Below are positions 1 to 42,622 of a stretch of 42,622 nucleotides of DNA, piece after piece; positions within the stretch are counted from its first letter, which is position 1, and each line of letters begins with the position of its first letter. The translations under genes and the position numbers were made by a program. The notes below the pieces were generated by a model that saw only the letters and a list, made by a program, of their open reading frames with translations, did not search any database and had not been told where the DNA came from. Source of the stretch: Streptomyces pseudogriseolus (GTDB lineage Bacteria > Actinomycetota > Actinomycetes > Streptomycetales > Streptomycetaceae); assembly GCA_002154585.1 (NCBI GenBank), contig MUNG01000051.1:1-42622 (forward strand). The letters run 5' to 3'.

Positions 1-45
1 CAGCCCCTCCGGCGTTCGAGGAGCGGGGTCCGGGGCAGAGCCCCG
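1..45. repeat. Dispersed intergenic repeat, copy 1
   Basis: The segment begins CAGCCCCTCCGGCGTTCGAG and continues into a short hairpin, CCGGGGC-AGA-GCCCCGG. A sister copy with nearly the same head lies at 7682-7753. From memory this head sequence recurs in intergenic regions of many streptomycete genomes. Here it sits just downstream of the pepN stop and could act as its terminator. Its true left edge may lie outside the window. Confidence 0.6.
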
Positions 46-73
46 GCCGGGTCAGGACAGCCACGCTCCCGAT

Positions 74-2650
74 TCAGTCCGCCGCGGCGTCACACGCCTG
101 CCCCCGCAACGCGCGAGCGAGATCATCGCGCGCCTCGAGCACCAGCCGCCGCAACGCAGGCGCCGCCCCCTCATGCGAGGCAAGCCACGCGTCGGTCGCG
201 TCCAGGGTCCCCTGGGAGTCCTCGTACGACGGGAACAGCCCGCGCACCACGTCCATCCCGATCTGGATCGACCGCTCCGTCCACACCCGCTCGATCGCCG
301 CGAAGTACTTCTCCGCGTACGGCGCGAGCAACTCCCGCTGGGACGCCTGGGCGAAGCCCGCGATCGTCGCCTCCACCAGCGCGTTGGACAGCGCGTCCGA
401 CTCCACGACCTGCGCCCAGCACTGCGCCTTGACCGCCGCCGAGGGGCGGGCCGCCAGACAGCGGACGTGGTGACGCCGGCCGGACGCGGTGTCGTCCCGC
501 GCCAGCTCCTCGTCCAGCCGCTTCTCGTCCGCCGCACCGTGCGCGGCCAGCGGCTCCAGGAACGCCCAGCGCAGCTCCTGGTCCACCTCCAGACCGGGCA
601 GCGTCTCCGTGCCGTCCAGCAGCGAGCCCAGCAGCGCGAAGTCGCCCGGGGCGCACGCGACCCGGGCGAAGAAGCGCGCCCATGCCAGCTGCTGCTCGCT
701 GCCCTCGCCGGCCGCCCGCAGCTGCTCCGCCGCGCCCTCGGCGAGCCGCACCCCGGCCTCCTTGCGCCGCTCGGGGGCGGTGTAGTGCACGGCCGCCGAC
801 TCCGCCCACGCGTGCAGCATCTGGAGCACTCCGATGTCGGTCTCCCGGCCCGCGAACCGCAGCACCAGGTCGATGAAGTCCCGGGCGGGCAGCAGCGCGT
901 CGCGCGTCATGTTCCACAGCGCGGACCAGCACAGCGCGCGGGCCAGCGGGTCGGTGAGGTCGCCCAGGGCCGCCCGGAGCGTGGCCAGCGAGGTGTCGTC
1001 GAAGCGCGTCTTGCAGTACGTCAGGTCCTCGTCGTTGACCAGCACCAGCTCCGGCGCGTCCGCGCCCGCCAGCTCCGCCACGACCGTACGCGGCCCCTCG
1101 ACGTCCGTCTCGGCCTGCGCGTACCGCTTCAGGGCGCCGGACGCGTCACGCCGGTACAGGCCCACCGCGACCCGGTGCGGGCGCAGTTCGGGGTGCGACT
1201 CGGCGGCCTCCTGCACCACGGCCAGCTCGTCCACCGTGCCGTCCTCGCGCAGCAGCACCTGCGGGGTGAGGGAGTTGACCCCGGCCGTCTCCAGCCACGC
1301 CCGGGACCACGCGGCCATGTCCCGCCCGCTGGTCTCCTCCAGGACCGACAGCAGGTCGCCGAGGCGCGTGTTGCCGTACGCGTGCCGCTTGAAGTAGCGC
1401 CGGGCGCCCTCCAGGAACGCGTCCTGGCCGACGTACGCCACCAGCTGCTTGAGCACCGAGGCGCCCTTGGCGTAGGTGATGCCGTCGAAGTTGAGCTTGG
1501 CGTCCTGGAGGTCGCGGATGTCCGCGGTGATCGGGTGCGTGGAGGGCAGCTGGTCCGCGCGGTACGCCCACGCCTTGCGGCGGTTGGCGAAGGTGATCCA
1601 GCCGTCGGTGAAGCGGGTCGCGCCGACCAGCGCGAACGCGCCCATGAAGTCCGCGAAGGACTCCTTCAGCCACAGGTCGTCCCACCACTCCATGGTGACC
1701 AGGTCGCCGAACCACATGTGCGCCATCTCGTGCAGGACGACGTTGGCGCGGCCCTCGTACGACGCCCGCGTGACCTTGCCCCGGAAGATGAACTCCTCGC
1801 GGAAGGTCACCATCCCCGGGTTCTCCATCGCGCCCAGGTTGTACTCGGGCACGAACGCCTGGTCGTACTTCCCGAACGGGTACGGGTGGTCGAAGTGGTC
1901 GTGGAAGAAGTCCAGGCCCTGCTTGGTGACCAGGAAGACGTCGTCGGCGTCGAAGTGCGGGGCGAGGCCCTTGCGGCACATCGCGCCGAGCGGGATCTCC
2001 AGCCGGGTGCCGTCCTCGAACGTCCGCTCGTAGGAGTCGGTCACGTAGTGGTAGGGACCCGCGACGACACACGTGATGTAGGTCGAGATCGGCTTGGTCT
2101 CCGCGAACCGCCAGACGCCGTCGGCCAGTTCGCCCACGCCGTTGCTCCACACCGTCCACCCCTCGGGCGCCCGCACCTCGAAGCGGTAAGGCGCCTTGAG
2201 GTCGGGCTGCTCGAAGTTGGCGAAGACACGGCGCGAGTCGGCCGGCTCGTACTGGGTGTAGAGGTACACCTCGCCGTCCTCGGGGTCGACGAAGCGGTGC
2301 ATGCCCTCGCCGGTGCGGGAGTACGCGCACTGTGCGTCCACCACGAGCTCGTTCTCGGCGGCCAGGTCCTCCAGGAGGATGCGGCTGCCGTCGAAGACCT
2401 GGCCCGGGTCGAGGTCCCGGCCGTTCAGGGACACCGCCGTCACGCTCGGCGCGATCAGGTCCGCGAAGCTGCTCGCCCCGGGCTCGGCGCAGCGGAACCG
2501 CACGGTGGTGACCGACCGGAAGGTGCGCGGGCCGTCGCCGTCGTGCTCACCGGTCGCGGACCGCAGGTCCAGGGACACCTCGTACCCGTCGACGGACAGC
2601 AGCGCTGCCCGCTCCCGGGCCTCGTCACGGGTCAGGTTCTCACCGGGCAC
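74..2650 (-). CDS. pepN: Aminopeptidase N (M1 zinc metallopeptidase)
   Basis: Cytoplasmic zinc exopeptidase of 858 aa that removes N-terminal residues from peptides, likely finishing the breakdown of fragments released by Clp and other proteases. The M1 signature is complete: the substrate-recognition GAMEN motif is at about residues 273-277, HEMAH at 307-311, and the third zinc ligand Glu at 330 (HExxH-x18-E). The N-terminal beta domain and the long helical C-terminal ERAP1-like domain are both present, and the length is normal for actinobacterial PepN. I chose the GTG at 2650 (protein begins V-P-G-E-N-L-T-R) because a GAGGAG ribosome site lies about 8 nt upstream; the reading frame stays open further upstream but without a comparable site. 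The gene is divergent from the thioredoxin-fold gene at 2787. Family assignment is certain; the start is likely. Confidence 0.96.
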   Translation of the reverse strand: MPGENLTRDEARERAALLSVDGYEVSLDLRSATGEHDGDGPRTFRSVTTVRFRCAEPGASSFADLIAPSVTAVSLNGRDLDPGQVFDGSRILLEDLAAENELVVDAQCAYSRTGEGMHRFVDPEDGEVYLYTQYEPADSRRVFANFEQPDLKAPYRFEVRAPEGWTVWSNGVGELADGVWRFAETKPISTYITCVVAGPYHYVTDSYERTFEDGTRLEIPLGAMCRKGLAPHFDADDVFLVTKQGLDFFHDHFDHPYPFGKYDQAFVPEYNLGAMENPGMVTFREEFIFRGKVTRASYEGRANVVLHEMAHMWFGDLVTMEWWDDLWLKESFADFMGAFALVGATRFTDGWITFANRRKAWAYRADQLPSTHPITADIRDLQDAKLNFDGITYAKGASVLKQLVAYVGQDAFLEGARRYFKRHAYGNTRLGDLLSVLEETSGRDMAAWSRAWLETAGVNSLTPQVLLREDGTVDELAVVQEAAESHPELRPHRVAVGLYRRDASGALKRYAQAETDVEGPRTVVAELAGADAPELVLVNDEDLTYCKTRFDDTSLATLRAALGDLTDPLARALCWSALWNMTRDALLPARDFIDLVLRFAGRETDIGVLQMLHAWAESAAVHYTAPERRKEAGVRLAEGAAEQLRAAGEGSEQQLAWARFFARVACAPGDFALLGSLLDGTETLPGLEVDQELRWAFLEPLAAHGAADEKRLDEELARDDTASGRRHHVRCLAARPSAAVKAQCWAQVVESDALSNALVEATIAGFAQASQRELLAPYAEKYFAAIERVWTERSIQIGMDVVRGLFPSYEDSQGTLDATDAWLASHEGAAPALRRLVLEARDDLARALRGQACDAAAD

Positions 2651-2725
2651 GGGCGGACTCCTCAGCGTCGTCGACAGGGATGGACAGCACCGATCCTGCC
2701 ATGCGCCCCTGACGCGGGTCAGCCG

Positions 2726-2752
2726 GGAATGGCCGGGACCGCTTCCGGCGTT
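2726..2752 (+). promoter_or_regulatory. Sigma-R-like promoter
   Basis: GGAAT at 2726-2730, a 19-nt spacer, then GTT at 2750-2752. This fits the published sigma-R consensus GGAAT-N18/19-GTT (thiol-oxidative stress sigma factor of Streptomyces, SigH in mycobacteria). The predicted transcript would start about 28 nt before the ATG of the mycothiol-type reductase gene at 2787. The match is by eye; function is inferred. Confidence 0.6.
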
Positions 2753-2786
2753 GCCCCGGTGGAACACTGCCTTCACGAGGAGCGAC

Positions 2787-3434
2787 ATGTCGGACAAGTC
2801 TCCCGCCACGCCCGTCGACTTCTGGTTCGACCCGCTGTGCCCCTGGGCCTGGATGACCTCCCGGTGGGTGCTGGAGGTGCAGAAGCAGCGGGATCTGGAC
2901 GTGCGCTGGCACCTGATGAGCCTCGCCGTCCTCAACGAGGACAAGCTGGACGAGCTGCCCGCGGAGTACCGCGAGATGCTCGAGGTGAAGGCCTGGGGCC
3001 CGGTCCGCGTGGTCATCGCGGCGCGGGAGGAGCACGGGCCCGAGGTGCTCGGCGACCTCTACACCGCGCTCGGCACCCGCATCCACAACAAGGGCGAGGG
3101 CCCGGGCAAGGAGACGGTCGCGGCGGCGCTGAAGGACGTCGGGCTGCCCGACTCCCTCATGGAGCACTGGGACGCCACCCCGTACGAGCCGCAGCTGCGC
3201 GCCTCCCACAAGGAGGGCATCGACAAGGTGGGCCAGGAGGTCGGCACCCCGGTGATCGCGGTCCCCGGCCCCGACGGCGAGGAGATCGCCTTCTTCGGCC
3301 CGGTCGTCACCCCCGCCCCGCAGGGCGAGGAGGCCGTCCGCCTCTGGGACGGCACCCTCGCGGTGGCCTCCGTCCCGGGCTTCTACGAGATCAAGCGCAC
3401 CCGCACGAAGGGCCCGGACTTCAGCAACCTGTGA
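2787..3434 (+). CDS. DsbA-fold oxidoreductase, mycothiol-dependent nitroreductase Rv2466c family
   Basis: A 215-aa thioredoxin-fold (DsbA-like) protein. It opens with F-W-F-D-P-L-C-P-W-A-W at about residues 12-22, the hallmark of the Rv2466c family, members of which use mycothiol to reduce substrates including nitro compounds. There is no signal peptide or membrane span, so it is cytoplasmic. The cis-Pro loop G-T-P-V-I-A-V is near residue 153. Unlike the CPWC motif I recall for M. tuberculosis Rv2466c, this protein has Ala in the second position, and I find only one cysteine in the whole sequence, so it would have to work as a monothiol enzyme. The ATG at 2787 has GAGGAG 6 nt upstream. A sigma-R-like promoter precedes it, consistent with the mycobacterial homologue belonging to the SigH regulon. 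Family assignment is strong; the substrate is unknown. Confidence 0.88.
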   Translation: MSDKSPATPVDFWFDPLCPWAWMTSRWVLEVQKQRDLDVRWHLMSLAVLNEDKLDELPAEYREMLEVKAWGPVRVVIAAREEHGPEVLGDLYTALGTRIHNKGEGPGKETVAAALKDVGLPDSLMEHWDATPYEPQLRASHKEGIDKVGQEVGTPVIAVPGPDGEEIAFFGPVVTPAPQGEEAVRLWDGTLAVASVPGFYEIKRTRTKGPDFSNL

Positions 3435-3440
3435 CGGACG

Positions 3441-3683
3441 TCAGTCCAGCACCGGCGCCTTGATCGGCTCGGCGAACGGCTTCTTGTTGAAGCCCGTGCG
3501 CAGGTTGCGGCACTGCTTGCCGGTGTCGGGGTCCAGGACGTTCACGCAGAGCCAGAACTCCCCGACCCCGCTGCGACCGAGCCGTTCCTTGAGCCAGTCC
3601 TCCTCCTTCCTGGTCAGCTGTCGGTGCTGCTGGTCGCTGCCACAGGTCCAGCAGTAGTCCTTCTTCGTCCGCTGTGTCGCCAT
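3441..3683 (-). CDS. Small four-cysteine hypothetical protein
   Basis: An 80-aa protein convergent with the DsbA-like gene, with only 6 bp between the two stops. It is basic and contains four cysteines: a C-x2-C pair near residues 11-14 and single cysteines near 46 and 58. This spacing could form a small zinc knuckle. I do not recognise a named family. The chosen start (M-A-T-Q-R-T) is the first ATG of the conserved-looking part. No clear Shine-Dalgarno lies before it, so initiation could be weak or leaderless. The frame stays open for 35 more codons upstream, but that stretch is poor in features. Function is unknown; a nucleic-acid-binding role is only a guess from charge and cysteines. Confidence 0.65.
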   Translation of the reverse strand: MATQRTKKDYCWTCGSDQQHRQLTRKEEDWLKERLGRSGVGEFWLCVNVLDPDTGKQCRNLRTGFNKKPFAEPIKAPVLD

Positions 3684-3793
3684 TGCGCAACGATGACCCG
3701 GAATGACGCACACCGGAAGCCCCCGCGAGTCCTGACCCCGCGGGGCTTCCCTCTTTTCCGCCTGCCGGGTGAACGGTGCGCCCCGCACACGCG

Positions 3794-3829
3794 CGACGGC
3801 CCCCCGCGTGCTGACGCGGGGGGCCGTCG
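3794..3829. terminator. Rho-independent-type terminator
   Basis: A perfect 15-bp inverted repeat, CGACGGCCCCCCGCG, with loop TGCTGA. It lies 17 bp beyond the stop of the leftward permease at 3847 and upstream of the small gene at 3683. As usual in streptomycetes there is no clear U-tract. Confidence 0.85.
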
Positions 3830-3846
3830 GTGCAGGTGCGGCCGGC

Positions 3847-5235
3847 TCAGCGGCCGGCGCGGGCGCGGGTGCGCTGCCAGGCGTAGCCGACCGCCGCCAG
3901 CGCCAGCGTCATCGCGCCCGTGGAGTACAGCTGCACCCGCGTGTCCGGTTCCCTCGCCATGAGGACGAAGACCGTGACCATGCCGGCCAGGGCCACCCAG
4001 GTCAGCCAGGGGAACGCCCACATCCGGACGGCCAGCCGCTCCGGCGTCTCGCGCTCCAGGCGGCGGCGCAGCCGCAGCTGGGAGACGGCGATGAAGATCC
4101 AGACGACCAGGATCACCGCGCCGATCATGTTCAGCAGCCAGGCGAAGACGTCGTCCGGCCGCCAGTAGCTGAGCAGCACGCACAGGAAGCCGAACACGGA
4201 CGACACCAGCACGGCGACGCGCGGCACCCCGCCCGACACCCGGCCCAGCCACGCCGGGCCCTGGCCGCGCTCCACCAGCGAGTAGCCGATGCGGGAGGCG
4301 CCGTAGATGTTGGCGTTCATCGCCGACAGCAGCGCCACCAGCACGACGACGTTCATCAGCTGGCCGGCGCCCGGGATGCCCAGCCGGTCCAGGGCGGCGA
4401 CGTAGGGGCCGTCCTCCACCACCTGCGGGGAGTCCCACGGGACGAGCGCGACGACGACCGCCATCGAGCCGACGTAGAAGAGGGCGATCCGCCACATCGC
4501 GGTGCGCACCGCGCGGGCCACGCCGCGGACCGGGTCCCGCGACTCCGCCGCCGCGATGGTCACCGTCTCCAGGCCGCCGTACGCGAACACCGAGGCGAGC
4601 AGGCCGATGACCAGCCCCTCGCCGCCGTTGGGCAGCAGCTCGGTGAGGTTCGAGCCGCCCGGCGAGTCGGTGCCGGGCAGCACACCGGCCAGCGCCAGCA
4701 CGCCGAGCACCAGGAACAGGGAGATCGCGCCGACCTTCAGCGCGGCGAACCAGAACTCGAACTCGCCGAAGTTCTTCACCGCGGCGAGGTTGGTCCCGCA
4801 GAACACCACCATGAACAGCGCCACCCACGCCCACTCGGGCGTGCCCGGCAGCCACCCGTGGACGATCTGCGCGGCGCCGATGCCCTCCAGGCCGACCGCG
4901 GTGCACAGCAGCACCCAGAACGCCCAGCCCGCGGTGAACCCGGCCCACGGGCCGATGGCCCGCTCGGCGTGCGAGGAGAAGGACCCGGAGGAGGGATACG
5001 CGGCCGACATCTCGCCCAGCATCCGCATCACCAGCATGACCAGCAGGCCGGAGAGGGCGTAGGCGATCACGATGGAGGGGCCCGCGGCGGCGATGCCCGC
5101 GCCGGAGCCGACGAACAGACCGGCGCCGATCACCCCGCCCAGGGCGATCATCGACAGGTGGCGCTGCTTGAGACCGTGCGAGAGGGAGACGCCGTCGGTG
5201 TCCGTGGGCGTCTCGACCGGAGTGGTGGAGGGCAT
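3847..5235 (-). CDS. Amino acid permease (APC superfamily)
   Basis: A 462-aa integral membrane protein with about 12 transmembrane helices. It carries the amino-acid/polyamine/organocation signature: G-L-K-Q-R-H-L-S-M-I-A-L-G-G-V-I-G-A-G-L-F in helix 1 and the P-S-S-G-S-F loop after helix 2. It resembles the GABA/proline/aromatic amino-acid branch, but the substrate cannot be read from sequence. The frame extends upstream to 5334, but the ATG at 5235 (M-P-S-T-T-P-V-E) has a GGACGAG ribosome site and gives the usual family length. A strong terminator follows. It is paralogous to the permease at 12946-14412. The gene follows the tauD-type gene by 123 bp with a stem-loop between, so it is probably transcribed separately. 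Confidence 0.93.
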   Translation of the reverse strand: MPSTTPVETPTDTDGVSLSHGLKQRHLSMIALGGVIGAGLFVGSGAGIAAAGPSIVIAYALSGLLVMLVMRMLGEMSAAYPSSGSFSSHAERAIGPWAGFTAGWAFWVLLCTAVGLEGIGAAQIVHGWLPGTPEWAWVALFMVVFCGTNLAAVKNFGEFEFWFAALKVGAISLFLVLGVLALAGVLPGTDSPGGSNLTELLPNGGEGLVIGLLASVFAYGGLETVTIAAAESRDPVRGVARAVRTAMWRIALFYVGSMAVVVALVPWDSPQVVEDGPYVAALDRLGIPGAGQLMNVVVLVALLSAMNANIYGASRIGYSLVERGQGPAWLGRVSGGVPRVAVLVSSVFGFLCVLLSYWRPDDVFAWLLNMIGAVILVVWIFIAVSQLRLRRRLERETPERLAVRMWAFPWLTWVALAGMVTVFVLMAREPDTRVQLYSTGAMTLALAAVGYAWQRTRARAGR

Positions 5236-5284
5236 GGGCGCGGCTCGTCCAATGTGGGGGGAGAAGACAAAACGCCGCCCAGTC

Positions 5285-5320
5285 TGGGCGTCCTCCCCGG
5301 ACGGGCGAGGAGGGCGCCCA
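5285..5320. terminator. Stem-loop between sulfur operon and permease
   Basis: TGGGCGTCCTCC pairs with GGAGGGCGCCCA (11 of 12 bp) around a 12-nt loop. It lies 39 bp after the stop of the TauD-type gene and 50 bp before the permease ATG. The likely role is terminator of the sulfur operon; it could also fold in the permease leader. Confidence 0.55.
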
Positions 5321-5358
5321 GCATGTGGACACACCCCATACGGAGTGTGGTAGTCCGT

Positions 5359-6255
5359 TTACGCGGCGACCGTCGTGTAGTGCGAGGCGTCCCCCTCGAT
5401 CGCGTAGGACTCCTTGCCGTCGACGCCGACCGGGATGTCACCGGCGACCGTGACCCGGTGCAGCCGGCGCGGCAGGCCGTCGTAGTTGTCGACGGCGTAG
5501 TGCTGGGTGATGCGGTTGTCGAACAGCACCAGCTGGTTGGGCGACCAGCGCCAGCGCACCAGGTTCTCCGGCCGGGTCACGTACGCCTGGAGCAGATCGA
5601 GGACCTTGCGGGACTCGCCCTTCGACAGTCCCACGATCCGCTGCGCGAACCCGCCGATGAACAGCCCGCGCTCGCCGGTCAGCGGGTGGACGCGCACCAC
5701 GGGGTGGACGGTGCGGTACTTGATGGAGGTGAACCGGGCGCGCCGGGCCGCCTCCGTCTCGTCGATCGCCTCCTCCGGGACGGCGTAGTCGTAGTCGTTG
5801 GTGTGCTCGGCCCACAGGGTGTCGGTGAGCCTCCGCAGCGGCTCGGGCAGGTCCCGGTAGGCGGCGGCCGCGTTCGCGATCAGGGTCTCGCCGCCGTAGG
5901 GCGGGATCGTGATGCTGCGCAGCGTGCTGGCCTGCGGCGGGTTGAGGACGAAGGTGACGTCCGTGTGCCAGTTGTTGGCGGCGCGGCCGCCCTCGCTGTC
6001 GACCGGCAGCACGTTGGGGGCGCCGTCCACGGCGGGCACCGTCGGATGGGCGCCGGTGATGTCGCCGAAGTGCCGGGCGAACGCCTGCTGACCCGCGTCG
6101 TCGAGGTTCACGTCGTCGAAGAGAAGGGTCTTGTGGGTGTTCAGCGCCTCCCGCAGCGCGGCGACGGTCGCGTCGTCCAGCGGCTGTGAGATGTCGACGC
6201 CGGAGACGCGGGCGCCGATGTTCGCGGTGACCTTGGTGATCTCGAGGTCGGCCAT
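5359..6255 (-). CDS. TauD/TfdA-family Fe(II)/2-oxoglutarate dioxygenase
   Basis: A 298-aa non-haem iron dioxygenase of the taurine/alkylsulfatase group. The iron triad is visible: H97-T-D99 in N-N-W-H-T-D-V-T-F, and distal H252 in I-T-Q-H-Y-A-V-D, with a downstream Arg (R-R-L-H-R) in position to bind 2-oxoglutarate. Family members hydroxylate the carbon next to sulfonate or sulfate ester, releasing sulfite, sulfate or an aldehyde. As last gene of a five-gene leftward cluster with an SsuABC-like transporter and a flavin monooxygenase, it most likely frees sulfur from an organosulfur compound. The ATG at 6255 has GAAAGGA upstream. The gene lies 44 bp from the monooxygenase gene. Family certain; substrate (taurine, alkyl sulfate, other sulfonate) unresolved. 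Confidence 0.92.
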   Translation of the reverse strand: MADLEITKVTANIGARVSGVDISQPLDDATVAALREALNTHKTLLFDDVNLDDAGQQAFARHFGDITGAHPTVPAVDGAPNVLPVDSEGGRAANNWHTDVTFVLNPPQASTLRSITIPPYGGETLIANAAAAYRDLPEPLRRLTDTLWAEHTNDYDYAVPEEAIDETEAARRARFTSIKYRTVHPVVRVHPLTGERGLFIGGFAQRIVGLSKGESRKVLDLLQAYVTRPENLVRWRWSPNQLVLFDNRITQHYAVDNYDGLPRRLHRVTVAGDIPVGVDGKESYAIEGDASHYTTVAA

Positions 6256-6299
6256 GAGGGGTGTCCTTTCGGGGTCGTGCCGGGTCGGGTCGGGAAGGG

Positions 6300-7640
6300 T
6301 CAGACGAGGGCGGGTACGCCGGTGACGTGCTGGTTGGCGGGGCGGGGCAGGCCGTAGCGCTCGCGCAGGGTCTGCCGGGGGCCGTACTCGGCGCGGAACA
6401 GGCCGCGGGCGCGCAGCAGGGGCACGACCTGGTCGACGAAGGTCTCCAGGCCGGACGGCAGCACGGCGGGCATGATGTTGAAGCCGTCGGCGGCGCCCTC
6501 GGCGAACCACCGGCCGATGGTGTCGGCGACCTGCTCGGGCGTGCCGGCGAAGGTCAGGTGCCCGCGCCCGCCGCCCAGCCGCGCGATGAGCCGCCGCACG
6601 GTGAGCCGCTCGCGCCGGGCCAGCTCCACGATCAGCGTGTAGCGGCTCTTGGCGCCCTCGATCTCGTCCTCCGACGGCAGTTCGCCGGGCAGCTCGGCGT
6701 CCAGGGCGAGCGTGCCCGGGTCGAGGCGCAGCAGCTCCTCCAGCCGGCGCAGCCCGTGCTCGGGCACGATGTGCTCGTCCAGCACCTGCTCCAGCCGCCG
6801 CGCCTCGGCCTCGGTGGAGCCGACCACGGGCACGATGCCCGGCAGCACCTTCACATGGTCCGGGTCGCGCCCGGCCGCGGCCGTACGGGCCTTGAGGTCG
6901 GCGTAGAAGGACCGCGCGTCGGCCAGGGTCTGCTGGGCGGTGAACACGGCCTCCGCGTACCGCGCCGCGAACCGCTTGCCGTCCTCCGACGACCCGGCCT
7001 GCACCAGCAGCGGATACCCCTGCGGTGTGCGCGGTACGTTGAGCGCGCCCTCCACCCGGAAGTACGTGCCCCGGTGGCGCGGCGGATGGATCTTGCCGTC
7101 GTCGCCCCACACCCCGGCCGCCTTGTCGGCGACGACGGTGTCGTCCTCCCAGCTGTCCCACAGCAGCCGCGCGACGTCCAGGAACTCGGCGGCCCGCGCG
7201 TACCGCTCGGCGTGCGCGGGCTCGGCGTCCAGACCGAAGTTGCGGGCCGCCTCGGCGCCGGCGGTGGTGACGATGTTCCAGCCGGCCCGCCCCTTGCTGA
7301 CGATGTCCAGCGAGGCGAACTTCCGGGCCAGGTTGTAGGGCGAGTTGTACGACGTGGACGCCGTGGCGATCAGCCCGATGTGCTCGGTCGCGGTCGCCAG
7401 GGCGGTGAGCAGGGTGAGCGGCTCCAGTGCCCCGGCGGGACGCTGGGCGACGGTGTTCCACAACTGGGGCCCGTCGGCGAGGAACAGCGAGTCGAAGGCG
7501 CCCCGTTCGGCGATCCGGGCCAGCCGTACGTAGTGGTCCAGGTCGACATGGGCGTAGGGGTCACTCTCGGGCAGCCGCCAGGAGGCCTCGTGGTGACCGG
7601 TGTTCATGAGGAAGGCGTTGAGGTGGAGCTGTCTGGGCAT
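6300..7640 (-). CDS. LLM-class flavin-dependent monooxygenase (NtaA/SnaA/DszA type)
   Basis: A 446-aa bacterial-luciferase-like monooxygenase that would use reduced FMN from a partner reductase to oxidise a small organic substrate. The N-terminus L-N-A-F-L-M-N-T-G-H-H-E-A-S-W-R and the full length are typical of the NtaA/SnaA/DszA subgroup (nitrilotriacetate, pristinamycin and dibenzothiophene-sulfone enzymes). No flavin reductase gene is seen nearby, so reduced flavin must come from elsewhere. The ATG at 7640 has AAGGAA 6 nt upstream. The position between an SsuABC-like transporter and a TauD-type dioxygenase suggests C-S bond cleavage, but an amine or chelator substrate cannot be excluded. 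A dispersed repeat with a hairpin lies just upstream, between it and the ATPase gene, and may lower its transcription relative to the transporter. Confidence 0.9.
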   Translation of the reverse strand: MPRQLHLNAFLMNTGHHEASWRLPESDPYAHVDLDHYVRLARIAERGAFDSLFLADGPQLWNTVAQRPAGALEPLTLLTALATATEHIGLIATASTSYNSPYNLARKFASLDIVSKGRAGWNIVTTAGAEAARNFGLDAEPAHAERYARAAEFLDVARLLWDSWEDDTVVADKAAGVWGDDGKIHPPRHRGTYFRVEGALNVPRTPQGYPLLVQAGSSEDGKRFAARYAEAVFTAQQTLADARSFYADLKARTAAAGRDPDHVKVLPGIVPVVGSTEAEARRLEQVLDEHIVPEHGLRRLEELLRLDPGTLALDAELPGELPSEDEIEGAKSRYTLIVELARRERLTVRRLIARLGGGRGHLTFAGTPEQVADTIGRWFAEGAADGFNIMPAVLPSGLETFVDQVVPLLRARGLFRAEYGPRQTLRERYGLPRPANQHVTGVPALV

Positions 7641-7681
7641 GCGGGTTCCTTGGCTTGACTTGATAAGGGGATGCGGCTGTT

Positions 7682-7753
7682 CAGCCCGTCCGGCGTCTGA
7701 GGACGAGGCCCGTCAGGGCCGGAGCGGGGGCCCGGGGGCGGCAGCCCCCGCGT
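7682..7753. repeat. Dispersed intergenic repeat, copy 2, overlapping the ATPase gene end
   Basis: The head CAGCCCGTCCGGCGTCTGAG matches the repeat at window position 1. The tail forms a hairpin CGGGGGC-GGCA-GCCCCCG at 7733-7750. The copy sits inside the leftward sulfur operon and covers the last codons of the ATPase gene, whose stop is at 7713-7715. Confidence 0.65.
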
Positions 7754-8456
7754 CGGTCACGCCGAGCGCGTGAAGCAACCGCGCCCGGTACTCCCCGTGG
7801 GAACCCCCCTCCCGCTCGACCGCCAGGTCCACCTCGATCCGCCCCCGCGACAGCACCAGCACCCGGTCCGCGAGGACGATCGCCTCGTCCACGTCGTGGG
7901 TGACCAGCAGCACCGACGGCCGGTGCCGCTCCCACAACTGCCGCAGCAGCCCGTGCATCTTGATACGCGTCAACGCGTCCAGCGCCCCGAACGGCTCGTC
8001 CGCGAGCAGCAGTTCCGGCTCCCGTACCAGGGACCGGGCCAGGGCGGCCCGCTGTGCCTCGCCGCCCGACAGCTCGCTCGGCCAGGCGCGTTCCCGGCCG
8101 GCGAGGCCGACCTCGGCGAGCGCGGCCCGGCCGCGTTCCTCGGCGTCCTTGCCGTCCAGGCCCAGCAGCACGTTGGGCAGGACGCGGCGCCAGGGCAGCA
8201 GCCGGGAGTCCTGGAAGACCACCGACACCCGTTCGGGTGCGGTCAGGGTGCCGCTGCCCGCCACCCCGTGGTCGATGCCCGCGATCGCGCGCAGCAGGGT
8301 GCTCTTGCCGGAGCCGCTGTGCCCGAGCAGCGCGGTGAACTGGCCGGCGGGCAGGTCCAGGTCGAGGCCGTCGAGGACCGTGCGCCCCTCGAAGGACCGG
8401 GTCAGGCCGCGCAGCCGTACGGCCGGCCGGGTCAGCTGCTGAGTGTGCGGCGCCAT
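7713..8456 (-). CDS. ABC transporter ATP-binding protein, sulfonate/nitrate type (SsuB-like)
   Basis: A 247-aa ATPase of the SsuB/TauB/NrtD group that powers import with the permease encoded just upstream. Motifs in order: Walker A G-H-S-G-S-G-K-S-T near residue 44, Q-loop V-V-F-Q-D-S-R-L-L-P-W, signature L-S-G-G-E, Walker B L-L-L-A-D-E-P, and H-loop V-T-H-D-V-D-E-A. The ATG at 8456 overlaps the permease gene by 25 nt and has a strong GGAGGG site inside it, so the two are translationally coupled. The last dozen or so residues (A-A-A-P-G-P-P-L-R-P) are encoded by a dispersed intergenic repeat, which probably replaced the original C-terminus or stop region. The fold is complete before that point, so function should be unaffected. 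Confidence 0.92.
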   Translation of the reverse strand: MAPHTQQLTRPAVRLRGLTRSFEGRTVLDGLDLDLPAGQFTALLGHSGSGKSTLLRAIAGIDHGVAGSGTLTAPERVSVVFQDSRLLPWRRVLPNVLLGLDGKDAEERGRAALAEVGLAGRERAWPSELSGGEAQRAALARSLVREPELLLADEPFGALDALTRIKMHGLLRQLWERHRPSVLLVTHDVDEAIVLADRVLVLSRGRIEVDLAVEREGGSHGEYRARLLHALGVTDAGAAAPGPPLRP

Positions 8457-9301
8457 GACAGCACCCTCCGTTCGATCGCGCGGACGGCGGTGTCGGAGAC
8501 CAGGCCGAAGAGGCCGTACACGACGAGACCGACGAGGATGACGTCCGTCCGGCCGTAGTTCTGCGCCTGGAACATCATGTAGCCGAGTCCGCTGGTGGCG
8601 TTGATCTGCTCGAGGACGACCAGGCCCAGCCAGGACCCGGTGACGCCGAGCCGCAGCCCGACGAAGAAGCCGGGCAGCGCGCCCGGCACGACGACCTGCC
8701 GGACGAAGGCGGACCGGGACAGGCCCTGCACCTCCGCCAGTTCCACGAAGCGGTGGTCGATGCCCGACAGCGCGGCATGGGTGTTCAGGTAGATCGGGAC
8801 GTAGACGACGATGGCGATGATCGCGATCTTGAAGGTCTCGCCGATGCCCAGCCAGAGGATGAACAGCGGGATGAGGCCCAGCGTGGGCACCGCGCGGTTG
8901 AGCTGCACGCTGCCGTCGATCAGCGCCTCGCCGATCCGGCTCAGCCCGGAGGCCAGCGCGAGCACGATGCCCGCGGTCAGGCCGATCGCGAACCCGGCCC
9001 CGGCGCGTCCCAGCGAGGTGAGGACGTCGTTCGGCAGGGTGCCCTCGGTCCACAGCCGGATCCCGGTCTCCACCACGGTCCAGGGCGCGGGGATCGCGCC
9101 GGGGTCGAGCTGTCCGGCGGCGGAGGCGGCGGCCCACAGCGCCAGCACGAGCAGGGGGCCGGCGATCCGGCCGGCGGGGAGCCGTTTGCCCGGGGACAGC
9201 CGTCGTCGTCGCCGTACCTGATGCTCCTCCTCGACGGCGGGCGGCGCGGTCGGGGTCGCGGTCGTGGTCTCTGTCGTGGTCCCCGTCGGGGTCGTGGTCA
9301 C
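8432..9301 (-). CDS. ABC transporter permease, sulfonate/nitrate type (SsuC-like)
   Basis: A 289-aa inner-membrane subunit with about six transmembrane helices and the EAA loop around H-R-F-V-E-L-A-E-V-Q-G-L-S (the ATPase contact site) in the second half. The N-terminus is an unusual Thr-rich leader (M-T-T-T-P-T-G-T-T-T-E-T-T-T) followed by a basic stretch before the first span. Two GTG starts are possible. I chose 9301, because GGAGGTGA lies 5 nt upstream, over 9310, which overlaps the binding-protein stop as GTGA but has no spacing for a ribosome site. It forms one transporter with its neighbours and is translationally coupled on both sides. The imported compound is probably an organosulfur anion. 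Confidence 0.92.
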   Translation of the reverse strand: MTTTPTGTTTETTTATPTAPPAVEEEHQVRRRRRLSPGKRLPAGRIAGPLLVLALWAAASAAGQLDPGAIPAPWTVVETGIRLWTEGTLPNDVLTSLGRAGAGFAIGLTAGIVLALASGLSRIGEALIDGSVQLNRAVPTLGLIPLFILWLGIGETFKIAIIAIVVYVPIYLNTHAALSGIDHRFVELAEVQGLSRSAFVRQVVVPGALPGFFVGLRLGVTGSWLGLVVLEQINATSGLGYMMFQAQNYGRTDVILVGLVVYGLFGLVSDTAVRAIERRVLSWRRTLSS

Positions 9302-9306
9302 GGCGG

Positions 9307-10371
9307 TCACCTCCGGTACTCCGCGGGGACGGCCCGCGCGGCGAGCGGTTCGAAGCGCCGGTCGAAGAGGGCGTCGACGTCGAACTCCTTCACGTAGCCG
9401 CCCTCCGCGAGCAGATCGGCGGTCTCCTGCTCCCACGCGATCGCCTCGTCCCAACGCGGCGGGAAGCAGGGCTTGTTGGCGAGGGCGGTGATGGACTCGG
9501 CCTGGGCGGGCGTGAGGTTCTGCCGCTTGACGTAGTACTCCCTGTTCCACACGTCCGGGTGCTCGTACTGCCACACCGCGCCCCGGGCCCAGTACGGGAT
9601 GTACGCGGCGACCGCGGCGGCCTTCGCCCGGTCGGCGAGCACCTCGGCCGGCGCCCACAGCAGGTTGAGCAGGTCCACCACGTCGGTGGGGATGGTGCGG
9701 GCGCCCTTCGCCCCGTACTGCTCGAGATAGGCGGGGGCCTGGCTGATGCCGAGCGGGGCGATGTCCACCTGCCCGGACTGCAGGGCGGTGAAGAACTGGT
9801 TGCTGGTGAGCGGCACCAGTTCGGCGTCGTCGTGGTCGAGGCCGGCTTCCTTGAGGGCGCGCAGCAGCACCACGCCCTGCGCCTGCCCCTGGGAGAACGC
9901 CAGCCGCCGTCCCTTGAAGTCGGCGACCGTGCGGATGTCGCTGCCGGGCTTCGTGGCGAACAGGTAGTTGGGCCTGCGGGTGACGTTGATGGCGACGATC
10001 CGCGCGTCGAAGCCCTGGTAGAAGGCCTGGATGGGCGGAATTCCCGCGTTGTTGGCGAGATCCAGGGACCCCGCGCGGAAGGCGTTGATGACGTCCGGGC
10101 CGGCTCCGATGTTCAGCCAGTCGGCCACCTCGAAGGGCAGGTCGTCGAGGCCGGCCAGCTTCAGCTGGATCTCCTGGAACCCCTCGAACGAGGAGATCTT
10201 CAGGCGGGTCCCCGGCGGGACCTTCGTGGCCAGCGGGGCCTTCAGCGCGGCCTCGTCGGCCGCGGCCCCGGCCTCCGCGCAGCCGCTCAGGCCGGCCACG
10301 GCGGCGGTGACGCCGAGCAGGGAGGTGAGGAAGAGACGCCGGTCGAGGCCGGGCGCCGGTGGTGCGGGCAT
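9307..10371 (-). CDS. ABC transporter substrate-binding lipoprotein (SsuA/TauA-like)
   Basis: A 354-aa extracytoplasmic solute receptor. The signal region has a twin arginine (D-R-R-L-F-L at 10-15), a hydrophobic core, and a lipobox L-S-G-C with the lipidated Cys at about residue 31, suggesting a Tat-exported lipoprotein. The rest is a periplasmic-binding-protein type 2 fold of the NMT1/SsuA group (N-N-A-G-I-P-P-I-Q-A-F-Y and V-A-D-F-K-G-R-R-L-A-F-S-Q-G). It is the first large gene of the leftward cluster. The ATG at 10371 has GGGAG 7-8 nt upstream. Its 220-bp leader carries a cysteine-rich mini-ORF and three stem-loops, so expression is probably controlled by cysteine supply. The true ligand is unknown. 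Confidence 0.92.
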   Translation of the reverse strand: MPAPPAPGLDRRLFLTSLLGVTAAVAGLSGCAEAGAAADEAALKAPLATKVPPGTRLKISSFEGFQEIQLKLAGLDDLPFEVADWLNIGAGPDVINAFRAGSLDLANNAGIPPIQAFYQGFDARIVAINVTRRPNYLFATKPGSDIRTVADFKGRRLAFSQGQAQGVVLLRALKEAGLDHDDAELVPLTSNQFFTALQSGQVDIAPLGISQAPAYLEQYGAKGARTIPTDVVDLLNLLWAPAEVLADRAKAAAVAAYIPYWARGAVWQYEHPDVWNREYYVKRQNLTPAQAESITALANKPCFPPRWDEAIAWEQETADLLAEGGYVKEFDVDALFDRRFEPLAARAVPAEYRR

Positions 10372-10397
10372 GAGGGAACTCCCGGGGAAGGGGAAAT

Positions 10398-10507
10398 GCG
10401 CACAGGGGAGTGCGCGGGGACGGAAAGGCAGGCGGAATTACCGGGCCGGAAATGCCCGGAGGGAAAAGCACGCGAGAGAGGAGGGACGTCGCGGACGACC
10501 GCGCGTC
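10398..10507 (-). promoter_or_regulatory. Structured leader of the sulfur operon
   Basis: Three stem-loops lie between the mini-ORF and the binding-protein ATG: 10485-10507 (9 bp with one bulge, tetraloop), 10441-10459 (CCGGGC/GCCCGG, 7-nt loop) and 10398-10415 (GCGCAC/GTGCGC, 6-nt loop). In the RNA the last loop reads UCCCCU, partly complementary to the GGGAG ribosome site at 10379-10383. This is the layout expected if a stalled ribosome changes access to the downstream start. Structures found by eye; no folding energy computed. Confidence 0.5.
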
Positions 10508-10513
10508 AATGTG

Positions 10514-10549
10514 TCAGCAACAGAGGGTGCGACAGCTCATGACCAGCAT
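10514..10549 (-). CDS. Cysteine-rich leader peptide (uORF) of the sulfur operon
   Basis: An 11-codon ORF, M-L-V-M-S-C-R-T-L-C-C-stop, located 143 nt upstream of the SsuA-like gene and read in the same direction. Three of its last six codons are Cys and the final two are consecutive, in a genome where Cys is rare. Two starts are possible. The first ATG (10549) has AGGGA/AAGGA upstream. The second ATG (10540) lies 7 nt after a possible -10 (GAACAT) that is 18 nt from a perfect TTGACA, which would make a leaderless 8-codon ORF (M-S-C-R-T-L-C-C). Leaderless poly-cysteine mini-ORFs act as cysteine-responsive attenuators in mycobacteria. The same role is inferred here: stalling at the Cys codons when cysteine is scarce would open the downstream ribosome site. 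Confidence 0.6.
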   Translation of the reverse strand: MLVMSCRTLCC

Positions 10550-10577
10550 GTTCCTTGTCCCTGAGGAGGGCTGTCAA
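10548..10577 (-). promoter_or_regulatory. Candidate promoter of the sulfur operon
   Basis: TTGACA at 10577-10572, an 18-nt spacer, then GAACAT at 10553-10548 on the minus strand. The -35 is perfect; the -10 is weak (second A and final T conserved). It begins 18 bp beyond the ROK stop, so the operon can be transcribed independently of the regulator gene. Confidence 0.45.
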
Positions 10578-10594
10578 TATTCCGAGTTTCTGAA

Positions 10595-11803
10595 TTAAAT
10601 ACGCTCTGGTGACACGCTCAGCGGGTCCCGGTAGAGCACGTCGAGAGCGACCGCTCCACCCGCGACGGCCAGTACGGATTCCGGGAAACTCGTCGGTGTC
10701 ACCGTGGCCGCCCGCGCCGGATCCAGCTCGCCGCGCAACGCCGCGAGACAGTCCGTCCGGTGGATGACGCCGATCTCGGTGACGATCACGCTCTCCGGGT
10801 TGAGGACGTCCGTCAGCAGCCTCACCGCGCGCCCCGCCATGCGGGCCCGCTCCCGCAGCAGCCGCGCCGCCACCGGATGCCCGGCCGCCGCCGCGTCGAC
10901 CACGTGCAGCGGATCGTGCCCGTCGCACACGCCGGCCTCACGGGCCCGCCGGCACAGGGTGCGCTCGCTCAACTCGGCCTGGAGGCAGCCGGTCCGGCCG
11001 CACGCGCACGGCTCCGCGCCGCCCGCCAGCGGCAGATGGGCGATCGCGCCCGCCTGGGACCTGGGCCCGTGGTGCACCTCGTCATGGGTGGCGAAGGCCG
11101 CGTCGACGATGTTCCCGGCGAACAGGTGCAGCGCGCTCCGGCCGCCCCGCGCCCCCCGCCCGAACAGCCGCTCCGCGTCCGCCAACGCCCGTGCGTGCCC
11201 GTCCACATGGACCGGCAGCCCGGTACGGGCGCGCAGCACCGTACGCGCCGGGACGTCCCGCCAGCCCAGCAGCGGATGGTCGACGACCGTGCCGGCCGCG
11301 CGGTCCACCCAGCCGCCGGCCGCGAAGCCGACGCCGAGCGGCCGCCGCTCCGGCACCCGCCCCAGCAGCTCCGCGAGACCGCCGGCGGCCCGCTCCAGCA
11401 CCCGCGCCGGCTCGGTGTCCGGGTGCGGCAGCCGCCGTTCGGCCACCACCCGGCCACGCAGATCGAGCAGCGCCACCGTGGTGTGCGGCACCGCCACATG
11501 CACCCCGCCGACCACCAGCCGCGACCGGTCGACGTTGAGGGGCAGGTGCGGCCGTCCCACACCGCCCGAGCGGCGGGGCGCCGAAGCCTCCCGCAGCAGG
11601 CCGAGTTGGGTCAGGCGGGCGCAGTGGTCGGTGACGGAGGCCGGCGACAGACCGGTGAGCCGCGCGATGGTGCTGCGCGCCACCGGACCGTGCTCCAGCA
11701 CGCACCGCAGCACGGTGCGGGCGCTGGTGCGCCGCCGGTCGGGGTCGGCGGCACGCGCCGGGCGGGCGGGGGAGTGGGGCGGGGGTGCCACGGTACGAAG
11801 CAT
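10595..11803 (-). CDS. ROK-family transcriptional regulator
   Basis: A 402-aa protein with an N-terminal winged-helix domain (about residues 28-80: T-V-L-R-C-V-L-E-H-G-P-V-A-R-S-T-I-A-R-L-T) and a C-terminal ROK sugar-kinase-like domain. The ROK zinc motif C-A-C-G-R-T-G-C is present near residue 270. The expected ATP-site glycines are partly degenerate, as in regulators rather than kinases. The ATG at 11803 has GAGGAAG 7 nt upstream, so I prefer it to the GTG at 11833. The stop is TAA, rare in this genome. The gene is co-oriented with and directly upstream of the sulfur operon, and has its own cysteine-containing leader ORF, which points to a role in sulfur or sulfur-sugar metabolism. Most ROK regulators answer to sugars, so a sulfoquinovose-like or other sugar ligand is possible. 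Confidence 0.88.
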   Translation of the reverse strand: MLRTVAPPPHSPARPARAADPDRRRTSARTVLRCVLEHGPVARSTIARLTGLSPASVTDHCARLTQLGLLREASAPRRSGGVGRPHLPLNVDRSRLVVGGVHVAVPHTTVALLDLRGRVVAERRLPHPDTEPARVLERAAGGLAELLGRVPERRPLGVGFAAGGWVDRAAGTVVDHPLLGWRDVPARTVLRARTGLPVHVDGHARALADAERLFGRGARGGRSALHLFAGNIVDAAFATHDEVHHGPRSQAGAIAHLPLAGGAEPCACGRTGCLQAELSERTLCRRAREAGVCDGHDPLHVVDAAAAGHPVAARLLRERARMAGRAVRLLTDVLNPESVIVTEIGVIHRTDCLAALRGELDPARAATVTPTSFPESVLAVAGGAVALDVLYRDPLSVSPERI

Positions 11804-11884
11804 GGGGAACTTCCTCGGGAACGGGTCCGACACTGCGCCGTCGTACGGGAGTCGAGGCGCGCCGGATCCGTTCCGTCCGCCTCG

Positions 11885-11968
11885 TCAGAGGAGGCGACAG
11901 GCAGCCGCGCCCACGCGTCGCAGATCGACGTGGCGACGCGAGGTGAAGTTCCGGGACTGGGCGACCAT
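11885..11968 (-). CDS. Leader peptide of the RRHVDL type upstream of the ROK gene
   Basis: A 27-aa ORF ending 81 nt before the ROK ATG, same strand. Its core R-R-H-V-D-L-R-R-V-G-A-A-A-C-R strongly resembles short 'putative leader peptides' that, from memory, are annotated ahead of sulfur-assimilation and transport genes in streptomycetes (core RRHVDLxRV followed by a Cys near the end). It has no Shine-Dalgarno. Instead TAGCTT lies exactly 6 nt before the ATG, the spacing expected for a leaderless transcript starting at the A of ATG. It ends C-R-L-L-stop. The likely role is attenuation of the downstream gene in response to cysteine. Length and start are well supported by the motif; function is inferred. 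Confidence 0.7.
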   Translation of the reverse strand: MVAQSRNFTSRRHVDLRRVGAAACRLL

Positions 11969-11974
11969 GGCCCG

Positions 11975-11980
11975 AAGCTA
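11975..11980 (-). promoter_or_regulatory. -10 element for leaderless leader-peptide transcript
   Basis: TAGCTT on the minus strand followed by exactly 6 nt and then ATG at 11968. This fits the TANNNT-N6-start arrangement of actinobacterial leaderless mRNAs. No good -35 is visible (GGGCAG at 17-nt spacing). Confidence 0.5.
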
Positions 11981-12103
11981 GCAAACGGCCTCGCCCGCTG
12001 CCCAGACCGTGACCGACGGGCGAGACGGCACCCGCGCACACCGCCGCCCCCTGTTGGCGGGTCCCTACAGCCGCGTACCGCCGCTCCGTGTCGGCATCAC
12101 CAC

Positions 12104-12143
12104 GTCACCTCAGTGACCCGTGTCACCTCGCGCGAGGTGTGAC
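12104..12143. promoter_or_regulatory. Palindrome cluster upstream of bioY
   Basis: GTCAC-CTCA-GTGAC at 12104-12117 is followed by the perfect 16-bp palindrome CACCTCGCGCGAGGTG at 12124-12139. The word GTCACCTC occurs twice in the same direction. It lies about 80 bp upstream of the probable bioY -10, a position suiting an operator. No known regulator is assigned. Confidence 0.5.
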
Positions 12144-12269
12144 GCCGTTCCTTTGTCCGGAGCCCACCAACTCCCTGTTCGAGCCTTTGTCGAGCGCTGC
12201 TGGTGATCGGGGCGGGGACGCCGGTATAGCGTCGCCGTGTTCCCCCTTGCCCTCACTCCGGGAGTCCTC

Positions 12270-12854
12270 ATGAGCACCGCCACCGTCACCACCGCCCGGC
12301 CCGGACAGGTCCTCGCCGACCTCGTCCCCGCCTCCCGCGTCCGGGACGCGGCCCTCGTGCTCGGCGGTGCCGCGCTCACCGGTCTCGCCGCCCAGATCGC
12401 GGTGCCCGTCCCCGGCTCCCCGGTGCCGGTGACCGGCCAGACCTTCGCGGCGCTGCTCGTCGGCACCACCCTCGGCGCGCGCCGCGGCTTCGCCTCCCTC
12501 GCCGTGTACGCGCTGGTGGGCATGGCGGGCGTGCCGTGGTTCGCGGAGGGCAAGTCCGGCATGGGCATGCCGTCCTTCGGCTACATCCTCGGCATGCTGC
12601 TGGCGTCCGTCGTCGTGGGCGCGCTCGCCCGCCGCGGCGCCGACCGCTCCGCCTGGCGGACGGCGGGCACCATGCTGCTGGGCTCGGCGATCATCTACGC
12701 CGTCGGCGTGCCGTACCTGGCGCTGGCGACCGGCATGTCCGCCTCCGCCGCGATCGCCGCCGGGCTGACCCCGTTCCTCATCGGCGACGCGCTCAAGGCG
12801 GCGCTCGCGATGGGTCTGCTGCCCACGGCCTGGAAGCTCGTCGACAGGCGCTGA
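12270..12854 (+). CDS. bioY: Biotin transporter S component BioY
   Basis: A 194-aa membrane protein with about six transmembrane helices, the substrate-capture subunit of an ECF-type biotin transporter. Family hallmarks include V-P-G-S-P-V-P-V-T-G-Q-T-F-A near residue 50 and the loop G-M-A-G-V-P-W-F-A-E-G with G-M-P-S-F-G-Y-I-L-G-M near 90-115. No ATPase or BioN gene is adjacent, so it either works alone, as reported for some BioY proteins, or uses a shared energising module. The ATG at 12270 has GGGAG 5 nt upstream. A GTG at 12237, 6 nt after TATAGC, is an alternative leaderless start giving 205 aa. A strong bidirectional terminator follows. Regulation may involve the palindromes at 12104-12143. 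Confidence 0.92.
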   Translation: MSTATVTTARPGQVLADLVPASRVRDAALVLGGAALTGLAAQIAVPVPGSPVPVTGQTFAALLVGTTLGARRGFASLAVYALVGMAGVPWFAEGKSGMGMPSFGYILGMLLASVVVGALARRGADRSAWRTAGTMLLGSAIIYAVGVPYLALATGMSASAAIAAGLTPFLIGDALKAALAMGLLPTAWKLVDRR

Positions 12855-12871
12855 CGCCTTCCTCACACGCC

Positions 12872-12914
12872 GAAGGGCTCGGCGGGCGCTCTCACAGCAC
12901 CCGCCGAGCCCTTC
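12872..12914. terminator. Bidirectional terminator between bioY and permease
   Basis: A perfect 15-bp stem, GAAGGGCTCGGCGGG / CCCGCCGAGCCCTTC, with a 13-nt loop, placed between convergent genes ending at 12854 and 12946. Confidence 0.88.
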
Positions 12915-12945
12915 TGTCGTGCCTGTTGCTTCTGAGGGAGGCGGG

Positions 12946-14412
12946 TCAGCCCGCCTTCACCTCGTCCTGCTCCGGGGCGGCGGCCCGCCGGCCGGCCAGC
13001 CGGTGCCGGACCAGGGAGATCGCCAGCACCACGGCCGCGACCAGCATCGTCAGCAGCACCGTGGACCGGCCGTCGTGCTCGGTGTCGGTGAGCATGTAGA
13101 CCAGCACGAAGACGATGAAGCCGATGCTCAGCCAGGTCAGGTACGGGTACAGCCACATCCGGACGATCAGCTTCTCCGGCGCCTCCGCCTGGATGATCTT
13201 CCGCATCCGCAGCTGCGAGAAGCAGATCACCAGCCACACCAGCAGCGCGACCGCGCCGGAGGAGTTGACCAGGAACAGGAAGACGGAGTCGGGGAACTTG
13301 TAGTTGAAGAAGACGGCGACGAAGCCGAACACGACCGAGACGAGGATCGCGGTCCGCGGCACGCCCCGGTGGGTGGTCCGGGCGAACGCCTTCGGCGCGT
13401 CCCCGCGCTCACCGAGCGAGAACGCCATCCGGGAGGCCGTGTAGAGCCCGGAGTTCAGACAGGACAGCACGGACGTCAGCACGATGAAGTTCATGATCTG
13501 GCCGGCGTGGGCGATGCCGAGCGAGTCCAGCGCGGCGACGTACGAGCCGTCCTCGGCGATGGACTTGCTGTCCCAGGGCAGCAGGCAGACCACGACGAGG
13601 ATCGAGCCGAGGTAGAAGACGCCGATCCGCCAGATGATGCTGTTGGTCGCCTTGGTGACGGCGCGCTGCGGGTCCTCCGACTCGCCGGCCGCCAGGGTGG
13701 CGATCTCGCTGCCCATGAAGGAGAACACCACCAGCAGGATGCCGGTGAGGATGGCGCCCGCGCCGTTGGGCAGGAAGCCGCCGTGACCGGTCAGGTTCGA
13801 CAGGCCCGCCTGGTCGCTGTCGGCGCCGGGCAGCAGGCCGAACACGGCCAGCCCGCCGACGACGATGAACGCGGCGATGGCGACGACCTTGATGCCGGCG
13901 AACCAGAACTCGAACTCGCCGTAGGAGCCGACCGACACCAGGTTGGTCGCGGTCAGCACCACCATCACGATGAGCGCCCAGCCCCACTGGGGCACGGCGG
14001 GTATCCATCCTTCGAGGATCGCGGCGCCTGCGGTCGCCTCCACGGCGAGCACGACGACCCAGAAGAACCAGTACAGCCAGCCGATGGTGAACCCGGCCCA
14101 GGGGCCGAGGGCGCGGTCGGCGTGCGCGGAGAAGGAGCCGGAGGTCGGGTTCGCCGCGGACATCTCACCGAGCATCCGCATCACCAGCACCACGAGCGTG
14201 CCGACGAGCGCGTACGACAGGAGGATGCCGGGGCCGGCGGTGGCGATGCCGGTGCTGGAACCGACGAAGAGTCCGGCGCCGATGACACCGCCGATGGCGA
14301 TCATCGACAGGTGCCGGTTCTTGAGACCGGCCTGGAGCCCGGAGCCCGTGGGCGGGCGTCCGGGGCCCTCGGGGCCGTGGGGGGCCTCGGTGAGGGTCGG
14401 CTGCGACGTCAT
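12946..14412 (-). CDS. Amino acid permease (APC superfamily, GABA-permease-like)
   Basis: A 488-aa, roughly 12-helix transporter. The first helix G-L-K-N-R-H-L-S-M-I-A-I-G-G-V-I-G-A-G-L-F and the loop N-P-T-S-G-S-F are near-identical to those of the permease at 3847-5235, so the two are paralogues. It is closest by eye to the GABA/proline/ethanolamine branch, but the substrate is not determinable. The N-terminal 25 residues are Pro/Gly-rich and cytoplasmic. The ATG at 14412 has AAGGAAG 8 nt upstream. The gene is monocistronic: a strong terminator lies downstream and a 204-bp divergent region separates it from rpiB. Confidence 0.93.
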   Translation of the reverse strand: MTSQPTLTEAPHGPEGPGRPPTGSGLQAGLKNRHLSMIAIGGVIGAGLFVGSSTGIATAGPGILLSYALVGTLVVLVMRMLGEMSAANPTSGSFSAHADRALGPWAGFTIGWLYWFFWVVVLAVEATAGAAILEGWIPAVPQWGWALIVMVVLTATNLVSVGSYGEFEFWFAGIKVVAIAAFIVVGGLAVFGLLPGADSDQAGLSNLTGHGGFLPNGAGAILTGILLVVFSFMGSEIATLAAGESEDPQRAVTKATNSIIWRIGVFYLGSILVVVCLLPWDSKSIAEDGSYVAALDSLGIAHAGQIMNFIVLTSVLSCLNSGLYTASRMAFSLGERGDAPKAFARTTHRGVPRTAILVSVVFGFVAVFFNYKFPDSVFLFLVNSSGAVALLVWLVICFSQLRMRKIIQAEAPEKLIVRMWLYPYLTWLSIGFIVFVLVYMLTDTEHDGRSTVLLTMLVAAVVLAISLVRHRLAGRRAAAPEQDEVKAG

Positions 14413-14604
14413 GTGGGGTCTTCCTTTGTGCCGGTTGAGCGGAACTCGTACGAGCGGTGCACGAGCTGAACCAGTGAAACGGAGGCGAACTTTCTCAGGA
14501 ACCTTTGGTTTCCAATCGTTACCCGAGCTTTGCCTCAGGTCCTGTGGGTTGGCTCACACTTTTCGTACGGCCCACCCCGCGCCGCTTCCCCGTGCGGCCC
14601 GTGT

Positions 14605-14610
14605 CACACT
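14605..14610 (+). promoter_or_regulatory. -10 element for leaderless rpiB
   Basis: CACACT followed by 6 nt (CGACGC) and ATG at 14617; no Shine-Dalgarno. The same CACACT-N6-start arrangement recurs before the HD gene at 18921. Confidence 0.45.
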
Positions 14611-14616
14611 CGACGC

Positions 14617-15102
14617 ATGCGCGTGTATCTCGGCTCCGACCATGCGGGCTACGAACTGAAGAACCACCTCGTCGAGTGGCTCAAGGAGGCGGGGCACGAA
14701 CCCGTCGACTGCGGCCCGCACCTCTACGACGCCCAGGACGACTACCCGCCGTTCTGCCTCCGCGCCGCGGAGCGGACCGCCGCGGACCCCGGCTCCCTCG
14801 GCATCGTGATCGGCGGCTCCGGCAACGGCGAGCAGATCGCCGCCAACAAGGTCAAGGGCGTACGGGCCGCCCTGGCGTGGAGCGAGCAGACCGCCGCGCT
14901 CGGCCGCGAGCACAACGACGCCAACGTGGTGGCCGTCGGTGCGCGCATGCACAGCCAGGACGAGGCGACGAAGTTCGTCGAGATCTTCCTCAACACCCCG
15001 TTCTCGGGTGACGAGCGGCACATCCGCCGGATCGACATGCTCTCCTCCTACGAGACCACCGGCGACCTCCCGCCGATCCCGGCGCACCACCCGCAGCAGT
15101 AA
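14617..15102 (+). CDS. rpiB: Ribose-5-phosphate isomerase B
   Basis: A 161-aa cytoplasmic isomerase interconverting ribose 5-phosphate and ribulose 5-phosphate in the pentose phosphate pathway. LacA/RpiB fold markers are present: G-S-D-H-A-G-Y-E-L-K at residues 6-15, the phosphate/active-site loop G-G-S-G-N-G-E-Q near 69-76, and H-N-D-A-N-V near 101. Length matches actinobacterial RpiB. There is no ribosome site before the ATG; a CACACT -10 box at the leaderless distance suggests a transcript starting at the ATG itself. It is followed after 37 bp by the DNA glycosylase gene, probably co-transcribed. The C-terminal tail I-P-A-H-H-P-Q-Q is a short extension with no known role. Confidence 0.95.
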   Translation: MRVYLGSDHAGYELKNHLVEWLKEAGHEPVDCGPHLYDAQDDYPPFCLRAAERTAADPGSLGIVIGGSGNGEQIAANKVKGVRAALAWSEQTAALGREHNDANVVAVGARMHSQDEATKFVEIFLNTPFSGDERHIRRIDMLSSYETTGDLPPIPAHHPQQ

Positions 15103-15139
15103 GGACCGGCAGCAGGCAGCGAAGCGAGCGAGGGGGACC

Positions 15140-15961
15140 GTGCCCGAGGGACACACCATCCACCGGCTGGCCGAGGACTACGCCCAGGCCTTCCGGGCGG
15201 ATCCCGCCCTGCGGGTCACCAGCCCCCAGGGCAAGTTCAGCGACGCCGCGGCCCTCCTCGACGGCACCCCGCTGCACACCACCGACGCCCACGGCAAGCA
15301 CCTCTTCCTGGGCTTCGGCGACCCCGGGCACCCGGAGTGGGTGCACATCCACCTCGGCCTGTTCGGCAAGGTCACCTTCGGTCCCGCCCCGGCGCCGCCG
15401 CCCACCGACACGGTGCGGCTGCGCCTGGCCGGTGCCACCGCGTACGTCGACCTGCGCGGCCCCACCACCTGCGCGCTGATCACGGAGCCCGAGAAGCGGG
15501 CGGTGCACGACCGGCTCGGCCCCGACCCGCTGCGGCCCGACGCCGACCCCGAGCGCGCGTACCGCAGGATCAGCCGCAGCCGTACGACGGTCGCCGCGCT
15601 CCTCATGGACCAGAAGGTCGTCGCCGGCGTGGGCAACGTCTACCGCGCCGAGGCGCTCTTCCGGCACGGCATCGACCCCTACCGCGCCGGCAAGGACCTC
15701 ACCCGCGCCGAGTGGGACGCCGTCTGGGACGACCTGGTGGCCCTGATGCGCGAGGGCGTCCGCGCCAACCGCATCGACACCGTCCGCCCCGAACACACCC
15801 CCGAGGCCATGGGCCGCCCGCCCCGCGTCGACGACCACGGCGGCGAGGTCTACGTCTACCGCCGCGCGAACCGCCCCTGCCACATCTGCGGCACCGACAT
15901 CCGCACGGCCCCCCTCGCCGCCCGCAACCTCTTCTGGTGCCCGACCTGCCAACGGGCCTGA
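15140..15961 (+). CDS. Fpg/Nei family DNA glycosylase (endonuclease VIII-like)
   Basis: A 273-aa bifunctional base-excision-repair glycosylase/AP lyase for oxidised bases. After removal of the initiator residue the N-terminus is P-E-G-H-T-I-H-R, with the catalytic N-terminal proline and following Glu. P-E-G rather than P-E-L places it nearer the Nei (oxidised pyrimidine) branch than MutM. The helix-two-turn-helix region V-V-A-G-V-G-N-V-Y-R-A-E is near residues 160-171. The C-terminal zinc finger has C247-x2-C250 and C267-x2-C270. The GTG at 15140 has GGGGGA upstream, 37 bp after rpiB. Substrate preference cannot be set from sequence alone. Confidence 0.93.
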   Translation: MPEGHTIHRLAEDYAQAFRADPALRVTSPQGKFSDAAALLDGTPLHTTDAHGKHLFLGFGDPGHPEWVHIHLGLFGKVTFGPAPAPPPTDTVRLRLAGATAYVDLRGPTTCALITEPEKRAVHDRLGPDPLRPDADPERAYRRISRSRTTVAALLMDQKVVAGVGNVYRAEALFRHGIDPYRAGKDLTRAEWDAVWDDLVALMREGVRANRIDTVRPEHTPEAMGRPPRVDDHGGEVYVYRRANRPCHICGTDIRTAPLAARNLFWCPTCQRA

Positions 15962-16303
15962 CCTCGGCCGACGTGCCGGGGCCTTTGCCCCTGACCGACG
16001 CGCCCAGGGCCCCGACCCGGCTCACGGGTCCGGGCAGGCCTCCCGACCCTGGCGGGCGTGCTCGGTCCCCTGACCCCGGCTGACATGCCGGGCCTCCGTC
16101 CCCGGCTCACGCGTCCAGGCCACCGAGACCTGGCCGGCGTGCCGGGGCTTCCGATCCGGCTCACGGGTCCAGGCCCATGCCTCCGCCGAAGTGTTGGAAC
16201 CCGCGGCCTCGGCCGACGCCATCAGGCCGCTGACCCCGGGCCCTGGCCCCGGCGCACGCGCCGGAACCGTGGCCCCGGACTTCGTCCGGCTGTCCGCCGC
16301 CGG
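15962..16303. repeat. Gene-free stretch with degenerate direct repeats
   Basis: 342 bp between the glycosylase stop and the acetyltransferase stop. The 19-bp word CCGGCTCACGGGTCCAGGC or a one-mismatch version occurs at 16017-16035, 16102-16120 and 16156-16174. The word TGCCGGGGCCT or near variants occurs at about 15974, 16085 and 16140. The minus frame through it encodes a repeating W-T-R-E-P peptide, which I take as a by-product. No clear gene or terminator seen. Confidence 0.6.
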
Positions 16304-17554
16304 TCAGAAGCCGTGGGGCAGCCACGGGGCCGGGTCGTTGGTGAACGCCGTCGACGCCTCGGCCAGCGCACCGGGGCGCAGTTCGCGTACCCGGCCGGCC
16401 GCCGCCAGTGCGGTCAGGCTCACCCCGCCCAGGTAGGCGGCGCCCAGTTCCCGGGCCGACAGGGCGAGGTCCGCGGGGTCGCGGGTGGGTTCGCAGGTCG
16501 CCCCCTTGGCGTCGCCGCTCAGCCGCCGGCGGCCCGCGTTCCACGGGCAGAAGGCGTCCTCCACCTCCAGCACCACGTCCACCGGCGTCCGGTACGTCCG
16601 CGCCGCGAGCGCCGCGCCCACCTCCACCGGCCGCACGTACAGCGCGTCCCGCAGCGCCGGACGGCAGCGCCGGACGTCCTTCACCAGGTACTGCCAGGCG
16701 TCGTCCACCGGGCGCCCCCGCACCCGCAGTGACGACGTCAGGTCCAGGTCGAACAGGAACCGCCACAGCGCCGCCCCCGCCGCCGGGTCCAGCGCCTCCA
16801 GGGCGCTCAGCGCCACCTCGCCCTCCGGCCCGCCCGGACCCCAGGACGGCTTCACCCGGAACCGCGCGTACCCCACCGTCGCGCCGTCCCGCTCGGCGAC
16901 CACGCACTGGAGCGGCGACGCCCCGCCCCGCGTGCTCTCCGGGTCGAGCAGCCCGAGCCGCTCCCAGCCGGGCCGGCGCGCGAGCATCCCGGGACGCCCC
17001 GGCACCAGCCGGGCGTAGACCGCCTCGCACGCGTCCAGCGCCTCGGCCGGGTCCGCGTACCGCAGGCGTACGCCGTCCGTACCGTCCGGAACCGTCAGAC
17101 CGGCGCGCACGGTGTCGATCTCCGCGTCCAGCTGGAAGGTGGCCGCTCCGTAGCCGAACCGGCCGTAGATCGCAGGCTCCGACGCCGTCAGCACCGCCAG
17201 CGGCTCGCCCCAGGACCGTATGTCGTCCAGCTGCCGGCGCATCATCGCCGTCAGCAGTCCGCGCCGCCGGTGCGTGGCGGCCACGCTCACCATCGTCACG
17301 CCCGCGGCCGGCACCGACGCCCCGCCGGGCACGGTCAGCCGGAAGGAGAAGGCGCCCGCCGACGCCACGCACCGGTCACCGTCCCAGGCGGCCAGGAAAC
17401 GGCCGAACTCCGTGAGATCACGCCACAGTTGACGCTCCTCCTCGGCCTCCGGCGGCCCGCCGAAGGCCCGCAGCAGGGTCCCGTACGCGCTGTCCCACTC
17501 GTCCGGCAGCAGACTGCGCAGCTCGGGCGCGTGGCCCGTGTGATCGTCGACCAT
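16304..17554 (-). CDS. GNAT N-acetyltransferase, Eis-like
   Basis: A 416-aa protein with the three-part Eis architecture: an N-terminal GNAT domain (acetyl-CoA loop V-A-A-T-H-R-R-R-G-L-L-T near residues 92-103), a second GNAT-like domain, and a C-terminal sterol-carrier-like domain. Two catalytic features of Eis are present: a Tyr in P-A-I-Y-G-R-F-G-Y-G near residue 130, and a C-terminal Phe whose carboxylate acts as base. Eis of M. tuberculosis acetylates aminoglycosides and a host phosphatase. The Streptomyces relatives are abundant and their substrates are mostly unknown, so no resistance role should be assumed. The ATG at 17554 has TAGGAG 6-7 nt upstream. Monocistronic and divergent from the phosphatase gene. 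Confidence 0.88.
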   Translation of the reverse strand: MVDDHTGHAPELRSLLPDEWDSAYGTLLRAFGGPPEAEEERQLWRDLTEFGRFLAAWDGDRCVASAGAFSFRLTVPGGASVPAAGVTMVSVAATHRRRGLLTAMMRRQLDDIRSWGEPLAVLTASEPAIYGRFGYGAATFQLDAEIDTVRAGLTVPDGTDGVRLRYADPAEALDACEAVYARLVPGRPGMLARRPGWERLGLLDPESTRGGASPLQCVVAERDGATVGYARFRVKPSWGPGGPEGEVALSALEALDPAAGAALWRFLFDLDLTSSLRVRGRPVDDAWQYLVKDVRRCRPALRDALYVRPVEVGAALAARTYRTPVDVVLEVEDAFCPWNAGRRRLSGDAKGATCEPTRDPADLALSARELGAAYLGGVSLTALAAAGRVRELRPGALAEASTAFTNDPAPWLPHGF

Positions 17555-17718
17555 GGCCCACTCCTACCAGGCTCCCGGGAATCGGTGCGAGGCAATTTCC
17601 GTTGCCGGGACCCGGGACGCCCCCGCGTGAAGTTCACTGTGAGTCCGGCCCCCGTCAGGGGGGACAAGCTGGACCTCCCGTGCCAAGCGGCCGGTTGGAT
17701 GGATAGGGTCCCGAACTG

Positions 17719-18897
17719 ATGGCAGCAGGACGAGAGCGGCGCGCGGCGGCCGAGACGTTCACGGCCCGGTTGAAGAAGCAGTGGCACCGGGCCCGCGTCG
17801 GCGTGCGCCGGGCCGCCGTCGACTACTTCCGCGGTGACGGCTCGGACTGGATCGCGCTCGCCGGTCTGCTCCTCACCGTCCCGCTGATCGCCGCCGGCAC
17901 CCTCGCCAACTCCGTGTGGTGCTCGCCCTCCGCGCTGTGCATCCCGATCGTCGCCGGCGGCCTGCTGCTGCGCCCGGCCAGCCTGCTCGGGCTGTACGCG
18001 GCGGCGGCCACCGCGCTGATCGTGGAGGCCGTGCAACTCGGCCCGTACACCGAGGGCGTGGCCCGGGTCACCCCCGGCGTGGTCCTGGTCGTCGCGGCCT
18101 GCGGCTTCTTCGGACTGCTCGTCGCCCAGTTCCGCAGCCGGGTCGGCGTGCCCTGGCGGCGCGGCGGCACCATGCTGTTCGACCTGCGCGAACGCATCCG
18201 CGTGCAGAGCAAGCTGCCCAAGCTGCCGACGGGCTGGCACCGGGAGATGGCGCTGCGCCCGGCGGGCGGCCAGTCCTTCTCCGGCGACTTCGTGGTCGCG
18301 GCCCGCACCAACGGCGGACGCACCCTGGAGGTCGTCCTCACCGACGTCTCCGGCAAGGGCATGGACGCCGGCTCCCGCGCCCTGCTGCTGTCCGGCGCCT
18401 TCGGCGGCCTCCTCGGCAGCCTCCCCCCGCACGACTTCCTCCCGGCCGCCAACGGCTACCTCCTCCGCCAGGACTGGGACGAGGGCTTCGCCACCTCCAT
18501 CCACCTGGTCCTCGACCTGGACTCCGGCGACTACGAGCTCTACTCCGCCGGGCACCCGCCGGGCCTCCAGCTCAGCGCGGGCAGCGGCCGCTGGGAGGAG
18601 AAGGCCGCCGACGGCCCCCTGCTGGGCGTGTACGACGGCGCCCAGTTCGACCCGGTGAAGGGCTCGCTGCGCCCCGGCGACGTGCTGATGCTGTTCACGG
18701 ACGGCCTGGTGGAGACCTCCGACCGGGACATGGTGGAGGGCATCGACCGGCTCACCGGCGAGGCCGACCGCTATGTCGCCGGCGGCTTCCACGGCGCCGC
18801 CTGGCACCTCATCGAGGCCGTCGCCAAGGACGTCAACGACGACCGGGCGCTGCTGCTGATCTGCCGCGAGGGCCCCACCGCGGCCGCGGCCCGCTGA
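17719..18897 (+). CDS. Membrane-anchored PP2C/SpoIIE-type serine phosphatase
   Basis: A 392-aa protein: a basic cytoplasmic start (about 45 residues), roughly three to four hydrophobic spans (about 48-140), then a PP2C-type phosphatase domain (about 170-385). Metal-site motifs are G-G-Q-S-F-S-G-D-F, L-T-D-V-S-G-K-G-M-D-A-G, L-F-T-D-G-L-V-E, and the closing N-D-D-R-A-L-L. The first motif has Q where many SpoIIE/RsbU proteins have D, but the key Asp in S-G-D-F is kept. Such phosphatases usually dephosphorylate anti-sigma-factor antagonists; no sigma or anti-sigma gene is adjacent. There is no ribosome site before the ATG; TAGGGT lies 9 nt upstream, so the leader is very short. The HD-hydrolase gene follows after 23 bp. 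Confidence 0.9.
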   Translation: MAAGRERRAAAETFTARLKKQWHRARVGVRRAAVDYFRGDGSDWIALAGLLLTVPLIAAGTLANSVWCSPSALCIPIVAGGLLLRPASLLGLYAAAATALIVEAVQLGPYTEGVARVTPGVVLVVAACGFFGLLVAQFRSRVGVPWRRGGTMLFDLRERIRVQSKLPKLPTGWHREMALRPAGGQSFSGDFVVAARTNGGRTLEVVLTDVSGKGMDAGSRALLLSGAFGGLLGSLPPHDFLPAANGYLLRQDWDEGFATSIHLVLDLDSGDYELYSAGHPPGLQLSAGSGRWEEKAADGPLLGVYDGAQFDPVKGSLRPGDVLMLFTDGLVETSDRDMVEGIDRLTGEADRYVAGGFHGAAWHLIEAVAKDVNDDRALLLICREGPTAAAAR

Positions 18898-18908
18898 CCG
18901 GCGCCGGG

Positions 18909-18914
18909 CACACT
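18909..18914 (+). promoter_or_regulatory. -10 element for leaderless HD gene
   Basis: CACACT followed by GGACGC and GTG at 18921; no Shine-Dalgarno. It lies in the 23-bp gap after the phosphatase gene, so this gene may have its own transcript. Confidence 0.4.
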
Positions 18915-18920
18915 GGACGC

Positions 18921-19382
18921 GTGAACCCGACACCGCTCATGGACCTGGCCGAGGTCGAGGCCACCGCCCGCGCCGCGCACGCCGGCCAGACCGACAAGGC
19001 CGGCCGCCCCTATGCCGAGCACCTGCGCGCGGTCGCCGACGGCGTACGGCTGCGCGGCGGCGACGACGAGCAGATCGCGGCGGCCTGGCTGCACGACGCC
19101 GTGGAGGACGACCGGCTCAGCCACGCCTGGCTGGAGGAGGCGGCGCTCACCCGGCGCACCAAGGACATCGTGCTCGCCGTGACCAAGCGGCCCGGCGAGC
19201 CGCCCGAGGACTACGCGGCCCGCGTCCTGGCCACCCCGGGCGCGCTGCTGGTGAAGGAGGCGGACCTGGCGCACAACGCCGACCCGGCCCGCCTCGCCGT
19301 CCTCGACGACGCCACCCGCACCCGGCTGACCGCCAAGTACGCGCGCATGCGCGCCCTGCTGGGCCTGGACGCGGGAAGCTAG
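18921..19382 (+). CDS. RelA/SpoT-like HD-domain phosphohydrolase (MESH1-like)
   Basis: A 153-aa single-domain HD protein. It has the order of motifs seen in the hydrolase half of RelA/SpoT and in MESH1: A-H-A-G-Q-T-D-K-A-G-R-P-Y-A-E-H (first His ligand region), A-A-W-L-H58-D59-A-V-E-D-D (metal HD pair), and K-E-A-D-L-A-H-N-A-D (matching K-x-A-D-x-x-H-N). Such enzymes remove pyrophosphate from (p)ppGpp or, in animals, phosphate from NADPH. No synthetase, TGS or ACT domain is present, so it is a stand-alone hydrolase. The GTG at 18921 sits at leaderless distance from CACACT; the ATG at 18939 is an alternative. The stop overlaps that of the convergent acyltransferase in a shared CTAG. Substrate is inferred from motifs only. 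Confidence 0.8.
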   Translation: MNPTPLMDLAEVEATARAAHAGQTDKAGRPYAEHLRAVADGVRLRGGDDEQIAAAWLHDAVEDDRLSHAWLEEAALTRRTKDIVLAVTKRPGEPPEDYAARVLATPGALLVKEADLAHNADPARLAVLDDATRTRLTAKYARMRALLGLDAGS

Positions 19383-20566
19383 ACCGAGACCTTCTCGCCG
19401 GGCGCCCGCACCCCGGCGGGCCGGTGCTGCTCACGGACCCGGGCCGCCTCGCCCGCGTCCCGCCGGAACGCCCAGTCCATGCGCGGCTCCACCACACAGC
19501 GCAGCGCCCGCTGCACCGGCCGGGTGCACAGCACCGTCACGGCGGCGGCCGCGAACACGGTCAGGCCGAGCACGCCGAGCGGCTCGTGCAGCGCGGGCAG
19601 GTCGTAGAAGTCGGTGTAGTTGCCCGCGCGCACCAGGAAGGCGTGCAGCAGATAGCCGTAGATGGTGCCCGCGCCGAGAGAGGTGAACCACATGCGGCGG
19701 CGCGGCACCCAGGCGAGGAAGCAGACGGTCATCACCAGCGAGCAGCCGAGCGTGGCCCACACCACGAGCGGGCCGGTCCACCAGGCCGTGCCCAACTCCT
19801 GCGCGGAGTCGCTGTGGTATAGCCAGCCGAGCCGCATGTACGGCATCGTCGCCCAGGCCGTGACCGCCGCCGCGACGAACACCGGCACGGACGCCACGCG
19901 CACCGAGCGGCGCTTGACCATCCGGAAGTGCTCGGGCCGCAGGGTCAGGCCCATGACGAAGAAGGGGAGGAACTGAAGCACCCGCTGGAGCTCCAGGTCG
20001 TCGCCGATCTGCGGGGACACCGAGCCGAGCGCGGCGAGCACCAGCGACACCGCGAGCGGGTGCCTGACCGCCTTCCACAGCGGCGTGGTGATCCGCCACA
20101 CGAACAGCGCGCAGAGGAACCACAGGTGGTAGGTGGGGTCCAGCAGCGTGATGCCGTGCTCCGGCTCGTCGTTGCCGTAGCGCTGGAAGAGGGAGTACGC
20201 CGTCTCGAAGACCACGTAGGGGACGACGACCCCGGTGACCAGCCGCTGCACGTGCCGGGGGCGCAGGTCGAAGCCGCGGGAGAAGTAGCCGGAGATGAGG
20301 ATGAACGCCGGCATGTGGAAGGTGTAGACGACGCGGTAGGCGGTCTCGACCGCGCCCTCGTCCAGCAGCTGCCCCCAGGCGTGGCCGACGGCCACCAGCA
20401 CGATCGCCAGGTACTTGGCGTTGTCGAAGAAGGCGTCGCGCTGTCTGCCTCCCGGCGCGGGCCGGGAGCCCTCCGGGGAGCGCGGGGCCGGCACTCCGTT
20501 CGCCGGCGTCTGCACCGGAGGGAGCGGCGTCCTGCTGTTGCCGTACGGTCGCTGCGAGTTCGTCAC
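19379..20566 (-). CDS. Membrane acyltransferase, acyltransferase-3 (OafA/WecH-like) family
   Basis: A 395-aa integral membrane protein with a Pro-rich cytoplasmic N-terminus (about 42 residues) and around ten transmembrane helices. Family markers are F-F-D-N-A-K-Y-L-A-I-V-L-V-A-V-G-H-A-W near residues 46-64 (catalytic His), the S-G-Y-F-S motif near 92, and Y-H-L-W-F-L near 146. These enzymes transfer acyl groups to sugars, lipids or cell-wall polymers across the membrane. The target is unknown. The GTG at 20566 has GGGAGGG 4-5 nt upstream. A good promoter (TTTACG-N18-TAGGGT) precedes it. It ends tail-to-tail with the HD gene, sharing a CTAG, so the 3' ends of the two mRNAs must overlap. Confidence 0.88.
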   Translation of the reverse strand: MTNSQRPYGNSRTPLPPVQTPANGVPAPRSPEGSRPAPGGRQRDAFFDNAKYLAIVLVAVGHAWGQLLDEGAVETAYRVVYTFHMPAFILISGYFSRGFDLRPRHVQRLVTGVVVPYVVFETAYSLFQRYGNDEPEHGITLLDPTYHLWFLCALFVWRITTPLWKAVRHPLAVSLVLAALGSVSPQIGDDLELQRVLQFLPFFVMGLTLRPEHFRMVKRRSVRVASVPVFVAAAVTAWATMPYMRLGWLYHSDSAQELGTAWWTGPLVVWATLGCSLVMTVCFLAWVPRRRMWFTSLGAGTIYGYLLHAFLVRAGNYTDFYDLPALHEPLGVLGLTVFAAAAVTVLCTRPVQRALRCVVEPRMDWAFRRDAGEAARVREQHRPAGVRAPGEKVSV

Positions 20567-20650
20567 TGGCCCTCCCGGCGGTGGAACGGGGAGGCGATCG
20601 GGGAGCTCGCTGCGCTTGCGGGGGACGAGGCAGCGTGGAACATCTCAGGC

Positions 20651-20680
20651 ACCCTAGCGTTGTCCTCGGGAATCCGTAAA
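20651..20680 (-). promoter_or_regulatory. Promoter of the acyltransferase gene
   Basis: On the minus strand, TTTACG (20680-20675), 18-nt spacer, TAGGGT (20656-20651). The 5' leader would be about 80 nt. Confidence 0.55.
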
Positions 20681-20763
20681 ACGCCCGACGTCATTCCTGG
20701 TTATCGCGTGATGCGTGCGTTCGAGTACCCGGAATCGGTAATACGCGCATGCCGTGGGCGTGA

Positions 20764-20798
20764 GGGGCAACACATGTGAAGGGATTCCGTGTTGCCCC
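20764..20798. terminator. Stem-loop in the spacer (terminator or RNA element)
   Basis: Perfect 10-bp inverted repeat GGGGCAACAC / GTGTTGCCCC with a 15-nt loop, extended by two more C on the right arm. No gene ends immediately before it on either strand, so it may instead belong to a small RNA. Confidence 0.4.
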
Positions 20799-21212
20799 CC
20801 ACATGCGCCCTTCTTGTCAGGGAAATTCCGGATCAATCCGGTCATGAGAGCGGTCGGCGACTCCGGTGACATGTCCGTTCCGCGGGTCGGAACACCGGCA
20901 AATTCGAATGCCCTGCGAACACGTTGTGAGGGTGCGGAGAAGAGGGCGTCCGCACGTCTCGCGTAAGTCACGCATAAGTCCTCGGAAAGCCCCCCGATTA
21001 CCCGCGCGGGTGTTTACTCGAAATGCCGTACGACAAACAGGCGTTGGAACTCCACGGCCGGTACGGCGGAGGCGCCGGCGCGGAACCGGGACGGACGATG
21101 TGTCAGCCGCCGGTTAGGGCGGGCGTGTTGGTGGCACGATGGTTCTGGCGGGGTGCGCGGGGATGCGTCGCCCGGGCCGGCGAAGCCGAACCGACCAAGG
21201 GTGTGATCAGTT

Positions 21213-21407
21213 GTGGCCATTTCACTGTCAGTGGTGCTGCTGTTGGCGATCATCCTGGTGGTGCTGCTGAGAGGTGGCTCCATCAAGGCCGGGCCGGCGA
21301 TCGTCGCCGTCCTCTTCGGCTTCTTCCTCGCCTCGACGGGCATGGCCGACGACATCCAGCGCTTCCTGGACTCGATAGCGGAGATGATCAACTCGATCAG
21401 CTTCTGA
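21213..21407 (+). CDS. Small two-span membrane protein
   Basis: A 64-aa protein with two hydrophobic segments (about residues 4-19 and 27-43) joined by a short basic loop R-G-G-S-I-K, and an amphipathic tail with acidic residues (A-D-D-I-Q-R-F-L-D-S-I-A-E-M-I). The G/C third-position pattern is strong. The GTG start at 21213 has AAGG about 13 nt upstream, a poor site. I do not recognise a named family; from memory similar short proteins are conserved near trigger factor in other streptomycetes. It is followed by a 44-bp perfect palindrome that should terminate its transcript. Function unknown. Confidence 0.75.
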   Translation: MAISLSVVLLLAIILVVLLRGGSIKAGPAIVAVLFGFFLASTGMADDIQRFLDSIAEMINSISF

Positions 21408-21436
21408 CCCCGCCCACGGCGGAGCCCCCACCGACA

Positions 21437-21480
21437 CGGCTGAGGGCCGGCCCGGAGATCTCCGGGCCGGCCCTCAGCCG
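21437..21480. terminator. 44-bp perfect palindrome, bidirectional terminator
   Basis: Two 22-bp arms meet with no spacer at the centre AGATCT. Outer bases are CGGCTGAGGGCCGG and its complement. It separates the rightward membrane-protein gene from the leftward tRNA-Gly gene, 6 bp from the tRNA 3' end. Confidence 0.88.
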
Positions 21481-21485
21481 TTCAG

Positions 21486-21556
21486 AGCGGGCGACGGGAA
21501 TCGAACCCGCGTAGCCAGTTTGGAAGACTGGGGCTCTACCATTGAGCTACGCCCGC
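21486..21556 (-). tRNA. tRNA-Gly (TCC)
   Basis: 71-nt cloverleaf on the minus strand. Acceptor stem GCGGGCG/CGCCCGC, D-arm G-C-T-C-A-A-T-G-G-T-A-G-A-G-C, anticodon stem CCAGT/ACTGG with loop CTTCCAA giving anticodon TCC, T-arm GCGGG-TTCGATT-CCCGT, discriminator T. The 3' CCA is not encoded. Standard length for glycine tRNA. Confidence 0.96.
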
Positions 21557-21721
21557 ACGGTGCGCGCCGCGCGTCCGTGACCGCGGCACCGAGAGGCATC
21601 GTAGCGGGTCGTACGCCCTCGCCGCACACCCCGTGCCCGGCCGGCCGCCGGGAGCCGCCCCGCGCGGGTAAAGGCGGCGGCCGTCGCGCCCGCGTGCATG
21701 TACCCTACGGATCGCACCAGA

Positions 21722-21798
21722 CGGGGTGTGGCGCAGCTTGGTAGCGCGTCCGCTTTGGGAGCGGAAGGCCGTGGGTTCAAATCCCGCCACCCCGACCA
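21722..21798 (+). tRNA. tRNA-Pro (TGG)
   Basis: 77-nt cloverleaf including an encoded 3' CCA. Acceptor stem CGGGGTG/CACCCCG, anticodon stem TCCGC/GCGGA with loop TTTGGGA giving anticodon TGG, T-arm with TTCAAAT. Divergent from the tRNA-Gly gene, 165 bp apart, and upstream of tig. Confidence 0.96.
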
Positions 21799-21827
21799 GC
21801 CACCTGCTCACCATCCGTGATCGCCTT

Positions 21828-21856
21828 TTGGGTGCCGCAGCCGCTGCCGTTACTAT
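21828..21856 (+). promoter_or_regulatory. Promoter of tig
   Basis: TTGGGT (21828-21833), 17-nt spacer, TACTAT (21851-21856). It lies 30 bp after the tRNA-Pro gene and gives a leader of about 100 nt before the tig GTG. Confidence 0.6.
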
Positions 21857-21961
21857 GCAAGCTGCACGCCCGTGTGTCTCTGAAGTCCTCCGGGCGGCGA
21901 ATCGGCCGGACCGCTCTGGTCCCGGCAGAACCCGAGAAGTCAGCCACAAGGAGACCGAACC

Positions 21962-23353
21962 GTGAAGAGCGCCGTGGAGACCCTGAACCCGACCCGGGTT
22001 CGGCTCACTGTCGAGGTGCCCTTCGAGGAGCTCAAGGACAGCCTCGACGCGGCGTACAAGAAGATCAACCAGCAGGTCACGGTGAAGGGCTTCCGCAAGG
22101 GCAAGGTCCCGGCCCGGGTCATCGACCAGCGCTTCGGCCGTGGTGCGGTCCTGGAGGAGGCGGTCAACGACGCCCTCCCGAAGTTCTACACCGACGCGGT
22201 CAACGAGGCGGAGCTCAGCCCGCTGGGCCAGCCCGAGGTCGACATCACGGAGCTGAAGGACGGCGAGACGCTGAACTTCACCGCCGAGGTCGACATCCGC
22301 CCGGCCATCGAGATCCCGGACTACTCCGGCATCGAGGTCGAGGTCGACGCCGTCGAGGTCACCGACGAGGACGTGGACAAGTCGGTGGAGCAGCTCCGTG
22401 AGCGCTTCGCCTCCACGACGCCGGTCGAGCGCGCCGCCGAGGACGGCGACGTGGTCACCATCGACCTGGAGGCCAAGGTCGACGGAGAGGTCCTCGAGGA
22501 CGGCGTCGCCAGCGGCGTCTCCTACACCATCGGCTCCGGTGAGCTGCTGGACGGCATCGACGACGCCGTGAAGGGCCTGGAGGCGGGTGGCGAGGCCACC
22601 TTCACCTCCGAGCTGAAGGGCGGCTCGGCGGCCGGCAAGGAGGCCGAGGTCACCGTCAAGGTCACCCAGGTCGCCAAGCGTGAGCTGCCCGAGCTGGACG
22701 ACGACTTCGCCCAGCTCGCCTCCGAGTTCGACACCCTCGAGGAGCTGAAGGCGGACAGCCGCAAGCGCCTGGAGAACATGAAGCAGTACGACCAGGCCAC
22801 GCAGGCCCAGGAGCGCGTCCTGGACAAGCTGCTCGAGCTGGTCGAGGTGCCCGTCCCCGAGAAGCTGCTCGAGGACGAGATCAACACCCGCAAGCACAAC
22901 CTCGAGCACCACCAGCTGGGCCAGATGGGCCTGGACCTCGCGAAGTACCTGGAGATCCAGGGCAAGACCGAGGAGGAGTTCGAGACCGAGACCCGCGAGG
23001 CCGCGATCAAGGGCATCAAGACCCAGTTCGTGCTCGACGAGCTCGTGAAGCAGGAGAAGCTCAACGTCAACCAGGAGGAGCTCACCGAGCACCTCATGCG
23101 GCGTGCGGCCTCCTCCGGCATGTCCCCCGACCAGTTCGCGCAGGCCGTCGTCGAGCAGGGCCAGGTCCCGCTGCTCGTCGGCGAGGTCGCCCGCGGCAAG
23201 GCGCTGGCCGTCGTGGTCGAGAAGGCCACGGTCAAGGACACCAACGGCGAGACCGTCGACCTCGAGGACGACGAGGACGAGGCCGCCGAGGCCGCCGAGG
23301 CCGAGACCACCGAGGCTCCCGAGGCTGCCGCCGAGGACAAGGCCGAGGGCTGA
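21962..23353 (+). CDS. tig: Trigger factor (ribosome-associated chaperone)
   Basis: A 463-aa folding chaperone and peptidyl-prolyl isomerase docking at the ribosomal exit tunnel. The N-terminal ribosome-binding domain includes the signature G-F-R-K-G-K-V-P near residues 44-51. The FKBP-type PPIase domain spans about 150-240 (E-D-G-D-V-V-T-I-D ... G-S-G-E-L-L-D-G-I). A long helical C-terminal chaperone domain follows. The last 35 residues are an acidic Glu/Ala-rich tail common in actinobacteria. The GTG at 21962 has a strong AAGGAG 8 nt upstream. A 17-bp terminator follows, so tig is probably monocistronic despite adjacency to clpP1. Confidence 0.97.
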
Positions 23354-23372
23354 GCCCCGGCGAGGTGATCGA

Positions 23373-23410
23373 CGAGAAGGCCCCGGGGCGACAGCCCCGG
23401 GGCCTTCTCG
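23373..23410. terminator. Terminator of tig
   Basis: Perfect 17-bp stem CGAGAAGGCCCCGGGGC with loop GACA, 19 bp after the tig stop. Confidence 0.9.
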
Positions 23411-23486
23411 CCACACCGGGGGATCCGGACGCCCTACGGGGCACGAGGAACCGCGCGGCCGTCCCCCACGCCCCCGCACCGGACTA

Positions 23487-23500
23487 CGCCCCCGGCGAAC
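23487..23500 (-). promoter_or_regulatory. ClgR-type operator upstream of clpP1
   Basis: Read on the minus strand this is GTTCGC-CGGGG-GCG, matching the GTTCGC-N5-GCG box that I recall for ClgR, the activator of clpP1 in Streptomyces. It ends 12 bp before the candidate -35 at 23513, a position suited to an activator. Consensus quoted from memory. Confidence 0.6.
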
Positions 23501-23512
23501 ACTCCCATCTCC

Positions 23513-23539
23513 GGGATTCCCCGAAGGGACCCGCGCGTT
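23513..23539 (+). promoter_or_regulatory. Sigma-R-like promoter of clpP1
   Basis: GGGAT (23513-23517), 19-nt spacer, GTT (23537-23539). One mismatch from GGAAT-N18/19-GTT. The same segment reads GTTAGGGT, so a vegetative -10 (TAGGGT, 23539-23544) overlaps it. The predicted leader is about 95 nt. Confidence 0.5.
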
Positions 23540-23642
23540 AGGGTCCATGAATACCAGGGCAGTGGAGTCTCCGATACGGCTCCCGCCCCGCAGGGAACAC
23601 GTGAGACGGCCCGGCGCCGTCGTAAGACGAGCAGGTGGATAC

Positions 23643-24260
23643 GTGACGAATCTGATGCCTTCAGCCGCCGGCGAGCCTTCCATCGGTGGTGGCCTCGGCG
23701 ACCAGGTCTACAACCGGCTGCTCGGCGAGCGGATCATCTTCCTCGGCCAGCCGGTCGACGACGACATCGCGAACAAGATCACCGCACAGCTGCTGCTCCT
23801 TGCCTCGGACCCCGACAAGGACATCTACCTCTACATCAACAGCCCCGGCGGTTCGATCACGGCCGGCATGGCGATCTACGACACCATGCAGTACATCAAG
23901 AACGACGTGGTGACGATCGCCATGGGTCTCGCGGCGTCCATGGGGCAGTTCCTGCTCAGCGCGGGCACGCCCGGCAAGCGGTTCGCGCTGCCCAACGCGG
24001 AGATCCTGATCCACCAGCCCTCCGCGGGTCTCGCCGGCTCCGCCTCGGACATCAAGATCCACGCCGAGCGGCTGCTGCACACCAAGCGCCGCATGGCCGA
24101 GCTCACCGCCCAGCACACGGGCCAGACGGTCGAGCAGATCACCCGTGACTCGGACCGTGACCGCTGGTTCGACGCCTTCGAGGCCAAGGAGTACGGCCTC
24201 ATCGACGACGTGATCGCCACGGCCGCCGGCATGCCGGGCGGCGGCGGCACCGGGGCCTGA
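23643..24260 (+). CDS. clpP1: ATP-dependent Clp protease proteolytic subunit ClpP1
   Basis: A 205-aa serine peptidase subunit of the barrel that degrades unfolded and tagged proteins fed by ClpX or ClpC. Catalytic Ser99 is in G-L-A-A-S-M-G-Q-F and His124 in I-L-I-H-Q-P; the Asp lies in the D-S-D-R-D-R-W-F region. The mature N-terminus probably starts inside the short propeptide before [10 protein letters not shown] chose the GTG at 23643 because AGGTGG lies 5-6 nt upstream. The frame extends back to an ATG at 23547, but that lies next to the proposed transcription start. It pairs with ClpP2 encoded 110 bp downstream, and in actinobacteria the two proteins form a mixed barrel. ClgR and sigma-R sites precede the gene. 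Confidence 0.95.
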
Positions 24261-24370
24261 GCGGCCCCGCGAGGCTCCACGAGCCCCGCAGGACCCCACC
24301 CGGGCCCGTGAGAGCCCCGGGGGACCCCAGCAGCCCCGGCCGACCGCCCCAGCCCCTTTCAGGAGACACC

Positions 24371-25078
24371 GTGAACGCATTCCCCGGCAGCGGGATCTAC
24401 GACCGTATGCAGGCCGTGCAGGACATGACCGGCTCGCAGGGCCGCTACACCGGTCCGCAGGCCGAGTCCCGTTACGTCATCCCGCGCTTCGTCGAGCGCA
24501 CCTCCCAGGGCATCCGCGAGTACGACCCGTACGCGAAGCTCTTCGAGGAGCGCGTGATCTTCCTCGGCGTGCAGATCGACGACGCCTCCGCCAACGACGT
24601 CATGGCGCAGCTGCTGTGCCTGGAGTCGATGGACCCCGACCGGGACATCTCGGTCTACATCAACAGCCCCGGCGGCTCCTTCACCGCGCTCACCGCGATC
24701 TACGACACGATGCAGTACGTGAAGCCGGACATCCAGACGGTGTGCATGGGCCAGGCGGCCTCCGCCGCCGCCGTCCTGCTCGCCGCCGGCACGCCCGGCA
24801 AGCGCATGGCGCTGCCGAACGCCCGGGTGCTGATCCACCAGCCGTACAGCGAGACCGGCCGCGGTCAGGTCTCCGACCTGGAGATCGCCGCCAACGAGAT
24901 CCTCCGCATGCGTACGCAGCTGGAGGAGATGCTGGCCAAGCACTCCACCCGTCCGATCGAGAAGATCCGCGAGGACATCGAGCGCGACAAGATCCTCACG
25001 GCCGAGGACGCGCTGGAGTACGGCCTGATCGACCAGATCATCACCACCCGGAAGATGGACAACTCCAGCCTGCGCTGA
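24371..25078 (+). CDS. clpP2: ATP-dependent Clp protease proteolytic subunit ClpP2
   Basis: A 235-aa second ClpP subunit with a longer N-terminal propeptide than ClpP1 (about 35 residues before the core). Catalytic Ser131 is in G-Q-A-A-S-A-A-A-V and His156 in V-L-I-H-Q-P-Y. The GTG at 24371 has AGGAGA 5 nt upstream. It forms an operon with clpP1 through a 110-bp C-rich gap that lacks a strong stem-loop. ClpP1 and ClpP2 differ in active-site surroundings (M-G-Q-F against A-A-V-L), as expected of the two non-redundant rings in actinobacteria. A complex stem-loop lies after the stop, before clpX. Confidence 0.95.
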
Positions 25079-25105
25079 GGCGCCGCTGGGGTGTAACGTC
25101 TGCCG

Positions 25106-25157
25106 CCCCTTGGCACGGTTTGGCACGGTCCACGTCAAAGTGAACCGTGCCAAGGGG
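25106..25157. promoter_or_regulatory. Alternative stem-loops between clpP2 and clpX
   Basis: CCCCTTGGCACGGTT (25106-25120) pairs perfectly over 15 bp with 25143-25157 around a 22-nt loop. A second direct copy of TTGGCACGG at 25120-25128 can pair with the same right arm over 10 bp, so two mutually exclusive stems are possible. It may be a terminator of clpP1P2, an operator for clpX, or both. Confidence 0.6.
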
Positions 25158-25260
25158 GGCCCGAACGGGGGGCCAGGCAAGGTACCGTCGACATAAGGCA
25201 GCACCAGGAGCCGCCGGACACGTACGTCCGGTCGTCTCCCAGGCGAAGGGGAAGCACACC

Positions 25261-26547
<1,287 letters not shown>

Positions 26548-26561
26548 CCTTACGAACAGAC

Positions 26562-26600
26562 GGAAAGGGCGTCCGGCGCATCGCGCCGGACGCCCTTTCC
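26562..26600. terminator. Terminator between clpX and the convergent membrane-protein gene
   Basis: Perfect 18-bp stem, GGAAAGGGCGTCCGGCGC, with loop ATC. Serves both convergent genes (stops at 26547 and 26614). Confidence 0.92.
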
Positions 26601-26613
26601 GCTCGACCGGGCC

Positions 26614-27555
26614 CTACTTGGCGACCCGGACCTCCTTGCGCACGTCGGCGGCGAGCCCCGCGGACTCGTCCATCGAGTACGTCTTGCCGGTGGCGGTCGG
26701 CTCGACCACGGCGACCGTGCTGTAGTCGGCCCAGACGCACATGAACGTCGTCTGTTCCTTGTTGGTGACCGGGTGCGTGGTCTCGGCTTCCTGGCACTTC
26801 ATCACGGCGCCGTCCAGCCCGTCGGGCGACACCGACTTCGGGTCGCCGACCAGCGTGACCTTCTCGTCGTCGGTGTTCTTGTGCATCTGCGTGAACATGA
26901 CGTCGAGGGCCTTCTCCGGGTCCTCGACCTTGCCGTAGACGCCGAAGTAGGTGATGTTCTCCGCGGTCTGGAGCTTCGCCAGGTCGGAGGGGTCCTCGGG
27001 GTCCAGCGTGGTGAGGTCGGTGGTGGAGTAGATGGCCGTGACCGAGGTGGCGTCGCTGACCCCGGCCTGCGCCAGGTCCTTGGCGTCGCTGGAGCCGGCC
27101 TTCTCCTCCTGGGCCGGGCCCTGACGGTCGTACTCGTCGGAGAGGATGGACGAGGGCGCGGACAGCTTGTGCGGGCCGTCGTCCTCCAGGCCGCCGGCGC
27201 CACCGCCGCCGCCGATCAGGAAGTAGGCGCCCACACCGATGGCAGCGACGACCGCGACCGCGCCGACGACGATCGCCGCCTTCTTGCCGCCGCCTCCGCC
27301 GGACGCCGGCGGCTGGGGCGGCATGCCGTACTGCGGCTGCTGACCGTAGGGCGGCTGCTGCGGCGGGACGCCCGGCTGTCCCGGCTGCTGGGGGTAGCCG
27401 TAGCCGGGCTGACCCGGCGGGGGCGCCTGCTGGGGGTAGCCGTAGCCGGGCTGGGGCGGGGTCTGTGGCGGCTGTCCGTACGGTCCCGGCTGCTGGCCGT
27501 ACGGGCCGGGCTGCTGGGGCTGCCCGCCGTACGGGCCCGGCTGGTTGAAGCTCAT
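26614..27555 (-). CDS. Pro/Gly/Tyr-rich single-span membrane protein (paralogue A)
   Basis: A 313-aa protein. Residues 1-85 are a cytoplasmic low-complexity region built from P-G-P-Y-G-Q, Y-G-Y-P-Q-Q and P-P-Q-Q-P units. A Gly-Lys-Lys stop precedes one transmembrane helix (about 92-114). An extracytoplasmic domain of about 190 residues follows, with two cysteines (V-M-K-C-Q-E and F-M-C-V-W-A-D), probably a disulfide. It is 37 bp downstream of a clear paralogue and in the same operon; even the ribosome-site segment (GAGGGGGAACCCAGTC-ATG) is shared. Y-P-G-Q-type tails are seen in streptomycete membrane proteins, but I do not recognise a named family for the outer domain. Function unknown. Confidence 0.82.
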   Translation of the reverse strand: MSFNQPGPYGGQPQQPGPYGQQPGPYGQPPQTPPQPGYGYPQQAPPPGQPGYGYPQQPGQPGVPPQQPPYGQQPQYGMPPQPPASGGGGGKKAAIVVGAVAVVAAIGVGAYFLIGGGGGAGGLEDDGPHKLSAPSSILSDEYDRQGPAQEEKAGSSDAKDLAQAGVSDATSVTAIYSTTDLTTLDPEDPSDLAKLQTAENITYFGVYGKVEDPEKALDVMFTQMHKNTDDEKVTLVGDPKSVSPDGLDGAVMKCQEAETTHPVTNKEQTTFMCVWADYSTVAVVEPTATGKTYSMDESAGLAADVRKEVRVAK

Positions 27556-27592
27556 GACTGGGTTCCCCCTCGTGGTCGCTGCTGCGATGCCG

Positions 27593-28609
27593 TCAGGCCT
27601 TGACGCGGATCTGCTCGCGGAGCTTGGTGGTGATGTCGACCGCCGTGTCCTTGTCGACCCCCGTGCCGGTGTTGTCGCCCGGCGACGCCATGCCGACCGT
27701 GCTGTGGTCGGCCCAGGCGCAGAACCAGTCCGTCGACTCCTTCTTGGTCAGCGCGTTGACGCTCTTCGTCGACTGGCACTTGGCCACCGTACCGGCGATC
27801 TCGACCTCCTCCGGCTCGCCGACCAGTTCGGCGTTCTGCATGCCGCCGCTGTTCTCCGAGGAGCTCTTCTCCACCTGCTCCTGGATGTTGGCGAAGAACT
27901 TGTCGAGCGTCTTCTGCGGGTCGGCGATCTCGCCGTAGCCGCCCACCATGGTGATGCCCTTGGCGGTCAGCAGTTCGGAGCGGTCGGGGAAGTCGCCGGC
28001 GGTGCTGGGGTCGGCCGGGTCGTAATTGCCGAAGTCGGCGGTGGACCACTGGCCGAGGATCGCGGTGCCGTTCTTCACCCCGCTCTTCTCCATGTCCTTC
28101 GCGGTGTCCGAGTCGCTCTCCTCGGAGCCGTCGCCGAACCGCTGGTACTCGTCCAGCACGGTCTTCGGCACGGTCAGCTTGTGCGGGCCGTCGTCCGTGA
28201 GCCCGGCCGCGCCGCTGCCCCCGTCGCCGCCGAGGAGGAAATAGGCGCCGACGCCGATGGCCGTGACGACCGCGACGGCCCCGACGACGATCGCGGCCAC
28301 CTTGCCGCCGCCACCGCCGGAGGCGGGGGGCTGGGGCGGCATGCCGTACTGCGGCTGGCCGTACGGTGCCTGTCCGTACTGGGGCCGGCCGTAGGCGGGC
28401 TGCTGACCGTAGGGCGGCTGCTGCGGCGGGACGCCCGGCTGTCCGGGCTGCTGCGGGTAGCCGTAGCCGGGCTGGGCCGGGGGCGCCTGCTGGGGGTAGC
28501 CGTAACCGGGCTGCGGGGTCTGCGGCTGTCCGCCGTACGGGCCCTGCTGACCGTACGGACCGGGCTGCTGGGGCTGCCCGCCGTACGGGCCCGGCTGGTG
28601 GTGACTCAT
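27593..28609 (-). CDS. Pro/Gly/Tyr-rich single-span membrane protein (paralogue B)
   Basis: A 338-aa protein with the same plan as its downstream neighbour: about 105 residues of P-G-P-Y-G-G-Q, G-Y-P-Q-Q and Y-G-Q-P-Q-Y repeats, a G-G-G-G-G-K-V-A-A-I-V-V-G hinge into a single membrane helix, then an outer domain with two cysteines (V-A-K-C-Q-S and W-F-C-A-W-A-D-H-S-T-V-G). The repeat tract is about 20 residues longer than in paralogue A (extra Y-G-R-P-Q-Y-G-Q-A-P-Y), pointing to expansion or loss of units. The ATG at 28609 (M-S-H-H-Q-P-G) has GAGGGGAA 7 nt upstream and is preferred to an in-frame ATG at 28648. First gene of the pair; divergent from valS. Function unknown. Confidence 0.82.
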   Translation of the reverse strand: MSHHQPGPYGGQPQQPGPYGQQGPYGGQPQTPQPGYGYPQQAPPAQPGYGYPQQPGQPGVPPQQPPYGQQPAYGRPQYGQAPYGQPQYGMPPQPPASGGGGGKVAAIVVGAVAVVTAIGVGAYFLLGGDGGSGAAGLTDDGPHKLTVPKTVLDEYQRFGDGSEESDSDTAKDMEKSGVKNGTAILGQWSTADFGNYDPADPSTAGDFPDRSELLTAKGITMVGGYGEIADPQKTLDKFFANIQEQVEKSSSENSGGMQNAELVGEPEEVEIAGTVAKCQSTKSVNALTKKESTDWFCAWADHSTVGMASPGDNTGTGVDKDTAVDITTKLREQIRVKA

Positions 28610-28700
28610 GACTCGGTTCCCCTCGAGACGCTCAACTTCTGTTGACATCCTGGCTCAAAGGCAACGACTCCAGACCGCCGGGGGTCGCACCGTTACAAAG

Positions 28701-28712
28701 GAAACGCGTTTC
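28701..28712. promoter_or_regulatory. Palindrome upstream of valS
   Basis: GAAACGCGTTTC is a perfect 12-bp palindrome centred about 30 bp upstream of the valS -10 and in the region shared with the divergent membrane-protein operon. Possible operator; no regulator assigned. Confidence 0.4.
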
Positions 28713-28733
28713 GGGACACCCCCGTGACGGCTC

Positions 28734-28739
28734 TAAACT
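28734..28739 (+). promoter_or_regulatory. -10 element for leaderless valS
   Basis: TAAACT, exactly 6 nt, then GTG at 28746, with no Shine-Dalgarno. This fits a leaderless mRNA and leaves no room for a T-box leader. Confidence 0.55.
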
Positions 28740-28745
28740 GACCCC

Positions 28746-31370
28746 GTGACCGACAACGCTCAGCAGCAGCCACCAGCGCCCACGACCGAACTGCCGACCC
28801 AGTACGCGCCGGCCGACGTAGAGGGGCCGCTGTACGAGCGCTGGGTGGAGCGGGGCTACTTCGAGGCGGACGCGAAGAGCGACAAGCCGCCGTACACCGT
28901 CGTCATCCCCCCGCCGAACGTCACCGGCAGCCTGCACCTGGGCCACGCCTTCGAGCACACGCTGATCGACGCCCTCACCCGCCGCAAGCGCATGCAGGGC
29001 TACGAGACGCTGTGGCAGCCCGGCATGGACCACGCCGGCATCGCCACGCAGAACGTCGTCGAGCGCGAGCTGGGCAAGGAGGGCAAGTCCCGCCACGACC
29101 TGGGCCGCGAGGCGTTCGTCGAGCGCGTCTGGAAGTGGAAGGCGGAGTCCGGCGGCCAGATCAGCGGCCAGATGCGCCGTCTCGGCGACGGCGTCGCCTG
29201 GACGCGTGAGCGCTTCACCATGGACGAGGGCCTGTCCCAGGCCGTCCAGACGATCTTCAAGCGGCTCTACGACGACGAGCTGATCTACCGCGCCGAGCGC
29301 ATCATCAACTGGTGCCCGCGCTGTCTGACCGCGATCTCGGACATCGAGGTGAACTACCAGGACGACGACGGCGAGCTCGTCTCCATGACGTACGGCGAGG
29401 GCGACGAGACCATCGTCGTCGCCACCACCCGCGCGGAGACGATGCTCGGCGACACCGCCGTCGCCGTCCACCCCGAGGACGAGCGCTACAAGCACCTGGT
29501 CGGCAAGCTGATCAAGCTGCCGCTGACCGACCGCTCCATCCCGGTCGTCGCCGACGAGCACGTCGACCCCGAGTTCGGCACCGGCGCCGTCAAGGTGACG
29601 CCCGCGCACGACCCGAACGACTTCGAGATCGGCCAGCGCCACGACCTGCCGTCCATCGCCGTGATGGACGAGCACGCCGTCATCACCGCGCACGGCCCCT
29701 TCCAGGGCCTGGACCGCCTCGAGGCCCGCTCCGCCATCGTCGCCGCGCTGCGCGCCGAGGGCCGGATCGTCGCCGAGAAGCGCCCCTACGTCCACTCCGT
29801 CGGCCACTGCTCGCGGTGCAGCACCACCATCGAGCCGCGGCTGTCCATGCAGTGGTGGGTCAAGGTCGGCCCGCTCGCCAAGGCCGCGGGCGACGCCGTC
29901 CGCGACGGCCGGGTCAAGATCCACCCGCAGGAGATGGAGAAGCGCTACTTCGACTGGGTCGACAACCTCCACGACTGGTGCATCTCGCGGCAGTTGTGGT
30001 GGGGCCACCGCATCCCCGTCTGGTACGGCCCGGACGGCGAGGTCGTCTGCGTCGGACCGGACGAGGAGCCGCCGAGCGGCGAGGGCTGGCGTCAGGACTC
30101 CGACGTCCTCGACACCTGGTTCTCCTCCGGCCTGTGGCCGTTCTCCACGCTCGGCTGGCCCGAGCAGACCGATTCGCTCGCGAAGTTCTACCCGAACTCC
30201 GTCCTGGTCACCGGCTACGACATCCTCTTCTTCTGGGTCGCCCGGATGATGATGTTCGGCCTCTACGCCATGGACGGCACCCCGCCGTTCCACACCATCG
30301 CCCTGCACGGCATGGTCCGTGACCAGAACGGCAAGAAGATGTCCAAGTCCTTCGGGAACGTGGTCAACCCGCTGGACTGGATGGACAAGTACGGCTCCGA
30401 CGCGCTCCGCTTCACCCTGGCGCGCGGCGCCAACCCCGGCGTCGACGTCCCGATCGGCGAGGACTGGGTCCAGGGCTCCCGCAACTTCGCCAACAAGATC
30501 TGGAACGCCACGCGCTTCGCGCTGATGAACGGCGCCACGGTCGAGGGCCCGCTCCCGGACGCCTCGCGGATGTCGTCCACCGACCGCTGGATCCTCTCCC
30601 GCCTCAACTCGGTCGTCGCCGAGGTCGACGCGTACTACGAGGACTACCAGTTCGCGAAGCTGTCGGACACGCTGTTCCACTTCGCCTGGGACGAGGTCTT
30701 CGACTGGTACGTCGAGCTGTCCAAGACGACGTTCCAGGCGGGCGGCGAGCCGGCCGAGGTCAGCAAGCGGGTCCTCGGCGAGGTCCTCGACGTCACGCTG
30801 CGGCTGCTGCACCCCGTGGTCCCGTTCGTCACCGAGACGCTGTGGACGACGCTGACCGGCGGCGAGTCCGTGGTCGTCGCCGACTGGCCGGCCGACAGCG
30901 GCTTCCGCGACGAGGCCGCCGAGCGGGAGATCGAGACGCTCCAGTCGGTGATCACCGAGGTCCGCCGCTTCCGCGCCGACCAGGGCCTCCAGCCCGGCCA
31001 GCGGGTCCCCGCCCGGCTCACGCTGGACGGCACCGCCCTCGCCGCGCACGAGCCGGCCGTCCGCCAGCTGCTGCGCCTCCAGCCGGAGGGCGACTCCTTC
31101 ACGGCCACCGCGACCCTGCCCGTCGCCGGTGTCGAGGTCGCGCTGGACCTGTCCGGCGTGATCGACGTCGCCGCCGAGCGCAAGCGGCTCGCCAAGGACC
31201 TCGCCGCCGCCGAGAAGGAGCAGGCCCAGGCGACGGCGAAGCTCGGCAACGAGGCGTTCCTGGCCAAGGCCCCGGACCACGTGGTCGACAAGATCCGCAC
31301 GCGGCTCGCCAAGGCCGAGGAGGACATCGTCCGCATCCGCACCCAGCTGGAGCGGCTGCCCCAGGCCTGA
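28746..31370 (+). CDS. valS: Valyl-tRNA synthetase
   Basis: An 874-aa class I aminoacyl-tRNA synthetase charging tRNA-Val, with editing activity. The HIGH-equivalent H-L-G-H is at 64-67 and K-M-S-K-S at 531-535. The connective-peptide editing domain lies between (about 195-345, [11 protein letters not shown]). An internal zinc-ribbon-like pair occurs in I-N-W-C-P-R-C. The anticodon-binding helical domain and a C-terminal coiled-coil arm (about 810-874, rich in Lys/Glu/Ala) complete it. The GTG start is directly behind a -10 box, consistent with leaderless translation. A hairpin terminator follows the stop. The acyltransferase and folC follow. Confidence 0.98.
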
Positions 31371-31396
31371 CCCGGGCCCTGGCGCCCGCGGCCCGC

Positions 31397-31432
31397 ACGG
31401 CCCCCGACCGGTACGTTCCGGCCGGGGGCCGT
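31397..31432. terminator. Terminator of valS
   Basis: ACGGCCCCCG-A-CCGG pairs with CCGG-C-CGGGGGCCGT (14 bp with one A/C mismatch, 6-nt loop), 26 bp after the stop. Confidence 0.8.
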
Positions 31433-31521
31433 TCACGTCGTGGTGGGGACCTCGTAACCCGGACGAGGGAACCTGCGGACTCGCCCGCCGCCAGGACCCC
31501 GCCGCCAGGAGCAGCCCGCCG

Positions 31522-32574
31522 ATGTCCTCCCCCGTGACCCCCGCCGCCGCGCCGGCCGCCGAGCCGCACGCGCCGGACCGCACCGCCGGCCGGGAGCGGC
31601 GGTACGACATCGACCTGCTGCGCGTGCTGTGCACCGCCGCCGTGGTGCTGGTGCACGCCTCCGCCGAGTTCATCGACGCCGGCCACGACACCACCGGCGT
31701 CCTCGGCGACACGGCCGGACGGTTCGCGGTGCCGGTGTTCTTCGCCATGGCCGGCTGGGCCGCGCTGTCCGGCGCGCCCGTCGGCGACGAGCGCCGGCTG
31801 CTGACCCGGCTGGGCCGGATCCTGCGCCCGATGGCCGTGTGGACCGCCCTGTACCTGCTGTGCGCGTATCTCACCGGCGGCCCGGGCGCCGGCCCGGCCG
31901 AGGAGGCGGGGCGGGCCCTCTTCGGGTCCGTCGAGGCCGCCTTCCACCTCTGGTACCTGTACGCCTACGTGCCGCTGCTCCTGCTGCTCGGCGTCGTGGT
32001 GCTGGTGGTGCGGCGCCGCACCCTGCCCACCCGGGCACTGGCGCTGCTCGTCGCCTTCGCCCTCGCCCCCGCGCTCGCCGGGGACGTACGGGAGATCACC
32101 GGCTGGTCGCCGCCCGACTGGGGCTGGTCGGTGCCGCTGTCCACGGTGGTGTACGCGGTGGCCGGCGCCGCCCTGCTCGCCGCCCCGCGCCTCGGACCCC
32201 GGGCGCTGTGGGCCGCGGGCGCGGCCGTCGCCTTCACCGGCCTCGCCGTGTACCAGCTCACGGTGCACCACCCCGCCGCGTACGGCGGCGTGGCCGTGGC
32301 CGCCGTGACCTTCGCGGTGCTCGGCACGGTGGCCGGGATCCGGGTGCCGGAGCGGGTGCGGCCCCTGGTGGCGCGGCTGTCGGACGCGTCGTTCGGGACC
32401 TACCTGGTGCATCTGTTGTGGGTGCGGCTGCTGGTGGGGCCGGTCGCCGGGCGGCTGCCGGACGGGCCCTGGGCGCCGGCCGCGCTGGCCGTGACCGCGG
32501 TGGCGGCGGCCGCGCTGTCCTTCGCCGTGAGCGTGCTGTGGGGGCGGCCGGGGTGGCGGAAGTGGCTCGGCTGA
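31522..32574 (+). CDS. Membrane acyltransferase, acyltransferase-3 family
   Basis: A 350-aa membrane protein with about ten helices. The family's first-helix motif is Y-D-I-D-L-L-R-V-L-C-T-A-A-V-V-L-V-H-A-S near residues 28-47 (catalytic His at the end), followed by V-P-V-F-F-A-M-A-G-W (the usual F-F-x-x-S-G region, here with A-G). A W-Y-L-Y-A-Y motif is near 145. Likely acylates an outer saccharide or lipid; target unknown. The ATG at 31522 has AGGAG about 11 nt upstream. It lies between valS and folC with a 150-bp gap carrying the valS terminator. It is different from the acyltransferase at 19379-20566 and only distantly similar. The C-rich codon use is normal for the window. Confidence 0.88.
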   Translation: MSSPVTPAAAPAAEPHAPDRTAGRERRYDIDLLRVLCTAAVVLVHASAEFIDAGHDTTGVLGDTAGRFAVPVFFAMAGWAALSGAPVGDERRLLTRLGRILRPMAVWTALYLLCAYLTGGPGAGPAEEAGRALFGSVEAAFHLWYLYAYVPLLLLLGVVVLVVRRRTLPTRALALLVAFALAPALAGDVREITGWSPPDWGWSVPLSTVVYAVAGAALLAAPRLGPRALWAAGAAVAFTGLAVYQLTVHHPAAYGGVAVAAVTFAVLGTVAGIRVPERVRPLVARLSDASFGTYLVHLLWVRLLVGPVAGRLPDGPWAPAALAVTAVAAAALSFAVSVLWGRPGWRKWLG

Positions 32575-32615
32575 CCCCGCGCCGGGGTGTGCGGGGGACC
32601 ACCCGCGCCGCTCCG

Positions 32616-32621
32616 TAGACT
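32616..32621 (+). promoter_or_regulatory. -10 element for near-leaderless folC
   Basis: TAGACT, 7 nt, then GTG at 32629. The only purine run (GGGGA) lies too close to the GTG to serve as a normal ribosome site. Confidence 0.45.
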
Positions 32622-32628
32622 GGGGACC

Positions 32629-34149
32629 GTGAGCGAGCGCCCAGATTCAGCAGGTCCCGACCCGGACGACACCTTCGAGGAGTTCGCGGAGCTCGTGGAG
32701 GAGGAGACCCGCCGCGACCCCGACCTCGCGGTGATCGAGGCCGGCAGCCGTACGCTGCGCACCCAGGGCGGCCCGCCGCAGGCGGACGTCCCGGCGCGCC
32801 CCGCCGACCCCGAGGTCGACAAGGCCCTGCGCGAGGTGGAGGCCGAGCTCGCCACCCGCTGGGGCGAGACCAAGCTCGAGCCCTCGGTGGACCGCATCAC
32901 CGCCCTGATGGACGTGCTGGGCGAGCCGCAGCGCTCGTACCCCTCGATCCACATCACCGGAACCAACGGCAAGACCTCCACCGCCCGCATGATCGAGGCG
33001 CTGCTCGGCGCCTTCGACCTGCGTACCGGCCGCTACACCTCCCCGCACGTCCAGTCGGTCACCGAGCGGATCAGCCTCGACGGCGCGCCCGTCTCCGCCG
33101 AGCGGTTCGTGGAGACGTACCAGGACGTCAAGCCGTACGTGGAAATGGTCGACGCCGCGCAGGAGTACCGGCTGTCCTTTTTCGAGGTGCTGACCGGCAT
33201 GGCGTACGCCGCCTTCGCGGACGCGCCGGTGGACGTGGCCGTCGTCGAGGTCGGCATGGGCGGCACCTGGGACGCGACCAACGTCATCGACGCCGGCGTC
33301 GCCGTGATCACGCCGATCGACCTGGACCACACCGACCGGCTCGGCGGCACGCCCGCGGAGATCGCCGGTGAGAAGGCCGGCGTGATCAAGCCGCAGGCGA
33401 CGGTCGTCATGGCGCAGCAGCCGGTGGACGCGGCGCAGGTGCTGCTGAAGAAGGCCGTCGAGCTGGACGCCACCGTGGCCCGCGAGGGCCTGGAGTTCGG
33501 CGTGCTGGACCGGCAGGTCGCCGTCGGCGGCCAGCTGATGACGCTGCGCGGACTGGGCGGCGAGTACACCGAGGTGTTCCTGCCGCTGCACGGCGCCCAC
33601 CAGGCGCACAACGCGGCGGTCGCCCTCGCGGCCGTCGAGGCGTTCTTCGGTGTCGGCGCCCAGCGTGCCGAGCCGCTCGACATCGACACCGTACGGCGGG
33701 CGTTCGCCTCCGTCGCCTCGCCGGGCCGGCTGGAGATCGTGCGCCGGTCGCCGACCGTCGTGCTGGACGCCGCGCACAACCCGGCGGGCGCGCGGGCCGC
33801 GGCCGCCGCGATCGGCGAGGCCTTCGACTTCAGCCGTCTCATCGGCGTGGTCGGCGCGAGCGGCGACAAGAACGTGCGGGAGCTGCTGGAGGCGTTCGAG
33901 CCGGTCTTCGCCGAGGTCGTCGTCACGCAGAACTCCAGCCACCGCGCGATGGACGCGGACGCGCTGGCCGCGATCGCCGTGGAGGTGTTCGGGGAGGACC
34001 GCGTGCAGGTCGAGCCGCGGCTGCCGGACGCCCTGGAGGCCGCGATCACGCTGGCCGAGGAGGAGGGCGAGTTCGCCGGCGGCGGTGTGCTCGTCACCGG
34101 TTCCGTCATCACGGTCGGCGAGGCCCGGCTGCTCCTGGGGAAGGGCTGA
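32629..34149 (+). CDS. folC: Folylpolyglutamate synthase / dihydrofolate synthase
   Basis: A 506-aa Mur-ligase-like enzyme that adds glutamate to dihydropteroate and to folates. The P-loop G-T-N-G-K-T-S is at 111-117, followed by the folate-site region Y-T-S-P-H-V and E-R-I. V-E-V-G-M-G-G-T-W-D-A-T-N and T-P-I-D-L-D-H-T-D complete the ATPase site, and L-D-A-A-H-N-P-A-G marks the C-terminal domain. The N-terminus has an extra acidic stretch of about 65 residues before the catalytic core (D-P-D-D-T-F-E-E-F), a feature I recall from other streptomycete FolC proteins. The GTG at 32629 follows TAGACT by 7 nt. The next gene starts 6 bp after its stop and is probably coupled. Confidence 0.95.
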   Translation: MSERPDSAGPDPDDTFEEFAELVEEETRRDPDLAVIEAGSRTLRTQGGPPQADVPARPADPEVDKALREVEAELATRWGETKLEPSVDRITALMDVLGEPQRSYPSIHITGTNGKTSTARMIEALLGAFDLRTGRYTSPHVQSVTERISLDGAPVSAERFVETYQDVKPYVEMVDAAQEYRLSFFEVLTGMAYAAFADAPVDVAVVEVGMGGTWDATNVIDAGVAVITPIDLDHTDRLGGTPAEIAGEKAGVIKPQATVVMAQQPVDAAQVLLKKAVELDATVAREGLEFGVLDRQVAVGGQLMTLRGLGGEYTEVFLPLHGAHQAHNAAVALAAVEAFFGVGAQRAEPLDIDTVRRAFASVASPGRLEIVRRSPTVVLDAAHNPAGARAAAAAIGEAFDFSRLIGVVGASGDKNVRELLEAFEPVFAEVVVTQNSSHRAMDADALAAIAVEVFGEDRVQVEPRLPDALEAAITLAEEEGEFAGGGVLVTGSVITVGEARLLLGKG

Positions 34150-34155
34150 CATCCG

Positions 34156-34506
34156 TTGCGTACGCTCTGTTCTTCGACGCTGATCGGCGAGTTCTTCGTC
34201 ATCGGGTTCGCCGGTCTGGTCGCGATGAAGCAGCCCGACCTGTCGACCGGCACGGTGTGGACGGTCTGCGGCATCGCCATGTTCCTGTCCGTGGCGCTCT
34301 GCGGGATGGTCGGCCGGCCGGGCGGGGTGGCCCTCGGGTGGGCGCTGCAGCTCGCGCTGATCGCCTCCGGCGTGTTCGTCCCGATGATGTTCTTCATGGG
34401 CGCGGTCTTCGCGCTGCTGTGGTGGGCGTCGGTGCACTTCGGGCGAAAGGTGGACGAGGCGAAGGCCCGCTTCGCCGCACAGGCGCAGCAGCCCGACACT
34501 GCGTGA
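34156..34506 (+). CDS. Small membrane protein, DUF4233 family
   Basis: A 116-aa protein with three to four hydrophobic segments (about 10-25, 33-50, 58-76, 78-96) and a charged C-terminal tail. It starts M-R-T-L-C-S-S-T-L-I-G-E-F, which I recognise as the DUF4233 family that commonly follows folC in actinobacteria. The only possible start is a TTG at 34156: the in-frame TGA two codons before it is also the folC stop. GGGGAAGGG at the end of folC gives the ribosome site, so translation is coupled to folC. Function is unknown; conserved linkage to folC and ndk is the main clue. Confidence 0.82.
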   Translation: MRTLCSSTLIGEFFVIGFAGLVAMKQPDLSTGTVWTVCGIAMFLSVALCGMVGRPGGVALGWALQLALIASGVFVPMMFFMGAVFALLWWASVHFGRKVDEAKARFAAQAQQPDTA

Positions 34507-34570
34507 CGGACCGTGCGACACGCCCGGTAACCTCGGTGCCCCGCACCATTTGACCCACAAGGAGCCCGCA

Positions 34571-34984
34571 GTGAGCCAGCGCACCCTCGTCCTCCTCAAG
34601 CCCGACGCCGTCCGTCGTGGCCTGACCGGCGAGATCATCAGCCGCATCGAGCGCAAGGCCGGCTGGACCATCACCGCGCTGGAGCTGCGCACGCTGGACC
34701 AGGACACGCTGGAGCAGCACTACGGCGAGCACAAGGGCAAGCCGTTCTACGAGCCGCTCGTGGAGTTCATGGCGTCCGGACCGGTCGTCGCGATGATCGT
34801 CGAGGGTGAGCGGGTGATCGAGGGCCTGCGTCAGCTCGCCGGGCCCACCGACCCGATCGCCGCCGCGCCCGGCTCGATCCGCGGCGACTACGGCGTGATC
34901 GTGCGGGAGAACCTGATCCACGCGTCCGACTCGGAGGAGTCCTCCGCGCGCGAGATCAAGATCTTCTTCCCGGGCCGCGTCTGA
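34571..34984 (+). CDS. ndk: Nucleoside diphosphate kinase
   Basis: A 137-aa enzyme that transfers the gamma phosphate of ATP to nucleoside diphosphates through a phosphohistidine. The catalytic His117 is in N-L-I-H-A-S-D-S-E-E-S-A; the substrate-binding residues in K-P-D-A-V-R-R-G (near 10-17) and the R-G-D-Y loop are present. The GTG at 34571 has AAGGAG 7 nt upstream. It follows the DUF4233 gene by 64 bp. A terminator lies 13 bp after the stop, separating it from mreB. Confidence 0.97.
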   Translation: MSQRTLVLLKPDAVRRGLTGEIISRIERKAGWTITALELRTLDQDTLEQHYGEHKGKPFYEPLVEFMASGPVVAMIVEGERVIEGLRQLAGPTDPIAAAPGSIRGDYGVIVRENLIHASDSEESSAREIKIFFPGRV

Positions 34985-35420
34985 GCGTTCCCCACGCGCG
35001 CGCCGGTCGCTCCCGTGACCGGCGCGCCCCGGTCCCGGACGGTCCCCGACGGTCCTTGGCGGTGACCCGGTGCTGCCGCCCGGACACGCCGTGGCGTCGC
35101 CGCGCGCGGGCGTTCCGTCGCGACGAAATCCGCGCATAACGATCACGTCGCGGACCCGGCCCGGTTATTTGTCGTCCCTCGTACGGTCTGAGAGCTTTGC
35201 CCTCGGGCCTTTTCTGGCATATGCACGGCGTTCGGGGGAACGGATGCCCCCGTTGGCCCGTCTCCAAAGGCAGGGCGACGCGCCATCTGATGACAATGGC
35301 GAAGACCCTCGCACAGTGTGCGCGAAGGCACGTCTACCATGGACGCCATCGCGTCACCGCACCCACCTCGCCGACCTGAAAAGCCCTCAAAAGCTTCGTG
35401 GGAAGGCCAGACGAATCCTG
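34985..35420. other. 436-bp upstream region of mreB
   Basis: Contains the ndk terminator at 34998-35027, then about 390 bp without a convincing gene. Visible elements are a CGGGGG/CCCCCG hairpin at about 35233-35252, the small inverted repeat CGCAC-AGT-GTGCG near 35310, and possible -10 hexamers (CATATG near 35218, TACCAT near 35336). From memory, S. coelicolor mreB has several promoters, so a long regulatory region fits. Confidence 0.55.
34998..35027. terminator. Terminator of ndk
   Basis: Perfect 11-bp stem GCGCGCCGGTC / GACCGGCGCGC with an 8-nt loop. Confidence 0.85.
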
Positions 35421-36452
35421 ATGGGGAACTCAATGTCGTTCATCGGCCGTGACATGGCTGTCGACCTCGGGACCGCCAACACGCTGGTGTACGTCAGGGG
35501 TCGCGGAATCGTACTCAACGAGCCGTCCGTCGTCGCGATCAACACCAACACCGGTGGCATCCTCGCGGTCGGTGCCGAAGCGAAGAAGATGATCGGACGC
35601 ACGCCGGGCAACATCGTCGCCGTGCGCCCTCTGAAGGACGGCGTCATCGCCGACTTCGAGATCACCGAGCGGATGCTCCGCTACTTCATCCTGAAGATCC
35701 ACAAGCGGCGGTATCTGGCTCGCCCGCGGGTCGTCGTCTGCGTGCCCTCCGGCATCACGGGCGTCGAGCGCCGCGCCGTCATCGAGGCGTCGTCCCAGGC
35801 CGGCGCCCGCCAGGTGCACATCATCGAGGAGCCCATGGCGGCCGCCATCGGCTCCGGCCTCCCGGTCCACGAGGCCACGGGCAACATGGTGGTGGACATC
35901 GGCGGCGGCACCACGGAGGTCGCGGTCATCTCCCTCGGCGGCATCGTCACCGCCCAGTCCATCCGCGTCGCGGGCGACGAGCTGGACAACGCCATCATCC
36001 AGCACATCAAGAAGGAGTACTCGCTCCTTCTGGGTGAACGGACGGCGGAACAGATCAAGATCACGATCGGTTCGGCGTACGACCTCGACACCGACGAGCA
36101 CACCGAAATCCGTGGCCGGGACCTCGTCTCCGGGCTGCCGAAGACCGTGGTGATCTCCGCCGCCGAGGTGCGCAAGGCGATCGAGGAACCGGTCAACGCC
36201 ATCGTGGACGCCGTCAAGACGACCCTCGACAAGTGTCCGCCCGAGCTGTCCGGCGACATCATGGACCGCGGCATCGTGCTGACCGGCGGCGGCGCCCTGC
36301 TGCGCGGCCTCGACGAGCGGCTGCGCCGGGAGACCGGCATGCCGATCCACATCGCCGAGGACCCCCTGGACAGCGTGGCGCTCGGCTCCGGCAAGTGCGT
36401 CGAGGAGTTCGAGGCCCTCCAGCAGGTGCTGGACGCCCAGCCCCGCCGATGA
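35421..36452 (+). CDS. mreB: Rod-shape/sporulation cytoskeletal protein MreB
   Basis: A 343-aa actin-like ATPase that forms membrane-bound filaments. In streptomycetes it acts mainly in sporulation septa and spore-wall thickening rather than tip growth. Actin-fold motifs: [10 protein letters not shown] near residue 12 (phosphate 1), [10 protein letters not shown] near 158 (phosphate 2), and L-T-G-G-G-A-L-L near 290 (adenosine). Two starts are possible: ATG 35421 (M-G-N-S-M-S-F-I-G, no ribosome site) and ATG 35433 (M-S-F-I-G, with GGGGAA 5 nt upstream, 339 aa). I give the longer form, as I recall it for S. coelicolor, but the shorter has the better site. A strong stem-loop after the stop should limit read-through into mreC. 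Confidence 0.95.
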
Positions 36453-36465
36453 CACACCGCCACGA

Positions 36466-36502
36466 CTCCGCCGTACGGGACGTTCCCTCCCGTACGGCGG
36501 AG
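36466..36502. terminator. Stem-loop between mreB and mreC
   Basis: Perfect 15-bp stem CTCCGCCGTACGGGA / TCCCGTACGGCGGAG with a 7-nt loop, 13 bp after the mreB stop. Expected to make most mreB mRNA monocistronic. Confidence 0.85.
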
Positions 36503-36619
36503 CGCTGGTGCCGAGGGGCGGTGCGGGCGGTGACGCCCCGAAGACCCCTCATGCCGACCCACACCTGAACAGACTTCACCTCATACCCGTTCTCGACGAG
36601 GAAGGCACGGCCGCCGCAC

Positions 36620-37561
36620 GTGAGGGACACGAAAGAGAGCCGGCTGCTCCTGGTGCTGCTGATCGCCATCGCGTTCGCGCTGATCACGGTGGACATCCGC
36701 GGCGGGGAGGACTCACCGGTCGACGGTGCCCGCCAGGCGGCCGCGTCGGTCTTCGGCCCGATCGAGAACGGCGTGTCCAGCGCGGTCGACCCGATCGGCA
36801 ACGCCGTCACCGCCGTCCGTGAGTCCGGCGACCGCCACGACCGGCTCGCCGCACTGGAGCGGGAGAACGCCGCCCTCAAGGCCGAACTCGGCAGCGACGA
36901 CCGCGGGCGCAGCCGGCTCAAGCAGCTCGACAAACTGCTCGGCATCGCCGGCAAGGGCCAGTACGGCATCAAGGGCGCCCAGGTCATCGCCATAGGAGCC
37001 GCCCAGGGCTTCTCCTGGACCATCACCATCGACGCCGGCGCCGACGACGGCATCAAGCGCGACATGACCGTCCTCAACGGCGACGGACTGGTCGGCCGTG
37101 TCACCACCGTCGGCCCCAGCACCGCCACGGTGCTCCTCGCCAGCGACCCCGACTTCACCGTCGGCACCCGCATGGAGGCCGGCGACGAACTCGGCTTCGC
37201 CTCCGGCCAGGGCGACCGCCCCCTGCGCGTCGAACTCCTCAACGGCAAGGCCGAGGTCAAGAAGGGCGACCGGCTCGTCACCTTCGGCTCGCAGGCGGAC
37301 AAGCCGTTCGTGCCCGGCGTCCCCGTCGGCGTCGTCTCCCGCGTCGACCCCTCCGGCGGTGACCTCACCCGCACCCTGTACGTCACGCCGTTCGTGAACT
37401 TCAGCAAGCTGGACGTGGTCGGCGTCGTCGTCCAGGCGCCGAAGAAGGACCCGCGCGACACCGTGCTCCCCAGGAAGCCCGAGCCGACCCCCACGCCGAC
37501 CGTGACCGTGACCGTCACGCCCTCGGCGCCCGCCGACGGTCCCGACCAGCCAGAGCAGTAG
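36620..37561 (+). CDS. mreC: Rod-shape-determining protein MreC
   Basis: A 313-aa bitopic protein of the elongation/spore-wall machinery, linking MreB and MreD to penicillin-binding proteins. It has a short N-terminal cytoplasmic start, one membrane helix (about 8-26), a coiled-coil segment (about 70-95, L-A-A-L-E-R-E-N-A-A-L-K-A-E-L), and the two-barrel MreC domain (about 115-275). The C-terminal 40 residues are Pro/Thr-rich (P-T-P-T-P-T-V-T-V-T-V-T). The GTG at 36620 has GAGGAAGG about 13 nt upstream, further than usual. It is followed by mreD after 13 bp, in the mreCD-mrdA-rodA operon. Confidence 0.95.
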   Translation: MRDTKESRLLLVLLIAIAFALITVDIRGGEDSPVDGARQAAASVFGPIENGVSSAVDPIGNAVTAVRESGDRHDRLAALERENAALKAELGSDDRGRSRLKQLDKLLGIAGKGQYGIKGAQVIAIGAAQGFSWTITIDAGADDGIKRDMTVLNGDGLVGRVTTVGPSTATVLLASDPDFTVGTRMEAGDELGFASGQGDRPLRVELLNGKAEVKKGDRLVTFGSQADKPFVPGVPVGVVSRVDPSGGDLTRTLYVTPFVNFSKLDVVGVVVQAPKKDPRDTVLPRKPEPTPTPTVTVTVTPSAPADGPDQPEQ

Positions 37562-37574
37562 GAGCTGTCACCCC

Positions 37575-38243
37575 ATGCGCGTCAACCGGATCCTGCTCTC
37601 CAGCTCGCTGATCGTCGTCGCCCTCGTCGTCCAGGTGAGCGTCCTCGCCCGCCTCCACCTCCCCGGCGCCGTCCCCGACCTGCTGCTGCTCGTCGTCCTC
37701 GGACTCGCCCTGGTCTACGGCCACGTCGGCGGCGCCCTCGTCGGCTTCGCCGCCGGCCTCCTCGCCGACCTCGCCCCGCCCGCCGACCACGCCGCCGGCC
37801 GCTACGCCCTCGTGCTGTGCGTCATCGGCTACCTCGCCGGACTCGTCAAACCCGAGAGCGGGCAGGTGAGGACGGCGGCCGGACCCATGCTCGTGGTGGT
37901 CGCCGCCGCCGTCGGCTCCACCCTCCTCTACGCCGGCGTCGGCGCCCTCGTCGGGGACACCGCGGCCCGCCATGTCGGCCTCAGCGGCCTGCTGTTCACC
38001 GCCGCCCTGTACGACCTGCTGCTCGCGCCTTTCGTGGTGCCCGGCGTGATGGCTCTCGCGCGGCGCGCCGAGAACGACCCCCTCGCCGAGACGAACTCCG
38101 CCAAGGCCGGCGACATCTCCTCCGGCTGGCTGTCCGGCGGCACCGGCCTGCGCATCGGCGGCCAGCGCAGCGGCCTGCGGGTCAAGGCGGCCCGCGCCCG
38201 CTCGGCCCGCGCCGGACGCATCAAGGGGGTCAAGCGCCTGTGA
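37575..38243 (+). CDS. mreD: Rod-shape-determining protein MreD
   Basis: A 222-aa integral membrane protein with about five to six helices (from L-L-S-S-S-L-I-V-V-A-L-V-V to residue 165), matching MreD. The C-terminal 55 residues are a basic cytoplasmic tail (R-S-G-L-R-V-K-A-A-R-A-R-S-A-R-A-G-R) longer than in rod-shaped Gram-negatives. The ATG at 37575 has AGGAG 11 nt upstream overlapping the end of mreC. It acts with MreB, MreC, PBP2 and RodA in spore-wall synthesis. A 114-bp gap separates it from the penicillin-binding-protein gene. Confidence 0.93.
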   Translation: MRVNRILLSSSLIVVALVVQVSVLARLHLPGAVPDLLLLVVLGLALVYGHVGGALVGFAAGLLADLAPPADHAAGRYALVLCVIGYLAGLVKPESGQVRTAAGPMLVVVAAAVGSTLLYAGVGALVGDTAARHVGLSGLLFTAALYDLLLAPFVVPGVMALARRAENDPLAETNSAKAGDISSGWLSGGTGLRIGGQRSGLRVKAARARSARAGRIKGVKRL

Positions 38244-38357
38244 CCTCCCGAAACTTCACCGGTACGAGTGAACGCGGCTGGAACGCGCGTCCACCGGCCG
38301 GTCGTTCACCACTCGTCAGCTCACACCCGCACGCGCTCTGAGAGGGGAGGAAGCCGC

Positions 38358-40688
38358 GTGACCAACATCCCCGAGACCGGCCGCAGCCCCCGGGTCCAGA
38401 TCCGGCTCGTCGTCATCCAGGTCCTCGTCATCTCCCTCCTCGGCACCCTCGGCGGGCGGCTGTGGTACCTCCAGATCCGCGAGGGCGACCAGTACGCCAA
38501 GGAGGCCTCCGGCAACCACGTGCAGCAGGTCGTCCAGCCCGCCGTGCGCGGCTCCATCCTGGACGCCCGCGGCGTGCCCCTCGCGGACAACGAGACGCGG
38601 CTCGTCGTCTCCGCCTCCCGCACGGACCTGATGAAGATGGACGACGACGGCAAGGCCGTCCTCACCAAGCTGGCCGGCGTCCTCGGCATGAAGCCCGCGG
38701 ACGTCATGATGAAGGTCCGGCTGTGCAACGCCGAGACCCCCCAGCCCTGCTGGAACGGCTCGCCCTACCAGCCGATCCCCATCACCGACGAGGCCACCCC
38801 GCGCCAGGCCCTCCAGATCCGCGAGCGCGTCGAGGACTTCCCCGGCATCACCGCGGAACCGCAGGCCCTGCGCCGCTACCCGAGCCCCGGCAAGGCCAAC
38901 ACCGCCCAGGTCCTCGGCTACCTCTCCCCGGTCACCGACGAGGAGATCCAGCAGGCCCAGGACACCGACTCGCCCTACCTGCGCTCCGACATGGTCGGCC
39001 GCTCCGGCCTGGAGCGGCAGTACGACAAGCAGCTGCGCGGCAAGGCCGGCGTCACCCGCTACGAGGTCGACAAGCTCGGCCGCGTCCTCGGCCAGGCCCA
39101 GTCCGACCCCGCCGAGCCCGGCGCCAACCTCGTCACCAGCATCGACGCCCGCGTGCAGCGCATCGCCGAGTACCAGCTCAACGAGGCGATGAAGGAGGCC
39201 CGCAAGCAGCACGACCGCAACACCGGGCGCAACTACGAGGCCGACTCCGGCGCCGTCGTCGTCATGGAGGCCAGGACCGGCCGCGTCGTCGCCATGGCCT
39301 CCAACCCGACCTACGACCCCAACTCCTGGGTCGGCGGCATCTCCGCCAAGGACTACGCGGCCCTCACCGGCACCAAATCCAACTACCCGCTGCTCAACCG
39401 CGCCATCCAGGGCCAGTCGGCGCCCGGCTCCATCTTCAAGGTGATCCCGACGGCCGCCGCCATCAAGGCCGGCTACTCCTTCGAGGGCCCCTACAACTGC
39501 TCCAGCTCCTACTCCATCGGCGGCCAGGTCTTCAAGAACTTCGAGTCGCAGAACCACGGCCCCATCAGCCTCGGCCGGGCGCTCGAGGTCTCCTGCGACA
39601 CCGTCTTCTACGCCCTCTCCCACGAGGAGTGGAAGCGCGACGGCGGCAACAAGCCCAAGAAGAACGCCCACGACTGGTTCTACAAGACCGCCCACCAGTT
39701 CGGTCTCGGCGAGGAGACCGGCATCGACCTGCCCAACGAGGTCACCGGCCGCGTCCCCGACCGCCAGTGGAAGGCCGACTACTGGAAGGCCAACAAGGAC
39801 GCCTGGTGCAAGTACGGCAAGAAGGGCGGCAGCTACGCCGAGCAGATCGCCTACGAGAACTGCCTCGAAGGCAACCGGCTGCGCGCCGGTGACTCGGTGA
39901 ACTACTCCATCGGCCAGGGCGACACGCTCGTCACCCCCATCCAGATGGCCACCATCTACGCCGCCATCTCCAACGGCGGCACGCTGTACGACCCCACCGT
40001 CGGCAAGGCCGTCATCAGCCCCGACGGCAAGACCGTCACGGAGATCAAGCCCCAGGCCCACGGCAAGCTGCCCACGTCGAAGAAGACGCTCAAGCAGATA
40101 GACGAAGCCCTCGAAGGAGTCGCCACCCGCGGTACGGCCGCGTGGCGGTTCGGCGGCTGGCCGCAGGACAAGATCCCGATGCACGCCAAGACCGGTACGG
40201 CCGAGGTGTACGGCAAGCAGACCACCTCGTGGTTCGCCACCTACACCAAGGACTACGCGATCGTCATGACGATCTCCCAGGGCGGTACCGGCTCCGGCGC
40301 CTCGGGCCCCGCCGTGCGCAACATCTACAACGCCCTCTACGGCGTGTCCGAGGACGGCGAGATCGACAGCAAGAAGGCCCTGCTGCCCACGCCGCAGAAG
40401 ACCCTCCCCAAGGTCCGCACCGACGGCACCATCGCCTCGCCGAAGACCGCCAAGGACTTCGCCAAGCAGTTCAGCGCCTCCCCGTCCCCGGACGCCGAGG
40501 CCACGACCCCGCAGGGCGACGACCCCGCCGACCCGCAGCAGGCGGGCACCACCCCGTCCCCGGAGAACACCAACCGCGACACCCGCCGCAGGCGACGGCG
40601 CGGCGGCGGCCCGGGCCGCGGCGGCGGACACCCACGCGGCCGCGCACGCCGCCCGCGCGCGGCCCGGCCGGAGAGGACGGCGTCATGA
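38358..40688 (+). CDS. mrdA: Penicillin-binding protein 2 (class B peptidoglycan transpeptidase)
   Basis: A 776-aa class B PBP cross-linking peptidoglycan together with the RodA polymerase. One N-terminal membrane anchor (about 15-35) is followed by the dimerisation/pedestal domain, then the transpeptidase domain. The catalytic triad motifs are S358-I-F-K361 (in S-A-P-G-S-I-F-K), S412-C-D (the SxN position, here Asp), and K611-T-G. The C-terminus is unusual: after a Pro/Thr/Ser-rich linker it ends in about 35 residues dominated by Arg and Gly (R-R-R-R-R-R-G-G-G-P-G-R). The GTG at 38358 has GGGGAGGAAG upstream. Its stop overlaps the rodA ATG as ATGA, so the two are coupled. Confidence 0.95.
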   Translation: MTNIPETGRSPRVQIRLVVIQVLVISLLGTLGGRLWYLQIREGDQYAKEASGNHVQQVVQPAVRGSILDARGVPLADNETRLVVSASRTDLMKMDDDGKAVLTKLAGVLGMKPADVMMKVRLCNAETPQPCWNGSPYQPIPITDEATPRQALQIRERVEDFPGITAEPQALRRYPSPGKANTAQVLGYLSPVTDEEIQQAQDTDSPYLRSDMVGRSGLERQYDKQLRGKAGVTRYEVDKLGRVLGQAQSDPAEPGANLVTSIDARVQRIAEYQLNEAMKEARKQHDRNTGRNYEADSGAVVVMEARTGRVVAMASNPTYDPNSWVGGISAKDYAALTGTKSNYPLLNRAIQGQSAPGSIFKVIPTAAAIKAGYSFEGPYNCSSSYSIGGQVFKNFESQNHGPISLGRALEVSCDTVFYALSHEEWKRDGGNKPKKNAHDWFYKTAHQFGLGEETGIDLPNEVTGRVPDRQWKADYWKANKDAWCKYGKKGGSYAEQIAYENCLEGNRLRAGDSVNYSIGQGDTLVTPIQMATIYAAISNGGTLYDPTVGKAVISPDGKTVTEIKPQAHGKLPTSKKTLKQIDEALEGVATRGTAAWRFGGWPQDKIPMHAKTGTAEVYGKQTTSWFATYTKDYAIVMTISQGGTGSGASGPAVRNIYNALYGVSEDGEIDSKKALLPTPQKTLPKVRTDGTIASPKTAKDFAKQFSASPSPDAEATTPQGDDPADPQQAGTTPSPENTNRDTRRRRRRGGGPGRGGGHPRGRARRPRAARPERTAS

Positions 40689-41887
40689 CGGGCGGCGTCA
40701 ACAGCTTCCAGGTCTCCGGGTACGGACCCGAGCGGGCCGGCTGGACCCGGGTCTTCGCCCGCGACGGCCTCGCCCGCCGGATGGACTGGACGATACTGCT
40801 CGCGGCGCTCGCCCTGTCCCTGCTGGGCTCGCTCCTGGTCTACTCGGCCACCCGCAACCGCACCGAGCTCAACCAGGGCGACCCGTACTACTTCCTGGTC
40901 CGCCACTGGCTGAACACCGGCATCGGCGTCGCCCTGATGATCGGCGCCATCTGGCTCGGCCACCGCGGACTGCGCACGGCGGTGCCCCTGCTCTACGGCG
41001 CCTCGGTGTTCCTGATCCTGCTGGTGCTCACCCCGCTGGGCTCCACGATCAACGGCGCCCACTCCTGGATCCAGCTCCCCGGCGGCTTCTCCCTCCAGCC
41101 CTCCGAGTTCGTGAAGATCACGATCATCCTGGGCATGGCGATGCTGCTCGCGGCCCGGGTCGACGCCGGCGACAAGCCCTACCCCGACCACCGCACGGTG
41201 CTCCAGGCACTCGGCCTCGCCGTCGTGCCCATGCTCATCGTGATGCTCATGCCCGACCTCGGGTCGGTCATGGTGATGGTCATCATCGTGCTCGGCGTGC
41301 TGCTCGCCTCCGGCGCCTCCAACCGGTGGATCTTCGGCCTGCTCGGCGCGGGCGCCGCCGGCGCGATCGCCGTCTGGCAGCTCGGCATCCTCGACGAGTA
41401 CCAGATCAACCGCTTCGCCGCCTTCGCCAACCCGGAGCTCGACCCGGCCGGCGTCGGCTACAACACCAACCAGGCCCGCATCGCCATCGGCTCCGGCGGA
41501 CTGACCGGCTCCGGCCTCTTCCAGGGCTCCCAGACCACCGGCCAGTTCGTCCCCGAGCAGCAGACCGACTTCGTCTTCACCGTCGCCGGCGAGGAGCTCG
41601 GCTTCGTGGGCGGCGCGCTGATCATCGGCCTGCTCGGCGTCATCCTCTGGCGCGCCTGCCGCATCGCCCGCGACACCACCGACCTGTACGGCACGGTCGT
41701 CGCGGCGGGCATCGTCTCCTGGTTCGCCTTCCAGACCTTCGAGAACATCGGCATGACCCTCGGCATCATGCCGGTCACCGGCCTCCCCCTGCCGTTCGTG
41801 TCCTACGGTGGCTCCTCGATGTTCGCGACCTGGCTCGCGGTGGGCCTGCTGCAATCGATCCGGATGCAACGGCCCATGTCCGCCTGA
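40685..41887 (+). CDS. rodA: SEDS-family peptidoglycan polymerase RodA
   Basis: A 400-aa membrane glycosyltransferase of the SEDS family (RodA/FtsW/SpoVE) that polymerises lipid II in partnership with the class B PBP encoded just upstream. About ten helices. Family signatures: H-S-W-I-Q-L-P-G-G-F-S-L-Q-P-S-E-F near residues 120-136, the large loop with E-Q-Q-T-D-F-V-F near 295, and L-P-F-V-S-Y-G-G-S-S near 370-380. The ATG at 40685 overlaps the PBP stop and has GGAGAGGA upstream. The S. coelicolor homologue in this position is named sfr. Last gene of the mreCD-mrdA-rodA operon; a 12-bp terminator follows. Confidence 0.95.
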   Translation: MTGGVNSFQVSGYGPERAGWTRVFARDGLARRMDWTILLAALALSLLGSLLVYSATRNRTELNQGDPYYFLVRHWLNTGIGVALMIGAIWLGHRGLRTAVPLLYGASVFLILLVLTPLGSTINGAHSWIQLPGGFSLQPSEFVKITIILGMAMLLAARVDAGDKPYPDHRTVLQALGLAVVPMLIVMLMPDLGSVMVMVIIVLGVLLASGASNRWIFGLLGAGAAGAIAVWQLGILDEYQINRFAAFANPELDPAGVGYNTNQARIAIGSGGLTGSGLFQGSQTTGQFVPEQQTDFVFTVAGEELGFVGGALIIGLLGVILWRACRIARDTTDLYGTVVAAGIVSWFAFQTFENIGMTLGIMPVTGLPLPFVSYGGSSMFATWLAVGLLQSIRMQRPMSA

Positions 41888-41906
41888 CTCAGCCCCGTGC
41901 GTCACC

Positions 41907-41937
41907 GGTGCGGAGCGGCCCACTGCCGCTCCGCACC
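41907..41937. terminator. Terminator of the mre/rodA operon
   Basis: Perfect 12-bp stem GGTGCGGAGCGG / CCGCTCCGCACC with loop CCCACTG, 20 bp after the rodA stop and 10 bp before the next -10 box. Confidence 0.88.
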
Positions 41938-41946
41938 CACGGCGAC

Positions 41947-41952
41947 TAGATT
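41947..41952 (+). promoter_or_regulatory. -10 element for leaderless CYTH gene
   Basis: TAGATT, exactly 6 nt, then ATG at 41959; no Shine-Dalgarno. It is the best consensus example of the leaderless arrangement in the window. Confidence 0.6.
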
Positions 41953-41958
41953 CGGTGC

Positions 41959-42622
41959 ATGGCGGACACCAAGCGCGAGATCGAGCGAAAGTACGAGTCC
42001 GACGACGCCGCCCTGCCCGACCTGACCCGCGTCCGCGGCGTCGCGTCCGTGCGGGACCGGGGCGTCACCCACCTCGACGCCACTTACCACGACACCGCCG
42101 ACCTGCGCCTCGCCGCGTCTTCCGTCACCCTCCGCCGCCGCACCGGAGGCGCCGACGCCGGCTGGCACCTCAAGTTCCCCGTCGCCCCCGGCGTGCGCGA
42201 CGAGATCCGCGCCCCGCTCTCCGACACCCTCCCGGACGAACTCGCCGCCCTGATCCGCTCCCGCGTCCGCGACCGGGACGTACGGCCCGTGGTCCGGCTG
42301 CGCTCCGACCGCGACGTCCGTCACCTCCTCGACGACCAGGACCGGCTGCTCGCCGAGGTCAGCGTCGACACCGTGCACGCCGAACGCCTCACCGGAGAGG
42401 GCGGCGAGGCGCGGTGGACCGAGATCGAGGTGGAACTCGCCGACGACGGCGACCCGGACTTCCTCGACAAGGTGGAGAAACGGCTGAGGAAGGCGGGCGT
42501 ACGGCCGTCGGCGTCCGCCTCGAAGCTGGCCCGCGCCCTCGCCGAGACCGAACCCGGAACCGAGTCGGCCTCCAAATCCTCCGCACATGAGGGCGCCCCC
42601 GGCGCACCCCCCGCCACGGCCC
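41959..42622 (+). CDS. CYTH-domain protein (partial, cut by window end)
   Basis: The first 221 codons of a longer gene. The N-terminal E-I-E-R-K (ExExK) at about residues 7-11 is the metal/triphosphate-binding signature of the CYTH triphosphate-tunnel fold. Alternating charged strands follow: V-T-L-R-R-R-T, W-H-L-K-F-P, V-R-L-R-S-D-R, L-A-E-V-S-V-D and W-T-E-I-E-V-E-L. The CYTH domain ends near residue 195 and a low-complexity linker (S-A-S-K-S-S-A-H-E) begins. In streptomycetes such proteins often continue into a CHAD domain that binds polyphosphate, which is the likely content beyond 42622. Likely an inorganic triphosphatase or polyphosphate-related protein. Start fixed by the ExExK position and the TAGATT-N6-ATG arrangement. 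Confidence 0.88.
   Translation, partial: MADTKREIERKYESDDAALPDLTRVRGVASVRDRGVTHLDATYHDTADLRLAASSVTLRRRTGGADAGWHLKFPVAPGVRDEIRAPLSDTLPDELAALIRSRVRDRDVRPVVRLRSDRDVRHLLDDQDRLLAEVSVDTVHAERLTGEGGEARWTEIEVELADDGDPDFLDKVEKRLRKAGVRPSASASKLARALAETEPGTESASKSSAHEGAPGAPPATA

Follow-up and report, generated by a model that had tools for sequence, protein, structure and literature searches.

Mycobacteria are known to use cysteine leader attenuators (Canestrari et al. 2020, as described in PMC9031893, PMC13236596 and PMC9094748), and candidate cysteine leaders are listed in PMC4633059. By these accounts, the mycobacterial leaders Ms5788A and Ms4527A are leaderless first open reading frames (ORFs) that contain Cys codons and stand before sulfur genes, with several per genome. 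Seliverstov et al. 2005 (PMC1262725) described cys leader candidates with runs of Cys near the stop codon and no conserved terminator, and suggested Rho for mycobacteria, a suggestion that they called weak; their cysteine section names Mycobacterium, Propionibacterium acnes and Bifidobacterium longum, and the two Streptomyces genomes in the set are unnamed in that section. In Streptomyces, an excerpt of a study of S. lividans TK24 (PMC8079986) describes eight leaders upstream of amino-acid genes, several of them leaderless and without a clear terminator, which are assigned to Leu, Trp, Ala, Ile, Met and Thr and in no case to cysteine; the metL peptide holds three Cys and is assigned there to methionine. 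Among the literature matches listed, in which subscription papers are sparsely covered, none describes a cysteine leader of an ssu-type Streptomyces operon.

Here we describe such a leader in a 42,622-nucleotide stretch of Streptomyces pseudogriseolus DNA (the window, meaning the whole stretch that was analysed), which sits in a draft genome of 7.26 Mb and 773 contigs. An earlier note on this DNA had proposed a streptomycete cysteine attenuator in which a ribosome stalled on Cys-Cys-stop opens the start of an SsuA-like gene. The leader is probably (about 0.8) a leader-peptide attenuator that acts in cis, responds to cysteine and governs an SsuA-like operon for organosulfur uptake and desulfonation. 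The Cys leader itself, which looks leaderless at the second ATG, its conserved Cys codons, its link to the operon and its resemblance to the mycobacterial systems speak for that part of the proposal, and the opening of the SsuA site by a stall found no support in structure prediction.

Compared with Ms5788A and Ms4527A, the peptide MSCRTLCC is far shorter, belongs to another operon and another genus, and has a near-fixed codon choice; in contrast to the mycobacterial type, an SD-opening step is unsupported here by structure prediction. It also differs from NF042934 (cis_reg_atten, "putative leader peptide"), in that the CRTLCC type has no H-V-D-L core and ends Cys-Cys-stop, although the same genome has NF042934-type leaders before sulfur genes and before the ROK gene of the window, and one relative uses such a leader before its SsuA-like gene. 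The 12-codon leader of a relative, entered as a 19-residue reading extended upstream of the inferred start plus one X (the tool takes at least 20 residues, and MSCRTLCC is shorter), had no match to NF042933, NF042936 or NF042934, and the long-type leaders described below scored 15.8 and 14.6 bits against NF042933, whose cut-off is 45. By these comparisons, the leader adds a new sequence family to an attenuator kind that is already known. If our reading is right, the main antibiotic-producing genus shares the cysteine sensing by ribosomes that has been proven in mycobacteria, and organic-sulfur scavenging would be controlled by a gene of 8 codons, which usual gene calling would miss for its shortness.

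The leader ORF, its promoter and the downstream operon

The following features of the window, all on the minus strand, define the locus.

10595 to 11833, minus strand: ROK-family regulator gene, upstream (family models)
10579 to 10595, minus strand: ATTC-N9-GAAT, operator-like, adjoining the -35 box and in contact with the ROK stop codon (motif kept in 76 of 81 sequences)
10572 to 10577, minus strand: -35 box TTGACA, perfect (in 81 of 81 sequences)
10548 to 10553, minus strand: -10 hexamer GAACAT (xAxxxT), 7 nt 5' of the second ATG (spacing conservation and the promoter statistics of PMC8079986)
10514 to 10540, minus strand: leader ORF MSCRTLCC-stop, probably leaderless (Cys leader in 80 of 80 related loci)
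9307 to 10371, minus strand: SsuA-like substrate-binding lipoprotein (TIGR01728 SsuA_fam, 99.1 bits, below the cut-off of 163.5)
8432 to 9304, minus strand: SsuC-like permease, N-terminal limit approximate (family models)
7713 to 8471, minus strand: SsuB-like ATPase, N-terminal limit approximate (family models)
6300 to 7640, minus strand: NtaA/DmoA-family FMN-dependent monooxygenase (family model over cut-off)
5359 to 6255, minus strand: TauD/AtsK-like dioxygenase, N-terminal limit approximate (family models)

The 11-codon ORF with a Cys-Cys-stop end that the earlier note had reported, M-L-V-M-S-C-R-T-L-C-C-stop, is present on the minus strand at 10549-10514, as is the perfect TTGACA upstream of it (10577-10572). 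The note had also raised a leaderless 8-codon form with three Cys, which begins at a second ATG at 10540 and reads MSCRTLCC plus TGA (10540-10514, minus strand), and the promoter geometry suggests that this is indeed the form used. The best -10 hexamer, GAACAT (10553-10548), overlaps the first ATG (10549) by its final two bases, so that only the second ATG fits the promoter; an ATG occurs at the position of the first in 12 of 81 sequences (80 Streptomyces loci plus the window). In all 81, the arrangement TTGACA-N17/18-xAxxxT-N6/7-ATG is found, with -35/-10 and -10/ATG spacings of 18/7 in 76, 18/6 in four and 17/7 in one, and a 19/6 reading fits equally in two loci. Because this geometry is constant while the ORF measures 8, 11, 12, 13, 16 or 27 codons, all in frame, the leader ORF is probably leaderless and starts at the second ATG.

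The promoter statistics of S. lividans (PMC8079986) bear on this assignment. The -10 element there lies on average 6.3 nt from the start, and leaderless promoters have A at -10 position 2 in 94.5% of cases and T at position 6 in 97.4%. The same promoters have T at position 1 in 63.8% and a mean -35/-10 spacing of 16.5; the lack of T at position 1 in all 81 sequences (76 G, 4 A, 1 C) and the 18-nt spacing count, on this comparison, against the fit to a leaderless promoter. A sigma-70 scan returned 0 promoters because GAACAT matches TATAAT at three of six places and the tool requires four, and the Streptomyces rule xAxxxT (PMC8079986) was used instead. The ATTC-N9-GAAT sequence is an operator candidate, perhaps for the ROK regulator; in an extended form, with up to three mismatches allowed, the pattern occurs once in its own genome.

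The three transporter proteins score below the cut-offs of the Ssu models (99.1 of 163.5, 186.4 of 347 and 235 of 395 bits). From the gene set, an SsuABC-like transporter together with an FMN monooxygenase and a TauD/AtsK-like dioxygenase, we infer a role in organosulfur scavenging. The link that had been drawn between the mini-ORF and an organosulfur operon, whose genes lie downstream on the same strand, is supported.

Conservation among Streptomyces

Relatives were collected by a search with the SsuA-like protein, and the best 80 of at least 102 confirmed relatives, all named Streptomyces, make up the locus set; the nearest among the matches listed is S. althioticus JCM 4344, whose SsuA-like protein is 93% identical. 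A short Cys-rich leader stands ahead of the SsuA-like gene in all 80 named loci. With the window included, the leader ends Cys-Cys-stop in 80 of 81 sequences and holds exactly three Cys in 79, Cys counts that are partly built in, as the search required at least two. Run with wide spacing limits, the same search found 81 leaders in 81 sequences and none in their 81 reverse complements, and a control in stretches of the SsuA gene and beyond gave 0 of 80. Within the window's own genome, the pattern TTGAC-N28..34-ATG-N0..30-Cys-Cys-stop has one match, the window site, and its reversed control also has one; the element is thus not beyond chance within a single genome and is so by conservation. A degenerate CRTLCC search with two mismatches likewise stayed at chance level in that genome (140 matches, 133 reversed). 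On the evidence of its relatives, the mini-ORF is real and conserved.

There are 32 distinct leader peptides among the 81 sequences. The 80 loci comprise 76 leaders of the C-R-x-x-C-C type, counting in one that ends CRTLCR and one that ends CHAFCC, and four of a long type. A strict codon pattern is present in 74 of the 80 loci and in the window; outside it stand L048 (CRILCC), L077 (CRTECHAFCC) and the four long leaders (L040, L045, L064 and L080), which read MSS(S/A)RVQVPLTKCRVVDLMRVARTRCC and end A-R-T-R-C-C. In L045 and L080, the long leader lies at about -577 and is visible only with a longer upstream stretch. The last Cys is lost in L049 (1 of 81) and in one further genome, L131, losses that count against an attenuator. 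The note had looked to a Streptomyces alignment for conservation of both the Cys codons and the hairpins: the Cys codons are kept, and the hairpin facing the ribosome site is not (see below). The L077 leader, SCRTECHAFCC, has extra codons and four Cys with the frame kept.

Constraint on the leader reaches individual bases. In 75 leaders, the successive codons are TGT (74), CGC (75), ACC, ACT or GCC (54, 16 and 5), a free codon, TGT (74), TGC (73) and TGA (75), and the base after TGA is C in all 75. Of the Cys codons, TGT makes up 11 of 93 in the window genes (as called) and 2 of 81 in the loci's SsuA genes. Positions of the element other than its 4-nt loop show their commonest base in 93-100% of the 75 leaders; for positions that lie over 25 nt beyond the leader stop, the figure is 31-81%. 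In the peptide, Arg and Thr are conserved nearly as strongly as Cys. The near-fixed TGT, TGT, TGC and the kept Arg and Thr would exceed the needs of a plain codon-starvation sensor, and because the Cys codons are near-fixed while TGT is rare elsewhere, selection probably acts on something beyond the amino acids. A nascent-peptide role is possible, since the long type shares R-T-x-C-C-stop in frame. In one locus, L079, the peptide is kept with changed Cys codons.

The DNA pattern TGTCGCRCNNNNTGTTGCTGAC was found in 28 of 249 family genomes, with one match each; the carriers fall in one of 17 genera, the window's own, and the reversed control gave 0. All 28 sites (the window included) have the same promoter and an SsuA-like gene downstream on the same strand, and the 28 carrier species may overlap in part with those of the 80 named loci. 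When the protein was searched for across the class, 17 of 296 genomes matched at 1e-60, yielding 16 loci besides the window. Each of the ten loci with 74-80% identity carries a Cys leader, which is CRxxCC in six (genomes that the pattern scan had also picked out), CRTLCR in one, long in two and of the NF042934 type in one. For the six SsuA homologues that are at most 58% identical (L137-L142), no such leader was found; one of them, L141, carries a short Cys ORF that lacks the promoter. In L132, from a Streptomyces genome (G009), the NF042934-type Cys leader replaces the CRTLCC type before the SsuA-like gene, which is, by this comparison, a leader swap.

The leader RNA

Four further features concern the transcript from the leader codons to the SsuA-like gene.

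10512 to 10534, minus strand: possible hairpin over the Cys codons and stop (UGUCGCAC / G.UUGC.UGAC), predicted at about -5 kcal/mol
10485 to 10507, minus strand: GC-rich hairpin right after the leader stop (predicted fold; 80.3% of cells paired)
10372 to 10513, minus strand: C-rich, G-poor untranslated leader, C/G 2.06, candidate Rho loading region (base composition)
10379 to 10383, minus strand: ribosome-binding site GGGAG of the SsuA-like gene (sequence)

The predicted fold of 10550-10355 has a z-score of -3.78 against 200 shuffles and contains the three stem-loops that had been noted between the ORF and the SsuA-like start, at about 10507-10485, 10459-10441 and 10415-10398. The loop of the last, UCCCCU, is complementary to part of the GGGAG site, as had also been pointed out; this feature hardly recurs, for the hairpin, sought by its own sequence, is present in 2 of 75 leaders. 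Mean predicted SD accessibility is 0.14 in the free leader and 0.145, 0.143 and 0.137 with a stalled ribosome masking Cys1, Cys2 or the stop (73 of 75 leaders, omitting L065, which has a run of N, and L070, which has no SD by the pattern used). The Cys2 mask shifts accessibility by more than 0.1 upward in two leaders and downward in two, and the Cys1 mask raises it in three and lowers it in none. Near the SsuA start, predicted folding is at the level of shuffles (mean z 0.01, -0.03 and 0.11), the region just past the leader stop folds slightly better (mean z -0.87, 64 distinct sequences), and the region 40-72 nt past the stop has a mean z of -1.06. In a hand-picked sample of 38 of the 59 distinct sequences, covariation scores equal those of shuffles, and the GC-rich hairpin after the stop has no covariation beyond shuffles. 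The proposed switch, in which a stall on Cys-Cys-stop opens the SsuA start, is thus unsupported in these models by stall masks, windowed fold z-scores, hairpin recurrence and covariation alike.

The hairpin over the Cys codons would pair most of the invariant bases of the leader. Six of its seven pairs never vary and are therefore uninformative; it has no covariation and its stability does not exceed that of shuffles (mean z -0.31 over 41 distinct sequences), and for these reasons we keep it only as a possibility.

The C/G ratio after the stop is 2.06 in the window, with a median of 1.72 and a minimum of 1.29 in 75 leaders, some of these stretches including a few codons since the match began inside the gene. 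A value of 2.06 is reached by 0.1% of same-length windows of the window; across loci, the post-stop stretch lies in the top 5% of same-length locus windows in 54 of 74. Among 18 upstream regions in the window, the leader also has the strongest C skew (1.74 over 200 nt, against 1.36 for the second; gene calls rough). Between the leader stop and the gene lie 142 nt in the window and 78 to 457 nt in relatives, and no fold is conserved towards the gene. A terminator scan of 10300-10650, confined to the window, found 0 terminator-like sites, and no Rfam cis-regulatory RNA reached the gathering score in the window, where just two tRNAs did; two matches far below the gathering score lie on the opposite strand.

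Proposed mechanism and alternative explanations

We propose that transcription would start at or beside the A of the second ATG, making M-S-C-R-T-L-C-C-stop the first gene of the message, and that ribosomes would begin on the 5' AUG. With ample Cys-tRNA, they would reach the UGA and leave, and most transcripts would end up unfinished or untranslated; when cysteine is short, they would stall on the Cys codons beside the stop, the operon would be turned on and organic sulfur would be imported. In tnaC-type leaders, a ribosome stalled at the end of the leader ORF keeps Rho from terminating transcription within the leader. We are less sure of the output here, which may be Rho termination in the C-rich leader past the stop, shielded by the stalled ribosome, rather than opening of the SsuA site. 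Rho-dependent termination is our preferred reading, at roughly even odds, because the leader is C-rich, G-poor and without an intrinsic terminator; an excess of C over G is a weak predictor of Rho action, and the variable length of the gap, with no conserved fold at its end, also counts against this reading.

Translational attenuation, in which the stalled ribosome would prevent leader structures from sequestering the SsuA ribosome site, seems to us doubtful. Mycobacterial leaders of this kind are reported to regulate translation, according to excerpts of the citing papers, and the SD is mostly paired in the predictions (0.14 unpaired on average, 0.12 in the window) and faces a complementary loop here. 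However, the stall masks leave its mean accessibility nearly unchanged, leader length is highly variable, and neither stability near the start nor the anti-SD hairpin is conserved. The leader could instead be a loading site that raises operon translation by reinitiation, and no sensor. Reinitiation has been argued for actinobacterial leader genes with short gaps (PMC4833913), but the gaps here and in the relatives are long for direct reinitiation and the Cys codons would be left unexplained, so that we regard this as very improbable.

The base-level constraint could also mean that the conserved 22 nt are mainly a nucleic-acid element, a repressor operator or an RNA hairpin, and the ORF is incidental. 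The near-invariant TGT, CGC, TGT and TGC, the C after TGA, the scarcity of TGT in genes and the coincidence of the weak hairpin's paired positions with most of the invariant bases would fit such an element. We think it unlikely: the promoter-ATG distance is fixed and length changes stay in frame, L079 keeps the peptide with other Cys codons, the long type keeps R-T-x-C-C-stop, L132 has another Cys leader in the same place, and there is no covariation. Shared descent in an under-diverged promoter region, with no function at all, could draw on the confinement of all 28 pattern carriers of the 249 family genomes to one genus, but we find it scarcely credible given the contrast in conservation between the element and the bases downstream and the nearly identical ending of the 32 peptides.

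Within the attenuator reading, a more specific and quite tentative idea is that the 22-nt element is read twice, as C-R-T-x-C-C-stop codons and as a fixed RNA or nascent-peptide signal. Arrest at Cys-Cys-UGA-C would then sense cysteine and block Rho, and the leader would belong to a set of nine or more Cys leaders through which sulfur genes and the ROK regulator follow cysteine supply without a protein sensor. With 32 natural peptide variants behind one fixed promoter, the action of the leader, whether through Rho or translation, is directly testable.

Other cysteine leaders in the same genome

The ROK gene upstream has a leader of its own.

11885 to 11968, minus strand: second Cys leader, MVAQSRNFTSRRHVDLRRVGAAACRLL-stop, separated by 51 nt from the ROK gene (NF042934 match)

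Against NF042934 (cut-off 27), this leader scores 29.8 bits as a peptide and 26.1 in the genome search, where it falls below the cut-off. Peptides like it occur at about the same place in 22 of the 80 loci by one pattern (some flanks are too short). A 2014 study by Lyubetsky et al. reportedly used regulation to connect PF00480 (ROK) and PF14340 proteins with sulfur metabolism, and is said to have concerned leader peptides with cysteine codons; the ROK leader may therefore already be in print.

Searches with NF042933 and NF042934, together with reading of the loci, gave eight other Cys leaders in the window's own genome. The genes behind them, mostly sulfur genes by their translations, read as a cysteine dioxygenase, a CysM-like synthase, an FMN reductase beside an SsuD-like monooxygenase, a sulfite/nitrite reductase, a dicarboxylate/amino-acid symporter, a rhodanese, a second SsuA and the window's ROK gene, names that come from reading the translations except for ROK (family libraries). 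In the NF042934 genome search, 7 of 21 matches pass the cut-off, one of them only with in-frame neighbours; the remainder include 12 weak matches (at most 17.5 bits) and C770 (25.5 bits, sub-threshold), which lies at a contig end with no readable gene behind it and was not counted. Seven of the eight other leaders precede C-rich sequence (C/G 1.37-2.82), in favour of Rho, and the ROK leader does not (1.0), which counts against it. The leader before the rhodanese-like gene (L090/L147, C3) ends D-L-C-R-V-A-A-M-L-C-R-T-F-stop; it reaches 42.4 bits against the 45-bit cut-off of Ms5788A and has C-R-T in common with the CRTLCC type.
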